Assembly (NCBI RefSeq): GCF_003030305.1
Contig: NZ_CP023676.1
Coordinates: 992,001-1,056,000 of the forward strand
Length of the DNA stretch: 64,000 bases
From: Cutibacterium acnes
Lineage (GTDB): Bacteria > Actinomycetota > Actinomycetes > Propionibacteriales > Propionibacteriaceae
Reading direction: 5' to 3'
The notes under the pieces were generated by a model, which saw nothing but the letters and a program-made list of their open reading frames with translations, made no database searches and had not been told where the DNA came from. Shown in pieces: positions 1 to 64,000 of this stretch (positions within the stretch are counted from its first letter, which is position 1; every line of letters starts with the position of its first letter). A program made the translations under genes and the position numbers.

Positions 1-276
1 ATGTGACATCGATGTTGATCGGAAACATTTCGCTATGACCGTTCGCGCGCCCGCAGTTGCTGTCGTCGAACCATCTACCCAGCACCGGGCTACGCTAGTG
101 CGCACCCCCTCGTGAAGTACCTTGTTCAGTGACAGCTCGGTGCCTAAGGCGAACGCGGCATCATCGAGCCAGCCCAGTCCCATCCCTACCTCCTGGTACG
201 CCGCACCGTCGTCGGCTACGTCTACAGTGGGAGAGTACACATTCCCGTCACACCGGAGAGAACCCTGACCACGACC
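1..276. other. non-coding edge region upstream of phoH
   Basis: No convincing gene is visible here; the only open frames are short and out of phase with phoH. It should hold the promoter of the phoH operon and perhaps the end of an unseen upstream element. A purine-rich GGAGAG at 255-260 is the likely ribosome binding site of phoH. Confidence 0.4.
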
Positions 277-1296
277 TTGCACATCCACAACACCGATACC
301 GGCAAAGAGGGCGCAGCGCGCCGCGTCGTCGCGGTCCCCACGTCGATTCCCATGGTGACTTTGGTCGGGCCCAATGACGAATTCCTCAAACGACTTGAGG
401 ACGCCCTTGACGCCGACATCTTGGTACGCGGTAACGAGATTCACCTCGCTGGGCATCCCGCAGATTTGGCCGATGCTGGCGACATCCTGTCGGAGATGAT
501 CACGATCATACGCACCGGCCAGGGCCTGTCCGCCGACGACGTCGATCGGGTCGTTGCCATGACTCGCAACGGAGAAGGCCCGGCCGAGATCATGACGGCT
601 GACATCCTCAGTAATCGCGGCAGGACAGTTCGACCCAAGACCCTGAACCAAAAACGGTATGTTGACGCGATTGACGCCAACACCGTCACCTTTGGTATCG
701 GCCCAGCTGGCACGGGCAAGACGTATCTGGCGATGGCCAAGGCGGTGCAGGCCCTTCAGACCAAGCAGGTGAGCCGGATTATCCTTACCCGCCCGGCCGT
801 CGAGGCGGGAGAGAAAATCGGTTACCTACCCGGCACATTGTCGGAGAAAATCGACCCCTATTTGCGTCCTCTCTACGACGCCCTACGCGACATGGTCGAC
901 CCCGATACCGTGCCACGTCTTGTCGGTGCCGGAACTGTTGAAGTGGCACCGTTGGCCTATATGCGAGGCCGCACTCTCAACGACGCCTTCGTTATCTTGG
1001 ACGAGGCCCAGAACACATCACCGCAGCAGATGAAGATGTTCCTCACTCGTCTCGGCTTCGGCTCAAAGATCGTCGTTACCGGCGATATCACTCAGGTCGA
1101 CCTGCCCGGTGGTATGAAGTCTGGTTTACGAGTGGTGCAGGGCATCCTCGACGGTATCGACGACATTGCCTTCTGTAACCTCACCAGCCGTGATGTCGTC
1201 CGTCACCGTCTGGTGGGCAAGATTGTTGCTGCTTACGACGTTGCCTGCGAGTCCCGTGGCGCCAAAAATTCGCGCAAGAATAGGAAGACCCGATGA
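277..1296 (+). CDS. phoH: PhoH family ATPase
   Basis: Cytoplasmic PhoH-type P-loop NTPase, a family linked to RNA metabolism because it is commonly paired with the YbeY RNase. The Walker A motif GPAGTGKT lies at about residues 142-149 and the Walker B motif VILDEAQN at about 239-246. The length of about 339 aa is normal for the family. The start is uncertain: TTG at 277 lies 16 nt after GGAGAG (255-260), whereas an in-frame CTG at 265 lies only 4 nt after it and would add four residues. It is the first gene of an operon; its stop overlaps the ybeY start by four bases (ATGA). The identity is firm, the start is not. Confidence 0.93.
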   Translation: MHIHNTDTGKEGAARRVVAVPTSIPMVTLVGPNDEFLKRLEDALDADILVRGNEIHLAGHPADLADAGDILSEMITIIRTGQGLSADDVDRVVAMTRNGEGPAEIMTADILSNRGRTVRPKTLNQKRYVDAIDANTVTFGIGPAGTGKTYLAMAKAVQALQTKQVSRIILTRPAVEAGEKIGYLPGTLSEKIDPYLRPLYDALRDMVDPDTVPRLVGAGTVEVAPLAYMRGRTLNDAFVILDEAQNTSPQQMKMFLTRLGFGSKIVVTGDITQVDLPGGMKSGLRVVQGILDGIDDIAFCNLTSRDVVRHRLVGKIVAAYDVACESRGAKNSRKNRKTR

Positions 1297-1760
1297 TCGA
1301 CATCACTAATGAGTCTGGTTCTCCGTCTAATGAGGAGGGGCTTGTCGGCCTGGCGACATTTGCCCTCGACTGGTTGCGTATCCACCCCTCTTCGGAGTTG
1401 TCGATCATTCTCGTCGACGAGGAAACGATGGAGGCTTACCACGAGAAATTCATGGGTCTTCCTGGTCCGACCGACGTCCTGAGCTTCCCGATGGATGAGA
1501 TGCGTGCCCCCGGCGACGACGAGGATCCGCCTTCTGGGCTACTCGGTGACATCGTGCTGTGCCCGACCGTCACAGCTCGCCAAGCTGCTGAGAATGGTCG
1601 CACTCCCGACGGGGAGGCGGAATACCTCCTCATCCACGGGTTGTTGCACCTGCTCGGCCACGACCATGCTGAACCCGGAGAGAAGCGCGTCATGTTCAGA
1701 CTTAACGATGAGATCATCGCGGCATGGGATGACCATCGAGAACAGACAGGTCAGCGGTGA
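1293..1760 (+). CDS. ybeY: endoribonuclease YbeY (rRNA maturation)
   Basis: Single-domain zinc endoribonuclease involved in 16S rRNA 3-prime maturation and ribosome quality control. The signature HGLLHLLGHDH near residues 114-124 supplies the three zinc-binding histidines (HxxxHxxxxxH). The protein is 155 aa, normal for the family. The ATG overlaps the phoH stop as ATGA and the 3-prime end overlaps the next gene as GTGA, so translation of these genes is probably coupled. The order phoH-ybeY-CNNM-era is widely conserved in actinobacteria. Confidence 0.95.
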   Translation: MIDITNESGSPSNEEGLVGLATFALDWLRIHPSSELSIILVDEETMEAYHEKFMGLPGPTDVLSFPMDEMRAPGDDEDPPSGLLGDIVLCPTVTARQAAENGRTPDGEAEYLLIHGLLHLLGHDHAEPGEKRVMFRLNDEIIAAWDDHREQTGQR

Positions 1761-3055
1761 CACGGCAAGAATGGATCGTTCTGGCGATCGCCTTCATCTT
1801 CACAGTGTTGGCAAGCCTCAATGTGGCCATGGAGACGGCCCTTCAACACATGTCTCACTCCAAGGCCGAGGAGCTTGCTGCCGACGGTAAAGCTGCGCAC
1901 CAACGAGTACTTGACATGGTCGCCGATCCTGCCCCGTTCATCAACACCGCGATGCTAGTGAGGGTTATTTCCGAGGTGACAGCGACAGCACTTGTCGCGC
2001 TCCTTATTTTCGGCCACTTCGACCTGCCCTGGCAGCAGGTGCTCGTCGTCGTGGCCATCATGGTGCTTGTTGACTTCCTGACATGGGGAGTGGCTGCGCG
2101 CACTTTGGGGCGCCAACATGACACCGCCATCTGCACCTTCTGGTCTCGTCCTTGGGGAGTACTTGCCCACGTCCTTGGCCCCATCGCGGCCTTGCTTATC
2201 CTCATCGGCAACGCTCTGACCCCCGGAAAGGGATATGCCGAAGGTCCCTTTACCTCTGAGGCTGAACTACGCGAGATGGTCGACTACGCCGAGGCTTCCG
2301 ACCTCATTGAGGCCGGCGAGCGGGAGATGATCCACTCAGTCTTCGAGCTAGGTGACACCCTTACGAAGGAGGTCATGGTCCCGCGTACCGACGTGGTCTA
2401 TATTCCTCGGACCAAGAATCTGCGTCAGGCGATGTCTTTGGCTCTGCGATCTGGGTTTTCCCGAGTTCCGGTCGTTGGCGAAGGCTTTGACGACATCCGT
2501 GGCATCGTCTACCTCAAGGATCTCTCCCAGCGGGTACTCGACAATCCTGACGGTTACGCCACCGAAAGCGTCGAATCGATCATGCGGCCTGCCGCGCTCT
2601 GCCCAGACTCTAAGCCCGTCGACCAGGTGCTGCGCGAAATGCAGCGAGACCGTAACCATCTCGTCATCGTCGTGGACGAGTTTGGCGGCACGGCTGGCCT
2701 AGTGACGATCGAGGACATCGTCGAGGAGATCGTTGGCGAGATTGTTGACGAGTATGACGCCGAGCCCACCCTCACTGAAGAGATCGAAGACGGCGTCTTT
2801 CGAATATCCTCGCGTTTGCCGGTCGATGATCTGGGCGAACTGTTCGATCTTAAGGTCGACGATGACGACGTCGAGACGGTTGGTGGCCTCATGGCCAAGG
2901 AACTGTCTGTAGTACCCATCCCGGGATCTGTCATCATCTGGGAGGGGTTAGAGATCACCGCCGAGAAGGCGACCGGTCGCCGTCACCAGGTGGACACCTG
3001 CCTGGTAAAGCGGGCCCCCGAAGAAACCCCCGATCAGGAGTATGACGATGAGTGA
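1757..3055 (+). CDS. CNNM/CorC (HlyC) family membrane protein with CBS pair
   Basis: Inner-membrane protein with an N-terminal DUF21/CNNM domain (hydrophobic segments within about residues 5-155), a tandem CBS pair at about 200-330 (including VMVPRTDVVYIP and VVDEFGGTAGLVTIEDIVEEIVG), and a C-terminal CorC_HlyC transporter-associated domain at about 345-425. Relatives are implicated in divalent-metal (Mg/Co) homeostasis; the older name hemolysin is not informative. GTG start, four-base overlap with ybeY. The highly acidic C-terminus overlaps the era start. Substrate cannot be read from the sequence. Confidence 0.9.
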   Translation: MTRQEWIVLAIAFIFTVLASLNVAMETALQHMSHSKAEELAADGKAAHQRVLDMVADPAPFINTAMLVRVISEVTATALVALLIFGHFDLPWQQVLVVVAIMVLVDFLTWGVAARTLGRQHDTAICTFWSRPWGVLAHVLGPIAALLILIGNALTPGKGYAEGPFTSEAELREMVDYAEASDLIEAGEREMIHSVFELGDTLTKEVMVPRTDVVYIPRTKNLRQAMSLALRSGFSRVPVVGEGFDDIRGIVYLKDLSQRVLDNPDGYATESVESIMRPAALCPDSKPVDQVLREMQRDRNHLVIVVDEFGGTAGLVTIEDIVEEIVGEIVDEYDAEPTLTEEIEDGVFRISSRLPVDDLGELFDLKVDDDDVETVGGLMAKELSVVPIPGSVIIWEGLEITAEKATGRRHQVDTCLVKRAPEETPDQEYDDE

Positions 3056-4070
3056 CGACGAGATGCCTTCGTTGGCCGATCTCATGGATGGCGATGACGA
3101 GGATATTTCCGACGTTGACTATGTGACCGCCAGGGTAGCTGAATCTACCCGAGCCGGATTCCACTCCGGGTTCGTCTGCTTCGTCGGGCGCCCAAATGCC
3201 GGCAAATCGACCCTCACCAACGCCCTGGTTGGTTCCAAGATCGCCATTGCCTCCTCGAAGCCTCAGACCACCCGTCACGTCATCCGTGGCGTAGTCACTG
3301 ACGAGAAATCTCAGATCGTCGTCATCGACACCCCGGGACTCCATAAGCCACGCACCCTACTGGGTCAGCGGCTCAACGACCTCGTTTTCGACACTTGGAC
3401 CCAGGTCGACGTTATCGGGGTGTGTTTGCCTTCCAACCAGCGAATTGGGCCAGGTGACACCTATCTTGTATCGCAAATCGCCGAACTTCCTCGTCGCCCC
3501 ACGCTTATCGCCCTGGCAACGAAGTCCGACCTCGTGTCCAAGGCGCGGATGGCTGAGCATCTGGCCGCCATTGACAAGCTGCAAGGAGAGGTCGGCATCG
3601 AGTTCGTTGAAGTCGTCCCGTGCTCTGCAGTCTCCGGCGAGCAGATCGACGAGGTCCGCGACGTCATTGCTTCCCTGCTGCCTGAAGGGCCGGCCTACTA
3701 CCCAGATGGTGAGGTGACTGACGAACCGACCGAAACCCTTGTCGCCGAGCTGATCCGCGAGGCGGCGCTTGAAGGTGTGCGCGAGGAGCTTCCCCACTCT
3801 CTGGCTGTGGAGATTGTGGAGATGGGGCCTCGAGAAGGTCAGCCGGAGGATCGTCCCCTACTGGACGTCTACGCATCCCTCATAGTGGAACGTGATTCCC
3901 AGAAGGGCATCATGATCGGTCATCATGGTTCCCATATCAAGCAGGTTCGTACCCACGCCAGGCGACAGATCGCGGCTCTGTTGGGAACGCCAATCCACTT
4001 AGACCTTCAGGTCAAGGTGTTGCCGAACTGGCAGTCCGACCCGAAATACCTCAATCGATTGGGGTTTTGA
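3048..4070 (+). CDS. era: GTPase Era
   Basis: Ribosome-assembly GTPase binding near the 16S rRNA 3-prime end. Visible are G1 GRPNAGKST (about residue 47), G3 DTPG (about 94), a G4 variant TKSD (about 157), G5 SAVSG, and a KH domain with GIMIGHHGSHIK near 287. The start is taken as ATG 3048 because AGGAG at 3036-3040 is 7 nt upstream; ATG 3042 would be only 1 nt away. It overlaps the CNNM gene by 8 bases. An acidic N-terminal extension of about 35 residues precedes the G domain. It closes the four-gene operon. Confidence 0.95.
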   Translation: MSDDEMPSLADLMDGDDEDISDVDYVTARVAESTRAGFHSGFVCFVGRPNAGKSTLTNALVGSKIAIASSKPQTTRHVIRGVVTDEKSQIVVIDTPGLHKPRTLLGQRLNDLVFDTWTQVDVIGVCLPSNQRIGPGDTYLVSQIAELPRRPTLIALATKSDLVSKARMAEHLAAIDKLQGEVGIEFVEVVPCSAVSGEQIDEVRDVIASLLPEGPAYYPDGEVTDEPTETLVAELIREAALEGVREELPHSLAVEIVEMGPREGQPEDRPLLDVYASLIVERDSQKGIMIGHHGSHIKQVRTHARRQIAALLGTPIHLDLQVKVLPNWQSDPKYLNRLGF

Positions 4071-4098
4071 AATATTGGGTCGGTGGGAAGTGATGGTC

Positions 4099-5589
4099 TC
4101 ACAGTGCTGCGGCCGTCACCTCTCCACCGACGACTGTTAAGTCGCTGGTGAGGCCTGCCAATGCATCACCGGACAGGTCGAAGGGATTGTGGGCCACAGC
4201 GATGACGTCTCCTGGTCCGCCCGTGACCACCTGTGTTACGTGACGGGCGCTGGCTGTGATGGCCTGGGACAGAGTAAGAGCCTGCTCAGGGTGCCAGCTT
4301 GGGCGCCGGTCACCGGTTCTCTCGACGGCCACGCGGATCGCGCCCCACGGATCGACGGGGGAGACTGGGGCGTCTGATCCCAGTGCTAACTCGGTCCCGG
4401 CTCTCACCATGTCGGCGAACCGGAAGCAGCGATCAGCGCGGTCTGACCACATGACGTCGGTGGCGTCCCGGTCGTCGACGAGGTGTAGAGGTTGGACGCT
4501 TGCTCGCACCCCGAGAGCTGCAAATCGTCGAACGTCTGCGTCAGTGAGCACTTGAGCGTGTTCGATCGACCCAGAAATCCCGGTCACCTCGAAAGCATTG
4601 AGGACCTCTTTGGCCGCTCGGTCTCCTATGGCGTGAGCCGCGCATTGCAGGTTGCCAGTTTTGGCTCGATTTATGAGGTCGACCAAATCCTCTGGCGTCA
4701 CCGAGTCAATTCCGGCCCCATCAGGACCGGCTCCCGCCGGATAGGAATCCATGCACCAGGCAGTGCGCGTCGACATCGACCCGTCGACGATGACCTTAAG
4801 TGGGCCCATAGCTACTCGGCTTGGACCAGGCTTATCAGTGACGGGGGCTTGGCCAGTCGCCAGCCCCTGCGCAATTGCCTCGTCCAGGCGTTCGGGGTAC
4901 ACACTCACCTCGACTCGTAGCGGGCACCGGCCATCAGCTTCGCGCTGTAGCCACGTCTCGACGTCAGTGCTGAACTCCATATCGCGGATGCCGGTGATTC
5001 CCAGGCGCGCCGCCGCGGTGCTGCAGCTTCCCACCCAACCATCCAACACGTGAGGGTTGACCTGTGAGAGCTGGGTTTGGACGTCGAAACTGGTCTGTTC
5101 GCGCAGAAATCTGTCTCCCTCGATACCGAGTTTGCGCATAGCAGCGGTATTGCACCACGAGGAATGTAGGTCGGCGGAGACGAGGATAACGGCACGATCA
5201 CCGGTGACGGCGTCAAGCTGACGGGCGTTGGGATTTGAGCCCCATAGCGAGGGACGGAACCCGAATCCCTGCAGAATCGGCTCGTCGCTGCCTTCGCTTC
5301 GTTTGACATGGGTGGCAACTTCCTCGAGCACCGTCTCGCAACTCGCGGTTTGGCTAACAAGGAATCTCCGGGACGCCAACGCCCACTGCCCGACGTGGAC
5401 GTGCTCGTCCCACAGACCAGGCATGAGGAGGCGACCGCCAAGGTCAATACTTCGCACCCGCGCACTGTGGGCCTGCTGCTGCGCTTCGGGACCGAGGGCA
5501 AGGACGCGATCCGATAGCAGTACATCGGTGGGCTTGCCCGTCGACCCGTCGGTGAGGTCGAGGATTCTGGCATTGTGAAGCAACAACAT
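4099..5589 (-). CDS. amidohydrolase family protein (YtcJ-like, amidohydrolase 3)
   Basis: A 496-aa metal-dependent hydrolase. An N-terminal beta-sandwich strand set is followed by GLWDEHVHVG (metal-binding HxH near residue 67). Later motifs include SADLHSSWCNT, KVIVDGSMSTRTAWC, HAIGDRA and LGSDAPVSPVDP, typical of amidohydrolase_3/YtcJ proteins. Substrate unknown; relatives act on amide or ester bonds of small molecules. It is convergent with era and divergent from leuA, so it is an insertion into the conserved backbone. No signal peptide, so cytoplasmic. ATG start; ribosome binding site weak. Confidence 0.82.
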   Translation of the reverse strand: MLLLHNARILDLTDGSTGKPTDVLLSDRVLALGPEAQQQAHSARVRSIDLGGRLLMPGLWDEHVHVGQWALASRRFLVSQTASCETVLEEVATHVKRSEGSDEPILQGFGFRPSLWGSNPNARQLDAVTGDRAVILVSADLHSSWCNTAAMRKLGIEGDRFLREQTSFDVQTQLSQVNPHVLDGWVGSCSTAAARLGITGIRDMEFSTDVETWLQREADGRCPLRVEVSVYPERLDEAIAQGLATGQAPVTDKPGPSRVAMGPLKVIVDGSMSTRTAWCMDSYPAGAGPDGAGIDSVTPEDLVDLINRAKTGNLQCAAHAIGDRAAKEVLNAFEVTGISGSIEHAQVLTDADVRRFAALGVRASVQPLHLVDDRDATDVMWSDRADRCFRFADMVRAGTELALGSDAPVSPVDPWGAIRVAVERTGDRRPSWHPEQALTLSQAITASARHVTQVVTGGPGDVIAVAHNPFDLSGDALAGLTSDLTVVGGEVTAAAL

Positions 5590-5684
5590 TCCCAGATATT
5601 CCCACTGACAGCGGGTGATGTCACACGTGAGACGATTTTGAGAAATATCCCATGCTGGGGCGATCGCGGTGTACTGTGACCCGC

Positions 5685-5729
5685 ATGTCGTGCGCGCTTC
5701 CCCGGGTGTGCCGCAGCGAGGCCCGTTGA
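5685..5729 (+). CDS. possible leader ORF upstream of leuA (14 codons)
   Basis: A short frame encoding MSCALPRVCRSEAR begins 7 nt after a TACTGT (5672-5677) that could be a -10 element, so it may be translated from a leaderless transcript. Its last codons and its TGA lie inside the hairpin at 5713-5749. It contains two Cys and one Leu codon, so it is not a classic leucine-rich leader. No -35 element is convincing. Speculative. Confidence 0.25.
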   Translation: MSCALPRVCRSEAR

Positions 5730-5749
5730 AGGGGCGGCCTCCTTGCTGC
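5713..5749 (+). promoter_or_regulatory. leuA leader hairpin
   Basis: The arms GCAGC-GAGGCC (5713-5723) and GGCCTC-CTT-GCTGC (5736-5749) form an 11-bp stem with a 3-nt bulge and a 12-nt loop. It lies 41 nt before the leuA start and holds the stop codon of the small ORF at 5685-5729 in its loop. No T run follows, so a simple terminator is unlikely; an attenuation or mRNA-stability role is an inference. Confidence 0.4.
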
Positions 5750-5790
5750 GGGTGATTGGGCTGCCCTACACATCACATACGGGAGATACC

Positions 5791-7536
5791 ATGACGCACA
5801 TTCAGCCCCGTCCCTGCCAGCTGACCAGCCCGATGCCCAGCGGGCGTTATAAACCTTTCGTTCCGCACAAGTTGCCGGACCGTACCTGGCCAGACAAGAC
5901 CTTGGGCGATGCTCCGCGGTGGCTGTCCACTGATTTGCGTGATGGCAACCAGGCCCTTGTTGACCCCATGACTCCAGCCCGCAAGATGCGGATGTTCGAA
6001 CTTCTTGTTGGGATGGGGTACAAGGAGATTGAAATTGGCTTCCCCTCAGCTTCTCAAACGGATTTCGATTTCGTTCGGCAGGTTATTGAGTCCGGCATTG
6101 TCCCTGACGACGTCACCATCTCGGTGCTGACTCAGGCCCGTGAGGATCTCATCGAGCGCACCATGCAGAGCTTAGTCGGCGCTCACCGTGCCACTATCCA
6201 CATGTATAACGCAGTTGCCGAACTCTTCCGACGCGTTGTCTTCAACATCGACGAAAAGCAGTGCATTGACCTGGCGCACCGTGGTACTGAGTGGGTCGTC
6301 AGGTACGCCGACAAGTACCTCGGCGACGTTGAGTTCGGCTACGAGTACTCTCCGGAGATCTTTAGCCAGACCCGCACGGACTTCGCTATCGAGGTCTGTC
6401 ACTCCGTGATGGACGTGTGGCAGCCGGGGCCAGGCCGTGAGATCATCCTTAATCTGCCGGCTACCGTCGAGATGGGCACTCCGAACACCTACGCCGACCA
6501 AATCGAGTACTTCTGCCGCAATATCCGTGATCGTGAGCACGTGTGCGTCTCTTTGCACCCGCACAATGATCGTGGCACGGCGATTGCGGCCGCCGAGTTC
6601 GCGCAGATGGCGGGCGCCGATCGCGTCGAGGGCTGTCTCTTTGGCCACGGCGAGCGCACCGGCAACGTTGATCTCGTCACCTTAGGTATGAATCTTGTCA
6701 GCCAGGGAGTTGACGCGGGTATCGACTTCTCTGACATGCCAAAAATCCGCCGCACCGTCGAGTACTGCACTGGACTACCGGTGCCGGCACGCCAGCCCTA
6801 CGCCGGCGACCTCGTCTTCACAGCCTTTTCGGGCTCGCACCAAGACGCTATCAAGAAAGGTCTGGAGGACCTCGAACGCCAGGCCCAGGAGCAGGGCATC
6901 GGTATCCACGAGGTTGACTGGCAGGCCCCCTACCTGACCATCGACCCACACGACGTCGGGCGCACCTACGAGGCTGTCATTCGTGTCAACAGTCAGTCCG
7001 GTAAGGGCGGCATGGCCTACCTCCTGAAGACCGAGCACCAAGTCGACCTGCCGCGTCGTCTGCAGATCGAATTCTCCGGTGCAGTGCAGAATTACACCGA
7101 CGATCAAGCCCGCGAGATCAGCCATGACGAGATCTGGGATCTGTTTAACCGCGAGTACCTGCAGGTGCCCGGCATCAAGTTGGTGAGCCGCATGACGTCC
7201 ACCGAGACCGGTACCCATCAGCTCACCGCCAACCTTCGGATTGATGGCGAGGACGTTCAGATCCGGGGCGAAGGCAACGGTGCGGTGTCGGCGTTTATCG
7301 ACGCTCTGGCTTCCCTCGACATCGTCGTGCAAGTGCTCGACTATTCTGAGCACGCCATGACCGCAGGCGGTACTGCCAAGGCCGCCGCATACGTCGAATG
7401 TGAAATTGGGGATGGCGAGACCTCGCAGATTCTATGGGGAGTCGGCATTGACCCTGATATCGCGCAGGCCTCCCTCAACGCGGTCGTCAACGCGGTAAAC
7501 CGCTCCCGTCGGCAAACCTTGGATAGGGAGTCATGA
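5791..7536 (+). CDS. leuA: 2-isopropylmalate synthase
   Basis: First committed enzyme of leucine synthesis, condensing acetyl-CoA with 2-oxoisovalerate. It is an actinobacterial type LeuA of about 581 aa. The HMGL-like TIM barrel shows DLRDGNQALVDPM near residue 48 and the metal-binding HPHNDRG near 257. The C-terminal about 130 residues form the regulatory LeuA_dimer domain. ATG 5791 is preferred because GGGAGA (5781-5786) precedes it; the frame is open back to a TTG at 5743 but that region is the leader. Convergent with uppS, only 8 bases apart. Confidence 0.95.
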   Translation: MTHIQPRPCQLTSPMPSGRYKPFVPHKLPDRTWPDKTLGDAPRWLSTDLRDGNQALVDPMTPARKMRMFELLVGMGYKEIEIGFPSASQTDFDFVRQVIESGIVPDDVTISVLTQAREDLIERTMQSLVGAHRATIHMYNAVAELFRRVVFNIDEKQCIDLAHRGTEWVVRYADKYLGDVEFGYEYSPEIFSQTRTDFAIEVCHSVMDVWQPGPGREIILNLPATVEMGTPNTYADQIEYFCRNIRDREHVCVSLHPHNDRGTAIAAAEFAQMAGADRVEGCLFGHGERTGNVDLVTLGMNLVSQGVDAGIDFSDMPKIRRTVEYCTGLPVPARQPYAGDLVFTAFSGSHQDAIKKGLEDLERQAQEQGIGIHEVDWQAPYLTIDPHDVGRTYEAVIRVNSQSGKGGMAYLLKTEHQVDLPRRLQIEFSGAVQNYTDDQAREISHDEIWDLFNREYLQVPGIKLVSRMTSTETGTHQLTANLRIDGEDVQIRGEGNGAVSAFIDALASLDIVVQVLDYSEHAMTAGGTAKAAAYVECEIGDGETSQILWGVGIDPDIAQASLNAVVNAVNRSRRQTLDRES

Positions 7537-7544
7537 TGCCGTGA

Positions 7545-8351
7545 TCATGGGGTGGGGTTGACTTCATTGGGGACGGCCCCACCAAACCTCCGGTCCCGCT
7601 TGGCGTATTCCACCACTGCGGCCCAGAGGTCGCGGCGGTCAACGTCGGGCCATAAGACGTCGGAAAATACCATTTCGGCGTAGGCCGATTGCCACAGGAG
7701 GAAATTCGATGTGCGCTGCTCCCCGGAGGAGCGCCAAAATAGGTCGACGTCGGGGACCTCGGGCTCGTCAAGGTGAGTACGGAAGGTTTTCTCCGTGATG
7801 TGGTCGGGATCGATCTTGCCCTCAGCGGCTAGCCGGGCAATATCACGCACCGCGTCAACGATCTCTGCCCGACCGCCGTAATTGACGCAGAACTGGAGGG
7901 TGAGGACGGTGTTATCAGTTGACTGTTTCTCGGCTGATTCCAATTCCTTGATGACTGACTTCCACAGCTTGGGACGACGTCCAGCCCAACGGATGCGTAC
8001 TCCCATGGCGTCGAGTTGATCGCGACGACGGTGGATGACGTCACGATTGAAGCCCATAAGCCACCGAACTTCGTCGGGCGAGCGCTTCCAGTTTTCGGTG
8101 GAAAACGCATAGGCGCTCAAATAGGGGATACCCATCTCGATGGCGCCCTCGATAACATCGAAGAGAGCATCCTCGCCACGTGCGTGACCCTCAGTGCGCC
8201 TAAGACCGCGTTGCCTGGCCCAACGTCCGTTGCCGTCCATGACGATGGCGACGTGTTGGGGGATGAGTTCCGGTGGCAGCTCGGGTGGACGAGCTCCAGA
8301 CGGATGCGGCAGCGGGCCGCGCTTCGGGGGTCGCGGTGTGATTCGGGCCAT
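7545..8351 (-). CDS. uppS: isoprenyl transferase (polyprenyl diphosphate synthase)
   Basis: Cis-prenyltransferase making the C50/C55 polyprenyl diphosphate lipid carrier for cell-wall synthesis. The catalytic Asp lies in [10 protein letters not shown] (D39). Further motifs are YAFSTENW and the C-terminal [19 protein letters not shown], which binds isopentenyl diphosphate. 268 aa; a basic, proline-rich N-terminal tail of about 30 residues precedes the domain. It sits next to recO, as in mycobacteria. Confidence 0.95.
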
Positions 8352-8452
8352 GGGTCACAGCGTAGTGGCGTCGAGGACGGTAGTGGGGCCGGACTGGTGC
8401 CCTCGTGACGGTGACAACGGTAAGTTATCCGAGGTTCAAGGCCTCGATGATG

Positions 8453-9118
8453 TCACAGGGTCGTCCACACGATGATAATTCCGGAGCCGAGACAGGCGAT
8501 GATCGAGGCAACGCTCGTCCAATGACTGATACGTTCCCGAGTGCGCCCAGAAATACCGGAGGAATTGGGTCGCAGCCGATCAATGACGACTGGAAGCCAT
8601 GCCGGAATGAGGACGATCCACCATGAGATAATGAGCGTCAGGATTCTGACGACGAGTGGCAGATCGGCAGTCCCGATGCGCTGACTCGACGAGATGAATA
8701 GCGGAATGGTAGTGAAATTCGTAGCCATTCCGAGAGCCCCCCAGGTGAACATGCCGTGGGCACCAGCGGACCGCGGCCCAGAAGTTTTCTTGACTCGAGA
8801 TTTTTGGACGCGGTGGGATACCCATTTCGTCCGCGCCAGATAGCAGCCGAATAAGAAGAGTAAAACGCCCAGTACACGGTCGACGGTACGTGAGGCCAGC
8901 TGACGAGAGGCGAAGTCGGTGGCAGCGCTTCCCAGCAGGCCGAAACTCGTGACGCCGATGGCGCCAAGCACCAGACCTGCCCCAGAGACAAAAGCCCAAC
9001 CGTGGTTCTGCTTTTGACCGTGAACTGCCGCGTTTGCGTTGAGGATCATGACGGGACTGATAGCAGCAACGAGCACCAGGTACCAGACGCTGCCGAGCAG
9101 CGCGACAAAGGAATCCAT
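8453..9118 (-). CDS. GAP/LysE-like multi-pass membrane protein
   Basis: A 221-aa protein with about six hydrophobic segments, a basic cytoplasmic loop around residues 110-130 and a small-residue-rich start. It resembles the GAP (Sap/LysE-like) family, seen in mycobacteria as putative lipid or small-molecule exporters. Substrate unknown. Start chosen at ATG 9118, where AGGAG (complement of 9125-9129) is well placed; the longer open frame to 9283 lacks signal. A run of nine C on the coding strand (9130-9138) lies directly before the ribosome binding site. Divergent from recO. Confidence 0.7.
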   Translation of the reverse strand: MDSFVALLGSVWYLVLVAAISPVMILNANAAVHGQKQNHGWAFVSGAGLVLGAIGVTSFGLLGSAATDFASRQLASRTVDRVLGVLLFLFGCYLARTKWVSHRVQKSRVKKTSGPRSAGAHGMFTWGALGMATNFTTIPLFISSSQRIGTADLPLVVRILTLIISWWIVLIPAWLPVVIDRLRPNSSGISGRTRERISHWTSVASIIACLGSGIIIVWTTL

Positions 9119-9129
9119 GGGCGTCTCCT

Positions 9130-9138
9130 GGGGGGGGG
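9130..9138 (-). repeat. C9 homopolymer tract at the predicted 5-prime end of the GAP-like mRNA
   Basis: Nine consecutive G on the + strand (C on the coding strand) lie between a TACTGT -10-like element (complement of 9144-9149) and the AGGAG site. The predicted transcription start falls at or inside the tract. Such tracts are prone to slippage during replication or transcription initiation. Confidence 0.6.
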
Positions 9139-9241
9139 TTCCAACAGTAGTCGACCTGCGATGAACACCTCCTACCCTCTCACAGCGATTCTGTGCAGAG
9201 CATGTTTCGGCTGCACGCCATACGGGGAGACAATAGGTGTC

Positions 9242-9982
9242 ATGCCCACCTACCGTGACCAAGCCGTCGTTCTGCGCACGCACAAGCTAGGTGAGGCTGA
9301 TCGGATCGTGTCGATGTTGTCGCGTGAGCACGGCAAGATTCGGGCGGTGGCACGAGGGATTCGACGCACCTCCAGCAAATTTGGTGCCCGTCTGGATCCG
9401 TTCAATCTGGTTGACCTGCAGTTGGTTCAGGGACGCAATCTCGACGTCGTCGCCCAGGTGGAGTGTTTGCATCCTTACTCGGCGCCGCTGCGTCAGGACT
9501 ATTCTCTGTTCACCGCGGCTGAGGTCATGGTGGAGGCTGCCGACCATCTGGTGCCGGTGGACCGTGAACCGGCCCCGGCACAATACCGATTGTTGGCAGG
9601 AGCTCTGCGGGTGCTCGGCCAGGGGACGACGGACGGTCCACGGCCACCCGAGATGGTGCTGGACTCTTACCTGTTGCGCTCTCTTTCAGCATCCGGATAT
9701 GCCCCGGATCTGGTCGACTGTGTCCGGTGTGGGACACCTGGGCCGCACCAGGGTTTTTCGCCCAGTTTGGGGGGCGTGGTGTGTATTAATTGTCAGCCGC
9801 CCGGAACTCCTCATCCGCACGAGGAGACGATTTCGTACCTGCGGGCTTTGCTGGTGGGGGACTGGACTGCGACGCGTGATGTTGCGTGGTCGAGGGTTCG
9901 GGAGGGGTCCGGACTGGTGGCAGCATTTGTGTCTTGGCATATGGATCGTGGTTTGCGGTCAATGCCCCTTCTGGAGCGTTGA
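9242..9982 (+). CDS. recO: DNA repair protein RecO
   Basis: Recombination mediator that loads RecA with RecR. The N-terminal OB fold begins YRDQAVVLRTHKLGEADRIV; the C-terminal part carries a zinc-finger-like CVRCG...CINC pair. 246 aa, normal for actinobacteria. ATG 9242 chosen: the homology starts exactly here (MPTYRDQA) and a purine-rich GGGGAGAC lies upstream; the frame is open back to 9002 but overlaps the divergent gene. Convergent with the histidine kinase gene. Confidence 0.93.
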   Translation: MPTYRDQAVVLRTHKLGEADRIVSMLSREHGKIRAVARGIRRTSSKFGARLDPFNLVDLQLVQGRNLDVVAQVECLHPYSAPLRQDYSLFTAAEVMVEAADHLVPVDREPAPAQYRLLAGALRVLGQGTTDGPRPPEMVLDSYLLRSLSASGYAPDLVDCVRCGTPGPHQGFSPSLGGVVCINCQPPGTPHPHEETISYLRALLVGDWTATRDVAWSRVREGSGLVAAFVSWHMDRGLRSMPLLER

Positions 9983-10079
9983 TCGCAAATCAGTTGCACT
10001 ACGAGCGGCCTTCGGCATACGGAGCTCAGCCCTGATTCGTCTTTTCGGTTGGCGTGGCGCGTCAATTGTCGTTCCCGGG

Positions 10080-11243
10080 TCAGGTCTCACGAACTGGCTT
10101 TGCGCGTGGAATACGGGCATTAACCACCCACCAACCATTGCGCAGACCGATAGAGATCTTGCCACGAAGAAGAGAGACGCGCTCCTTGAGACGAGCAATA
10201 CCCATTCCAGTCGATCGAACGGGTTCTATCTCCGGGTCGGTGGTGGGGTTGGAGACGGTTACTACGACGTCGTCCCCTTCATCCATGACGGTGATCCTGG
10301 CGGTAGCGGGACCGTTGTGCTTGATGACATTGGCAGTGGATTCGTCAAGTATTCGGTTGATGGCATCGGAGACGCTCACCGGCATTGGAGCGCACGCAAC
10401 CGACGACTCGACATGCCAGCCGAGCGTTTCCAGCCGCGTGACCATAGCGGCCACCGTAGCCTCGACGGAGTCCTCGTGGGTGGGAGAGGAGATGAATGGA
10501 AGGTTACGGTTACGCAGCACTAAGAGTAGACGCTGAAGATCGTCTAGGGCAGCTCTAGACGTGTTTTCGATCGATTTGGAGGCCGTGATGACGTCCTCAT
10601 TGGCGGTGTTGAGGCGTAAGGAACCTGCCAGCATGGTGATGACGGTGAGGTCCTTGGCAACGACGTCGTGGAGCTCGGCCGCAAGCTGTTGACGTTCTTC
10701 TTCGCGGGCATGCGCTGCCTGCTGAAGAGCGTCGGCAGCTTGTTCCTCGGCCTGTTCGCGGCGGTTATCGAGCCAGCGGAAAGCGGAGCCGAATCCGATG
10801 CCGATTGCGCAAGCAAGGCATGCCACCAAAAAAATGGATACCCAGCGTTCCGTATAAACGGCCGCCATAGCAGCGATGACCGTGGCGCCGATAATCAGCG
10901 GAATACAATGGCGCTTCAGGCCATGCTGGCTAGCTAAGAAGGCGAGCACAACCAACAGCGGAATGCTAAACGCTATGTCTCCGGCGATGGCGCTGCTGAC
11001 CAGGCCAATGAGAAGCAACAATTCCTGTACCAGGGGATGCTTCCAACATAAGAGCGCGGCCACACTAAAGACGTATACGACAACCATCCAGACTGTCGCA
11101 CTGTCGCTCCGGTGAGTTACGACAGCTACACGTAGATCGTCCAGCCCGGACAGCACCAATACGGCGATGGTAACAGCCGTAACGACAGTGGTTCGACTGC
11201 TCTTTTTGAAGATGAAGCTACGGCCAGGCGAACCACTATTCAT
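10080..11243 (-). CDS. two-component sensor histidine kinase (NarL/DesK class)
   Basis: Membrane sensor kinase of 387 aa. Five to six hydrophobic segments occupy about residues 15-155. They are followed by a coiled coil, the HisKA_3 box EEERQQLAAELHDVV with the phospho-acceptor His, and a HATPase domain with N box ESTANVIKH and G box GMGIARLKERVSLLRG. No large extracellular domain, so it probably senses through its membrane part. Start at ATG 11243 chosen because GGAGA lies 9 nt upstream; ATG 11279 has no such site. Probably co-transcribed after the small secreted peptide at 11297-11488. The partner regulator is the split gene at 11826-12496. Confidence 0.9.
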   Translation of the reverse strand: MNSGSPGRSFIFKKSSRTTVVTAVTIAVLVLSGLDDLRVAVVTHRSDSATVWMVVVYVFSVAALLCWKHPLVQELLLLIGLVSSAIAGDIAFSIPLLVVLAFLASQHGLKRHCIPLIIGATVIAAMAAVYTERWVSIFLVACLACAIGIGFGSAFRWLDNRREQAEEQAADALQQAAHAREEERQQLAAELHDVVAKDLTVITMLAGSLRLNTANEDVITASKSIENTSRAALDDLQRLLLVLRNRNLPFISSPTHEDSVEATVAAMVTRLETLGWHVESSVACAPMPVSVSDAINRILDESTANVIKHNGPATARITVMDEGDDVVVTVSNPTTDPEIEPVRSTGMGIARLKERVSLLRGKISIGLRNGWWVVNARIPRAKPVRET

Positions 11244-11296
11244 TAGATGCGTTCTCCGCGTGTTAGACAGCCCATGCATTGGGCATAGGCGCGGGA

Positions 11297-11488
11297 TCAG
11301 TTAAAACACCAGTCGGGGTAGAGGGTGCAAAGGCCGTCTATGATTCCCTTAACATGGGCCTTGGGTTGCGTATTCACAGCGTTCTGAGTGGGGGCGGAGT
11401 CAGTGGTGGCCTGAGCGGGGACGGCGACCGAGAAGGAGCTGATTGCTAAGACAGCCACGATGCCGGTGATGATCTTCTTCATGGGCAC
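11297..11488 (-). CDS. small secreted Cys-containing peptide beside a two-component system
   Basis: A 63-codon frame encoding a classical Sec signal peptide (MKK, a hydrophobic core, then PAQA as likely cleavage site) and a mature part of about 36 residues ending GLCTLYPDWCFN. The two Cys, six residues apart, could form a disulfide loop. GTG 11488 is preferred as start because AAGGAG is 7 nt upstream; ATG 11482 is 13 nt away. It lies 53 bp upstream of the histidine kinase gene on the same strand. No family is recognised. A role as signal for the adjacent kinase, or as small bacteriocin, is inference only. Confidence 0.6.
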   Translation of the reverse strand: MPMKKIITGIVAVLAISSFSVAVPAQATTDSAPTQNAVNTQPKAHVKGIIDGLCTLYPDWCFN

Positions 11489-11825
11489 AATGTATCTCCT
11501 TTGAGGGGCCCTCCACAACGGTCAGGCAAAAGTGATGCGAGGAGGCTAGCACGTGCAGAGAGTAAGCCGCAGGATGCGCCGGTTGGCTGATCATCTGGCC
11601 AGATGGTCGGCCTGACCATAGACATTTGGTTACCGGTAGTCACGTTGCTAACCCGCTGCTGCTATACAGACTGCTGCGGCATGCGAGGATGGGAAGTAAT
11701 GTGAGGTTGACAAGATACTTCGCGTCGCAGGCGTTATATGTCTGATCGTTGGCGCCGCGCGATCACCGTGGGTGAGGAGGTTCACTTGGGCTCAGCAGCG
11801 CCCAACGTGAGTGTAAGGAGGAGTG
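11489..11825. promoter_or_regulatory. divergent control region between peptide/kinase and response regulator genes
   Basis: A 337-bp spacer. It contains the perfect palindrome ATCTGGCCAGAT (11593-11604), directly followed by the inverted repeat TGGTC-N5-GACCA (11604-11618). A TTGACA at 11707-11712 and a TTATAT-like stretch about 20 nt later could be a promoter toward the response regulator. A strong AAGGAGGAG precedes the regulator ATG. The clustered palindromes look like operator sites, possibly for the adjacent NarL-type regulator. Confidence 0.4.
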
Positions 11826-12496
11826 ATGTCAGTTCGACTCGTGGTTACTGACGATCATCCGATCATGAGGCAGGCTCTTGCCGGCTATTTCTCTCGTGTT
11901 GAGGAGATGGAGGTTGTCGGCCAGGCCACTAATGGTCGTGAAGCCGTTGAGCTTGTTGATCAGCTATTGCCCGACGTTGTCCTTATGGACCTCAAGATGC
12001 CTGAAATGGACGGTCTCACAGCTACCCGAATGATCGTCTCGCGCCATCCTTCGGTCCGTGTTGTTGCCCTGACGACTTTTGCTCGTCGGGATATCGTCGT
12101 TGAGGCCATCCTTGCTGGTGCTGCCGGATACCTTCTGAAGGAATCTGAGCCGGAGGCCGTTATCGCAGGGGTTCGCGCTGTCATGGCAGGTCAAGTGACA
12201 GTGTCTCCGGAGATTGCCCGAGGTGTTGTTGAGGTCTTTTCAGCTCGGCCCTGTGGTGGGGGTCTCATCAGATTGATTTGACTCCGGTGAAATTGTCTGA
12301 TGCTGATGACGACGTTCTGAAGCTTCTCGCCGAAGGGTTGTCGAACGCTGCCATCGCAGATGAACTATGTCTCAGCGAGTCCGCGGTTAAGCAGCGTCTT
12401 GGTCATCTAGCAAAGAAACTGGGAGTGCGTAGTCGTCTTGAGGTTCTCGTGAGAGCATGCGAGCTGGGCTTAGTCATCCCCCGGCTGCGTCGCTGA
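11826..12496 (+). pseudogene. NarL/FixJ-type response regulator, split by a one-base frameshift
   Basis: The first frame (11826-12281) encodes a complete receiver domain with the DD pair (residues 9-10), phospho-acceptor D55 in LMDLKMPEMDG, the switch Thr and the conserved Lys in LLKES. It ends at a TGA after CGGGLIRLI. The DNA-binding LuxR-type helix-turn-helix (LSDADDDVLKLLAEGLS...LCLSESAVKQRLGHLAKKLGV) is in another frame, 12278-12496. One more G in the G5 tract at 12258-12262 would join the two parts into a normal regulator of about 223 aa. As it stands, the halves could only be made separately, through a TTG overlapping the TGA, or by ribosomal or replication slippage. Confidence 0.8.
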
Positions 12497-12913
12497 TTAC
12501 GACACTGACCTGGTGTGCACTGCGGAGCACTCCGAACAGATTCCGAACAATTCCAGTTCGTGGCCGGTCTCGCTGAACTCATATTTCGCGGCGATATCGC
12601 GAGTCCAATCCTCCAGGATTTTCTCAGGCCCAATTTCGACAGCCTTGCCGCAATTGCGGCATACCAAGTGATGGTGGTGCGCTGAGGAACAACGGCGATA
12701 GGTCATTTCGCCGTCTTCAGCGCGAATGGCATCGAGCTCTCCGTCCTCAGCCATCGTCTGCAAGTTCCGATAGACGGTTGCCAGACCAACCTGATCTCCG
12801 CGGTTGCGTAGCTGATCATGGACCTGCTGGGCGGTGAGGAAGAACGGCTCGTCGTCAAACAGAGCACGAATGGCAAGGCGCTGTTTGGTCGTGCGCCGCC
12901 GATTCTCCACCAT
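12497..12913 (-). CDS. zur: Fur family regulator, probably zinc uptake regulator Zur/FurB
   Basis: A 138-aa metal-responsive repressor. The winged helix includes LTAQQVHDQLRNRGDQVGLATVYRNLQ; metal ligands are visible in HHHHLVCRNCG and CSEC (two CxxC pairs for a structural zinc). The position beside glyQS, recO and uppS matches mycobacterial FurB/Zur, which supports a zinc rather than iron role. ATG 12913 is preferred (GAGG five bases upstream) over GTG 12919. Divergent from glyQS. No smtB-like ArsR gene is present next to it, unlike in mycobacteria. Confidence 0.85.
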   Translation of the reverse strand: MVENRRRTTKQRLAIRALFDDEPFFLTAQQVHDQLRNRGDQVGLATVYRNLQTMAEDGELDAIRAEDGEMTYRRCSSAHHHHLVCRNCGKAVEIGPEKILEDWTRDIAAKYEFSETGHELELFGICSECSAVHTRSVS

Positions 12914-13021
12914 GATCACCTCACTGCCGGGGGTCGAACTAGGCCAAATGTACTCCAGTAGCTTGTCGATTTCCCAGTGGTTGTCTGCTGGCTGACGAGG
13001 TAGTCATGCGTAGTGTAGTTA

Positions 13022-13040
13022 CCGTTAAGCTAGTTAACGG
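13022..13040. promoter_or_regulatory. inverted repeat between zur and glyQS
   Basis: CCGTTAA-GCTAG-TTAACGG, a perfect 7-bp inverted repeat with a 5-nt centre, in the 221-bp divergent spacer. It is an operator candidate for zur and/or glyQS. It does not match the AT-rich Zur box known from streptomycetes or mycobacteria, so the binding protein is open. Confidence 0.35.
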
Positions 13041-13134
13041 CCTCGCCGCCCAGATATGTTCCGTAGGCGGCGCTGCCCGCGTGGGCGCCATCCGGGTGTC
13101 CACTCCAATGAGGACTTGGAAGAAAGGGACGGCT

Positions 13135-14526
13135 GTGGCCTCCACTAGCACACTCGACAATGTCATCAACCTCTGTAAGCGACGCGGATTCGTTTTCCCG
13201 TGTGGGGAGATCTATGGCGGCACCCGTGCTGCGTGGGATTACGGCCCATTCGGCGTCGAGCTTAAGGAGAACATTAAGAGGCAGTGGTGGCGTGCCATGG
13301 TCACCCGTCGCGATGACGTCGTTGGTCTTGACTCCTCGGTCATCCTGCCTCGTGAGGTGTGGGTGGCCTCGGGACACGTCGGAGTGTTCAACGACCCTCT
13401 GACCGAGTGCCTGTCGTGTCACAAGCGGATGCGCGCTGATCATCTACAGGAGGGCCACGCCGCCAAGCACGGGATCGCCGACCCTGATTCCATCTCGCTC
13501 GAGGAGGTCAACTGTCCCAACTGCGGCAACAAGGGGCAGTGGACCGAACCCCGAGACTTCAACATGATGCTTAAGACCTACCTCGGCCCCGTCGAGGATA
13601 AGTCGGGTCTGCACTACCTGCGTCCCGAGACCGCCCAGGGCATTTTCGTCAATTTCCAGAACGTGCTCACCAGTGCCCGCAAGAAGCCGCCATTCGGCAT
13701 CGCGCAGACAGGTAAGTCGTTCCGCAACGAGATCACGCCTGGGAACTTCATCTTCCGTACCCGTGAGTTCGAGCAGATGGAGATGGAGTTCTTCGTCGAA
13801 CCCGGAACCGACGAGGAGTGGCATCAGTACTGGATCGACGTTCGCACCGCGTGGTACACCGATCTCGGCATCAACCCGGATAACCTGCGCCACTACGAGC
13901 ATCCTAAAGAAAAGCTCTCCCACTACTCGAAGCGCACTGTCGACGTTGAGTACAAGTTTGGGTTTTCCGGGTCTGACTGGGGTGAGCTTGAAGGTATTGC
14001 TAACCGTACTGATTTCGATTTGGGTAACCATTCCAGGCACTCTGGTAAGGATCTGTCGTACTACGACCAGGCCAACAACAAGCGCTACTTGCCTTATGTT
14101 ATTGAGCCGGCGGCAGGATTGACTCGATCGCTCATGGCCTTCATGGTGGATGCTTACACCGAGGATGAGGCACCCAACGCCAAGGGTGGGGTTGACAAGC
14201 GCACCGTGCTTAAGCTGGATCCGCGTCTTTCTCCGGTCAAGGCTGCGGTGCTGCCACTGAGCCGTAATTCTGACTTGTCGCCGAAGGCCCGCGATCTTGC
14301 TGCTCGTTTACGTGAGCATTGGAATGTTGACTTCGACGATGCCCAGGCTATTGGCAAGCGCTACCGCCGTCAGGACGAGATTGGTACCCCGTTCTGCATC
14401 ACCGTCGACTTCGATTCCCTTGAGGATGACGCCGTGACGATTCGTGAGCGTGACACCATGGCTCAGCAGCGTGTCAGCATTGACAAGGTTGAGGAATACC
14501 TCGGCGGTAAACTTCTCGGCTGCTGA
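13135..14526 (+). CDS. glyQS: glycyl-tRNA synthetase, single-chain type
   Basis: Class II alpha2-type glycyl-tRNA synthetase of 463 aa. It begins [19 protein letters not shown] and has a zinc-binding insertion (CLSCHKRM...CPNCGNKG), motif 2 ([22 protein letters not shown]) and motif 3 ([13 protein letters not shown]), then an anticodon-binding domain. GTG 13135 is chosen because homology begins there and AAAGGGA precedes it; the frame is open back to 13006. Despite the name symbol it is a eukaryote/actinobacteria-type GlyRS, not the alpha/beta type. Confidence 0.93.
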
Positions 14527-14561
14527 TCTGCTATACCTTTTATGCACGAAAGCATCTCGGC

Positions 14562-14606
14562 ACACCGGGGTCGGGGCACTCACGACGGTTATCCTGACCC
14601 CGGTGT
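14562..14606 (+). terminator. glyQS terminator hairpin
   Basis: The perfect 11-bp arms ACACCGGGGTC and GACCCCGGTGT flank a 23-nt loop, 36 bp after the glyQS stop and before sdhC. No T run follows, which is common in high-GC actinobacteria. Confidence 0.6.
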
Positions 14607-14665
14607 CGTTGGAGAAAACATCATCGTTTAGGCTGGTCGCGTAGCAGCGAAAGGGTGATGACTCC

Positions 14666-15436
14666 ATGAGTGTGCCTGACGTTCGAGACCGTCGTGACCT
14701 TGAACGCGGGGGAGATGCCGTAGCGGTTCATACGCATAGCGCGGCACGTCCTTCCAACGTCACATTAAAATTGATCATGGCCATTACGGGGACGATATTC
14801 GCGTTATTCGTCTTCGTCCATATGGTCGGAAACCTGAAGGCCTTTATGGGGCCAGGAGATTACAACGCCTACGCCGAGTTTCTCCGAACCGTGTTGTACC
14901 CGCTATTTCCCGTCGGTGGGGTTTTGTGGTGCTTCCGGATTGTTTTGCTTGTGTGCCTGGTCTTGCATGTGTGGGCCGGTCTGACGATCTGGGTGAGGGG
15001 GCGACGAGCACGCGGCCGATTTTCCCGGCATAACATGAAGGCCCTGGGTTGGGGAGCCCGCACGATGGTGCTGTCAGGAATTGTCATCTTGGCTTTCGTC
15101 GTGGTGCATATCCTCGATCTGACCTTGGGCATGGGCGTACAGTCCTCATCCTTCCGGGCGCCAGTTAATGAGGGAACTCCTGACATCCACATCACCGCAT
15201 ACCAGAACCTCGTCGCCAGCCTGTCGCGTCCGTGGATGGCGATCTTTTACACCGTCGTCATGATCATCATTGGGCTGCACATCGCCCAGGGCGTACGTAA
15301 CACCATCAATGATTTTGGCGGTACAGGACGCCGACTGCGCGCTATTTGGACGGTGATTGGTCTCCTCATCGCGCTGGCCATTGTGGTGTGCAACGGCGCA
15401 CTTCCCATGCTCATTCTTGCCGGGGTGATCTCATGA
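14666..15436 (+). CDS. sdhC: succinate dehydrogenase cytochrome b subunit
   Basis: Membrane anchor of a trimeric type-B succinate:menaquinone oxidoreductase/fumarate reductase. 256 aa with five predicted transmembrane helices and conserved His residues that ligate two b hemes (for example FVHMVGN, LVLHVWAG, VVHILDL and GLHIAQG). A 30-residue hydrophilic N-terminus precedes the first helix. AAGGG lies 10 nt before the ATG. Its last four bases overlap the sdhA ATG. Confidence 0.92.
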   Translation: MSVPDVRDRRDLERGGDAVAVHTHSAARPSNVTLKLIMAITGTIFALFVFVHMVGNLKAFMGPGDYNAYAEFLRTVLYPLFPVGGVLWCFRIVLLVCLVLHVWAGLTIWVRGRRARGRFSRHNMKALGWGARTMVLSGIVILAFVVVHILDLTLGMGVQSSSFRAPVNEGTPDIHITAYQNLVASLSRPWMAIFYTVVMIIIGLHIAQGVRNTINDFGGTGRRLRAIWTVIGLLIALAIVVCNGALPMLILAGVIS

Positions 15437-17565
15437 ATAACTGGATTGAGGCCGTCAAGAAGCCTCTCGAGATGATTACTGGGCGTCATGCGGGCGCTAG
15501 ACCCGAGGAGCCTGGCGCTGAACTAGTGAAACCCGAGCAGCTCCAGCCCAGACGGGCTGAGTCGTCGTCGGTGGCGAGACGGGCTGCCAAGGGTCCCAAG
15601 GCTCGTGACATTCTCGGCCCGGCGCAGAAGAAGGCCGGCTACCTTGTTGGTGACGAATTGGACGGCAAGGCTCCCGAGGGGGATCCACTCACCGCGTGGA
15701 CCCGTCGTCAAAGCGAGTACAAGCTCGTCAATCCGGCGAACCGTCGCAAGATGAACGTCATCGTGGTGGGAACCGGCCTCTCTGGTTCCGGGGTTGCCGC
15801 AACCCTCGGCCAGCTCGGCTACCACGTCGACGTTTTTTGCTTCCACGATTCCCCGCGTCGAGCCCACTCAGTTGCTGCCCAGGGAGGTATCAACGCTGCA
15901 CGTGCCCGCAAGGTTGACGGCGATTCCCTTAAGAGGTTCGTCAAGGACACCGTCAAGGGTGGTGACTACCGGGGCCGAGAGGCCGATGTTGTTCGACTCG
16001 GCACCGAATCGGTACGGGTTATTGACCATATGTACGCCATCGGCGCGCCGTTCGCCCGAGAATATGGCGGTCAGTTGGCTACTCGATCTTTCGGAGGCGT
16101 GCAGGTTTCGCGCACCTACTACACCCGCGGGGAGACCGGTCAGCAGCTCGAAGTAGCCTGCTCCCAGGCCCTCCAGGCACAAATTGATGCCGGTTCGGTG
16201 ACGATGCACAACCGCACCGAGATGCTTGACCTCATCGTTGCTGACGGTAAGGCTCAGGGCATCGTCACCCGTGACCTTCTCACCGGCGAGATCAAGGCAT
16301 GGACGGCCCACGTCGTCATCCTATGCACCGGCGGATATGGATCGGTGTACCACTGGTCCACCTTGGCCAAAGGGTCCAACGCCACCGCGACGTGGCGTGC
16401 TCACCGTCAAGGTGCATACTTCGCCAGCCCCTGCTTCGTGCAGTTCCACCCGACCGCGCTGCCCGTCAGTTCGCACTGGCAGTCCAAGACCACGCTCATG
16501 AGCGAGTCGTTGCGCAACGACGGCCGGATCTGGGTGCCCGAGAAAGCCGGCGATGATCGTCCAGCCAATGACATCCCGGAAGAGGAGCGCGACTACTATT
16601 TGGAGCGCAAGTACCCGGCCTTCGGAAACCTAACGCCGCGCGACGTCGCCTCCCGCAATGCTCGGACTCAGATCGAGAGCGGCCACGGAGTGGGCCCGCT
16701 TAAGAACTCGGTGTACCTGGATTTCCGTGATGCCATTGAGCGTCTAGGAAAGAAGACGATTGCCGAGCGCTATGGCAACTTGTTCGACATGTATCTCGAC
16801 GCCACGGGGGAGAATCCCTACGAGGTGCCCATGCGCATCGCCCCAGGAGCCCATTTTACGATGGGCGGTCTGTGGGTTGACTACGACCAGATGAGTACCA
16901 TCCCGGGTCTGTTCGTCGGTGGTGAGGCGTCAAACAACTACCACGGCGCGAACCGATTGGGGGCTAACTCCTTGCTGTCGGCCAGTGTCGACGGGTGGTT
17001 CACCCTGCCACTGACGGTGCCGAACTATTTGGCTGGGTTCGTCGGAAAGCCCGTGTTACCCCTGGACGCCCCCGAGGTCAGCGCAGCCATTGAGAGGGTG
17101 CAGAAGCGCACTGATGCCTTGCTCAACTGCGGCGGAACACACCGCCCGGAATGGTTCCACCGCAAGCTCGGCGACATCCTCTATGAGGGGTGCGGGGTCG
17201 CCCGCGACGAGGCCGGGCTGCTCGACGCCCTTACAAAGGTGCGCGAGCTGCGTGAGGAGTTCTGGCGCGACGTCAAGGTGGTCGGAACGGGAAACCGACT
17301 CAACCAGGAACTCGAGAAGGCCGGTCGAGTGGCCGACTTCATCGAGCTCGGCGAGGTCATGATTCTTGACGCCCTGGACCGCCGGGAATCGGCAGGTGCA
17401 CACTTCCGTAACGAGTACGCCACCGAAGCCGGTGAAGCCAAACGTAATGACGGTGACTGGTGTGCGGTTTCGGCATGGGAGACACGTCCTGATGGCACCA
17501 AGGTGCGGCATAGCGAACCGTTGTCGTTCTCGTTGATCGATCTGCAGGTGAGGGATTACCGATGA
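15433..17565 (+). CDS. sdhA: succinate dehydrogenase flavoprotein subunit
   Basis: Catalytic flavoprotein of about 710 aa oxidising succinate to fumarate. An FAD-binding Rossmann motif (VVGTGLSGSGVAATL) follows an unusually long N-terminal region of about 110 residues. The flavin-attachment motif is HSVAAQGGINAA, with active-site elements FVQFHPTALP and the C-terminal FAD_binding segment YHGANRLGANSLLSA. ATG 15433 overlaps sdhC (ATGA); the longer open frame to 15346 lies within sdhC and is ignored. Part of the sdhCAB operon. Confidence 0.95.
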   Translation: MNNWIEAVKKPLEMITGRHAGARPEEPGAELVKPEQLQPRRAESSSVARRAAKGPKARDILGPAQKKAGYLVGDELDGKAPEGDPLTAWTRRQSEYKLVNPANRRKMNVIVVGTGLSGSGVAATLGQLGYHVDVFCFHDSPRRAHSVAAQGGINAARARKVDGDSLKRFVKDTVKGGDYRGREADVVRLGTESVRVIDHMYAIGAPFAREYGGQLATRSFGGVQVSRTYYTRGETGQQLEVACSQALQAQIDAGSVTMHNRTEMLDLIVADGKAQGIVTRDLLTGEIKAWTAHVVILCTGGYGSVYHWSTLAKGSNATATWRAHRQGAYFASPCFVQFHPTALPVSSHWQSKTTLMSESLRNDGRIWVPEKAGDDRPANDIPEEERDYYLERKYPAFGNLTPRDVASRNARTQIESGHGVGPLKNSVYLDFRDAIERLGKKTIAERYGNLFDMYLDATGENPYEVPMRIAPGAHFTMGGLWVDYDQMSTIPGLFVGGEASNNYHGANRLGANSLLSASVDGWFTLPLTVPNYLAGFVGKPVLPLDAPEVSAAIERVQKRTDALLNCGGTHRPEWFHRKLGDILYEGCGVARDEAGLLDALTKVRELREEFWRDVKVVGTGNRLNQELEKAGRVADFIELGEVMILDALDRRESAGAHFRNEYATEAGEAKRNDGDWCAVSAWETRPDGTKVRHSEPLSFSLIDLQVRDYR

Positions 17566-18320
17566 GGGTGGAACTGGATATCTGGCGTCAGAACGGCCCT
17601 GACGCCAAAGGACATTTTGAGCACCACGTTGTCGAAGATGCCGAGCCGGAGTGGAGCCTGCTGGAATTGCTCGACCGGCTCAACGATCAGATCGTCGAAA
17701 ATGACGGTGATCCGATTGTTTTCGAGTCTGATTGTCGTGAGGGAGTGTGCGGGTGCTGTGGGTTCATGGTCAACGGCAAGCCCCATGGTCCGCTGCCGAA
17801 TACCCCGGCGTGTCGTCAGCATTTGAGGGCATTCCCCCATATCACCCATTTCAAAATTGAGCCATTCCGCTCGGCAGCCTTTCCGGTCATCCGTGACCTA
17901 GCCATCGACCGTACGAGCATGGATCACCTGATACAGGCCGGTGGAACGGTCGACGTTATGACGGGCACGGCCCCTGATGCAGATTCGGTGCCGCAGCCGC
18001 ATGCCGAGGCCGAGCAAGCTCTCGACTTCGCATCGTGTATTGGATGCGGAGCGTGCGTGGCGGCTTGTCCAAATGGCGCGGCGATGCTTTTCGCCGGCGC
18101 GAAGCTGTCGCACTTGGCGATGATGCCGCAGGGGCGTCAGGAGCGTTCGAAGCGTGCGCGACGCATGATCAACGCCCTTGATGAGGAGTTCGGTCCGTGT
18201 TCCCTGTATGGCGAGTGCGTTGAGGCCTGCCCGGTGAGCATTCCGTTGGTAGCCGTCGCCCGGGTCAACCGGGAGCGTTGGCGTGCCGGATTCCGGGGAG
18301 CAGGCAGTAAGGACAACTGA
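17562..18320 (+). CDS. sdhB: succinate dehydrogenase iron-sulfur subunit
   Basis: Electron-transfer subunit of 252 aa. The N-terminal ferredoxin domain binds [2Fe-2S] (SDCREGVCGCCGFMVNG); the C-terminal domain carries CIGCGACVAACPNG and CSLYGECVEACPVSIP for the other clusters. It passes electrons from SdhA flavin to the SdhC hemes and menaquinone. Overlaps sdhA by four bases; a strong terminator follows. Confidence 0.95.
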   Translation: MRVELDIWRQNGPDAKGHFEHHVVEDAEPEWSLLELLDRLNDQIVENDGDPIVFESDCREGVCGCCGFMVNGKPHGPLPNTPACRQHLRAFPHITHFKIEPFRSAAFPVIRDLAIDRTSMDHLIQAGGTVDVMTGTAPDADSVPQPHAEAEQALDFASCIGCGACVAACPNGAAMLFAGAKLSHLAMMPQGRQERSKRARRMINALDEEFGPCSLYGECVEACPVSIPLVAVARVNRERWRAGFRGAGSKDN

Positions 18321-18340
18321 GCGTTTGGTCGCGTAGTGAA

Positions 18341-18373
18341 GGGCTGGTACCCGGAGGTTCCGGGTACCAGCCC
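18341..18373 (+). terminator. sdhCAB terminator (bidirectional possible)
   Basis: A perfect 15-bp stem, GGGCTGGTACCCGGA paired with TCCGGGTACCAGCCC, with a 3-nt loop. It lies 20 bp after sdhB and between sdhB and the convergent bluB-cobT gene. Confidence 0.85.
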
Positions 18374-18518
18374 TCGGCATGCAGTTGCGGGCGCAGTCGA
18401 AGTCCAGGCCAATGTTGAGAATCGGGGCGAAGTGGGTGATGGTGCCGACACGGCGGTCCTTCCTCGGTGACGACGTCGATGATGTGGAGAGAAGGTTAAA
18501 GAAAACAAGTTCACGAGC

Positions 18519-20285
18519 TCAGCAGGTTCGCGCGGCGGTACGGCGAACCTGCAGACCGGTGAGAATCATCTGGGCCCCAAAACATGCTCCGACGCCTTCG
18601 CCAGCGCGCATCCGCAACTCCATGAGGGCTTCCAGGCCTAACTCAGCCAGCACAATGTGATGAACCTGTTCTCGTGATGCCTGCGAAGCGACGAGCCAGC
18701 CGTGGAGACCCGGCGAGAACTTGGTCGCGATGAGGGCTGCGACGCTGGTAGCCAGACCGTCAAGGACCACCGGGGAGCCGGCCTCGGCGGCACCCAGGCA
18801 CACCCCTGCCAGAACAGCGAACTCAGGGCCTCCCAAGGCGGCAAGAAGGCGCTCGGGGTCGTTGGGGTCGGTGTGAGTACGGGTCAGAGCAGCCTTGATG
18901 ATCTCGGCCTTACGTTCCACCATGGCGGTATCGCTTCCAGCTCCCAAACCGACGGCCTCGTCGGGGCCCAACCCGGTCATAGCGCAGGCTAGGGCTGTGG
19001 CGATGGTGGTGTTACCGACCCCGACTTCGCCGAGACATACCAGTCCATCATGGGATGCTTCTGCCCCCAGGGCCTGCCCGTCGCGCAGCAGAGCTTCTAC
19101 CTGGACAGGGGTCATGGCGTCAGCGTGGCGGAGGTCGCCACGCTCTCCGCGGATGCGGACGGACCTGGCACCCTGTACCGGCTGAGCAACCCCGGCGTCG
19201 ACGACAAGGTGGGACAGCCCGGCGGCAGTTGCGGTGGAAACGCCCAGCCCGGTTCCGGCGACAGAGGCTGCCATGACGTCGTGGGTCACCGAGGCCTCGA
19301 ACGCCGTGACGTCGAGGTGAGCGACGGGGTGGTCCGCTCCGACTAAGACAAGGGTGCCGCCGGTGATCTCGGTTCCACCCGCAGCCTCGACTCGGTCGAG
19401 GGTCTGGTCGAGCAGGCCGAGAGACCCGGGCGGGGTGAGGAGCTGGTCAGCGTCGTCGTGAGCGGCGACAACCTGGTAACGATTGGGGGAGTGCAGGGTC
19501 TGACGCAAGGCCGAAACGGGTGCCTCAGGCTGAGCACTATCGGGCCAGCGGTCCGCCAAGGTGACGTCGCTGAGCGGCACACGACGCGACCAACCGCGCC
19601 TCTCAAGGCCAGGAGCCGGAGGACGTTCGTCGGGCCATCCTAGGCATAGCCAACCCAGGGTCTCAACGTCGTTCGGAAGGTGAAGTAGTTCGGCCAGTTC
19701 TTCGGGCTGGAAGAGGGTCACCCACCCCATCCCCAGGCCGTGAGCTCGGGCAGTGAGCCACATATTCTCGACGGCACAGGCGCAACTCCACATGTCGGCG
19801 TCGGTGAACGTGTTGCGTCCCAGTACCCCTGAGGCCGGTGCTCGACGGTCACATGCGACGACGATGCCGACGGGGGCCTCGCGGATCCCCTCGAGCTGGA
19901 GGTCGAGGAGGTGGGCACGCCGATCGGGGGTGAGGAGTTCAGCCTGACGCAGTCGCTCTCGGTCGGCCATCACGGCAGCGCGATCACGAATGTCGGCGTC
20001 GCGCACCACGATGAACCGCCACGGCTGGCTATGGCCAACGCTCGGAGCGCGATGGCCGGCCCACAACACGGTGTTGACGAGTTCTTTGGGGACGTCGTCG
20101 TGGCGGTAACGGCGGATGTCACGTCGAGTATCGATAGCGGTGTCCAGCCCCTGTTGTACCTGGTCGCCCAGGGACCATCCGGTGGGAGCTGCGGCTCGGG
20201 TGGCAGAAGAAGTGGTGTCTCCGATTCGGGGAATAGGGCGGTCCCAGCGCCGGCTGGTAGATGGGTTCTCGTCAGGGATGATCAC
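18519..20285 (-). CDS. BluB-CobT fusion: DMB synthase and nicotinate-nucleotide:DMB phosphoribosyltransferase
   Basis: A two-domain protein for the lower ligand of vitamin B12. The N-terminal nitroreductase-fold part (about residues 30-230; RRDIRRYR, SVGHSQPWRF, MGWVTLF) matches BluB, which cleaves FMNH2 to 5,6-dimethylbenzimidazole. The C-terminal part matches CobT, with the catalytic Glu in LGEVGVGNTT and a glycine-rich GVGACFGAQM segment. A BluB/CobT2 fusion is known from Propionibacterium freudenreichii. The start is uncertain: GTG 20285 is used here, TTG 20339 is also open. It is divergent from dusB. No other cobalamin genes lie in the window. Confidence 0.88.
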   Translation of the reverse strand: MIIPDENPSTSRRWDRPIPRIGDTTSSATRAAAPTGWSLGDQVQQGLDTAIDTRRDIRRYRHDDVPKELVNTVLWAGHRAPSVGHSQPWRFIVVRDADIRDRAAVMADRERLRQAELLTPDRRAHLLDLQLEGIREAPVGIVVACDRRAPASGVLGRNTFTDADMWSCACAVENMWLTARAHGLGMGWVTLFQPEELAELLHLPNDVETLGWLCLGWPDERPPAPGLERRGWSRRVPLSDVTLADRWPDSAQPEAPVSALRQTLHSPNRYQVVAAHDDADQLLTPPGSLGLLDQTLDRVEAAGGTEITGGTLVLVGADHPVAHLDVTAFEASVTHDVMAASVAGTGLGVSTATAAGLSHLVVDAGVAQPVQGARSVRIRGERGDLRHADAMTPVQVEALLRDGQALGAEASHDGLVCLGEVGVGNTTIATALACAMTGLGPDEAVGLGAGSDTAMVERKAEIIKAALTRTHTDPNDPERLLAALGGPEFAVLAGVCLGAAEAGSPVVLDGLATSVAALIATKFSPGLHGWLVASQASREQVHHIVLAELGLEALMELRMRAGEGVGACFGAQMILTGLQVRRTAARTC

Positions 20286-20422
20286 AGCATGAGGGTAGTG
20301 CTCGGCCCGCAGCGGCCTGTGGCCGGGATGGTGTGGCAATGCGGGTCGTGATTTCTCGTTGTGCCACTGGCGCTGGCACGACGGTTTCTGCTCAACCGGA
20401 TTGCCACGCTTACCATGGGCTG

Positions 20423-21568
20423 GTGTTTTCCGATCCCCTGACCTTGATCGCGCCCTCTGGTGGCACCGTTTCGGTAGATACCCCGGTGGTGCTGGCCCCC
20501 ATGGCCGGCGTTACCAATGCCGCATTCCGCCAGCTTTGTGCCGAACAAGGTGCGGGCCTGTATGTCTGCGAAATGATCACGTCGCGTGGCCTGGTTTACG
20601 GGGACCACAAGACCCACGGCATGCTTGCCTTTGCCGAGTGTGAAGATGTCCGGTCCGTTCAGCTCTATGGCGTCGACCCGGGAATGGTGGGCGAGGCGAC
20701 ATCGATCCTGTGCGAGAAGTACGGAGTCAATCACGTCGACCTTAATTTCGGCTGTCCAGTGCCCAAGGTCACCCGCAAGGGTGGTGGGGGAGTCCTGCCG
20801 TGGAAGCTCGACCGGTTTGCGGCCGTGGTTTCTGCGGCTGTCCAGGCCGGTGACGCCCATGGGGTCCCGGTCACCGTCAAGACTCGGATCGGCATTGACC
20901 CCGAGCACATCACCTACATTGATTCAGCCCGGGCTGCGGTCGATTCCGGCGCCGCTGCGGTGTGTTTGCACGCTCGCACTGTCGCCGAGGCCTACGCTGG
21001 GCACTCCCACTGGGATGCCATTGGCGAGCTTGTCAAGACCGTCGATGTCCCCGTCATTGGAAACGGTGACATCTGGGAGGCCAGCGACGCAATGGCCATG
21101 GTCGGGCAAACGGGTTGTGCCGGCGTCGAGGTTGGTCGTGGTTGTCTCGGTCGTCCGTGGCTGTTCCGTGACTTGGCCGATGCCTTCGCCGGTCGTGACA
21201 CCACCACCTTGCCGACCTTGGGTGAAGTGTGCGCCATGATCCGTCGCCATGCCGAACTGTTGGTGAAATATCAGGGAATGCATGGTCTGGTGGACATGCG
21301 CAAACATATGGCTTGGTACCTTAAGGGATTCCCCGTAGGTGGGGAAACCCGTCATGTTCTCGGCCAGATTTCCAGTTTCGACGAACTCGATTCCTTGTTG
21401 GCCACCCTTGACCACGACGCCCCTTTCCCAGTTAAGGAGCTTGGCAAGGCCCGTGGTCGTCAGGGCGCCCCGCGGCGAAAGGTCGTCATGCCGCACGGAT
21501 GGCTGGACACTCACACCCTTGACGACGATGATCTGTCCGCTGCTGAGATCGACGCTTCCGGGGGATGA
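20423..21568 (+). CDS. dusB: tRNA-dihydrouridine synthase (DusB-like)
   Basis: FMN-dependent TIM-barrel enzyme reducing uridines in tRNA. The signature LAPMAGVTNAAFRQLC is near residue 22, followed by LNFGCPVPKVTRKGGG (catalytic Cys) and VKTRIGID and LHARTV motifs. About 381 aa. GTG 20423 is chosen because homology begins there and TACCAT (20411-20416) lies 6 nt upstream, suggesting a leaderless mRNA; the frame is open to 20333. Just upstream of dgt, as in many actinobacteria. Confidence 0.9.
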   Translation: MFSDPLTLIAPSGGTVSVDTPVVLAPMAGVTNAAFRQLCAEQGAGLYVCEMITSRGLVYGDHKTHGMLAFAECEDVRSVQLYGVDPGMVGEATSILCEKYGVNHVDLNFGCPVPKVTRKGGGGVLPWKLDRFAAVVSAAVQAGDAHGVPVTVKTRIGIDPEHITYIDSARAAVDSGAAAVCLHARTVAEAYAGHSHWDAIGELVKTVDVPVIGNGDIWEASDAMAMVGQTGCAGVEVGRGCLGRPWLFRDLADAFAGRDTTTLPTLGEVCAMIRRHAELLVKYQGMHGLVDMRKHMAWYLKGFPVGGETRHVLGQISSFDELDSLLATLDHDAPFPVKELGKARGRQGAPRRKVVMPHGWLDTHTLDDDDLSAAEIDASGG

Positions 21569-21616
21569 TCTCGCCTCGGGCTGGTCCCGCGACTCTGGTT
21601 AAGACAGTATAGGGAC

Positions 21617-22735
21617 ATGTCCGAAGTGGGAGAACGCGCTCGAGCCTGGGCTCTGACAATGGCTGGCCACCGTGGCTTTGACGACATTGTTCACGCCCAT
21701 CCATCGAGTACCGCGCGGATCGACATCGGCGAGGTCGTTGGACGTGAAGCCCGCGAGGAGCGCGAGAACCTGCTACTGCTTCCAGGAGCTACTCGAGCTA
21801 GGGGTGCCGGCAATCGTGCCGTTGCCGAGGATCCAGATCCGGAGCGTACCTGTTTCGAGCGTGATCGGGATCGTATCGTCCATTCCACATCGTTCCGACG
21901 GCTGGCTGGCAAAACCCAGGTCGTCGTCCACCCCACTGATCACCAGCGCACTCGCCTCACCCATGCCCTCGAAGTGGCTCAGGTCGCACGGTCGATCGCG
22001 GCGGGGATCGGGGCGAATATCACCCTGGCCGACGCTATGGCCCTAGGCCACGACTGCGGTCACGGGCCGGGAGGGCACGCCTCCGAGCAGGCCTTTGATG
22101 CCTTTATCCCGGAAGGATTTGACCACGGTCCATGGGGAGCTGACGTCAGCTTGGCCAGCCTGAATTTGTGTGCTGAAACTCTCGATGGCATTCGTAACCA
22201 TTCCTGGTCGCGTCCGGCGCCAGGCACGGTGGAGGGAGAGATAGTTTCTTTTGCCGACCGGATTGCCTACTGTGCTCACGACCTTGAAGATGCCATCAAA
22301 GCAGGGATCGTTACCGTTAAAGAATTGCCGCAGGTTGTTACCGAGGTGGCTGGAACAGATCGACGCACCCAGCTGTCGGTTTTCATCCGCTGTGTCATTG
22401 ACACTACCTGCGCTACTGGTCGAGTCGGGATGTCCGCAGACGTCGCTGAAGCCCTGGCAGCGCTGAGAGCTTTTAACTATGAGCGGATTTATACCCGCCC
22501 TGAGTCACTCGGGCAGGCAGAGGCTGTCGTCGAGGTCTTGCATGGGCTGGTGGCTTATTACCAAGGCCATATAGACCAGGTGCCTACAGAGTTTCTGGAG
22601 ACTGACGCTGACCGGATTCACCAGGTCGTCGCGTATGTGGGGGGAATGACGGATCAATTCGCTTTTTCCCATGCCGCCGAGCTGTTGGGATGGGACCGAC
22701 GCCGTCTGCCTAGAGGTATGGGTAGGGGCTTTTGA
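21617..22735 (+). CDS. dgt: deoxyguanosinetriphosphate triphosphohydrolase-like protein
   Basis: HD-domain dNTPase releasing triphosphate from dGTP or other dNTPs. Motifs in order are FRRLAGKTQV, RTRLTHALEVAQ, the metal-binding HDCGHGPGGHASE (the HD pair), and a C-terminal phosphohydrolase-associated domain. 372 aa; a 50-residue N-terminal tail precedes the domain. A CAGTAT about 6 nt before the ATG suggests leaderless expression. The dgt-dnaG proximity is conserved with mycobacteria. Confidence 0.9.
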   Translation: MSEVGERARAWALTMAGHRGFDDIVHAHPSSTARIDIGEVVGREAREERENLLLLPGATRARGAGNRAVAEDPDPERTCFERDRDRIVHSTSFRRLAGKTQVVVHPTDHQRTRLTHALEVAQVARSIAAGIGANITLADAMALGHDCGHGPGGHASEQAFDAFIPEGFDHGPWGADVSLASLNLCAETLDGIRNHSWSRPAPGTVEGEIVSFADRIAYCAHDLEDAIKAGIVTVKELPQVVTEVAGTDRRTQLSVFIRCVIDTTCATGRVGMSADVAEALAALRAFNYERIYTRPESLGQAEAVVEVLHGLVAYYQGHIDQVPTEFLETDADRIHQVVAYVGGMTDQFAFSHAAELLGWDRRRLPRGMGRGF

Positions 22736-22754
22736 CAAGACGGCATGAATTTAC

Positions 22755-23513
22755 TCACGGGTGAAGCTTGCTTGTGAGATCTTCAGGTAGCAGCTTGGCC
22801 CCTTTAATGAGTTCGTGAGCGACGATGACGGTTACCGCCTGGCCAGCCAGAATGCCGATGAGAACGAGGGCTTGTGCAGCACCTGCTTGCAGGGCTGAGC
22901 CTCCGCCTAAGAGCACGCCGACGAAGGCGCCCGGCAAGGTCACCAGACCGACGGTCGCGGTGCGGTCGACAGTCGGCAGTACCGATTCGGTGACGCTGGG
23001 TTCGGTAACCAGCGCAATGGCGTCACGACGTGGAAAACCGACAGCTAGGCCCGCCTCGAAGATGCCGATTCCCTCGCGCAAATCGGCGAAAAAACGACGG
23101 CAGGCCAAGGTGTGACCACTCATAATGTTGCCGATGATGATGCCAGCCACTGGGATCAGGGACGCCGGACTCAACGGGGCACAGCCAGTCGCAAAGATGA
23201 TAAGAAGCACCGGAAGGACGCCGGCGATCATGGCTATTGCCGCCCACATCCATGCTGCAGAAACCCCGGAACGATTCGCAGTCGTATGCACAGCGATGGC
23301 GAACATGAGCACCGTGAATAGACATGCCGCCCACATATGGGCCAGAGCATAGGCAAGGATGACGGAGACGATTCCGAGCTGCACCACTGCCCGCACAGAG
23401 GCGATAACGGAAGCCTTGGCGACACCCAGACGTCCAAGAAGGGAAGCGATGACGGCCAGTGCGACGAGCAGCACCATTGCTAACCCGAGCTGCCAAGTAG
23501 GGTTTACGGTCAC
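22755..23513 (-). CDS. FetB/YbbM-type ABC transporter permease (UPF0014)
   Basis: A 252-aa integral membrane protein with about seven hydrophobic segments. The UPF0014 signature is around IPVAGIIIGNIMSG and LREGIGIFEAGLAVGFPRRDA. E. coli FetB pairs with the ATPase FetA in iron export. No ATPase gene adjoins here, so the partner must be elsewhere or the function differs. GTG 23513 is placed right before the first hydrophobic segment; the frame runs to 23663 but into dnaG. Divergent from dnaG. Confidence 0.82.
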   Translation of the reverse strand: MTVNPTWQLGLAMVLLVALAVIASLLGRLGVAKASVIASVRAVVQLGIVSVILAYALAHMWAACLFTVLMFAIAVHTTANRSGVSAAWMWAAIAMIAGVLPVLLIIFATGCAPLSPASLIPVAGIIIGNIMSGHTLACRRFFADLREGIGIFEAGLAVGFPRRDAIALVTEPSVTESVLPTVDRTATVGLVTLPGAFVGVLLGGGSALQAGAAQALVLIGILAGQAVTVIVAHELIKGAKLLPEDLTSKLHP

Positions 23514-23570
23514 GGCGGACAGTTTTGCACCATTCGGGTGCTCCGGCCACACATGGGTAGGATCGTAGGT

Positions 23571-25424
23571 ATGGCTGGCCGGATCAACGAGGAGGACATC
23601 GCCCTGGTTCGGGAACGGGCCCGGATCGACGAAGTCGTTGGTGAGTACGTCACCTTGCGCCATGCCGGCGGCGACTCTCTGAAAGGCCTATGTCCCTTTC
23701 ACGACGAGAAGACCCCCAGCTTCCAAGTGACACCCTCGCGCGGCCTGTTCTACTGTTTCGGCTGCGGTGAGGGTGGCGACACGATCTCCTTCGTTCAGAA
23801 GATCGACAACCTCACCTTCGTCGAGGCTGTTCAGCGTCTTGCCGACAAAGTTGGCGTCCAGCTACGCATCATCGACGATGGTCGTCCTGGCCTTGAGCCA
23901 GGCCTGCGGATGCAGATCCTCGCCGCCAATGAGGCAGCAGCGGAGTTCTTCCAGTCCCAGATGTCGACCGATGAGGGTCGTATCGCTCGGGAATTTGTCG
24001 CTGGACGAGGTTTTTCTCCCGATGCTGCCGTGCAGTTCGGGATGGGTTACGCACCGCGCGATGGCCACGTGCTGCGCGACCACCTGATGGCGAAGGGCTT
24101 TGCTCCCAAGGTCCTCATTGAGTCAGGTCTGGTGCGCTCCCAAGGATGGGACTTTTTCCAGGGACGAGTGTTGTGGCCGATCAAAGACTCGGGCAAGTCC
24201 GTGCTCGGCTTCGGTGCTAGACGGGTCTACGACGATGACCGTCTGCCCGCCAAGTACGTCAATACCCCCGAAACTCCGGTCTACAAAAAATCACATGTCC
24301 TGTACGGACTGGACCTGGCCCGGGCCAACATCGGCAAGAAGAGCCAGGCCGTCATCGTCGAGGGGTACACCGACGTCATGGCGGCGCACCTGTCCGGCAT
24401 AGATACCGCCGTCGCGGCCTGTGGCACTGCTTTTGGCGATGACCATGCTCGGCTCATTCAGCGCCTCATGGGCAACAGCGGATCTCTCAACGGAGAGGTC
24501 ATCTTCACTTTTGACGGTGACGCTGCCGGCCAGAAGGCAGCCCTCAAGGTGTTTCGTGGCGATAACCAGTTCTCCTCTCAGACCTACGTCGCCGTCGAGC
24601 CCACTGGGCTAGATCCGTGCGACCTACTCATGCAACGCGGACCAGAAGCCGTTCGAGAGCTCGTAGCACGTCGAATCCCGCTGTACCGCTATGTCATGGA
24701 GAACACAGTTAGCCAGTTCGACCTTGATCGTGCGGATGGCCGTGTTGCTGCCATTAGGGCAGCAGCCCCTCTAGTTACCAGCATTCGCGACCAGTCCTTA
24801 GTGGACGGCTATCTGCGTGAGCTCTCCCAAGTGGTAGGTACTGACGTTGACCTGGTACGTCGAGAGGTCTCGCATACCCGAAGGCAGCATCGTTCTGAGC
24901 CGCAGTTGACCATCGTTCCCCCTCCTGAACCGCAGCAAGGTTCGGGGATCCCGTGGCCAGATCCGGCTGATGTTTCCTTGTCAGCTGAACGAGGATTCCT
25001 CAAACTTGCTCTGCAACATCCCGACCTCTTTAACGAAGAATGGGACCAGGTCGAGGTCGAGGATTTGCGCCATCCGGCCTATCAGGCCGTGTTCGAGGCT
25101 GTGCTGGCTGTGCCGCGTGGCCAGGACAGATGGACGGAGAAAGTTAGTGAGGCGACCCCGGATCCGCAAGTGAAGCAACTTGAAGTGGCCTTGTTGGTGG
25201 AGCCGGTGCTGCGCGAAGAGCCTGACCGGGATTACGCAGAGGCGTACGCGGCTCGGGTGCGGCTATTGTCAATTACCGACGACATCGCCAACCTGAAATC
25301 GCGCCTGCAACGCACGAACCCGAACCAGGACCGCAAGCTCTACAACGCCATGTTCTCTGATCTGGTAACCCTTGAGGCGCTACGCAAGAGTCTTATTGTG
25401 GCGGGCGGAGCTGCCTCAGCCTAA
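23571..25424 (+). CDS. dnaG: DNA primase
   Basis: Replication primase of 617 aa. The N-terminal zinc ribbon uses C41, H44, C62 and C65 (CPFH...CFGC). The TOPRIM domain has the catalytic Glu in VEGYTDV (E264) and FDGDAAG. The C-terminal part is the DnaB-binding helical domain. ATG 23571 is chosen over the upstream 23538 frame: homology starts at MAGRINEEDI, and TAGGAT (23558-23563) is 7 nt upstream, fitting a leaderless transcript. Confidence 0.95.
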   Translation: MAGRINEEDIALVRERARIDEVVGEYVTLRHAGGDSLKGLCPFHDEKTPSFQVTPSRGLFYCFGCGEGGDTISFVQKIDNLTFVEAVQRLADKVGVQLRIIDDGRPGLEPGLRMQILAANEAAAEFFQSQMSTDEGRIAREFVAGRGFSPDAAVQFGMGYAPRDGHVLRDHLMAKGFAPKVLIESGLVRSQGWDFFQGRVLWPIKDSGKSVLGFGARRVYDDDRLPAKYVNTPETPVYKKSHVLYGLDLARANIGKKSQAVIVEGYTDVMAAHLSGIDTAVAACGTAFGDDHARLIQRLMGNSGSLNGEVIFTFDGDAAGQKAALKVFRGDNQFSSQTYVAVEPTGLDPCDLLMQRGPEAVRELVARRIPLYRYVMENTVSQFDLDRADGRVAAIRAAAPLVTSIRDQSLVDGYLRELSQVVGTDVDLVRREVSHTRRQHRSEPQLTIVPPPEPQQGSGIPWPDPADVSLSAERGFLKLALQHPDLFNEEWDQVEVEDLRHPAYQAVFEAVLAVPRGQDRWTEKVSEATPDPQVKQLEVALLVEPVLREEPDRDYAEAYAARVRLLSITDDIANLKSRLQRTNPNQDRKLYNAMFSDLVTLEALRKSLIVAGGAASA

Positions 25425-25430
25425 CGTGGC

Positions 25431-25462
25431 ATCTGTGGACAACTTTTTCTGTGTCCACAGAT
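25431..25462. promoter_or_regulatory. inverted repeat built of two DnaA-box-like sequences
   Basis: The 11-bp perfect arms ATCTGTGGACA and TGTCCACAGAT flank a 10-nt loop containing five T. Each arm carries the core TGTCCACA (in opposite orientation); 25434-25442 reads TTGTCCACA on the minus strand, the GC-rich actinobacterial form of the DnaA box. It starts 7 bp after the dnaG stop and ends 48 bp before the sigma gene. It could be a terminator hairpin, a DnaA binding site, or both. Confidence 0.5.
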
Positions 25463-25510
25463 TGTCTATGAGAGGTTCCATCATGGTCCAATACGCGTCA
25501 TTGTCGGACC

Positions 25511-26323
25511 ATGAGATACACGGATTTCATCGACGGCGTCGGAATCTTGGATCCTGCGGAGGAGCACGATCTGTTTCGCAGGCTCGATGCTGGTGCCATT
25601 GCTGATGCTATTCTCGCTGGGCACTTCCTGGCAGCAGTCCCGGTCAGTGAGGCAGAGCTGCGCAGGATCTCCGACGACGGAGTGGGCGCCAGACAAACGC
25701 TGTGGCGTCAAATGTTGGCGATCGTCTTGACCCAGGCTCGTCAGGCGGCTGTGTCCTACCGGTGCAGCGTCGAGGACCTTATCCAAGCTGGCTGCATCGG
25801 ATTGGGAGAGGCTATCGAGAGGTACGACGTGCGTCGCGGAGCACGGTTTTCTACCGTTGCCTGGACGTGGATTCGTCGTCGCATCGGTGAAGAGGTTGTT
25901 CGATTAAGCGGGGCCAGATCGCGGTCAGTGATGCGAGAGGCGGCGGAGGTTGCTCGTATCGAAGAGGAGCTGACGGCACGCTGGCAAAGTGTGCCCAGTA
26001 GTGATGCGATCGCGGCACGGATGGGCAAGGACGTTATGTGGGTGGAGAAGAGGAGGGTCGAATGTTGGGAGGTAGAAACCAGTTTTTTCGAGCAGGTGGC
26101 TGTTGTTCAGAAAAGTTGCGACGATCCCGAGTCTGGGCTCATTGGCCTGCTGACGGGTCAGGAGAGACGCATCGTGGAGCTGAGGCACGGTTTTGAAGGT
26201 GAGCCTATGACGATCACTGCAGTTGCCCATGAGTTAGGACTATCGGCGTCGAACGTCAGACGCATCGAGCAGCGAGCTCTCGGACGGCTGAGGCGTCATC
26301 TGCAGCAGGTCGTGGCTGCATGA
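25511..26323 (+). CDS. sigma-70 family RNA polymerase sigma factor (divergent, group 2-like)
   Basis: A 270-aa sigma factor. The N-terminus (DFIDGVGILDPAEEHDLFRRLDAG) resembles region 1.2 of primary-type sigmas. Region 2 is VEDLIQAGCIGLGEAIERYDVRRGARFSTVAWTWIRRR; region 4 is TGQERRIVELRHGF...ITAVAHELGLSASNVRRIEQRALGRLRRHL. It is too short and diverged to be the housekeeping factor. Its position after dnaG recalls the dnaG-rpoD arrangement of other bacteria. No anti-sigma gene is next to it. The start has no clear ribosome binding site. Confidence 0.85.
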   Translation: MRYTDFIDGVGILDPAEEHDLFRRLDAGAIADAILAGHFLAAVPVSEAELRRISDDGVGARQTLWRQMLAIVLTQARQAAVSYRCSVEDLIQAGCIGLGEAIERYDVRRGARFSTVAWTWIRRRIGEEVVRLSGARSRSVMREAAEVARIEEELTARWQSVPSSDAIAARMGKDVMWVEKRRVECWEVETSFFEQVAVVQKSCDDPESGLIGLLTGQERRIVELRHGFEGEPMTITAVAHELGLSASNVRRIEQRALGRLRRHLQQVVAA

Positions 26324-26327
26324 CAGG

Positions 26328-26843
26328 ATGGAGGGCATGTGGTGGACGAAGGGACCAAGTGCTGACGAGATGGCCCGTCTGCGAGCTGTTCTCGGGTTTA
26401 ACGACGTGAAGGTGCTCGCTCATGGGCGGGGCGACGGGGCTATTGTTATCGCCGTGACCGAGGGATTGGTCGTGCTCACCGACGAGGTTGACTCGGCGGT
26501 GGCGTGGCACGAGATCGTTCGCGGCAGGTGGAATGGTGAAGCGTCGACTCTCAGCTGGGAGTTCCTGGATGGGTCCAGCGCTTCAGTGGTATTGAGCAAA
26601 CCGGGCAAGATCCCCGAAGTATTCCGAGCCAAGATTACCGAGTCCATTGCAGCGACGAGAACAGTGCCTGTGCACGGTGGGAATGTCCTCATTGCGGGCC
26701 GTATTCCGGCTGGACGCCTGGCCGATGCCGATGGAGCCATTGCCTGGACGGCGGTGGCAAGAGACTCGGCTGACCTCAACGATCCTGAGACGCGTCAGGC
26801 AGTTATGGAGGCAACTGATTCCCTGAAGAACGAGTGGGGATGA
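26328..26843 (+). CDS. conserved protein of unknown function
   Basis: A soluble 171-aa protein starting four bases after the sigma stop, so probably co-transcribed. It shows a mixed alpha/beta pattern with Trp-rich start (MWWTKGPSAD), no signal peptide, no membrane segment and no catalytic motif I can recognise. The start could be ATG 26328 or ATG 26337. A PH-like or YokE-like fold is conceivable from the alternating strands but is not shown. Confidence 0.6.
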   Translation: MEGMWWTKGPSADEMARLRAVLGFNDVKVLAHGRGDGAIVIAVTEGLVVLTDEVDSAVAWHEIVRGRWNGEASTLSWEFLDGSSASVVLSKPGKIPEVFRAKITESIAATRTVPVHGGNVLIAGRIPAGRLADADGAIAWTAVARDSADLNDPETRQAVMEATDSLKNEWG

Positions 26844-26886
26844 CGTGATGCGGTGCAGTGGTATGAGGGCGTGCACATGGCGTGAT

Positions 26887-26916
26887 TTGTTTTCGCACGA
26901 GCGATGCTGCTAATGT
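26887..26916 (+). promoter_or_regulatory. tRNA-Asn promoter
   Basis: TTGTTT (26887-26892) and TAATGT (26911-26916), spaced 18 nt, place the transcription start near 26923, about 17 nt before the tRNA 5-prime end. Confidence 0.5.
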
Positions 26917-26939
26917 TTCATCTTGCGCTAGGGCGCTGA

Positions 26940-27012
26940 TCCCCTGTAGCTCAATTGGCAGAGCATCTGACTGTTAATCAGAGGGTTACTGGTTCGAGTC
27001 CAGTCGGGGGAG
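26940..27012 (+). tRNA. tRNA-Asn (anticodon GTT)
   Basis: A 73-nt cloverleaf. The acceptor arm TCCCCTG pairs with CGGGGGA, the D arm is GCTCAATTGGCAGAGC, the anticodon loop is CTGTTAA with GTT, and the T arm contains GGTTCGAGTCC. The CCA end is not encoded. A short T run follows at 27014-27018. Confidence 0.95.
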
Positions 27013-27156
27013 CTTTTTGAAGTGACTTCCTACTGGAGATTAAGTCGGGCCGTGGCCTGAGAGCTAATACTCGATACCGCGTGTCGGCCAGATAGGGCTA
27101 AACACTCCTCAATGCAACTACGGTCGATGGACCGCACCCCCCTGACACTCCCACGG

Positions 27157-28122
27157 TCAGATCAGCCGCTTTGCGAGCTGACGGTACCGCTCCACTTTGG
27201 TCTGCACGTTGTCGATGTAACTGATGAGCATCAACTCGTCGACGTGGTGAGCATCCTGGAAGGCGGTGAGTTTGTCGGCCACCTCGTCGTAATCCCCAAC
27301 GAAAATCGTGTCCTCGTTCGATAGGACGTAGCTCGTCAGCAGCGAACGGGTCTCTGCGTCCATTTGAGAGGCCGTGACAAAGGTTACCGGCCGCCCCGTC
27401 CCCAGACTCACCCGGAAGTTCGCCGCCATGAGCGACTGCTCCAAGGCCTCCTGTCGTGTCGGAGCAGCCGATACACACACTGCCGAGAGGGTCCTGCCGG
27501 GGAAGCCGTCGGACAGGTGCGCGCGGTAGTGATCCATGATCCCGGTGTCCTGGCGCCCGGTGAAAAACTGGGCGTAGGCGCAGTCCATACCCTGCTCACC
27601 AGCCCACGCCGCTGACTGGCCCGACGATCCCAGCAGCCACGTCTGTGGCTGGATCTGACCTGCCGGGGTCACGACGACCTTTGCGTACGGATGCTTCGGC
27701 GGCAGCGTTTCGCGCACGAACCCTACCGTTTCGGCGATGAGGGAATTAATGGCCTCAGGGCGGATGACCTGCCCCTGATTGAGGGCATGGGCGGAGAGCA
27801 TGTCACCGCCGGGAGCTCGGCCCAGCCCCATGTCGATACGATCACCGAAGAACGCTGTGAGGGTCGAAAACCGTTCCGCCATTTGCAGGGACCCGTAGTG
27901 CATGGCCATCACTCCGCCAGACCCAAGCCGGATCGACTGCGTCGCCGTCGCGATGCGCGCCATGAGCAGATCTGGCGCACTCGACAGGAAGTGGTCGGTG
28001 TTGTGGTGCTCGGCCAACCAGAACCGGTGGAAACCGATCTCCTCAAGTTTTTGTGCCAAGGTGACGGTCTCGTCAAGGGTTTGGGTGACGTCATGTCCGA
28101 CAAACAGCGGAATCTGCTCCAA
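27157..28122 (-). CDS. LLM-class flavin-dependent oxidoreductase (luciferase-like)
   Basis: A 321-aa TIM-barrel flavoprotein using reduced F420 or FMN; substrate unknown. Motifs are FWLAEHHN, RLGSGGVMAMHYGSLQMAERF and GRAPGG. Relatives start M-K-L-S-x-L-D/E, and the sequence upstream reads SKLSALEQ in frame. The position expected for the initiator (complement of 28135-28137) is TCG, although AAAGGA (complement of 28146-28151) is ideally spaced from it. The usable start is therefore TTG 28122 or possibly CTG 28131, or the start codon has been lost. It lies downstream of otsA on the same strand. Confidence 0.82.
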   Translation of the reverse strand: MEQIPLFVGHDVTQTLDETVTLAQKLEEIGFHRFWLAEHHNTDHFLSSAPDLLMARIATATQSIRLGSGGVMAMHYGSLQMAERFSTLTAFFGDRIDMGLGRAPGGDMLSAHALNQGQVIRPEAINSLIAETVGFVRETLPPKHPYAKVVVTPAGQIQPQTWLLGSSGQSAAWAGEQGMDCAYAQFFTGRQDTGIMDHYRAHLSDGFPGRTLSAVCVSAAPTRQEALEQSLMAANFRVSLGTGRPVTFVTASQMDAETRSLLTSYVLSNEDTIFVGDYDEVADKLTAFQDAHHVDELMLISYIDNVQTKVERYRQLAKRLI

Positions 28123-28178
28123 GGCGCTCAGTTTCGACGGTCTCGTCCTTTCTCATCTGGTGGTCCAGCCATGTGCCC

Positions 28179-29582
28179 TCACTGGCCTTCTAGCTCGGTG
28201 AGGAAGTTGTCTGCCCAGACATCGATCGTCTTGTCGAAGACTTGACGACGCATGGAACGCATCTTGCGGGCCTTGATCTTGGGGGAGTCCGTAAGCGCTT
28301 TCATGATGGTGGCCTTCATACCGTCAATGTCATACGGGTTCACCATGTAGGCCTGCTTGAGCTCACGGGCCGCACCAGCGAACTCGGAAAGTACCAGCGC
28401 GGAGTCGTCGTTCGAGCGGCAGGCAATGTACTCTTTGGCGACCAGGTTCATGCCGTCACGTACCGGGGTGACGAGCATAAGATCAGCCATCTGGTACATC
28501 GCTGCTAGCACTTCACGCGGAACTGACTCATTGCGGTAGACCAGCGCGCGGTTGGCGATCGACCCGACCTTCGAATTGATCTGGCCGACGAGCAGGTTGA
28601 TGTCGTCGCGCAGGATCTTGTATTCCTCGACGCGTTCCCGCGACGGGGTGGCTAGCTGTAGGAAGACGACCTCGTGGGGATCGAGCTTGCCCTCTTTGAA
28701 CAGCTCTCCGACGGCACGGATACGTTGGCGAAGACCCTTGGTGTAGTCGAGACGGTCGACGCCGAAGATGATCGTTCCTGGGTGACCTAGGTCCTCGCGA
28801 AGCTTGGCAGCCTCAGCCTTGACTTTCTCTGAGGTGGCCAGTTCATGGAAACCACGTGAGTCAATCGAGATCGGGAAGTCACGGATGACGACGGTGCGGC
28901 CATCCGGGGTATGAGCGCGACCACGAGCGGCAGTGACCCCCGGGCGGTGCCTTGCCAAGCGCTGGAAATTGGCAGCAGCTCCGGGAGTCTGGAACCCGAT
29001 GAGGTCAGCTCCCAGCAAGCCCTCGACGAGCTCTTCGCGCCACGGCAGACGGCTGTAAAGCTCAATCGGCGGGAACGGAATGTGAAGGAAGAATCCAATG
29101 CGCAGATCTGGTCGCATCTCACGCAGGTACTTCGGTACGAGGTTGAGCTGGTAATCCTGCACCCACACGGTGGCGCCCTCTGCGGCCTGTTCAGCAGCTT
29201 GCTCGGCAAACCTCTTGTTGACCTTCTGGAATGCGTCCCACCACTCACGGTGGAAGACTGGCTCGACAATGCAGTCGTGGTACAGCGGCCACAGGGTCGC
29301 GTTAGAGAACCCCTCGTAGTACTCCTCGACCTCCTGGGCGCTCAGTGGCACCGGGTGGATGTCATAACCGTCATGGTGGAAGGGTTTGACGACTTCGTCA
29401 GGCGCGCCATGCCATCCGATCCATGCGCCGCCCTTGCGTTGCATGACAGGCTCCAAAGCGGTGACGAGGCCGCCGGGGGAGGACTTCCAACTAACGCTGC
29501 CGTCGTCGTCGACCTTGCGGTCTACGGGTAAGCGGTTTGCAATGACAAGGAAGTCGACCTTGTCCTGGACGGTCTCCGACAT
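28179..29582 (-). CDS. otsA: trehalose-6-phosphate synthase
   Basis: GT20 retaining glycosyltransferase of 467 aa joining UDP-glucose and glucose-6-phosphate. Visible motifs are VIANRLPVDR at the N-terminus, IGWHG, VWVQDYQLNLVP, FFLHIPFPP, the donor-binding GVDRLDYTKGL and LVTPVRDGMNLVAKEY. With otsB, transcribed divergently, it makes trehalose, a compatible solute and reserve. ATG 29582. Confidence 0.95.
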   Translation of the reverse strand: MSETVQDKVDFLVIANRLPVDRKVDDDGSVSWKSSPGGLVTALEPVMQRKGGAWIGWHGAPDEVVKPFHHDGYDIHPVPLSAQEVEEYYEGFSNATLWPLYHDCIVEPVFHREWWDAFQKVNKRFAEQAAEQAAEGATVWVQDYQLNLVPKYLREMRPDLRIGFFLHIPFPPIELYSRLPWREELVEGLLGADLIGFQTPGAAANFQRLARHRPGVTAARGRAHTPDGRTVVIRDFPISIDSRGFHELATSEKVKAEAAKLREDLGHPGTIIFGVDRLDYTKGLRQRIRAVGELFKEGKLDPHEVVFLQLATPSRERVEEYKILRDDINLLVGQINSKVGSIANRALVYRNESVPREVLAAMYQMADLMLVTPVRDGMNLVAKEYIACRSNDDSALVLSEFAGAARELKQAYMVNPYDIDGMKATIMKALTDSPKIKARKMRSMRRQVFDKTIDVWADNFLTELEGQ

Positions 29583-29724
29583 CTTTGATCACACCTCTCA
29601 TGGCGGTCATGCTGTGCAGCAAGGCCACTTTCACGCTACCAACCGTTGGTTCCCATTCGAGGTTATTCTTTGCTATTTGGCGGCTCGGACCCACCATGAG
29701 TCTGGTATGTGTGACGATTGCCTC

Positions 29725-30600
29725 ATGACGGACCGTCCTGTACCAGCCGATAAGTCGTGGACCGCTTTGACCGATGCCGGAAGGGGGATCCTGGACGCTG
29801 TGGCGACTGCTCCGGCCACCGTTGTGCTCGCATTAGACTTTGATGGGACCTTGGCTCCCATCGTTGACGATCCTGCTGCCTCGACGATGGCACAGGAGTC
29901 CCGGGAAGCGATGTCCCGCATGGACGGCAAGTTAGCCGCGATGGCCATCGTCACCGGACGAGAGGTTGCAGCAGTGCGACGTATGACGGCCGTCGACCAG
30001 CAAGCAGGCTTAGAGCACTTGGTGGTGCTTGGACAGTACGGAGTGGAGCGATACGACGCTGCCTCTGGTGTCCTGCGAGATCCGGAAGTTCCTGAAGCGG
30101 TGCGCCTCGCCAAGGGGCGTCTTGAAGAGCTTGCGGAGGAGCTCGGCCGGGAGGATCCGCGAGATAAGGGTTGTTGGATCGAGGACAAAGGGCGCGCCGT
30201 CGCACTGCACACCCGGCGAGCCTCCGACCCGACTCATGCCCTGGCTACCGCCGTGCCGAGGGTGCGTGAGATCGCCACCGACCTGGACCTGCACGGTGAA
30301 GATGGGCGCAATATCATCGAGGTGAAATCGGCCGTCACGACGAAGGCTCAGGCCTTACGCGAGCTCATTGACGAGGTCGAGCCGCAGATTCTTATCATGT
30401 GCGGTGATGATTTGGGTGATGTCCCTGCTCTCGAAGTGGTAGCCGAGTGGATCAATGCGGGGCACCCTGGTGCCCGCGTGGTCAGTTTCTCCGGGGAGCA
30501 GCCATTAATGGCTGACTACGCCGATGTCATCTGTGATCAGACCGAGGGGATCTCAGCCTTTCTGAGAGACCTCGCAGATCGCGTCTGTGTCGAAATGTGA
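29725..30600 (+). CDS. otsB: trehalose-6-phosphate phosphatase
   Basis: HAD-superfamily phosphatase of 291 aa completing trehalose synthesis. HAD motif I is LDFDGTLAPIVDDP near residue 39, motif II is IVTGR, and the C-terminal motif is CGDDLGDVPAL. ATG 29725 is chosen because homology starts shortly after; ATG 29707 in the same frame is possible, and the open frame to 29386 overlaps otsA. Divergent from otsA across 142 bp. Confidence 0.92.
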   Translation: MTDRPVPADKSWTALTDAGRGILDAVATAPATVVLALDFDGTLAPIVDDPAASTMAQESREAMSRMDGKLAAMAIVTGREVAAVRRMTAVDQQAGLEHLVVLGQYGVERYDAASGVLRDPEVPEAVRLAKGRLEELAEELGREDPRDKGCWIEDKGRAVALHTRRASDPTHALATAVPRVREIATDLDLHGEDGRNIIEVKSAVTTKAQALRELIDEVEPQILIMCGDDLGDVPALEVVAEWINAGHPGARVVSFSGEQPLMADYADVICDQTEGISAFLRDLADRVCVEM

Positions 30601-31145
30601 TATGTAATCTCGTAATATAAGATAAATTCGGCATTTTCTTGAAAGGTCAGGGCAGCTGTGCTTGCATGCTTTCTGACGCCATTGATGACTGACGCCGCAC
30701 GGAGTAGCTCGAAAACCGGTAAATGTTGCGGTTCGGTCGGTGGTCGTGGCTAATTGGCGGAAAGGTGGAATGGTGAGCACACGCCGTGTCTGGAGTAATC
30801 GTGCCGGTCAATCGGTTATGACCTCCGCCATGATGGTGTGTATATGTCGGTGTTGTTGCTGATTTAGCCAGCACGCCGAGCATGAGCGGCTCCGTGGATG
30901 CATATCGCTCTCGTGTCTGAAGAGGTGCGCATCATGATCCATGACATTCGGTGATCGTAGTCAAGGTGACTTCTGTATTGGAGTCGTCGAAACGTCGTGA
31001 ATGGAATTCGCCATGACCCGTACCGGCCATCTTGTTGGAAAGAGGTGATGCCGGTCGGAAGATTACCGCCGAAAAGACATGACCCCACACTTACGCATAT
31101 CAGCAATTGCAATCACCGGATAGTCAATCGAAAGGACTTATCACC
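30601..31145. other. long leader region of cysK
   Basis: This 545-bp spacer has lower GC at its start. It contains the polycysteine mini-ORF at 30830-30862 and a possible hairpin at 31022-31055 (ACCGG-C-CATC paired with GATG-CCGGT, one bulge). An 18-codon frame at 30899 (MHIALVSEEVRIMIHDIR) has no ribosome binding site and is probably noise. AAAGGA lies just before the cysK ATG. No other gene is visible. Confidence 0.5.
30830..30862 (+). CDS. polycysteine leader peptide, candidate cysteine attenuator
   Basis: ATG-ATG-GTG-TGT-ATA-TGT-CGG-TGT-TGT-TGC-TGA encodes MMVCICRCCC: five of ten residues are Cys, three of them consecutive before the stop. TATGAC (30817-30822) lies 7 nt before the first ATG, as expected for a leaderless transcript. 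It is in the leader of cysK, cysteine synthase. Polycysteine leaderless short ORFs acting as cysteine-responsive attenuators are described in mycobacteria. The role here is inferred from composition and position. Confidence 0.65.
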   Translation: MMVCICRCCC

Positions 31146-32081
31146 ATGGCGAAGATCGCTAACGACGTTACCGAGCTCATCGGCAATACCCCGCTGGTCA
31201 AGATCAATAAACTGTTCCCGGACTCCCAGGCCACCGTATTGGCCAAGCTCGAGTTCTATAACCCGGCCTCGAGCGTCAAGGACCGTATCGCTACGTCGAT
31301 CGTTGACGCGGCTGAGGCTTCCGGCCAGCTCAATCCGGGAGGCACGATTGTTGAAGCCACGTCCGGTAATACAGGTGTCGGTCTGGCTCTGGTTGGTGCG
31401 GCTCGCGGTTACAAGGTCATCATCACTATGCCTGAGACAATGTCGAAGGAGCGCCGCGCCATCATTCGTCTGCTGGGTGCCGAGCTGGTGCTCACCCCAG
31501 GCGCTGACGGCGTGCCAGGAGCCAACAGCAAGGCTGCCGAGATCGTCGAGAATACCCCCGGTGCCATCCTGGCCAGCCAGTTCGATAACCCCGCTAATCC
31601 TGCGATCCATCATGATTGCACTGGTGAGGAGATCTGGAACGATACCGAGGGCGAGGTCGACGCCATCGTCGCCGGTATCGGTACCGGTGGCACCATCTCT
31701 GGCGCTGGCAAGTACCTCAAGGAGAAGGATCCCGAGATCAAGATCTTCGGTGCCGAGCCCGCCGAGTCCCCCGTCATTACTAAAGGTGACAAGGCTCCGC
31801 ACAAGATCCAGGGCTGGGGCCCGGGCTTTGTCCCGGATAACCTCGACAAGTCCGTCGTTGACGGGATCCTGCTGGTTCCCGGTGATGAGGCCATCGCCTT
31901 CGCCCGTCGCGCTGCCGCAGAAGAGGGCATTATCACGGGTATCTCCGGTGGCGGGGCCCTGCAAGCTGCCGGTCAGGTAGTCGCTCGTCCAGAGTTTGCG
32001 GGAAAGACGATCGTCGTCGTTATCGCTGACACTGGTGAGCGCTACCTGTCGACCGCTCTCTTCGAAGGCCTCCTCGATTGA
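31146..32081 (+). CDS. cysK: cysteine synthase A (O-acetylserine sulfhydrylase)
   Basis: PLP enzyme of 311 aa making cysteine from O-acetylserine and sulfide. The PLP Lys is K45 in SSVKDR, the substrate loop is TSGNTG, the phosphate-binding GIGTGGTISG, and SGGG near the C-terminus. ATG 31146 has AAAGGA upstream. No cysE follows in the window, so O-acetylserine comes from a gene elsewhere. Probably controlled through the upstream polycysteine leader. Confidence 0.95.
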   Translation: MAKIANDVTELIGNTPLVKINKLFPDSQATVLAKLEFYNPASSVKDRIATSIVDAAEASGQLNPGGTIVEATSGNTGVGLALVGAARGYKVIITMPETMSKERRAIIRLLGAELVLTPGADGVPGANSKAAEIVENTPGAILASQFDNPANPAIHHDCTGEEIWNDTEGEVDAIVAGIGTGGTISGAGKYLKEKDPEIKIFGAEPAESPVITKGDKAPHKIQGWGPGFVPDNLDKSVVDGILLVPGDEAIAFARRAAAEEGIITGISGGGALQAAGQVVARPEFAGKTIVVVIADTGERYLSTALFEGLLD

Positions 32082-32142
32082 GGACATATTCGTGAGGTAT
32101 ATGACCGGCATCGTTTGGGGTGCTGGCCATGGCATGACCCTG

Positions 32143-33555
32143 TTACGACGATAAGCGGCCATGCGTGGTTACGACACCGGCGATGATCTTCAGCGCGGAA
32201 GCAAGGGTCGCGTCGTCGTGGCTGCCGAAACCTAGGACGATCCCTGCCACTCCGGCGTCGCTAGATCCCCAGTATGCTGACAATGGTGTGACGCCGACTC
32301 CCTCCTGCCGACATCGCTGGACGACGTCATCCTCGGACCCATCAAATACCAGGACAGCGTGCAGCCCGCCGTCGATCGGTTGCAGGGTTGTCCCCGGTAA
32401 CGATCCCAAGGTGTCGATGACGGTGCGGCGTCGACGTCGGTAGACCTGACGCATTCGTTGGGTGCGCCGGCGCAGCGCTCCAGTGGAGAGGTAATCCGCC
32501 ACGGCTTCTTGGACGATGGCTGGAACGGGTTGGCCGGTAGCTCGACGCTGCCGAGCGAAGGAATGGACGAGATCAGGAGGTACGACAAGATAGCCACACC
32601 CGAGCGCTGGGGTGAGCACGGAGGAGAAGGTTCCTAACAGGATGGTGTGCTCTTCGTCTAGGGAGGCCAGGGCGGGCAGAGGCGCGCCTACATGACGCAG
32701 TTCAGAATCGAAGTCGTCTTCGACAATCCAGCATGAGGCCATCTCCGCCCACTCGATGACGGCTGCTCGGCGGCTTGCTGACAGTGACCCGCCCCACGGG
32801 TACTGGTGGCTCGGGGTGATGAGCACAGCGTCTAGGCGCTTCCTATCACGTCCGGTGGGGAGGCTGGCAGGGTCCAGACCTTGGTCGTCGGTCGGCAGCC
32901 CGACGATCCGATGCCCGAGGGCCGTCGGTACCCTCCTCAGGCTGGGGTATCCCGGGCTTTCCACACCGATCGTCAGGCGGCGGGACCCATCACACAGCAC
33001 CTGGATGAGCTCTGCCAGCCCTGCTCGGGCGCCTCCAGTGACGACGACCTGACGCGGATCGGCCAGTAGGCTGCGCATCTGACGCAGATGTTCGGCAATT
33101 TCGTGGCGCAGGTGCGGTGAGCCCAGCGGGTCGGTGATACGGGACGGGTTGACGCAACTTCGATGCCAAGCCGAGCGCCATGCCGAGTTCGCCAGTCCAG
33201 CGGTGTCCGGGACTCCAGGGGTGAGGTCGATTCCCCGATGGCGTTGAGGTCGGGGGACCGATGCCGTGGTGGCAGAGCGACGGTGAAGGCCACGCAGGTC
33301 GGGATTGATCTGGGTCCCTGAGCCGGCGGCGGCCACGAGATAGCCCTCCGCTTCAAGCTGTTCGTAAGAGGCGACGACGGTTCCCCGTGACACCCTGAGT
33401 TGTGCTGACAGGACTCGGGTGCTTGGTAGGTGATCCCCGGGAGCGAGTACGCCGTCCATAATGAGTCCACGCACTTCTTCGCAGATCCGGACCGGTAACG
33501 GTCGCGGATCGTCAGGCAGGTGTAGCGGCAGGTCGACGACGAGGTCTGGTCTCAT
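32143..33555 (-). CDS. pdxR: MocR-type regulator of PLP synthesis (PdxR)
   Basis: A 470-aa regulator with an N-terminal GntR winged helix (about 10-75; LPVRICEEVRGLIMDG, STRVLSAQLRVSRGTVVASYEQL) fused to a fold-type I aminotransferase-like domain with the PLP region HQYPWGGSLSASRR and DDFDSEL. Divergent from pdxST, the arrangement of PdxR activators that sense PLP. Two direct repeats matching the corynebacterial PdxR motif lie between the genes. Confidence 0.9.
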   Translation of the reverse strand: MRPDLVVDLPLHLPDDPRPLPVRICEEVRGLIMDGVLAPGDHLPSTRVLSAQLRVSRGTVVASYEQLEAEGYLVAAAGSGTQINPDLRGLHRRSATTASVPRPQRHRGIDLTPGVPDTAGLANSAWRSAWHRSCVNPSRITDPLGSPHLRHEIAEHLRQMRSLLADPRQVVVTGGARAGLAELIQVLCDGSRRLTIGVESPGYPSLRRVPTALGHRIVGLPTDDQGLDPASLPTGRDRKRLDAVLITPSHQYPWGGSLSASRRAAVIEWAEMASCWIVEDDFDSELRHVGAPLPALASLDEEHTILLGTFSSVLTPALGCGYLVVPPDLVHSFARQRRATGQPVPAIVQEAVADYLSTGALRRRTQRMRQVYRRRRRTVIDTLGSLPGTTLQPIDGGLHAVLVFDGSEDDVVQRCRQEGVGVTPLSAYWGSSDAGVAGIVLGFGSHDDATLASALKIIAGVVTTHGRLSS

Positions 33556-33568
33556 GACGGTGGACCGA

Positions 33569-33593
33569 AAAGTGGTCTAACGAAAGTGGTCAT
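33569..33593. promoter_or_regulatory. PdxR operator: two direct repeats
   Basis: AAAGTGGTCTA (33569-33579) and AAAGTGGTCAT (33583-33593), 14 bp apart start to start, lie in the pdxR-pdxS spacer. The first matches the motif AAAGTGGW(-/T)CTA reported for Corynebacterium glutamicum PdxR. Activation of pdxST and autoregulation of pdxR are the expected roles. Confidence 0.7.
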
Positions 33594-33638
33594 ATATGGA
33601 TCTTGTCATGAACCACAATCGTGGATTTCATGGGGTCC

Positions 33639-34544
33639 ATGAGTGAACACATCCCTGCAACGAATAGCACTGGAACGACACGAGTCAAGCGTGGACTGGC
33701 CGACATGCTCAAGGGTGGCGTCATCATGGACGTCGTCACCCCCGAGCAGGCGAAGATCGCCGAGGATGCCGGAGCTTGTGCCGTTATGGCCCTGGAAAGA
33801 GTCCCTGCCGATATCCGAGCTCAGGGTGGCGTGGCAAGGATGAGCGACCCCGACCTTATCGAGGGCATCATCGAGGCTGTCTCCATCCCTGTGATGGCCA
33901 AGGCCAGGATCGGCCACTTCGTCGAGGCTCAAGTGCTCGAGTCCCTCAGGGTGGACTTTATCGATGAGTCGGAAGTGCTTAGCCCGGCTGACTACGCCAA
34001 TCACATCGATAAGTGGGCCTTTGGCGTCCCCTTCGTGTGTGGGGCGACGAACCTGGGTGAGGCTCTGCGCCGCATCACCGAGGGCGCTGCGATGATCCGA
34101 TCTAAGGGAGAGGCGGGCACCGGAGATGTTTCCGAGGCCGTCCGTCACCTGCGTACCATCCGTGCTGAAATGGCGCGGTTGAGCAGCATGTCTCCCGACG
34201 AGCTCTATGTTGCGGCCAAAGAGCTGCAGGCTCCTTACGACCTCGTTGCCGAGGTAGCTCGCACGGGAGAGCTGCCGGTGGTGCTTTTTGTCGCTGGGGG
34301 AGTGGCCACTCCCGCCGATGCCGCCCTGGTTATGCAGATGGGGGCCCAGGGCGTCTTCGTGGGTTCGGGCATCTTCAAGTCCGGTAACCCGGCCGCTCGG
34401 GCCGCGGCTATCGTCAAGGCAACGACCGCCTACGATGATCCCGACACAATTGCCGAGGTTTCTCGTGGTTTGGGCGAGGCCATGGTCGGCATCAATGTCG
34501 CTGATGTACCAGCCCCGCACCGTCTGGCTGAGCGAGGTTGGTGA
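33639..34544 (+). CDS. pdxS: pyridoxal 5-phosphate synthase subunit PdxS
   Basis: Synthase subunit of the deoxyxylulose-independent PLP pathway, combining ribose-5-phosphate, glyceraldehyde-3-phosphate and ammonia. Nearly the whole 301-aa chain matches the highly conserved family ([73 protein letters not shown]). ATG 33639 is preferred; ATG 33630 and GTG 33621 are in frame. Operon with pdxT. Confidence 0.95.
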
Positions 34545-34545
34545 G

Positions 34546-35151
34546 ATGGCCCCGCTTGTCGGGGTGGTGGCCCTGCAGGGCGGGTTCGCCGAGCACATTG
34601 AGGTTCTCGAGTCGCTGGGGGCCAATACTCGTCGGGTTCGTCGGAGCGCTGATCTTCAGGGTCTCGACGGGATTGTCTTACCAGGCGGAGAGTCGACCGT
34701 TATTGACAAGCTCATGAGGTCGTTCAGCTTGGCGGAACCGCTTAAAGATGCCGTGCGCAGAGGCCTTCCGGTGCTGGCCACCTGTGCTGGGCTCGTCGTG
34801 CTAGCTACTGATCTGGAGGACGCGGCAAAAGGCCAACACACCCTCAGCTTGCTCGACGTTACTGTGCGTCGCAACGCCTTCGGGTCCCAGTTGGATTCCT
34901 TTGAGGGGACCCTCGACATCGACGGGGTTGGGGATGGGGTCTCGGCTACCTTCATCCGGGCTCCCGTCATTACCCGGGTGGGACCCGGTGTCGAGGTCAT
35001 TGCTCAGCTGCCTGACGAGGCAGGCAACGTAAGCGGGGCCATCGTCGGCGTGAGGCAGAGGAACGTCCTCGCCCTGTCATTCCACCCTGAAGAGACTGAC
35101 GACGACCGGGTACACCGCACCTGGTTGCGCCAGGTGTCTGAGGAAGTCTGA
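34546..35151 (+). CDS. pdxT: pyridoxal 5-phosphate synthase glutaminase subunit PdxT
   Basis: Class I glutaminase of 201 aa that feeds ammonia to PdxS. The oxyanion motif is LPGGEST, the nucleophile is C80 in ATCAGLV, and the His/Glu pair lies in SFHPEET. ATG 34546 is one base after the pdxS stop, so translation is likely coupled; the longer open frame into pdxS is not used. Confidence 0.94.
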   Translation: MAPLVGVVALQGGFAEHIEVLESLGANTRRVRRSADLQGLDGIVLPGGESTVIDKLMRSFSLAEPLKDAVRRGLPVLATCAGLVVLATDLEDAAKGQHTLSLLDVTVRRNAFGSQLDSFEGTLDIDGVGDGVSATFIRAPVITRVGPGVEVIAQLPDEAGNVSGAIVGVRQRNVLALSFHPEETDDDRVHRTWLRQVSEEV

Positions 35152-35183
35152 CAGTTACCGCAAGGGCTCATGACGACCCCTCC

Positions 35184-35196
35184 TGAACACTGTTCA
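35184..35196. promoter_or_regulatory. BioQ-like operator in the bioA promoter
   Basis: TGAACACTGTTCA is a perfect 13-bp palindrome. It closely resembles the BioQ operator core known from corynebacteria (TGAAC-N3-GTTAC). It overlaps the likely -35 TGAACA (35184-35189), 18 nt before TAGCAT (35208-35213), so binding would block bioA transcription. No bioQ gene is in the window. Confidence 0.55.
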
Positions 35197-35221
35197 AGGA
35201 CGGCGGCTAGCATTCCTCGCT

Positions 35222-36574
35222 GTGAGTCCTGAACAGCAGCTTCTCGAATATGACCGACGTCATGTCTGGCACCCCTACGCACCGACGATCGGGGCAGACC
35301 CAATGCTTGCAGTGACGGCTGCCAACGGAGTCCGGCTGCAGCTGCATGATGGGGAACACCACCACGAGGTCATCGATGCGATGGCCTCGTGGTGGTGCCA
35401 GATTCACGGTTACCGAAACCCGGTCCTCGACGAGGCCCTCAACCGTCAAAGCTCCCAGTTCAGTCATGTCATGTTTGGCGGACTCACCCATAAGGCCGCG
35501 GTTGACGCCGTCATGTCCCTAGTGCGCCTGGCCCCGGGGCCCCTCGACCGGATCTTCCTGGCTGATTCCGGGTCTGTCGGCGTCGAGGTGAGTCTCAAAT
35601 TGGCTCGTCAGGTGCAAATCGCTCGCACCGCAGCGCGCGGCGGCACTTTGACGAGGACACGCGTTGCCGCTCTGCGAGGCGCCTATCACGGTGACACTCT
35701 CGGTGCTATGAGCGTGTGCGACCCTATCGGTGGCATGCACGCCATGTTCAGCGACTCTATTCCCCAGCAGATCTTCCTGCCGCGCCCTCCTTCTTTCGCC
35801 GCCGACGAGGCCGACGTGGAGACGTGGTGCAGCGAGGCCGATGAAATCCTGGACACCCACCGCGACGACCTGGCCGGGATCATTGTCGAGCCCATCTTGC
35901 AAGGAGCCGGAGGCATGTGGCCGTGGTCTCCGTCCTGTCTGAAGCACCTGCGCCGTCGTGCTGATGAACTTGACCTAGTTCTTATCGCCGACGAGGTCGC
36001 TACTGGATTTGGGCGGACTGGCAAACTTTTCGCATGCGAGTGGGCCGATATCGTTCCTGACATCATGGTGGTTGGGAAATCCATGACTGGCGGATACCTG
36101 ACCCAGTCGGCCGTGCTGTGTTCCGACGAGCTGGCCAGTGAGGTCAGCCGAGGCCCAGGCGGATCCCTTATGCACGGCCCCACTTTCATGGGAAACCCTT
36201 TGGCCAGTGCCGTCGCTGCAGCGAGCCTAGCGATCATCTCCCAGGGACAGTGGAACGACGACGTCACCCGCATCGCCGATGTGATGTCCAGGGAGCTAGC
36301 GTCACTGCGCAATGTGCCCGGGGTCATCGACGTCCGCGTCTTCGGAGCTATCGCCGCGGTCCAGGTCGACACCCCGATTGTCATGCGACGGGCGACTCGC
36401 ACTGCCGTCGAGAACGGGGTGTGGCTTCGACCCTTCCGTGATCTCGTCTACGCCATGCCGCCCTATATCTGTACCAACGATGATCTGGAGGCCATGGCCG
36501 CTGGGATGCGTGCCGTTGTCATAGATCAACTTGATGCTGCTCAGGACAATACCGATTATCGGAAAGAATCATGA
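35222..36574 (+). CDS. bioA: adenosylmethionine-8-amino-7-oxononanoate aminotransferase
   Basis: Fold-type I PLP enzyme of 450 aa converting KAPA to DAPA in biotin synthesis. It starts with HVWHPYAPTIG, has AMASWWCQIHGYRNP, the IADEVATGFGRTG motif and the PLP Lys in VGKSMTGGY (K286). GTG start with TAGCAT 8 nt upstream, so probably leaderless. First gene of bioA-bioD-permease, each overlapping by four bases. Confidence 0.94.
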   Translation: MSPEQQLLEYDRRHVWHPYAPTIGADPMLAVTAANGVRLQLHDGEHHHEVIDAMASWWCQIHGYRNPVLDEALNRQSSQFSHVMFGGLTHKAAVDAVMSLVRLAPGPLDRIFLADSGSVGVEVSLKLARQVQIARTAARGGTLTRTRVAALRGAYHGDTLGAMSVCDPIGGMHAMFSDSIPQQIFLPRPPSFAADEADVETWCSEADEILDTHRDDLAGIIVEPILQGAGGMWPWSPSCLKHLRRRADELDLVLIADEVATGFGRTGKLFACEWADIVPDIMVVGKSMTGGYLTQSAVLCSDELASEVSRGPGGSLMHGPTFMGNPLASAVAAASLAIISQGQWNDDVTRIADVMSRELASLRNVPGVIDVRVFGAIAAVQVDTPIVMRRATRTAVENGVWLRPFRDLVYAMPPYICTNDDLEAMAAGMRAVVIDQLDAAQDNTDYRKES

Positions 36575-37275
36575 ACATTACCGATCTCAACGGAATTGTC
36601 ATCGTTACGGGAACTGACACCGACGTCGGCAAGACAGTCACTACTGCGGTCATCGCCTCAGCACTCAAGCAATCTGGCAAAGATGTCACCATCATCAAGC
36701 CGTACCAGACCGGTCTGGATCACGATGAGCCTGGCGACGTTCACGACGCTGGACGGCTCGCCAGCATTGACGCCGACAACGTGCTGGAGTATGTGCGCTG
36801 CCCCGAACCGCTGGCCCCGACCACGTCGGCTGCCCGAGCTGGTATGACCATTCCCTCGATCGAGGAAGTCGCAACCCGCATCCTCGTCGACTCCGACGGC
36901 CATGACGCCACCCTCGTCGAAGGAGCAGGCGGCATCCTCGTTGGTTTGGACAATGACGGGTCTGGAGTCCTTGACCTTATGGATGCTCTTACCCGGCGTG
37001 GGCACGAGCCCCACGTCATCGTCGTCACTCGCTCAGTGCTCGGTACCCTCAACCACACTGGTTTGACTTGTAATGCCATCCGCGATCGGGGGCATCAGGT
37101 CGACGCTATCGTCATCGGCTCGTGGCCGGACCGGCCCGACCTTGCCGAGAGGTGCAACCTCGAAGAAATCGAGGATGCCGCCGGAGCTCCGTTGGTCGGA
37201 GTCATTCCCGCTGGCATAGGTAAAGACCCCGAAGCCGTCCAGCAGACGGCCCGGAACCTTGGAGAGACTCAGTGA
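36571..37275 (+). CDS. bioD: dethiobiotin synthase
   Basis: ATP-dependent ring-closing enzyme (DAPA to dethiobiotin), 234 aa. P-loop GTDTDVGKT near residue 13; substrate-binding IIKPYQTG and VEGAGGILVGL motifs. ATG overlaps the bioA stop (ATGA). No bioF or bioB is next to it, so KAPA synthesis and sulfur insertion are encoded elsewhere or KAPA is imported. Confidence 0.94.
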   Translation: MNITDLNGIVIVTGTDTDVGKTVTTAVIASALKQSGKDVTIIKPYQTGLDHDEPGDVHDAGRLASIDADNVLEYVRCPEPLAPTTSAARAGMTIPSIEEVATRILVDSDGHDATLVEGAGGILVGLDNDGSGVLDLMDALTRRGHEPHVIVVTRSVLGTLNHTGLTCNAIRDRGHQVDAIVIGSWPDRPDLAERCNLEEIEDAAGAPLVGVIPAGIGKDPEAVQQTARNLGETQ

Positions 37276-38633
37276 GCACAACCCTCGCCCCTGACTCCCA
37301 GTTGAAGGACCTGGGCTACCAGCCCAGCCTCAACCGTCAGCTACCCTTTGGCTCGTTATTGGTCTATGGGCTGCTCTTCTTCGTCCCGATGGCCCCGGTG
37401 GCCGTCTTTGGGCTGGTGGTTAACCGTTCCGGAGGCGTGCCGGTGTTGGTATATCTGGTAGCAGCAGCCGTTATGGGGCTATCAGCTATCAGCTACCGCG
37501 AAATGGCATTGCGCTTTCCGGTAGCGGGATCGGTTTACGGGTACACCCGTTTCTCTTTGGGACGTACCCCAGGATTCATAGCCGGATGGCTCATCCTGCT
37601 CGACTACATCCTTATGCCCGCACTGCTCACGGTGCTCTCGGCGGTCGCACTGGCCCACATTTGGCCCAGCGTCCCCATGGGGATTTTCTCCCTTGTCTTT
37701 GTGTTCGCTTCTATGGCACTCAATTTGCAGGGCATGACTGTCACGACACGGGTGGGCATCGTGCTGTTGACCATCCAGCTCGCAACGATCGCCTTCTTCC
37801 TGGTGTGCGTCGGACTTGGGTTGGCTGGCGGAGGCGTTGTCTGGAGCTGGCACGCGTTGTGGCGTTCGGGAACATCATGGACTTCGGTAGCTTCCGCCGT
37901 CTCTATTGCGGCGCTGAGTTACCTGGGGTTTGACGCCGTTGCCACCCTGAACGAGGAAGCCCGTGGTGGGGGCCGTGCCGTCGGCATAGCCACCCTGTCC
38001 CTTGTTGGTCTGCTCGCCGTCTTGTTCGGGATTCAGGTGATGGCTGCCGGATTGGTTTCCGATGCCACTCATTTCGCCCCCGGTGGGGCGACTGACCGGG
38101 CCTTCTATCACGCCGTTGACACCGTCTGCCCAGCATGGTTTATTCCGGTCTTCACTGTCGTCAACGCCTTTGTCGCTATCTTTGCCTGTCTTGTGGTCGC
38201 GCATTCCTCGACGGCCCGGCTGATCTTCGCAATGGCTCGTGACAAGGTCATGCCTCCGGCGCTCTCGCGTACCAACTCCAAAGGCGTCCCGTGGGTGGCC
38301 ATCATCGTCGTAGCGACCGTTACCGCGATCCTGGCTATCACCTTTGACTCTCACGTTGAAACTATGACGACTCTGGTGACGTTCGGGGCCCTGTCTAGTT
38401 ATGTCTTGTTGCATGCTGACGTCATCGTCCAGTGCATCGTCAAGGAAAGATCACACAACTGGGTGCGTCACCTCATTGTCCCGATTCTTGGTGCGCTTAC
38501 TCTCCTGGTTGCTCTGGCAAAGACTGAGGAGATGACCCGCATTGTGGGTTTGGGTTGGCTGGCGGCGGGAATCATCGGTGCAGTTATTGCCCGGGTGCGT
38601 CATTCGCATCACGTGGGCACCGGGGCATCTTGA
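37272..38633 (+). CDS. APC-superfamily amino acid permease in the biotin operon
   Basis: A 453-aa permease with about twelve transmembrane segments; the consensus start (LPFGSLLVYGLLFFVPMAPVAVFG) and the GRTPGFIAGW and SYLGFDAVATLNEEA motifs are of the APC superfamily. The GTG overlaps the bioD stop by four bases, so it belongs to the bio operon. The yeast KAPA/DAPA importer Bio5 is also an APC protein; uptake of a biotin precursor or of an aminotransferase amino donor is a reasonable inference but not shown. Confidence 0.85.
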   Translation: MSTTLAPDSQLKDLGYQPSLNRQLPFGSLLVYGLLFFVPMAPVAVFGLVVNRSGGVPVLVYLVAAAVMGLSAISYREMALRFPVAGSVYGYTRFSLGRTPGFIAGWLILLDYILMPALLTVLSAVALAHIWPSVPMGIFSLVFVFASMALNLQGMTVTTRVGIVLLTIQLATIAFFLVCVGLGLAGGGVVWSWHALWRSGTSWTSVASAVSIAALSYLGFDAVATLNEEARGGGRAVGIATLSLVGLLAVLFGIQVMAAGLVSDATHFAPGGATDRAFYHAVDTVCPAWFIPVFTVVNAFVAIFACLVVAHSSTARLIFAMARDKVMPPALSRTNSKGVPWVAIIVVATVTAILAITFDSHVETMTTLVTFGALSSYVLLHADVIVQCIVKERSHNWVRHLIVPILGALTLLVALAKTEEMTRIVGLGWLAAGIIGAVIARVRHSHHVGTGAS

Positions 38634-38657
38634 CGATACCTCAGATTAACCGCAGTC

Positions 38658-39305
38658 TCAGTCCGAAACCCGCTCATTGCTCATATCGTGCATACCGAGA
38701 TGAGGATGTTTGCGTGGACCGTGAGTACGCCGAGGCGAGTAAACCTGCCGGGCCGGCCGGTGATGTGCTTCGATGATGCGACGCCATAACAAAGTCGCTA
38801 ATAATCCAGCACAGCTGAGGTTCGGCCCGATATTGACTCCGATAAGCATGGTCAAAACTGCCACCCAACCCGGAGGGAAAACGATGGGGATCAGTACCAA
38901 TACTGCGGGTAGACTGTTGATTGACAGCAGTCAGGGTATAGCCATGATGGCAGTGAAATCGTTCGAAGGTGAGTTTTGGTCACCGCCGCTACCGTCAGCA
39001 ACTTGGTGAGATTGGAGACTGGCAGTAACAGGGAGGCAGTATTGGCCAGGTGGGCGATGGCGTAAAGGTGGGGTCGGAGCTCACCGGCATTGGAACACCC
39101 CTTTCATCTTGCCAGCTCTGGCAGGGCTAGCACAGCCGCGGGAAAGATAGCGGTTGGCTCCATAGTCGCGATCTGATGGCCAACTTCCGTCCAGCTGATA
39201 GCTCCGATCAGGCATACCGGTCACTGCAGTGGTGGCTTCTGGCAGGCCACGTGGGGCGAACAAAGGCAAACATCATCACGATAACGAGGATGGCCATGCT
39301 TGAGG
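38658..39305 (-). pseudogene. remnant of an ArsB/SLC13-type permease
   Basis: Fragments of one permease are spread over different minus-strand frames. Near 39300-39240 is MAILVIVMMFAFVRP followed after a shift by RGLPEATTAV; near 39215-39110, GAISWTEVGHQIATMEPTAIF and LALPELA then a stop; near 39095-39010, HLYAIAHLANTASLLLPVSN; near 38900-38780, GVNIGPNLSCAGLLATLLWRRI; and finally TRLGVLTVHANILISVCT. About half of a normal 420-aa protein is missing and at least three frameshifts are needed. Clearly non-functional. Confidence 0.75.
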
Positions 39306-39442
39306 CTTCCAGCCACCACGACGTCACCCAGAAGTGCTACCGCGAGGCTGTCAACCACCGGGGCCGTTCGGTGGTCAGACGTCAGGGTCAGCAACGCAAG
39401 GTGCTCGCGGACGTTTTACCCGGTAAGGTAGCTACTTGTCTC

Positions 39443-39516
39443 GGGGCGTTAGCTCAGCCGGTCAGAGCAGGGGACTCATAATCCCTGGGTCGCGGGTTCG
39501 AGCCCCGCACGCCCCA
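39443..39516 (+). tRNA. tRNA-Met (anticodon CAT)
   Basis: A 74-nt cloverleaf. The acceptor GGGGCGT pairs with ACGCCCC, the anticodon stem-loop is GGGGA-CTCATAA-TCCCT, and the T arm contains GGTTCGAGCC. Elongator-type Met is most likely; a lysidine-modified Ile tRNA with CAT is less likely from the sequence. Pseudogenes lie on both sides. Confidence 0.93.
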
Positions 39517-39829
39517 CTTCATACGATCCTGCAATTTACCCGGGTAGTCCTTGGCTAGCGCCCGCCACTGCGGTTATGGGTTCCGTGGCGTCGAAGTGTG
39601 AAATCGTCCGTCGAGCCCGGAATGAATGTGCTGTAGGTGGTCATTCATTCACATGATGAAAAGAATCATTCAGTCGGATGCTCAAGTATCAGGTAAATGA
39701 CGTATATGGGCCTGTCGTCAAGCGAGAAACTGTGCGTTGAGATGCTGCAGGGGCTGCACCATTATCCCAGTAGCGTGATTGTTACCTTGGCATAGGGGCC
39801 AGGTTATTTATCGATAAGGAGTGGCATTC
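39517..39829. other. spacer between tRNA-Met and lipase remnant
   Basis: No gene is visible. It holds the inverted repeat GAATGAATG (39620-39628) and CATTCATTC (39642-39650) with a 13-nt loop, and an AAGGAG at 39816-39821 that belonged to the decayed lipase gene. AT content is higher than in the surroundings. Confidence 0.4.
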
Positions 39830-40520
39830 CTGAGATCTACCAAGCTACGCAGGTCGGTCCTCGCTGTCGTCGCGGCCGCCGCGACTGCGCTACCGATGAC
39901 CATGATGGCCAGTACCTCGCGGGCTACTCGGGAATCACTCCCGATCACCCCGGCGACGTAGCCGCTCCGCATAGTCCCGATGGCGTGCCATTTAATGGCA
40001 CAGGACCACAGTTCTACACCTGGCTCGTGGCCTCGCAGTACTCGCATTCGCATGCGGGGGCCAATCTTAAAGGCATTAACGACGTTACGTGTAGGCCTGT
40101 CCTAGGTGCTTGCCCTGTTACTCTCATCGGCACCTTACGCGCCCCAGCTTAAATTGGCTGGCCTGTTCCTATTCACCCTTAATTACAACATTCTAGACCT
40201 ACCTCGAGAATGGGTCGACATCGCCAGTGATATTCGTTCTAGTGCCGCATTTCTGGCTTGTTATGTCAATAAATATTGGCCTCGTCCCGTCGAACACACA
40301 CGAGTGTCTTACGGTCTAGCCACGTTGGCTGGTCTTGACCGTCCCGGCCGCCGAAGCTCGCTGTGCAGACAGGCACAACGTCGAGTCGTTGCCACAGCAG
40401 CTTGCAGGATCTACCTTCCGCGGTGAGCCCAGTGATGGCGGGGATGACCGCCTCGGGTTTACCTACGATCCGGTTGCCTTCCAGGTCGTCTTCAATACCC
40501 TGCCCTCCAGACAAAGTTAA
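39830..40520 (+). pseudogene. decayed secreted triacylglycerol lipase/esterase
   Basis: A lipase gene in several broken frames. AAGGAG (39816-39821) is followed 8 nt later by CTG (39830) where ATG is expected, then a signal peptide (RSTKLRRSVLAVVAAAATAL) ending at a stop. In other frames follow APHSPDGVPFNGTGPQFYTW, GINDVTCRPVL, PQLKLAGLFLFTLNYNILDLP, WVDIASDIRSSAAFLACYV, and finally FTYDPVAFQVVFNTL before TAA 40518. The segment with the GxSxG nucleophile is lost. It resembles secreted lipases of skin propionibacteria (the GehA type). Confidence 0.75.
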
Positions 40521-40598
40521 GGCGACCGCTAGCCTCGTCGGTGGGGGGTAATGACGACCGGGGAGGACGGTGAGGCGGGTCTGGGGTTGACGCGCGAC

Positions 40599-41396
40599 TC
40601 AATCCAGTAAAGCCCGTACCTTCCGTCCCACCGCCGACTCGTCGTGGTTGCCGATTATGGCGAATCCACGGTCGCGCAGTACCGGGTGAGCACCTGACAC
40701 GATGTAGGGGTGTCCGACCGTTTCCAGCATCGTGAGGTCGTTTGGCATGTCGCCGAAGGCGGCAGCGTCGGCCGGATCGATGCCTAGATCATCGCAGACC
40801 TGCTTCAACGCTGAACCTTTGGAGACCCCCCGTCCGGCGATCTCTACCAGACCATCCGTCATTGTTGCGGAAAGAGATACTGTGCCACGGTCCCCGACGA
40901 TAGGTTTGACGATCTGGAACAACTCGTCGCTGGGAAAGCCAAAGGTTCGCACTAGCAGCTTGACGATGCGGTGATCATCTCCCAAGAAACTCTCGATCTG
41001 GCCCTCACCGTCCGGCGGGCCGCTGATCTGCCAGCGGTCGAACCCTTCTTCGGAGAACCACTGGGTGGCCTCCTCGGTACAAAACAGGGCGTGCGGGAGT
41101 GCTTGGCGGACGTCACAGACAATGCCGGCGACCGTCTGCGGGGTCATGTATAGGTCGTGCAGAACCTTTCCGGTAGCGGCATTGACGCTCACCGCTCCGT
41201 TGGAAGCCAACAGTGTTGGGTGGATCGGGCGGAATGGGTCGAGGACCGTCAGCCAGCGGTAGGGACGTCCGGTGGCGAAGACGACGTGTACGCCGGCATC
41301 TGCAGCAGCGAACATGGCCTCGGTGTTTTCGGCACTGGGCAGCTTGTCGGCGCCCAGGAAAGTGCCGTCCAAATCAGTGGCAATGAGCGCAATCAT
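40599..41396 (-). CDS. HAD hydrolase, Cof type
   Basis: Cytoplasmic sugar-phosphate or cofactor phosphatase of 265 aa. Motif I is IATDLDGTFLG at residues 5-15, motif II FATGRPYRW, a type IIB cap in the middle, motif III with Lys (GVSKGSALK) and motif IV FGDMPNDLTML. Substrate not predictable. Its ATG overlaps the stop of the next minus-strand gene by one base (TAATG), so the two are probably co-translated. Confidence 0.88.
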   Translation of the reverse strand: MIALIATDLDGTFLGADKLPSAENTEAMFAAADAGVHVVFATGRPYRWLTVLDPFRPIHPTLLASNGAVSVNAATGKVLHDLYMTPQTVAGIVCDVRQALPHALFCTEEATQWFSEEGFDRWQISGPPDGEGQIESFLGDDHRIVKLLVRTFGFPSDELFQIVKPIVGDRGTVSLSATMTDGLVEIAGRGVSKGSALKQVCDDLGIDPADAAAFGDMPNDLTMLETVGHPYIVSGAHPVLRDRGFAIIGNHDESAVGRKVRALLD

Positions 41397-42328
41397 TACA
41401 GCCTTCCTCGTCCAGTCGGGGTACCTGACGAGGTGCCGGTGCCTGCACCTGGTGACTGCATTGATGGGGTGCGCGATGGTGACGTCGACGGATTATTCGA
41501 CGGCGTAGGAGACCCACTACGACCTGTCGAGGGGGACGTACTAGTCGGTGAGGGGGTCTGCCCCTTTGAGGGACTCGGCGATTTGCTGCTGTGAGACGGC
41601 GATGCGCTCTGTCCCGAACTCCGACTCGGGGTGGGACTTGAGGAGCTATGTGCCGAACGATTCGACGATGCAGACGTCGGAACCGGGGGAGGCGGGGGAG
41701 ATGGCGGCACATTTTGGAATAGCAGCACTGCGATGAGCAGACCTGTCAAGGCGATGAAGAGGGTCAGTAACCAGGCGATCACGGTGGTTGACCAACCAGC
41801 CTTATCGCGACGACCTGGCCACGGCAACGGCCACGTATGAACCCGGCCCGCGGCGGTGTCGTCGATCCAGTGCAAACGGAAACTTGGGCCAGCTACCGGG
41901 GTTCCCGACAGAGCCGACATGTCGACGGCGTCGAGGATCCGGCGTGCCTCTGCCACTGCAGCACGTGAGCCATCATTGACCAGGGCGACCCACGGGGCCA
42001 ACGACGGACCACCGTTTTCGGGACCAGTGCCGGGGCGGTACAGCCCACTGAGGCGACCTGTGCTCTGTCCGGCGCCACCGCGGGCAATAACAGTGTCGGA
42101 ATGGAGATGGTTGACCTCCCCTGCAAGCCGGTCCCATGAGGCGGGATCACTGGCAGCGCCATGAGATAACACAATAACGAGGACACCCTGACCGTCGTCA
42201 TCATGGGCGGAAAACACTGTGCCTGATGGCATCGTTAGGAGACGGGCGTCGAGCCAAAACTCGTCGACCCGCGGCGGGTCAGACGGTTGCAGGGGTAGTG
42301 CCTCAGGAGGCCATGGATTACTCGACAT
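41396..42328 (-). CDS. single-pass membrane protein with Ser/Pro-rich tail
   Basis: 310 aa, family not recognised. About 170 N-terminal residues form a soluble region (LVIVLSHGAASDPASWDRLAGEVNHL), followed by one transmembrane segment around 180-208 and a tail of about 100 residues made almost only of Ser, Pro, Thr and Gly. By the positive-inside rule (GRRDK before the helix) the N-part is cytoplasmic and the tail outside, like a cell-wall-spanning stalk. Divergent from the moxR operon. Confidence 0.6.
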   Translation of the reverse strand: MSSNPWPPEALPLQPSDPPRVDEFWLDARLLTMPSGTVFSAHDDDGQGVLVIVLSHGAASDPASWDRLAGEVNHLHSDTVIARGGAGQSTGRLSGLYRPGTGPENGGPSLAPWVALVNDGSRAAVAEARRILDAVDMSALSGTPVAGPSFRLHWIDDTAAGRVHTWPLPWPGRRDKAGWSTTVIAWLLTLFIALTGLLIAVLLFQNVPPSPPPPPVPTSASSNRSAHSSSSPTPSRSSGQSASPSHSSKSPSPSKGQTPSPTSTSPSTGRSGSPTPSNNPSTSPSRTPSMQSPGAGTGTSSGTPTGRGRL

Positions 42329-42403
42329 CGTCTATCATCTCACCACATTTGGGCCACGACCCGCGAACGACGGGTGCTTACTGGCACTGGTTCTTCGTCG
42401 TTC

Positions 42404-42431
42404 TTGGGCTGTGGCACTGTCACGGTATCGT
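42404..42431 (+). promoter_or_regulatory. moxR operon promoter candidate
   Basis: TTGGGC (42404-42409) and TATCGT (42426-42431), spaced 16 nt, would start transcription about 42 nt before the moxR GTG, leaving a leader with an AGGAG site. Confidence 0.35.
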
Positions 42432-42479
42432 GAGTGCGGGCCCGTCGCGGGTCTTGCGCAAGCCAGGCAGGAGACGTCA

Positions 42480-43598
42480 GTGAGCACCCAGCACTACTCG
42501 GATGGTCAGGACATCGGTAAGGGGAACCAGGATGCCCCGATGTCGAACGACGAGGCAGCTCGTCTCATCGGTCAAGCCATCGGGCAAGTACAACGGGTCA
42601 TCGTTGGCCAGGAGCGCATGGTCGAGCAGCTCATGGTCGGGGTGCTTGCCAAGGGCCACATCCTTCTTGAGGGTGTTCCAGGCGTCGCTAAGACCCTTGC
42701 CGTACGCTCCTTTGCGACCGTTTTGGGCGGCAGCTTCGCACGCGTCCAGTTCACCCCGGACCTCGTTCCTTCCGACATCGTCGGCACCCGCATCTACTCG
42801 GCATCGAAGGAAACCTTCGATATCGAGCTCGGTCCAGTCTTCGTGAACTTCGTGCTGGCCGATGAAATTAACCGAGCTCCCGCAAAGGTGCAGTCGGCCA
42901 TGCTCGAACTCATGGCTGAAAGGCAGGTATCGATCGCCGGGCAGACTTTCCCCGCACCTCACCCATTTAGCGTCATCGCTACCCAGAACCCGGTGGAGTC
43001 TGAGGGTGTCTACCCGCTTCCCGAGGCTCAGCGCGACCGCTTCTTGCTCAAGATCGACGTTCCATACCCACGTGGAAATGAGGAATTTGAGATTTTACGC
43101 CGGATGAGCGTCAAGGCTCCCCAGCCTCAGCAAGTGTTGACACCTGAGGCTGTCGTCGCCCTGCAGGATATGGCCTCCGACGTCTTCGTACACAACCTGG
43201 TCGCCGAGTACGTCGTGCGTCTGGTCCTGGCTACCCGTAATCCTGGTGATTTCGGGATGTCTGACCTCGCCAACGTCATTCAAATTGGTTGCTCCCCTCG
43301 AGCTACCCTCGGTCTAGTCGCAGCGGCTCGAGCCTTGGCACTGGTCCACGGTCGCGATTACGTCCTTCCGACCGACGTCCAGGCTGTGGCTGTTGATGTT
43401 ATGGCTCACCGCTTGGTGCTCAGCTTTGACGCTATTGCTGACAATGTGTCCGCTTCCGACGTTATTGAGAGGGTTGTCGCCATGGTGCCGCCGCCAACCC
43501 CGGTGTGGAACGAGGAGCAGCGTCAGACTGCTCAGCACAATTACCCTAACGATCTGGGCCAATACCCTGCTCCGACGACCCCGCCCGCCCAGCTCTGA
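42480..43598 (+). CDS. MoxR family AAA+ ATPase
   Basis: Chaperone-like AAA+ ATPase of 372 aa. Walker A is EGVPGVAKT, Walker B FVLADEINRAP, sensor 1 VIATQNPVESEG, Arg finger region LPEAQRDRF. MoxR proteins work with VWA-domain partners, encoded here immediately downstream. GTG 42480 is chosen (AGGAG upstream); the open frame to 42219 overlaps the divergent gene. First gene of moxR-DUF58-VWA-VWA. Confidence 0.92.
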   Translation: MSTQHYSDGQDIGKGNQDAPMSNDEAARLIGQAIGQVQRVIVGQERMVEQLMVGVLAKGHILLEGVPGVAKTLAVRSFATVLGGSFARVQFTPDLVPSDIVGTRIYSASKETFDIELGPVFVNFVLADEINRAPAKVQSAMLELMAERQVSIAGQTFPAPHPFSVIATQNPVESEGVYPLPEAQRDRFLLKIDVPYPRGNEEFEILRRMSVKAPQPQQVLTPEAVVALQDMASDVFVHNLVAEYVVRLVLATRNPGDFGMSDLANVIQIGCSPRATLGLVAAARALALVHGRDYVLPTDVQAVAVDVMAHRLVLSFDAIADNVSASDVIERVVAMVPPPTPVWNEEQRQTAQHNYPNDLGQYPAPTTPPAQL

Positions 43599-43608
43599 GG
43601 CGTCCGTT

Positions 43609-44652
43609 ATGGCGCGACCAACATTTCGCGATCCGCAGGCACCGTCAGTGGCGCAGACGCTGGTGAGTCCACCTACTGGGGCGACTCTGCCGCTTAACCA
43701 GCTTGCCCCCGAGGCCGCGCTGCGTCGCTTGGAACTCACGATCGTGCGCCGATTGGAGGGATTCCTCCACGGTGACCACTTGGGTCTGCTGCCCGGGACT
43801 GGAGCCGACGTTAACGACGCCCGTCCCTACGAACCCGGTCAAGACGATGTGCGCATGATGGATTGGGCCGTTACAGCCCGTACCACCGTCCCCCACGTAC
43901 GTGAGACCATTGCCGACCGTGAACTCGAGGTATGGGCACTTCTCGACGTGACCGGTTCCATGAACTGGGGCACGGTGTCCATGACGAAACGTGACTTGGG
44001 TATCGCCGCTATTGCGACCATCGGTTTTCTCTCCCAGCGAATGGGGGACCGGTTTGGCGGGGTCATTATGCGCCCCGATTCGGTGCGTCGTTTGCCGGCC
44101 CGGTCCGGGCGAACAGCCCTTTATGGACTGCTGCGCTCGATGCTGACTGAGCCGATCGTCGCCGACAACGCTCCCGGACAGGTGACTCTGGCCAAAGGCA
44201 TCGAAAATCTCGCTGCCTCGGGGAGGCGTCGCGGTATGAAGGTCGTCGTTTCTGACTTCCTTTCTCCCGGTGACGATGTTCTGAATCCCAATGATCGCCC
44301 GGAGTGGGAACGGTCCCTACGTCGGTTGTCGGTGCGAAACCAGGTGCTGTGCATCGAAGTTGTTGACGCTGCTGAGCTGGACTTTCCCGACGTGGGTGAC
44401 GTCATGGTCCGAGACCCAGAAACGTCTTTCGCCCACTATGTCAATACCGCTGACAAGGCCACCCGCGAGCGGATGAACGCTGCCTCCCGCGCCCAGCGCG
44501 AGCGTATCTCGGCGGCTATCCGACGTGCGGGGGCAGGACACCTACAGCTGCGCACCGACTCCGACTGGGTTACCGATATCGCACGCTTCGTCCTCGGATA
44601 CCGGCGCACTGCTGCAATCTTGCATCAGCCGCCTCAGGGGGTGACCAAGTGA
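43609..44652 (+). CDS. DUF58 domain protein
   Basis: A 347-aa soluble protein of the MoxR-operon DUF58 family. The typical DUF58 core motif is DARPYEPGQDDVRMMDWAVTARTTVPHVRE, followed by a VWA-like fold (WALLDVTGSMNWG) with incomplete metal site. Homologues are structural partners of MoxR. ATG 43609, 10 bp after moxR; overlaps the next gene by four bases. Confidence 0.88.
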   Translation: MARPTFRDPQAPSVAQTLVSPPTGATLPLNQLAPEAALRRLELTIVRRLEGFLHGDHLGLLPGTGADVNDARPYEPGQDDVRMMDWAVTARTTVPHVRETIADRELEVWALLDVTGSMNWGTVSMTKRDLGIAAIATIGFLSQRMGDRFGGVIMRPDSVRRLPARSGRTALYGLLRSMLTEPIVADNAPGQVTLAKGIENLAASGRRRGMKVVVSDFLSPGDDVLNPNDRPEWERSLRRLSVRNQVLCIEVVDAAELDFPDVGDVMVRDPETSFAHYVNTADKATRERMNAASRAQRERISAAIRRAGAGHLQLRTDSDWVTDIARFVLGYRRTAAILHQPPQGVTK

Positions 44653-45617
44653 CGCCGCTCTTTCTCGGCCTACCTGAGGTCAAGTCGCCGTGGGTGCCCT
44701 GGCTGTTGCTGCTCGTCCCGGTGCTGCTGGTCTTCTACATCTGGGCGTCGCATCGCAGCCGATCTACGGCGATGAGATTTACCAATACCGCCATCCTTGG
44801 CGCGGTGATGAGTAAGCAGCCGCAGTGGAAGAGGCACATCGCCGTTGCTGCTGCTTTGCTATGCGTGGCAACTACCACTGTTGCATGGGCTCGGCCGATG
44901 GGTATCGAACAGGTGCCGCGCAACCGCGCCACTATCGTTGTTGCCATCGACTCATCTTTGTCGATGAAAGCTGACGACGTTTCCCCCACTCGTCTCGCCG
45001 CGGCCAAGGCCAAGGCCAAGGATTTCATCAATAGTCTTCCGACCGGATTCAATGTCGCAGTGGTGAGCATTTCCGAGCATCCGGAGATTCGGATGCCACC
45101 GTCGACCGACCGGCCTACCGTGTTACGTGCTGTTGACGGGATCGAGCTGCAGGATGGCACTGCGCTGGGTGGCGCCATCGATAAGTCTCTTGAAGCCGTC
45201 AAGATGGCTCCCGGGGGGTCTAAAAATCCGGCTCCGGCCGCCATTGTCATGCTCAGTGATGGGGATAATACCCAAGGCGGTTCTCCCCTGGTGGCGGCCA
45301 ACCGAGCTGCCGCGGCCAAAGTCCCGGTGTACACCATCGCCTTTGGTACCGAGACCGGGTATGTCGACCTTAACGGGCAGCGAGAGAGAGTTGCACCCGA
45401 TACCAAACTCTTATCTACTGTCGCCGACCGTACTCACGCTAAATCGTGGACCGCCGACTCGGCGGACAAGCTCCAGGAGGTTTATCAGCAGGTGCACTCG
45501 TCGGTGGGTTACGAGCCGGTAAGAAAGGAAGTGACGGCAACGTGGGCTTTCTACGCCTTCTGCTTTGCCGTCGTCTCTGGGCTGGCCACCTTGTCAGTGG
45601 CGGTGAGATGGCCATGA
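44649..45617 (+). CDS. VWA-domain membrane protein (BatA-like) 1
   Basis: 322 aa: two N-terminal transmembrane segments (about 15-33 and 60-80), a periplasm-side von Willebrand A domain with MIDAS motif AIDSSLSM, and a C-terminal transmembrane segment. It resembles BatA-type proteins of MoxR operons. GTG overlaps the DUF58 stop. Its C-terminus overlaps the next, paralogous gene. Confidence 0.88.
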   Translation: MTPLFLGLPEVKSPWVPWLLLLVPVLLVFYIWASHRSRSTAMRFTNTAILGAVMSKQPQWKRHIAVAAALLCVATTTVAWARPMGIEQVPRNRATIVVAIDSSLSMKADDVSPTRLAAAKAKAKDFINSLPTGFNVAVVSISEHPEIRMPPSTDRPTVLRAVDGIELQDGTALGGAIDKSLEAVKMAPGGSKNPAPAAIVMLSDGDNTQGGSPLVAANRAAAAKVPVYTIAFGTETGYVDLNGQRERVAPDTKLLSTVADRTHAKSWTADSADKLQEVYQQVHSSVGYEPVRKEVTATWAFYAFCFAVVSGLATLSVAVRWP

Positions 45618-46570
45618 TGACCCTGATTGCTTTTGGACGCCCTGGACGACTGTGGTGGCTCGTGGTGCCGGTAGTCTTCCTCGCTGTTTACCTTGTAGTG
45701 GTGATGTGGCGTCGCCAGCCGCACCAGGGTCGGAATGAGTTGAAGCGGTTGTTGCCTAGCTCGCGGCCGTGGAAGCAGCATCTGGCGATGGGGTTGTCAG
45801 TACTCTCGATGGCCATCATAGTGTTGGCATTCGCCCAGCCAAAGGCCTACCACGAGGTACCGAGAGATCGAGCGACTGTCGTTGTTGCTATTGACGTGTC
45901 GCGCTCAATGGTGGCGACGGACGTTGAACCCTCTCGACTTTCCGCTGCTAAGACTGCTGCGAAGGATTTCCTGGGGGATTTGCCGCCACGGTTCAATGTC
46001 TCCTTGGTGAAGTTCGCAGCATCTGCTCAGGTCGTGGTACCCCCCACGACCGATCGTGCCGCCGTATCGACTGCGATCACGAACCTCCAGGTGCTGCCAT
46101 CTACCGCGATCGGCGAGGGGATTTATTCCTCCCTCAACGCTCTCAAACTGGTTCCGGACGATCCGAAACATCCCGGACAGAAGCCACCAGCGGCGATCGT
46201 GCTCCTTTCTGACGGTGCAACGAATGTTGGCCGTCCTTCTCTTGAAGCAGCCAAGGAAGCCGGACGTCAGCATGTGCCGGTGTACACCATCGCTTACGGC
46301 ACCGCGGGCGGGTATGTCGTCGAAGGTGGCCAGCGTCAGCCTGTTCCTGTTAACCACTATGAGTTGGCGGCGATAGCGAAGGCCTCCGGAGGCGAGAAGT
46401 TCTCCGCAGAGTCCTTAGGTCAGTTGTCAGACGTCTATAAGTCCATCGCCCAATCGGTGGGATATGAGAAGGTTTTCGGGGAAGTGACTGACAAGTACGT
46501 TGGCGTCGCCTTAGCTCTCGTGGTGCTGACGGCGGCCTCCGTCATCAGTTTATGCGCCCGTTGGCCCTAA
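45614..46570 (+). CDS. VWA-domain membrane protein (BatA-like) 2
   Basis: Paralogue of the preceding gene, 318 aa with the same TM-TM-VWA-TM plan; MIDAS AIDVSRSM and a shared block PVYTIAYGTAGGYV versus PVYTIAFGTETGYV. Tandem duplication is evident. ATG 45614 is chosen because GGTGAG is about 7 nt upstream; ATG 45608 and 45617 are in frame. Last clear member of the moxR operon. Confidence 0.87.
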   Translation: MMTLIAFGRPGRLWWLVVPVVFLAVYLVVVMWRRQPHQGRNELKRLLPSSRPWKQHLAMGLSVLSMAIIVLAFAQPKAYHEVPRDRATVVVAIDVSRSMVATDVEPSRLSAAKTAAKDFLGDLPPRFNVSLVKFAASAQVVVPPTTDRAAVSTAITNLQVLPSTAIGEGIYSSLNALKLVPDDPKHPGQKPPAAIVLLSDGATNVGRPSLEAAKEAGRQHVPVYTIAYGTAGGYVVEGGQRQPVPVNHYELAAIAKASGGEKFSAESLGQLSDVYKSIAQSVGYEKVFGEVTDKYVGVALALVVLTAASVISLCARWP

Positions 46571-46618
46571 TCCCTTGCCTCCAGAGTAGATTCGTTGGCG
46601 TCTTGTAAGGAGTTTCCC

Positions 46619-47335
46619 ATGAGTATGGCTGACAACCTAGCGGCGGTGCGTACCCGCATTGATGATGCCTGCCGAGCTTGTGATCGAAATCCCGGCGAGG
46701 TGTCGTTGCTACCAGTCTCCAAAACCAAGCCTCCCAGCATGGTCGATGAGGCGTATCGGGCTGGCTACCGGCTTTTCGGCGAAAACAAGGTGCAAGATGC
46801 ACTCGCGAAATCTGAACTCATGGATGCCAATCACCCCGGGCTGGAATGGTCCATCATCGGCGGCTTGCAGACCAACAAGGCCAAATACGTGGCCCGCTTC
46901 GCCACCGAGTTTCAAGCCCTCGATTCGCTCAAGATTGCCCATGAACTCGACAAGAGGTTACAAAAGGAAGGACGTCAACTACGGGTATTGGTCCAGGTGA
47001 ATTCCTCGGCTGAGCCTCAAAAATCTGGGATCGCTCCCGAGGAAGCTGTCGACTTCGCCCGTGAACTGGCCGCCTTTGATTCTCTCGATGTGCGCGGGCT
47101 CATGACGGTGGCGCTCAATAGTTCTGACCAGCGGGCCGTGGCCGACTGTTTTGACCTCGTTGTCGCAACTCAAGAGAAGCTGCGCCAGGAGGCGGGCGAT
47201 ACTAGCGACTGGTCCGAATTGTCCATGGGAATGTCAGGGGATCTGGAGATCGCCATTGCTCATGGTTCCACCCAGGTACGTATCGGCACTGACATCTTCG
47301 GCGCTCGCGATCCGGCACGGACATGGCGTCCGTAA
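46619..47335 (+). CDS. YggS family PLP-binding protein
   Basis: Alanine-racemase-like TIM barrel of 238 aa without racemase activity, involved in PLP homeostasis. The PLP Lys is in LLPVSKTKP (about residue 37), with the family motifs GENKVQD, WSIIGGLQTNKAK and LSMGMSGDLEIAI. Strong TAAGGAG before ATG 46619. It follows the moxR operon by 48 bp; in many actinobacteria YggS is near ftsZ, which is not the case here. Confidence 0.93.
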   Translation: MSMADNLAAVRTRIDDACRACDRNPGEVSLLPVSKTKPPSMVDEAYRAGYRLFGENKVQDALAKSELMDANHPGLEWSIIGGLQTNKAKYVARFATEFQALDSLKIAHELDKRLQKEGRQLRVLVQVNSSAEPQKSGIAPEEAVDFARELAAFDSLDVRGLMTVALNSSDQRAVADCFDLVVATQEKLRQEAGDTSDWSELSMGMSGDLEIAIAHGSTQVRIGTDIFGARDPARTWRP

Positions 47336-47412
47336 GTTCAGTCGTCTATCGTTATCGATAAGTCCGTACCGCACCACTGCAGGGGAAGGCACGTGGTACC
47401 GGGAGGACGACC

Positions 47413-47910
47413 GTGGAAACGACACAGCTGGCCAGTGGAACTCTCTTTATTCACTCGGCTTCGACGGCATTGCGCAGCCATATTGAATGGGCAGCCGATG
47501 CCGCGTTTGTCATGCCCGCGCCGCTGCGGTGGACCAGCCAACCAGTAGAACCGGGTACTTGGAGAGCAGAATCGGCGTGGTGTGGTGACGTCGTTGATGC
47601 CCGCACGTTCATTTCCACGCTTGCCGCCTGGCAGCGGGTGCGGGTCGAGCTGACCGTCGAAACAGGGGCTGCCCCGCATCGCTGGAGCGTCACTCCCGAT
47701 CTGGGTATTTTTTCCGCGCCCATCGATGAGGCCGGCTCGGTTCTCGTTGATGAGATGAGGTTACGTTCGGCGATTACCGCTGCACGTCGCACTGGGCTAC
47801 GTCTCGACGATGAGATTTGCGACTTGCTGGGCGAGCCGTGGGACGTTGAGCTGGAACCATATCGAGCCTGTGACCCGTCGCTGCAGGTGCCGTGGCTGTC
47901 TGCCGGGTAA
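47413..47910 (+). CDS. DUF3145 protein
   Basis: A 165-aa actinobacterial protein of unknown function beginning with the family pattern LFIHSASTALRSHIEWA and containing DEMRLRSAITAARR. GTG start with GGAGG upstream. It is convergent with fabF; proximity to fatty-acid synthesis genes is typical of this family, which suggests a link but not a role. Confidence 0.8.
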   Translation: METTQLASGTLFIHSASTALRSHIEWAADAAFVMPAPLRWTSQPVEPGTWRAESAWCGDVVDARTFISTLAAWQRVRVELTVETGAAPHRWSVTPDLGIFSAPIDEAGSVLVDEMRLRSAITAARRTGLRLDDEICDLLGEPWDVELEPYRACDPSLQVPWLSAG

Positions 47911-47952
47911 CAGGGGCTGCTCGGTCGGGAGTCCAAGGACGAGGAACCATGA

Positions 47953-47983
47953 GAGGGGGCTGATCACGATGACCAGCCCCCTC
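47953..47983. terminator. bidirectional terminator between DUF3145 gene and fabF
   Basis: The 10-bp perfect arms GAGGGGGCTG and CAGCCCCCTC flank an 11-nt loop, in the 85-bp spacer between convergent genes. Confidence 0.75.
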
Positions 47984-47995
47984 ATCCCATGGATG

Positions 47996-49267
47996 TCAGC
48001 GAGTGGCGTTGGTGTTAGTGAACGCCAAGGTGACGTTGTGCCCTCCGAACCCGAAAGAGTTATTAAGAGCAGCCAGATCACCGTCGGGTAGGTCGGTCGT
48101 CTCGGTGACGACGTTGATTTCCAAGCCCTCTTCGAGGTGTTCGACGTTGATGGTGCCAGGCACCTGACGCTTCAGTAGGGCCATCACCGCTGCGAAGGAT
48201 TCCAAAGCCCCAGCTCCACCTAACAGGTGTCCCGTCATCGACTTGGTGCCGTTGACAAGCACCTGGTCAGTGGCTTTCTCTAGGACCGCGGCGATGGAGT
48301 GGGCCTCCGCAGTGTCACCGAGTGGGGTCGAGGTGGCGTGGGCGTTGACGTGGTTGACGTCGGAGGGGGATAGCCCGGCGGATGCAAGAGCCTTGTGCAT
48401 CGCGGATGCCTGGCCGGAACCAGTGGGATCTGGCTGAACGATATCGTGCGAATCAGCCGAAATACCGGATCCGGCAAGAGTGCCGTAGATCTTTGCCCCG
48501 CGGGCTTGAGCATGCTCGAGTGTCTCAATGACCATGATCGCCGCTCCCTCGCCGATGACGAAGCCGTCACGATCAACGTCCCATGGACGTGAAGCGTGCT
48601 CAGGATCGTCGTTGCGAGTCGACAAGGCTTTCATTTGGGCGAAAGCGGCCACCGGCAACGGATGGATGATAGCCTCGGCGCCGCCGACGACGGCAATATC
48701 GGCTCGCCCCAGATGAAGCTGATCCAGGCCGAGCGAGATTGCTTCGGAAGATGAAGCGCAAGCCGAAACGGGGGTATGGACGCCGGCCTTGGCATGCACC
48801 ATCAAGCCAATATTGGCCGCCGGTGCATTGGCCATTAGCATCGGGACGGTAAAGGGACTAACCCGTTTGAAGCCCTTGTCTTTCTGAATGTCCCACTGGC
48901 CGAGCAAAGAGTGCAGGCCACCAATACCGGTAGCGCAGCACACCACCAAGCGTTCGGGGTCGATGCCGTTGGAACCGGAGTTGTCGTCGGCTTCGGGAAG
49001 CTCCAGGCCGGCGTCGGCCCAGGCCTCCTTGGCAGCGACAAGGGCCAGCTGGCTTGAGCGGTCTAGACGGCGAGCCTGTGGACGGGGCAGGTGGTTGGCC
49101 GGATCATCGACCGCCGGTGCGGCGAATTTGACGGGAACGTCGTCAATCCAGTCGAAGTCGAGGGTGTGTACCCCGTTTCGCCCTTCCAGCAGCCCCTGCC
49201 AGGTGCTAGGGGCGTCGGGTCCCAACGGTGTGGTGGTCCCGAAACCAGTGATGACGACGTCGCTCAT
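47996..49267 (-). CDS. fabF: beta-ketoacyl-ACP synthase II
   Basis: Elongating condensing enzyme of type II fatty-acid synthesis, 423 aa. The catalytic Cys is in SACASSSEA (near 171), the His residues in VNAHATSTPLGD and MTGHLLGGAGALE. ATG 49267 with GGAG upstream; the open frame to 49564 overlaps acpP and is ignored. Last gene of fabD-fabH-acpP-fabF, transcribed leftward. Confidence 0.94.
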   Translation of the reverse strand: MSDVVITGFGTTTPLGPDAPSTWQGLLEGRNGVHTLDFDWIDDVPVKFAAPAVDDPANHLPRPQARRLDRSSQLALVAAKEAWADAGLELPEADDNSGSNGIDPERLVVCCATGIGGLHSLLGQWDIQKDKGFKRVSPFTVPMLMANAPAANIGLMVHAKAGVHTPVSACASSSEAISLGLDQLHLGRADIAVVGGAEAIIHPLPVAAFAQMKALSTRNDDPEHASRPWDVDRDGFVIGEGAAIMVIETLEHAQARGAKIYGTLAGSGISADSHDIVQPDPTGSGQASAMHKALASAGLSPSDVNHVNAHATSTPLGDTAEAHSIAAVLEKATDQVLVNGTKSMTGHLLGGAGALESFAAVMALLKRQVPGTINVEHLEEGLEINVVTETTDLPDGDLAALNNSFGFGGHNVTLAFTNTNATR

Positions 49268-49340
49268 GAGTTCTCCAGTATCGGTGGATGGGTTATGTGG
49301 GCCGCAGTCCGGGGCCGGCGAGCCCCGGACGCCGTGGAAG

Positions 49341-49586
49341 TCAGCTCTGGTGCTCGATGATGTAGTTGACGGCGTCGCCAACGATCTTGATGTTCTTGGA
49401 CTCTTCGTCAGGGATCTCAACGCCGAACTTCTCGTCGCAGGCGTAGATGATCTCGACCATGGACAGCGAGTCGACGTCGAGGTCGTCAACGAAGGACTTC
49501 TCAAAGGTGACCTCGGACTGGTCGACACCAGTGATGTCATTGACGATGTCAGCCATGTCGGCAAGGATCTGGTCTTTGTCAGCCAT
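49341..49586 (-). CDS. acpP: acyl carrier protein
   Basis: 81 aa, acidic; the phosphopantetheine Ser is S40 in DDLDVDSLSMVEI. Carries acyl chains between FabD, FabH and FabF. Sits between fabH and fabF, as in streptomycetes. ATG 49586. Confidence 0.95.
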   Translation of the reverse strand: MADKDQILADMADIVNDITGVDQSEVTFEKSFVDDLDVDSLSMVEIIYACDEKFGVEIPDEESKNIKIVGDAVNYIIEHQS

Positions 49587-49668
49587 GATGATTGTTCCTC
49601 TTCTTGTCGTTATCCTCGGGCTGTGCGCCCGAAGTCTGTGGGTGTTTTTCTCGTGATGAACGTGGGGT

Positions 49669-50667
49669 TCAGGGGAGGCGGATGACTTGGCCGGCGTAGA
49701 CCAGCCCGGCTCCGAATCCGATGATGAGGGCGAGGTCCCCGCTGTGGGCCTGTCCACGCTGAAGCATACGGTCAATAGCGATCGGCACGGATGCGGCGGA
49801 GGTGTTTCCCATATCCGCGATGTCGTGACACACCGTCACTGACTCAGGCAGCTTGAGGTGGCGGGACACGACGTCGGTAATCCGGTCGTTAGCCTGATGG
49901 GGGATGAAGACATCGAGGTCGGCGGGGGTGATTCCGGCCTCGGCGATGGCCTCGGCGGCGCGCTTGGCGACGTCAGTCATAGCCCACTTGAAGACCGCGC
50001 GACCTTCCATGCGAATGAGGGGGTGAATCTTGTTGGGATCAGCGCTAGCCGTCGGCCAGTCCTCGAGCTCGATAGTTTTGAGCTGATCAGAGCGAGATCC
50101 CCACACCACCGGGCCGATCCCCGGCTCATCGCTGGCACCGATGATTGCGGCACCAGCCCCGTCAGAGAAGAGGAAGGCGGTGGAGCGGTCGTCAAGATTC
50201 GTCATTTCCGAGAGCTTCTCGACGCCGATAACGAGGACGTAATTCGCCGATCCGGTGCGGATCATTGAGTCAGCCAGAGCGGTTGAGTAGCAAAACCCAG
50301 CACATGCGCCGTTGAGGTCAAACGCAGCAGCGTCACCCAAGCCGAGCTCCCGGGCGATGTAAGCCGCCAAGCTGGGGGAAGGACGATGATGTGACACGGT
50401 CGCCACGATGATGGCATCGATCTGGGATGCCTCCAGCCCGGATCGCTCTAGGGCGGTACGCGCGGCTGTGGTGCCCATGGACGCCACAGTCTCAGAGTTG
50501 GTGGCCCAGCGCCGCTCGGTAATGCCGGTACGCTGTTCGATCCACTCTGGGGTGGAGTCGATGAGCGTGCACATCTCCTTGTTGGTGACTACTCGCGATC
50601 CGCGAGCTGATCCGGTGGACAGGAATTTCGAGTAGCCGTGGACGGGACGGGTCTTGATGGCCGTCAT
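49669..50667 (-). CDS. fabH: beta-ketoacyl-ACP synthase III
   Basis: Initiating condensing enzyme, 332 aa. Catalytic triad: Cys in [10 protein letters not shown], His in [10 protein letters not shown], Asn in MGNTSAAS. In propionibacteria branched-chain primers are expected, but specificity is not readable here. ATG 50667 overlaps the fabD stop (ATGA); the longer frame to 50856 lies in fabD. Confidence 0.94.
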
Positions 50668-51596
50668 GCATTCTCCTTGCTGGAGTGAGTCGTGATGAAC
50701 TCGCGGGCAGCCGGGATCTGATCGGGGGTGTTGAGGTTGAACAACTCCACTCCCTTCAAGTTGCGCTTGGCGATGCCTGTCAGTGTTCCGGCGGGCGTGA
50801 GTTCGAGCAGTCCGGTGATATTGCGCTGAGCCATGGTGTCCATGCACAGGTCCCATCGCACCGGATGGGCCACCTGCTGGACCAGACGATCAGCGAATTC
50901 GCGACCATCTGCGACGACGGCTCCGTCAAGGTTGGACAGCAGGGCCACCGTCGGGATCGTGGTCGGCATGGCAGCGGCTACTTCGCGCAGGTGATCGACC
51001 GCCGGTTCCATATGAGCCGTGTGGAAGGCCCCCGCGACCGACAACGGGAAGAGTCGGGTACGAGACGGCGGCTCGGCTGCGAAAGCTTCGAGCTGTTCGA
51101 CGGTGCCTGCGGCTACGATCTGGCCTTTGCCATTGTGGTTGGCTGGGGTGAGCCCAGCGGCTTTAATGGCGGTCAGCACCTCGTCGGCATCGCCCCCGAT
51201 GACAGCAGTCATGGAGGTGGCAGTGCGTGACGCGGCCTCGGCCATGGCCCGACCGCGCTCGCGCACAAGAACCATGGCGGCTTCGGCAGAGAAAGCCCCA
51301 GCAGCAGCGCCAGCGGCAATCTCCCCGACAGAGTGGCCGGCGAGCAGGTCGGCCTGAGAGAAAATCTTGGGATCAACTGACCAGGCTGTGGCCAGCGCGG
51401 CGGCGACCAGCAGTGGCTGGGCAACCGCAGTGTCCTTGATGGTTGCCTCGTCGGAAGTCGTGCCATGGGTCACCAGATCGATATCTGCCACTGCTGAGAG
51501 CCACGCAAGGTGGTCAGAGAAAGTGGCGTCTGACATCCAATCCGACAGGAATCCTGGTTTCTGGGCCCCTTGGCCCGGAGCAACAATTGCAAGCAC
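50664..51596 (-). CDS. fabD: malonyl-CoA:ACP transacylase
   Basis: 310 aa. Nucleophile elbow [10 protein letters not shown] (Ser), catalytic His in [10 protein letters not shown]-terminal [12 protein letters not shown]. Loads malonate onto ACP. GTG 51596 is chosen because homology starts there; the open frame to 51665 adds an unconserved tail. First gene of the fab operon. Confidence 0.93.
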
Positions 51597-51724
51597 ATCC
51601 CCACTGTGCCCCCTTGAAGGGCCGGACGCGAGACAGGGAACCGACGAAGTACCCACGGTGGTCATTGTGGGATCCCCACAAAATGACAGGGGGGATCCTC
51701 CAAAGACCGGATGTGTGGGTCGTA

Positions 51725-52639
51725 TCAGGCGCGATTCTGAGCTTCCCGTCGTCCTAGGACGGCAGCAATGACGTCATTGATCGGAGTATCGACGCCGACC
51801 TCGTCACCCAATCGGGGGACAGCTCCTACCTGAGCAGCGTATTCGCTGGGGCGTCCAGCAAGGATGTCGCGCTGGAAGGAGGTTGTTGACGCGGGATCCT
51901 GCCCAGCAAGGAATGTGAGGTTCTTCTCGACGAAGTCGTCGGCGATCCTGGCGCTGTGAGCGCGAGCCACCTGAACAGTTTCGTCGATACACCGAGCGAA
52001 GACATCGCGGTAGGGACCAAGGAGGTCGCCCAAGGAGACGTCGAGTACTGCACCACAGGCTCCTTGGGGGACGACGGAACACATCTTGACCCACAAAGTG
52101 GTGGTGATGTTCTCCACGTCGGGAGAGGTGAGACCGCCCTTCCGGCAAGCCTCTCGCAACTCATTGACGAGGGTATTGGGGGAATCGTCAATGGTCGAGA
52201 CCTCGAACATTCGAGGGCCGCCCAGGTCCATAATCAGACCTGGCTCCACGATCTTGACCCACTGTCGGCATACCCCTGGTGCGACGTGCTCAGGGCCAAT
52301 AATCGCCGAAAGCTCGTGCGGCGCGATGACGCCATTTTGGGTGGTTACGACCAGGGTGTGGGGGCCCATAAGCGCGGGCAGGTATGTGCGTGCGGCCTCT
52401 GCAACTTGAAAAGTCTTGGTACATAGCAAGACGACGTCAACCTGGCCGATCTCGGCTGCGTCGTCAGTGACGGGTACATCAAGGGTCAACTCCGTATTGC
52501 CGACCAGGCGCAGGCCGTGCTCGCGGATGGCGATGAGGGTTTTGCCACGGGCGATGAAGGAGACGTCCATCCCGGCATCTGCGAGGGCCGCCCCGTAGAA
52601 ACCGCCGATGGCCCCGGCTCCGATGATTGCTGCTTTCAT
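51725..52639 (-). CDS. ApbA/PanE family ketopantoate reductase
   Basis: NADPH-dependent 2-dehydropantoate 2-reductase family, 304 aa. Rossmann motif GAGAIGGFYG at the N-terminus; TQNGV and the helical C-terminal domain with WVKMCSV. May serve pantothenate/CoA synthesis, but many family members have other substrates. ATG overlaps the stop of the upstream NifX-like gene, forming a two-gene unit. Confidence 0.82.
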   Translation of the reverse strand: MKAAIIGAGAIGGFYGAALADAGMDVSFIARGKTLIAIREHGLRLVGNTELTLDVPVTDDAAEIGQVDVVLLCTKTFQVAEAARTYLPALMGPHTLVVTTQNGVIAPHELSAIIGPEHVAPGVCRQWVKIVEPGLIMDLGGPRMFEVSTIDDSPNTLVNELREACRKGGLTSPDVENITTTLWVKMCSVVPQGACGAVLDVSLGDLLGPYRDVFARCIDETVQVARAHSARIADDFVEKNLTFLAGQDPASTTSFQRDILAGRPSEYAAQVGAVPRLGDEVGVDTPINDVIAAVLGRREAQNRA

Positions 52640-53001
52640 GATTCCTCCGTGCCCTTGGTGTCCGCATATGCCGAAATCATGGCGTGCTCCACTGATTCCC
52701 TAGCACGAGGCAACGTGGCCGGCAGTAACGGGACCTTCATCGCTGCCAGGGTGCGCTGCATTCCCATCCCAGCGTGGGTGGCGACGCATGCTACGACGTC
52801 GTGCTCACGCAGGAAGCGAACGATGCGGGCGTGGTGACGACGTTCAGTGCCCTCATTATGGAGGCGGTCCCACTCAACCTTAAAGGTGTGCCAGTCGGTG
52901 ACGTGACCGTCGTTGTCAACCTGTGCGACGGCTACCATAGGCGCCTTACCGAATCGTGGCTCCACTGAGCCGTCCGGACGAACGGGGATCATGACGTTCA
53001 T
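52636..53001 (-). CDS. NifX-like (dinitrogenase iron-molybdenum cofactor fold) protein
   Basis: A 121-aa single-domain protein: MIPVRPDGSVEPRFGKAPMVAVAQV at the start and ATHAGMGMQRTLAAMKV near residue 80 fit the NifX/NafY/IssA fold. No nitrogenase genes are here, so a Fe-S or metal-cluster binding role is only suggested. Overlaps panE by four bases. Confidence 0.65.
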   Translation of the reverse strand: MNVMIPVRPDGSVEPRFGKAPMVAVAQVDNDGHVTDWHTFKVEWDRLHNEGTERRHHARIVRFLREHDVVACVATHAGMGMQRTLAAMKVPLLPATLPRARESVEHAMISAYADTKGTEES

Positions 53002-53106
53002 AATGAGAGCCTAGCTCCCACGATGGCGAGTTCGGTGGCGGAAACGACCTGATGCGGTGTGCTGAGAGGCGCAGTGACGGCCGTGAGCTGTAGCGTTAGT
53101 GTCTTG

Positions 53107-53127
53107 ACCGAGCAATAGGCGCTCGGT
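53107..53127. promoter_or_regulatory. inverted repeat upstream of the sugar porter
   Basis: ACCGAGC-N7-GCTCGGT, perfect arms, overlapping a TTGACC (53104-53109) that may be a -35 element, 37 bp before the transporter ATG. Candidate operator or leader hairpin. Confidence 0.4.
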
Positions 53128-53163
53128 TGAGGTTTGCAATTCAGTTTTAGAGAAAGCGGTTTT

Positions 53164-54609
53164 ATGGCGTCGAATGGTCATGCGCGCGTAGAGATGAAGC
53201 CTGGTGATTCCGGGTCAGCTGGTGCGACGAGAAATAGTCAGACGAGCTGGGCCGTCTTCATTGCGGTGACGGCAGCAGCCCTGGGAATCACTTATGGTTA
53301 TGATATTTCTAATACCGCGGCCGCTTTGCAATTTGTACAGCGAGACTTTGGTATCTATAGCGCCATCAACACGGCCTCCGTGGTAGGTCAAATAGCAGGT
53401 GCCATTCTTGGCGGCCCTATGGCGAATGCCATCGGACGTAAGAAGTCAATGCTGGTTATCGCGGCTGGATATACTATTTTCGCTATCCTGACAGCAATCT
53501 CCCCGTCCGCTGGACTGTTCCTTGCTATGCGGGTTCTGTTGGGTATCACTATCGGGCTTTCCATTACCGTCGTGCCGGTGTTTATCGCCGAATCCGCTCC
53601 GGCGTCGCGGCGGGGCGGGCTGGCAACCGCGTATCAAGTGACGTGCGTCGTCGGAATCATCTTGGGGTACCTCGTCGGTTATTCCCTGCTGCCTACGGAC
53701 ACGTGGCGTTGGATTCTCGGTGTCGCAGCCGTCCCAGCATTTATTGTGCTCCTGATGCTTGTTCGCACCCAGGAAACCCCCTCCTGGTACATGCTCAAGG
53801 GGCGTGAAGATGAGGCTCGTCGTGCCATGGAGCGCATCGAGGTTGCTGAATTGGTTGAGCCGAGCCTCGATGAGATCCGCAACTCGTTGTCTTCTCGGCC
53901 CTCTGGATCTGTATGGGGGCGGTTGCGTGAGATGTTCCATGGGGGCATGGCTCGTGCCACGATCTTTGCTATCGTTCTGGGATTTTCAATCCAGATCACT
54001 GGAATTAATGCAACAATCTATTATGCGCCTGGAATCTATTCGCGAATGGGATTTACTGACACTGCGACAACCTATCTGGTGCCATCCTTGGTGCAGTTCC
54101 TATCATTGATAAGTGTTGTCATCTCGATGCTCGTTATTGATAAGGTAGGGCGTCGATTCGTTCTTATCACGGGAATATCTACGATGATTGTAGCGACTAT
54201 CGTGCTCATCGTGACATATTTGGCGAGTGGTTTTGAAGGTGCTGTTGCCGGTATTATTGGCCTCGTTGGGATGTCCCTTTTTACTATGGGGTTTACTTTC
54301 GGTTTCGGTTCCATCGTATGGGTTTACGCGGGTGAGATTTTCCCGGCTCGCTACCGCTCACTCGGTGCATCTCTGGTGCTTACGGCAGACTTGATCGCGA
54401 ATGCGATCACTGCCCAATTGGGAGCTGCGATGCTCGACGGTATCGGGCTGGCAGGAACATTCGGGGTCTACGGTGGGCTCCTCGTCGTTGCGCTGCTATT
54501 CCTGCTGAGGTACGCCCCGGAAACGTCCGGTCGCTCGCTTGAGGAGATCCAGGACTATTGGAACAACGGTGCTCGGTGGCCCAAGGCTGACTCGCCTTCG
54601 ATGGGGTGA
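53164..54609 (+). CDS. MFS sugar porter
   Basis: A 481-aa transporter with twelve transmembrane segments. Sugar-porter signatures: GYDISN in TM1, GRKKSM, PVFIAESAPASRRG, QITGINATIYYAP in TM7, DKVGRR, and PETSGRSLEEI near the C-terminus. Hexose, pentose or polyol:H+ symport is likely, substrate unknown. ATG 53164; ribosome binding site weak. It is placed within the fab-fasR-aceE block. Confidence 0.9.
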   Translation: MASNGHARVEMKPGDSGSAGATRNSQTSWAVFIAVTAAALGITYGYDISNTAAALQFVQRDFGIYSAINTASVVGQIAGAILGGPMANAIGRKKSMLVIAAGYTIFAILTAISPSAGLFLAMRVLLGITIGLSITVVPVFIAESAPASRRGGLATAYQVTCVVGIILGYLVGYSLLPTDTWRWILGVAAVPAFIVLLMLVRTQETPSWYMLKGREDEARRAMERIEVAELVEPSLDEIRNSLSSRPSGSVWGRLREMFHGGMARATIFAIVLGFSIQITGINATIYYAPGIYSRMGFTDTATTYLVPSLVQFLSLISVVISMLVIDKVGRRFVLITGISTMIVATIVLIVTYLASGFEGAVAGIIGLVGMSLFTMGFTFGFGSIVWVYAGEIFPARYRSLGASLVLTADLIANAITAQLGAAMLDGIGLAGTFGVYGGLLVVALLFLLRYAPETSGRSLEEIQDYWNNGARWPKADSPSMG

Positions 54610-54637
54610 GTGCGAGATGCGAGATGGGTTCACGGCG

Positions 54638-55879
54638 TCAGTTCCTCAGCCGCCCCAAAGTGATTGCTAGGCGCAGCACATAGGCTTCTCGAGGATCCGA
54701 CGGGGAGTAGCCAGTGACGTCTTGGATTCGTTTAAGTCGGTAGCGCACGGTGTTGGGGTGAATGAACATCGCCCGACTCGTGCCTTCCACTGAGCAGCCG
54801 TGATCGAGGAAGGAGACAGTTGTGTCCATGAGGTCTCCACTGGCTGTCGCGAGGGGGCTGTAGACCTCGTTGACGAGCCACGCAATGGCATCTGTATCAC
54901 CGGAGAGGACTTGCTCGGGCAATAAGTCGACGGCTGCCATGACTTGCGGACCTTCCGGCCAAGCTCGTGCCGCACGTATTCCGGAGAGGGCGGCACGAGC
55001 GGATGCCGGGGCCAGCGTGAGGTCGGCCACGACGGGTCCGACGACGATTGGTCCTGGCGCGAAGTGGTTTGCGAGAGCTTCGCTTGCGGCTACGGCTGCT
55101 GGATCGTCAACCAGTTTCTCACCGGCCAAAATGACAACTAACCGGTCGGACTGTACGGCGGCTAGCACCGTCATCTGCATGCGTTCGCCATCACGTCGCA
55201 GCACGTGGAGTTCATGCTCGGTCGTCGGGGCCCGTCCGACGACGACGCAGAGATTGATGCCCGGGCGCCAGCCGAGAGTGGAAGCTCGCGAGATGAGCTG
55301 TTCATCGGCGTCGGCGCGCACGACCGCATCAACGACGAGGGATTCCAGACGTTCATCCCAGGTACCGCGACGTTCGGCGGCTCGCGCGTAAACCTCGGCG
55401 GCGGCGAAGGCCACCTCGCGGGAGTAGTGGACGATGGCAGTGCGCAGCACTTGGCGATCGCCGCGCGGCATTTCGGTCTCAATTTGTGCCTCAACGACGT
55501 CGATCGTGGTGCGGACGAGCTCGACTGTCTGGTGCAAGGAGATCTTGCGGGTCATGGACCGGGGCGCCACGTCGAAGACGTCGGTGGGGGAGTAGGGCTC
55601 GGCGTCATCGTCAGCAAACCACTGGACGAAGCCGTCAATACCTGAGCGAGCCACGATCGAGATCCACGATCTTTCTTCGGCTGACAGATCACGGAACCAG
55701 GAGTGTCGACGACCCATTTCCTCTAGAGTGGCCGTCGTCATAGCTGAGGTGCGGGCCATCAATCTTTTAGCGATAGCTCTGCGTGTGCGGTCAGAAGACA
55801 CCACCGTACGGCCGGTACTCGACGTACGTCCGCTGCCTATTCGACGCGTAGACGTCGTCCCGATGTCATTCCTGGCCAC
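54638..55879 (-). CDS. PucR-type regulator, FasR-like
   Basis: 413 aa. A GGDEF-like central region (about 190-290) and a C-terminal PucR helix-turn-helix (MFIHPNTVRYRLKRIQDVTGYSPSDPREAYVLRLAITLGRL). The position between aceE and the fab genes matches the PucR-like FasR of streptomycetes, an activator of fabDHPF, and the corresponding mycobacterial gene beside aceE, so control of fatty-acid synthesis is likely. GTG start, GGGAGG five bases upstream. Divergent from aceE. Confidence 0.85.
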   Translation of the reverse strand: MARNDIGTTSTRRIGSGRTSSTGRTVVSSDRTRRAIAKRLMARTSAMTTATLEEMGRRHSWFRDLSAEERSWISIVARSGIDGFVQWFADDDAEPYSPTDVFDVAPRSMTRKISLHQTVELVRTTIDVVEAQIETEMPRGDRQVLRTAIVHYSREVAFAAAEVYARAAERRGTWDERLESLVVDAVVRADADEQLISRASTLGWRPGINLCVVVGRAPTTEHELHVLRRDGERMQMTVLAAVQSDRLVVILAGEKLVDDPAAVAASEALANHFAPGPIVVGPVVADLTLAPASARAALSGIRAARAWPEGPQVMAAVDLLPEQVLSGDTDAIAWLVNEVYSPLATASGDLMDTTVSFLDHGCSVEGTSRAMFIHPNTVRYRLKRIQDVTGYSPSDPREAYVLRLAITLGRLRN

Positions 55880-56068
55880 CTAAGCCTCCCTCGGCGAGGC
55901 TTCGGTCAGTCTAGTGGGGTGATGCCTTAAGCGCAGGGGCGACAGCAGATGGCGAACAGATTCGGGGGATGAGGCGCTGGGGTGATTTACGGTACTTCCG
56001 AGTGACTTTTCTTCCATAAGACGACACAATAAGTTCACGGCGGGCCCTCGGGCTGCCACCTTGAACCG

Positions 56069-56078
56069 TCACCGGTGA
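56069..56078. promoter_or_regulatory. palindrome in the aceE leader
   Basis: TCACCGGTGA is a perfect 10-bp palindrome in the 241-bp divergent spacer between the FasR-like gene and aceE, 42 bp before aceE. Operator candidate only. Confidence 0.25.
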
Positions 56079-56120
56079 TGTCGCCGGTTGTGCGTCGCTG
56101 TCGATGAGAAAGGACCCGGC

Positions 56121-58874
56121 GTGATCCCACGCGAAGAACGCGGACCAGTCCTCAACGGACTTCCGACAACCCTGCCTGACGTCGATCCCGAGGAGACTCA
56201 GGAGTGGATCGAGTCCCTCGACAAGATGGTCGAGACTGATGGTCCGAATCGTGCCCGGATCGTGCTGCTCAAGATGTTGGAGCGGGCTCGTAGCCACAGT
56301 CGTCTCGGGCTGTCAGCGCTCACCTCCACCGACTACATCAACACCATTGCAGCCGAGGACGAGGAAGAATACCCCGGCGACGCCGAGATCGAGCGGAACA
56401 TCCGTCGTTTGCTGCGCTGGAATTCCGCCATTACCGTGCATCGCGCGCAGCGTCCCGGTATTGGCGTCGGCGGTCATATCTCCACCTATGCCTCTGCCGT
56501 GACCCTCTACGAGGTCGGTCAGAACCACTTCTGGCGCGGGCAGGACGCCCCCGGCGGCGGTGACCAAGTTTTCTTCCAGGGGCACGCCGCGCCCGGTATG
56601 TACGCTCGCGCGTTCTTGGAGGGGCGTCTCAGCGAGGACGATCTCGATGGGTTCCGTCAGGAGAAGTCGAAGGCCGGGCATGGTCTACCCTCTTACCCGC
56701 ACCCTCGCATGTTGCCCGACTTCTGGCAGTTCCCGACGGTGTCGATGGGTCTGGGCCCGATGGATTCCATTTACCAGGCGTCTATGAATAAGTACCTCAC
56801 CAATCGCGGTGTCAAGGACTGCGCAGATCAGCACGTGTGGGCTTTCCTTGGCGACGGTGAGATGGACGAGCCGGAGTCGCGCGGATTCCTGCAGGTCGCT
56901 GCCAACGAGGAGCTCGACAACCTCACCTTCGTCATCAACTGCAACCTGCAGCGTCTAGACGGGCCGGTGCGTGGCAACGGCAAGATTGTCCAGGAACTTG
57001 AGGCTGTCTTCCGTGGTGCTGGCTGGAACGTCATCAAGGTCATTTGGGGATCCGGCTGGGACCCGTTGCTGCAGGCAGACCGTGACGGTGCCCTCGTTGA
57101 TATCATGAACAACACCCGTGATGGCGACTACCAAACCTTTAAGGCCAACGACGGCGCCTATGTCCGCGAGCACTTCTTTGGCCGCGACCCGCGCACTGCC
57201 AAGATGGTCGACAAGTGGACTGACGAACAGATTTGGGCGTTACGCCGTGGCGGTCACGACTACCGCAAGATTTACAACGCCTACAAGGCGGCTACGCAGT
57301 TCAAGGGAGCGCCGACCGTGGTGCTTGCCTGCACTATTAAAGGTTACGATCTTGGTACTCACTTTGCGGGCCGCAACGCTACCCACCAGATGAAGAAGCT
57401 GGCCCTTGACGACCTCAAGCAGTTCCGCGATCGTCTCGAAATTCCGATTTCGGACAAGGTGCTGGAGGCCGACCCCTACCGTGCTCCCTACTTCCATCCC
57501 GGAGCCGATGACGAGCGCATCCAGTACCTCATGGAGCGTCGTCGTGCTCTCGGCGGTTTCGTGCCGGAGCGCCGTACGAGGCACACGCCACTACCCATCC
57601 CGGCGCAGAAGGCCTTCGATGGTGTCAAGCGTGGGTCGGGCAAACAGGAGGTCGCCACCACGATGGCCTTCGTGCGTCTGCTCAAGGACCTTATGCGCGA
57701 CAAGAATTTCGCTCCGCACGTCGTCCCGATCATTCCTGACGAGGCCCGTACCTTTGGCATGGACTCGTTCTTCCCGACGATCAAGATCTACAATCCTCAC
57801 GGCCAGAACTACACCCCTGTCGACCACAAGCTCATGCTCAGCTACCGCGAGGCCAAGAACGGGCAGATCATTCACACTGGCATCAATGAGGCTGGTTCGG
57901 CGGCTGCTTTCATTGCCGCAGGCTCGGCATACTCCACTCAGGGCGTGCCGATGGTGCCGATCTACCTGTTCTACTCGATGTTCGGGTTCCAGCGTACCGG
58001 TGATTCTTTCTGGGCAGCTGGTGATCAGATGACGAGGGGATTCATTATTGGCGCCACTGCCGGACGCACCACGCTGACCGGTGAGGGCACCCAGCACATG
58101 GATGGCCATTCGCCGGTTCTGGCTGCGACGAACCCAGCTGTCATCTCCTACGATCCGGCTTATTCTTACGAGATCTCCCACATTGTTCAGGCAGGTCTGG
58201 AGCACATGTACGGCGAGAACGCCGAAGACGTCATGTACTACCTGACGGTGTACAACGAGCCGATCGTCCAGCCGGCTGAGCCAGAGGGCGTTGACGCCGA
58301 GGGCATCGTCAAGGGCATGTACCTGCTCTCGAAGGGCTCCTTTGAGGGCGTCGGCGAGGATGCCCGCCGCGTTCAGCTGCTGGCCTCCGGCGTCGCCGTG
58401 CCGTGGGCCATTGAGGCTCAGCAGCTCCTTAAGGGTGACTTTGGCGTTGTTGCCGACGTGTGGTCGGTGACGTCGTGGAACAACCTACGTCGTGACGCTA
58501 TGGAGGCCGAGGAACAGACTTTCCTACACCCCGAACAGGGCAGGCGCACCCCGTATATCACCCAATGCCTGGCCGACGCCCCTGGTCCAGTCGTTGCGAC
58601 CACCGATTACACGCGTCAGGTGCCCGATCAGATCGCCCAGTGGGTGCCGGGGGATTATGCCTCCTTAGGTGCTGACGGATTCGGGTTCTCCGACACCCGT
58701 GCGGCAGCGCGCCGATTCTTCCACATCGATGGACCGTCCATGACAGTGCGTGCCCTCCAGATGCTCGTCGAGCGTGGTGAGGTTCCCGAGGACTGGCCTG
58801 CCAAGGCTGCCGAGAAGTACGACCTCCTCAACGTCAACGCGGGGGCGTCCGGTAACGCTGGTGGCGACGCCTGA
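56121..58874 (+). CDS. aceE: pyruvate dehydrogenase E1 component, homodimeric
   Basis: 917-aa thiamine-diphosphate enzyme oxidatively decarboxylating pyruvate for acetyl-CoA. TPP motif [12 protein letters not shown]...FVINCN; further family signatures [48 protein letters not shown] 56121 is chosen (AAAGGA upstream); the frame is open to 56088. Supplies the precursor of the adjacent fatty-acid genes. Monocistronic by the downstream terminator. Confidence 0.95.
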
Positions 58875-58891
58875 TCGATAGACCGTCGAAT

Positions 58892-58926
58892 AACCGGGGC
58901 ATTCCATGATGTGGGCTGCCCCGGTT
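58892..58926 (+). terminator. aceE terminator
   Basis: AACCGGGGCA pairs with TGCCCCGGTT over a 15-nt loop and is followed by TTCG, 17 bp after the aceE stop. Confidence 0.75.
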
Positions 58927-59046
58927 TTCGTTGAAGTCCGTTGCCTCCGCCATACTCCTGCTAGCGCTTTTTAGCGTCTAAACTAAACCGAATTAGCTCT
59001 CGTGGTAACGGCGCTGCGAGGGGTGGAGATCAAAGGAGCAGGGCAC

Positions 59047-59943
59047 ATGAGGTTGAGTCGTCGTCACGTGCTCGCTAGTACTGTTGGGGTAGTTTCGACG
59101 GCGTTGATCACGGCACAGACGCCCGCAGGTATCGCGTTTGCAAGGCCTCGTAGGGCTTCTAGGGCAGTGACCACTGCGGTCTACATCGAGGTCAATCACG
59201 AGGATCTCGCGACTGTCGTGGCCTTCGTCCGAGAAGGGGTTCACCGCCCGGTCTTCGATCTGGCTATGATTTTTGCGGCGAATATCAACTATGACGGGTG
59301 CACGGCTTACCTGCACCTGAATGAGCGAGTTATGGAAACGCTCAGAGCTGCTGAAACTCAGATTCGTCCGTTGCAGCGTCGTGGGACGAAGGTACTCTTG
59401 TCGCTCCTTGGCAATCATGGGGGCGCCGGATTCGCCAACTTTCCAACCCGGCATGACGCTGACCGGTTCGCGGCTCAGGTAGCAAGTGTTGTTCATAGGT
59501 ATCACCTTGATGGCGTCGACCTAGATGATGAATATTCCGAATATGGCAAAAATGCTACCGGTCAGCCCCATGAAGACTCGTTTGTTTGGTTTGTTCGTGC
59601 GCTGCGACGCCACCTAGGGCCTCATAAACTCCTCACCTTGTACTCGATTGGGCCATCGGTTAATCGAACTGTTTCGTCCGCGGGCAATGCATCAGATGAC
59701 CTCGATTATGCGTGGAACCCGTGGTATGGCACCTATCAGGAACCATCGGTGCTGGGTATGCCTCGAAGTCATGTGGGGGCGGCGGCAGTTGACTGGGGAC
59801 ATACGTCGATCGAAATGATCCAGACGATGGCTTCTCAAACTATCCGTGACGGTTATGGCGTCTTCATGACGTACGACTTGCGGGTGTCGACGAACCCGTC
59901 CCTCGTGCAGGCCATGACAACAGCCTTGGAAGGAAGGCGGTGA
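59047..59943 (+). CDS. secreted GH18 endo-beta-N-acetylglucosaminidase (EndoH-like)
   Basis: 298 aa. A twin-arginine signal (LSRRHVLAS, hydrophobic stretch, cleavage near residue 37) is followed by a GH18 barrel. The catalytic signature DGVDLDDEYSEYG (D155-G167; acid E162, D160) matches EndoH, which cleaves the chitobiose core of N-linked glycans. It could release sugars from host glycoproteins. AAGGAG lies upstream of ATG 59047; the frame is open to 59002. Sits between aceE and DUF3052, which are normally close. Confidence 0.85.
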   Translation: MRLSRRHVLASTVGVVSTALITAQTPAGIAFARPRRASRAVTTAVYIEVNHEDLATVVAFVREGVHRPVFDLAMIFAANINYDGCTAYLHLNERVMETLRAAETQIRPLQRRGTKVLLSLLGNHGGAGFANFPTRHDADRFAAQVASVVHRYHLDGVDLDDEYSEYGKNATGQPHEDSFVWFVRALRRHLGPHKLLTLYSIGPSVNRTVSSAGNASDDLDYAWNPWYGTYQEPSVLGMPRSHVGAAAVDWGHTSIEMIQTMASQTIRDGYGVFMTYDLRVSTNPSLVQAMTTALEGRR

Positions 59944-60008
59944 CTTCGACAGTGACCGTCGAAGAAAAGGCCCCACGGTGGTCGTCGGCGGGATGTTCTG
60001 GCACACTG

Positions 60009-60464
60009 ATGAAGGTGAGAACTTCCTGTCACGCAGAGCAAGGGAAAGCGAAGGGTTTCGTGGGAAGCGGCAGCGATTTGGACAAGCTCGGTTTCGAGGC
60101 CGGGCAGGTCGTCCAGGAGCTCGGTTGGGACGATGACGTTGACGAGGACCTCCGTCAAGAGGTTATGGACATCATCGACGGTGACATGATTGAAGATTCG
60201 ATCGACGCCGTTGACATCGTCTGGTTGTGGTTGCGTGCCGATGACGGTGATGTAGCCGACGGCTTGGTTGATGCTATGCGTGATTTGTCTGACGACGGGT
60301 TCATCGTCCTCGTCACCCCGAAGGTGGGACGCCCGGGCACTATCGATCCGGCTGATCTGTCTGACGGCACAGACACCGCTGGAATGGTGCTGACCACCAG
60401 CTACGACGTTAGTAAGGACTGGCAAGCTCACAAAATTGTGCGCCCGCGCGGCGGGCGGCGCTGA
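60009..60464 (+). CDS. DUF3052 protein
   Basis: About 151 aa, very acidic in the middle (ELGWDDDVDEDLRQEVMDIIDGDMIEDSIDAVDIV), with the family core DKLGFEAGQVVQE and FIVLVTPKVGRPGTI. Actinobacterial family of unknown function, found near aceE in mycobacteria as well. The start is uncertain: ATG 60009 is used, GTG 59940 overlaps the GH18 stop and is also open. Confidence 0.75.
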   Translation: MKVRTSCHAEQGKAKGFVGSGSDLDKLGFEAGQVVQELGWDDDVDEDLRQEVMDIIDGDMIEDSIDAVDIVWLWLRADDGDVADGLVDAMRDLSDDGFIVLVTPKVGRPGTIDPADLSDGTDTAGMVLTTSYDVSKDWQAHKIVRPRGGRR

Positions 60465-60486
60465 CCTGTCTTCTTTCATATGCTGC

Positions 60487-60960
60487 CTACGGCATAGCTC
60501 CGTAGGGGGGGTGCGGCAGGATGTCCCAGTAGGACAGGTCGCGCCGGGTCAGCGCGACGGTGACCGTCTGCCTCTGGCCGGGCTCTAGTTCCACACGACG
60601 GAAGGCTTTGAGCTCGCGCACGCAGCGGTCAATGGTGGTGTCGGGGAAACCCGGGTAGACCTGAGGCACAGCAGCGCCGGCGCGGTCTCCGGTGTTGGAG
60701 ACGGTGAAGGTGACGGTTAGCACTGGTTTGTCTTGCCCGGTGGACTCGGTGACAGGGCAGATGGCTAGATCAAAGCCGGGGTAGGCGAAGTTGGTGTAGC
60801 TCAGGCCGTGACCGAAGGGGTAGGCGACCGGACAATTCGTGGTGTCGAGACCTCGATAACCGATGTATTTGTCCTTCCCGTAGTGCACGTGCTGGAATTC
60901 TCCAGGGACGTTGAGTTGAGCAGGGATGTCGGACAGTTTGACGGCGATGGTCTCGGATGG
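60487..60960 (-). pseudogene. C-terminal remnant of a GH3 beta-glucosidase
   Basis: Only the last about 155 residues of a roughly 750-aa enzyme remain: KLSDIPAQLNVPGEF, HYGKDKYIGYRGLDTT, PVAYPFGHGLSYTNFAY, then the fibronectin-III-like domain (VSNTGDRAGAAVPQVY...RELKAFRRVELEPGQRQTV). The frame opens just after TAA at 60961-60963, and the glycosidase domains are absent; pncA begins 35 bp further. Confidence 0.8.
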
Positions 60961-60995
60961 TTACCAGACGGATGACGAAGGTTCGTCAGTGACGC

Positions 60996-61577
60996 TCAGA
61001 GCTGTGAACTAGTGGTGACCGTTACTCCGGCATCTTCCATGACCGCCACGGCTGCGTTGCCCATCTCTGGGCTGACCGGCTCGCTGAGGTCGGTCAGGCA
61101 TGTCGTGACGAACCCGAGACGCTGAGCGTCCAGAGCCGTGTCTTTGACGCAGTGGGACAGAGCCAAGCCGACGATGTCGACAGCCTCGATTCCGCGATCA
61201 CGCAATACCGTCTCGAGAATTGACCCGTCCTCGGTAGTCCCTTCGAAACCGGAATAGGCTGCAGCGTATTGGCCTTTCTTAACCCGTGCGTCGACAGGAA
61301 TCTTAGCGATCGCCGGATGAATCTCAGCTTCGTCGGTGCCAACAACCCCATGTGGCGGCCAGGAGTCCACAAAGTCGGGGTTGTTGGAGAAATGGTTACC
61401 GGGATCAATATGCCAATCCTGAGTGGTGACGACCATGTCGTAACAATTGTAGTGGGTTGGGATATACGTCGCGATCCGCTCGGCGCAGGCATTGCCACCC
61501 GTGACAGCCAGAGCGCCTCCCTCGCAGAAGGTCGGCTGGACGTCCACGACGAGAAGGGCACGGTGTGACGAAGTCAT
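60996..61577 (-). CDS. pncA: nicotinamidase
   Basis: Isochorismatase-fold amidase of 193 aa converting nicotinamide to nicotinate for NAD salvage. Triad: D12 in VVDVQPTFCEGG, Lys in VKKGQYAAAYSGF, Cys in LALSHCVKDTALDA. Metal ligands in TQDWHIDPGNHF. ATG 61577 is preferred over GTG 61583 (AAAGGA 7 nt upstream). Confidence 0.9.
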   Translation of the reverse strand: MTSSHRALLVVDVQPTFCEGGALAVTGGNACAERIATYIPTHYNCYDMVVTTQDWHIDPGNHFSNNPDFVDSWPPHGVVGTDEAEIHPAIAKIPVDARVKKGQYAAAYSGFEGTTEDGSILETVLRDRGIEAVDIVGLALSHCVKDTALDAQRLGFVTTCLTDLSEPVSPEMGNAAVAVMEDAGVTVTTSSQL

Positions 61578-61621
61578 GGACACATCCTTTCACCACGTCT
61601 GGTTGTAGGTACGCTGACGCC

Positions 61622-62633
61622 ATGGCAGTGAGCACCTATGAGGCAGCCCAGGATCGCTACGACACCATGGAGTATCGACGTTGCGGAACGAGCGGCTTAT
61701 TACTCCCCGCTGTCTCCCTAGGGTTGTGGCACAATTTTTGGAGATTTTCACCCCGGATCTACGCAGCGTGCCGTGCTGCGTCGCGCTTTCGATCGCGGTA
61801 TCACCCACTTCGACCTCGCTAATAATTACGGTCCGCCCTATGGACAGGCCGAGATCAATTTCGGTCGCATCATGGCGACTGATTTCAAGCCCTACCGGGA
61901 CGAACTCATTATTAGTTCCAAGGCTGGCTACGATATGTGGCCAGGCCCTTATGGGCAGGGTGGGTCTCGCAAGTACCTCATCGCCTCCTGCGACCAGTCT
62001 CTTAAACGGATGGGGCTGGACTACGTCGACATCTTTTATTCTCACCGGTTCGATCCGGAAACTCCGCTCGAGGAGACAATGGGAGCTCTCGACCGGATCG
62101 TGCGATCAGGTCGTGCCTTGTATGCAGGTATTTCCTCATACGATCCCAAGGAGACAGAACGTGCTGCCACCATTGCGCGTGACCTTGGCACCCCGTTACT
62201 CATCCACCAGCCGCGTTACAACATGTTTGATCGATGGATTGAGGATGGTCTCGTCGATACCTGTGAGCAGGAGGGGATGGGCATCATCTGTTTCTCTCCG
62301 TTGGCTCAGGGAATCCTCACCGACAAATACCTGAGGGGTGTTCCCGCCCAGTCGCGTGCTGGCATGGGAGCGGTCTCGCTGCGACCCGATCAGATCGACG
62401 ACGTCACCCGCGCTGCAATTGCTGCCCTCAACGAGGTTGCCAAAGACCGTGACCAGACGTTGGCCCAGATGGCCCTCTCGTGGATCCTGCGTGAGCCCCG
62501 CATTACCAGCGTGCTTGTGGGGGCTTCCTCGGTACCACAACTGGATTCGGATATCGATGCGCTTAGAACTACCCCGTTCACCGACGATGAGAGAGTGCGT
62601 ATTGAGTCGGTGCTGGCCGACCACGTCCTCTGA
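61622..62633 (+). pseudogene. aldo/keto reductase interrupted by a one-base frameshift
   Basis: The first frame (from ATG 61622) gives MEYRRCGTSGLLLPAVSLGLW-HN and then loses homology. The rest continues in the next frame, from 61773 (FDLANNYGPPYGQAE) to 62633. Removing one T from the T5 run at 61735-61739 restores a continuous YghZ-like reductase of about 336 aa with the Asp, Tyr, Lys and His tetrad (FDLANNYG, SSKAGYD, YSHRFDPETP). TACGCT 6 nt before the ATG suggests leaderless expression. Recent inactivation, slippage or sequence error are all possible. Confidence 0.8.
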
Positions 62634-62676
62634 TCTGTCTCGAGTCGTGCTACTCTCCTAGAGACGCCCTTTAATG

Positions 62677-62694
62677 GCGATCCCGTGAGGTCGC
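62677..62694 (+). promoter_or_regulatory. PyrR-binding hairpin in the pyr leader
   Basis: GCGA-TCCCGTGAGG-TCGC forms a short stem-loop. Its core GATCCCGTGAGGTC (62679-62692) fits 12 of 14 positions of the PyrR RNA consensus ARUCCNGNGAGGYU. Located 91 nt before pyrR. With no clear terminator downstream, translational control as proposed in mycobacteria is likelier than attenuation. Confidence 0.65.
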
Positions 62695-62775
62695 GAAGGT
62701 CGTGCCAGTAGGCGATTGCGTATATGCGCGTCGTCTGGCGTGCTCTACCCTCGCACCTGCGGTGTCCAGAGGTAG

Positions 62776-64000
<1,225 letters not shown>

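Follow-up and report, generated by a model that had tools for sequence, protein, structure and literature searches.

A cysteine-rich frame ahead of cysK

What is a run of cysteine codons doing in front of a gene of cysteine metabolism? The question is raised by a locus in a 64,000-nt stretch of the Cutibacterium acnes genome (the window), in which contiguous Cys codons placed directly before a stop (CCC and stop) stand ahead of cysK, encoding cysteine synthase A (31146..32081; TIGR01139, E 4.2e-126, 420 bits, cut-off 351); all features described here lie on the + strand. The preceding frame, which we take to be a trehalose-phosphatase-like gene, terminates at 30600, and 545 nt (30601-31145) separate it from the cysK ATG at 31146. 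An earlier note on this DNA had described in the gap a 10-codon mini-ORF, ATG ATG GTG TGT ATA TGT CGG TGT TGT TGC TGA (30830-30862, MMVCICRCCC), with TATGAC at 30817-30822, 7 nt 5' of its ATG, and 283 nt from its stop to cysK; codons, positions and distances were all given correctly. The mini-ORF is not a free-standing unit, however, being the in-frame 3' end of a 29-codon ORF (30773..30862) which runs from a GTG at 30773, 57 nt upstream of ATG 30830, to the TGA ending at 30862, with an in-frame ATG also at 30770, and which encodes VSTRRVWSNRAGQSVMTSAMMVCICRCCC. The GTG is preceded by the Shine-Dalgarno (SD) sequence GGAAAGG (30759..30765) and a 7-nt spacer. Twenty-two codons come before the first Cys, and the five putatively regulatory Cys codons, numbers 23, 25, 27, 28 and 29 (at 30839, 30845, 30851, 30854 and 30857; 30839..30859), are gathered within the last seven.

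Searches of 30601-31160 gave no Rfam match at E up to 5 and no sigma-70-like promoter over the scan threshold. Within HMMER's filters, the leader peptide matched no NCBIfam or Pfam family at E up to 10. We consider it likely that 30773-30862 is a 29-codon Cys leader peptide, read from an SD-led GTG, which controls cysK through ribosome-mediated attenuation.

Conservation within the genus

The window was compared with eight other genomes of the genus (G001-G008), nine in all, with G008 being divergent. By this comparison the genus has retained the ORF together with its SD, the start codon and the majority of the Cys codons: a Cys-rich frame stands ahead of cysK in 9/9 genomes, the frame from the GTG equivalent to 30773 runs stop-free into the Cys run in the eight others, and the translation signals are conserved, the GTG being invariant and AAGG lying 7-8 nt before it in all nine. 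The earlier note had proposed to look for the Cys codons in related genomes, and 4-5 of them are kept in each (5, 5, 5, 5, 5, 5, 4, 4 and 4; n = 9), with TGT/TGC exchanges, that is synonymous swaps, among the conserved ones; G006 and G007 have lost the first of the last three. Gaps are multiples of three, those in the Cys part amounting to 3, 3 and 9 nt among the eight closest genomes and to 12 + 12 nt in G008. A profile of the leader has a single strong match in each of the nine genomes, the remaining matches there having E values of at least 0.1. No selection on the amino acids was seen over the first 19 codons (pN/pS 0.82, equal to column shuffles), so that the assignment of the start rests on the SD, the start codon and the frame; absent amino-acid constraint is not unusual among leader peptides.

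Might the frame be a chance ORF inside an intergenic stretch? The 12-base motif TGYTGYTGYTRA occurs at 12 sites of the 2.495-Mb genome (6 + 6), no more often than its reversed control (12; 5 + 7), a result that would suit chance, and this count leads to an expectation of about 0.0013 sites per given 545-nt stretch on one strand. Ten of the 12 sites have no in-frame ATG, GTG or TTG; at one a start lies 12 codons back, and the site in the cysK leader offers several. Against chance stands the conservation of the Cys-rich frame in 9/9 genomes, where Cys codons change synonymously and gaps keep the frame; this is stronger evidence than the rarity of the motif, and the probability that we leave to a chance ORF is close to nil.

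Initiation of the leader

In the earlier note, transcription was placed at 30830 and the 10-codon polycysteine ORF was taken to be leaderless, as in mycobacteria. TATGAC, the proposed -10, does lie 7 nt upstream of ATG 30830; leaderless transcripts are a common type of mRNA in P. acnes (PMC3848588), and leaderless-type Cys ORFs are present in 14/80 cysK regions from other genera of the family (see below). TATGAC nevertheless falls within codons of the longer leader frame, and its equivalents in G001-G007 have diverged (CATGAG, CATGAA, CATGAT, CATGAC, TGTGGC, TGTGAC and CATGAG, respectively), with the CATGAT of G003 differing from TANNNT at the first base only. In none of the genomes (0/9) does an in-frame ATG or GTG have TANNNT at 5-8 nt on its 5' side; the same test gave none before GTG 30773, where an SD-led start would need none. 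Moreover, ATGATG is absent from G005 and G008, and what is conserved is the SD and the in-frame GTG 57 nt upstream. Judging by these comparisons the label "leaderless" is not supported for the cysK leader in this genus, and we hold a leaderless start at 30830 to be quite improbable.

Relics of a tsuA-tusA pair between leader and cysK

The hairpin at 31022-31055, put forward in the earlier note as a switch element, is present in the sequence but spans a deletion junction, the scar of a lost tsuA-tusA pair. In G001, G003, G006 and G007 the leader is separated from cysK by an intact TsuA-like frame; the G001 and G006 proteins match Sulf_transp (PF04143, Pfam), and the G001 transporter scores under the NCBIfam cut-offs for TsuA proper, which makes TsuA-like the safe name. 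In G001, the one genome checked, a tusA gene follows (PF01206, E 4.7e-17). In G004 (L023) the transporter is split into separate frames, a decaying gene whose neighbours, the leader and cysK, are intact.

The window aligns with tsuA starts in stretches that end at 31041, and with the end of tusA and the cysK leader over 31045-31150. Two relics can thus be placed: the 5' end of a tsuA/yeeE-like gene (PF04143) at 31013..31041, where blastn stretches ending at 31024-31041 match the starts in G001, G004, G005, G006 and G007 at E 3.5e-6 or better and that of G003 weakly (E 0.07), and the 3' end of tusA at 31044..31082, where sequence alignment sets GDAGRKITAEKT in the window against GDAGWTITVEKA in G001, each followed by a stop. 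A search of the window's genome for PF04143 gave no match. The deletion has left a small ORF, MTRTGHLVGKR (31013-31048), with the former tsuA ribosome-binding region in front, which may still be translated. G002 and G005 also have no tsuA-tusA, and their relics differ from those of the window; in G005 a 26-codon tsuA remnant, MVLTSFTEIAHGFVLLCGCCVANALL, still follows the leader (L024, at 2330).

In a cysK tree, midpoint-rooted and with several forks open, the group without tsuA-tusA (window, G002 and G005) requires at least two changes, while G008 and the sister genus g4, where leader and cysK have no tsuA between them, lie outside the clade of the other eight genomes. From this position cysK looks like the older target of the leader and tsuA-tusA like a later insertion.

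This history bears on whether the leader is a vestige, once in the service of tsuA-tusA and left over in the window when these genes were lost. The idea would fit the intact tsuA-like frame that follows the leader in G001, G003, G006 and G007 and is deleted in the window; yet the window, G002 and G005 have all kept an intact SD and start together with five Cys codons, and the arrangement in G008 and g4 makes cysK the apparent older target, so we regard a vestige as very improbable. An SD-led leader controlling cysK is in line with its retention in these three genomes and with the SD-led leaders of g4. The leader stays ahead of cysK with or without intervening genes, and its survival where tsuA-tusA are gone suggests a control that can reach over some distance and not only to the adjacent start site.

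A model for the control of cysK

With conserved Cys codons standing ahead of a cysteine synthase gene, cysteine-dependent ribosome stalling is the natural reading, and the leader probably senses cysteine shortage. When Cys-tRNA is short, the ribosome would stall in the Cys run and the transcript would extend into cysK; with ample cysteine, the ribosome would leave at TGA 30862, exposing the 283-nt untranslated stretch, and the transcript would end early, most likely through Rho since no intrinsic terminator was found. Of the interpretation in the earlier note, the Cys-codon sensor ORF in the cysK leader is supported by the 4-5 Cys codons conserved in 9/9 genomes, and the leaderless start and the hairpin switch are not supported.

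Rho-dependent attenuation is the best, though unproven, candidate for the output step. Terminator-like sites numbered 0 in 30601-31160 and a second scan of the window's gap likewise gave none; over the wider sample, a stricter scan found terminators in 3/42 leaders, against 0.1 expected from shuffles, and a looser one flagged 5/18. Two of these three, in genus g9 (L053 and L125), have, 13-20 nt past the stop of the Cys leader, GC-rich hairpins with T runs behind them, unlike most relatives, and by their sequence look like classical intrinsic-terminator attenuators. C exceeds G in 39/42 gaps between leader and next gene, which suits Rho; over 200 nt the same holds for 17/18 cysK upstream regions with a leader versus 29/62 without a detected short ORF (sORF), the latter possibly including coding sequence. 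With C at 0.25 and G at 0.26, the gap in the window itself shows no enrichment in C, so support for Rho is weak there.

A different output would be translational, the Cys run pairing near the ribosome-binding site of the next gene and a stalled ribosome freeing that site. Pairing combined with stalling is the mycobacterial model. In the window, TTGCTGAT (30856-30863) is complementary to ATCAGCAA (31099-31106, 40-47 nt before cysK), within a stretch of the cysK 5' UTR (31098..31127) that is speculatively assigned as complementary to the Cys run (duplex -22.4 kcal/mol). The pairing reached P 0.010 in the window and 0.068 in G005, with the counterpart pair TTGTTGAT/ATCAACAA, but P was at least 0.34 in the other seven genomes and below 0.05 in only 2/18 other leaders, and with 15 tests of the Cys run against cysK or tsuA leaders a single P of 0.01 (1/15) is unsurprising. 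Modelled access to the next start on blocking the leader rose from 0.14 to 0.52 for tsuA in G003, which favours such control and is the only clear opening in nine genomes; for the cysK start in the window it went just from 0.39 to 0.47, dropping in G005 and G007 and staying nearly flat in the other five (for G004 the start was set 3 nt off). Translational control is, in our judgement, unlikely as the output, and attenuation through an SD-led leader peptide remains the preferred reading.

RNA folding gave a candidate hairpin in which the leader start region is paired with the segment before the Cys codons (30773..30843; RNAalifold, eight genomes), only 2/300 conservation-matched column shuffles being as low. 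It had more than 8 expected pairs in 10/13 leaders, with P < 0.05 in 6/13 (window, P 0.065), and less than 1 in G004, G005 and G008, where the segment was placed by rule and may be misplaced. The window's own leader fold was no more stable than shuffles (z 0.22), and two-sided covariation was present in 1/35 pairs of the whole structure, a value equalled in 442/500 sets of shuffled partners. An outer helix between SD and Cys run, also suggested by RNAalifold, was not supported: over 13 leaders it had a mean of 3.36 expected pairs vs 4.71 in shuffles, with P < 0.05 in G008 only.

Cysteine leaders in other genera

A census of the family, taking one cysK locus per genome, covered 450 nt upstream of cysK and retained sORFs that were 5-45 codons long and had no fewer than 3 Cys among their final 16 codons. 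Each region was cut at its match to CysK of the window, so that some reach up to ~15-20 nt into the gene. Outside the genus, 93 genomes had a cysK match, of which 80 were counted; L038, with 114 nt upstream before the contig edge, was dropped, and 12 were left out. Cys-rich sORFs were found in 18/80, compared with 1 on the antisense strand and a mean of 1.9 (maximum 4) in shuffles. Fourteen of the 18 were of the leaderless type, the start codon having TANNNT at 6-7 nt on its 5' side, whereas the antisense and the shuffled controls both gave 0; these 14 are distributed over g8 (1/1), g9 (2/7), g12 (2/8), g16 (7/8) and g17 (2/6); "leaderless-type" and "SD" are here labels of sequence only. The other 62/80 regions are without such an sORF, which speaks against leader attenuation.

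In the sister genus g4, Cys-rich leaders stand before cysK at 4/4 readable loci. Three of them pass the census as SD-led GTG frames, and in L041, read by eye, an SD and GTG lie outside the promoter of the sORF that was counted. The genus leader profile gave no good E-values for the leaders of other genera (best outside the genus, E 0.00185), so these leaders are matched by anatomy, that is by place and Cys codons, and not by sequence.

Public records were also screened, as the best 80 matches, which were split by title into 44 actinobacterial and 36 other records; the set holds no Cutibacterium record, a few from the same family, none with an sORF, and at least two that are apparently genomes already in the family census. 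Among these best 80, Cys sORFs before cysK were present in 16/44 actinobacterial records (antisense, 2/44), 15 of the 16 with an SD-like motif and 0 of the leaderless type, and in 0/36 of the non-actinobacterial ones (antisense, 1/36). Their bearers include Actinomyces, Demequina, Cellulomonas, Cellulosimicrobium and Oerskovia. The leaders of four Actinomyces loci (L186, L189, L200 and L216) are SD-led, rich in Met and Cys, located 315-355 nt before cysK and end in CRCR; MMAMTAMCAMSPMSMCRCCRCR is an example from the same 80 matches.

A tentative history of the family, to which we would give slightly less than an even chance, could be that one Cys sensor of cysK exists with two initiation modes, SD-led here and in g4 and leaderless among part of the members of several genera, between which it has switched with the sensor itself retained, and that in this genus the sulfur-uptake pair tsuA-tusA was taken in under its control and repeatedly lost, control returning to cysK alone.

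Comparison with known systems

In mycobacteria, polycysteine leaderless short ORFs are reportedly found before cysteine genes. The leader described here shares with them a short ORF with a Cys run before a cysteine gene and the same sensing logic. It differs in that the mycobacterial ORFs start at the 5' end of the mRNA, whereas the cysK leader looks SD-led and has 22 codons before its first Cys; furthermore, the mycobacterial type is reported to act by sequestration of the ribosome-binding site, and across the nine genomes no consistent change in modelled access to the next start was seen. The mycobacterial work (Canestrari et al. 2020) is cited in PMC9094748, PMC9031893 and PMC13236596.

The earlier note had presented the mechanism as new to propionibacteria, a claim largely pre-empted by Seliverstov et al. 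2005 (PMC1262725), who predicted a leader peptide with a Cys run upstream of a cys operon of Propionibacterium acnes, which we infer to be the cysK locus studied here. The likeness extends to the short ORF, the Cys run near the stop and the absence of a conserved terminator (stated for Mycobacterium), and Rho was proposed there too. The abstract and Cysteine section of that article are silent on initiation mode, on a tsuA-tusA operon and on a leaderless/SD split in the family. The cysteine leader is real, functional-looking and largely already predicted, of a kind already proposed for these bacteria; among the matches listed in searches of an open-licence library there was no title on a Cutibacterium cysteine attenuator, and the SD-led start, the insertion and loss of the operon and the two initiation modes in one family were not found in print. 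In Streptomyces lividans, leaderless leader peptides are described in PMC8079986, none of them called cysteine-dependent in the part consulted; its Table 4 gives the metNIQ leader MSTTSDRTPATEATTTPGARCMCRRMCAF as methionine-dependent, and as this leader has three Cys codons near its end it might sense cysteine.

With the classical attenuators (trp, ilvB) the cysK leader has in common a leader peptide with codons for the end product. Those attenuators have an intrinsic terminator; none was found in the window, and two g9 relatives have one right after the leader. An intrinsic terminator bears only on the classical attenuator subtype, Rho-dependent variants doing without it. Set against these systems, our analysis revises what a cysteine sensor probably looks like in bacteria that commonly translate leaderless mRNAs, and leaderless-type and SD-led sensors before the same gene offer a natural comparison of what leaderless initiation contributes.
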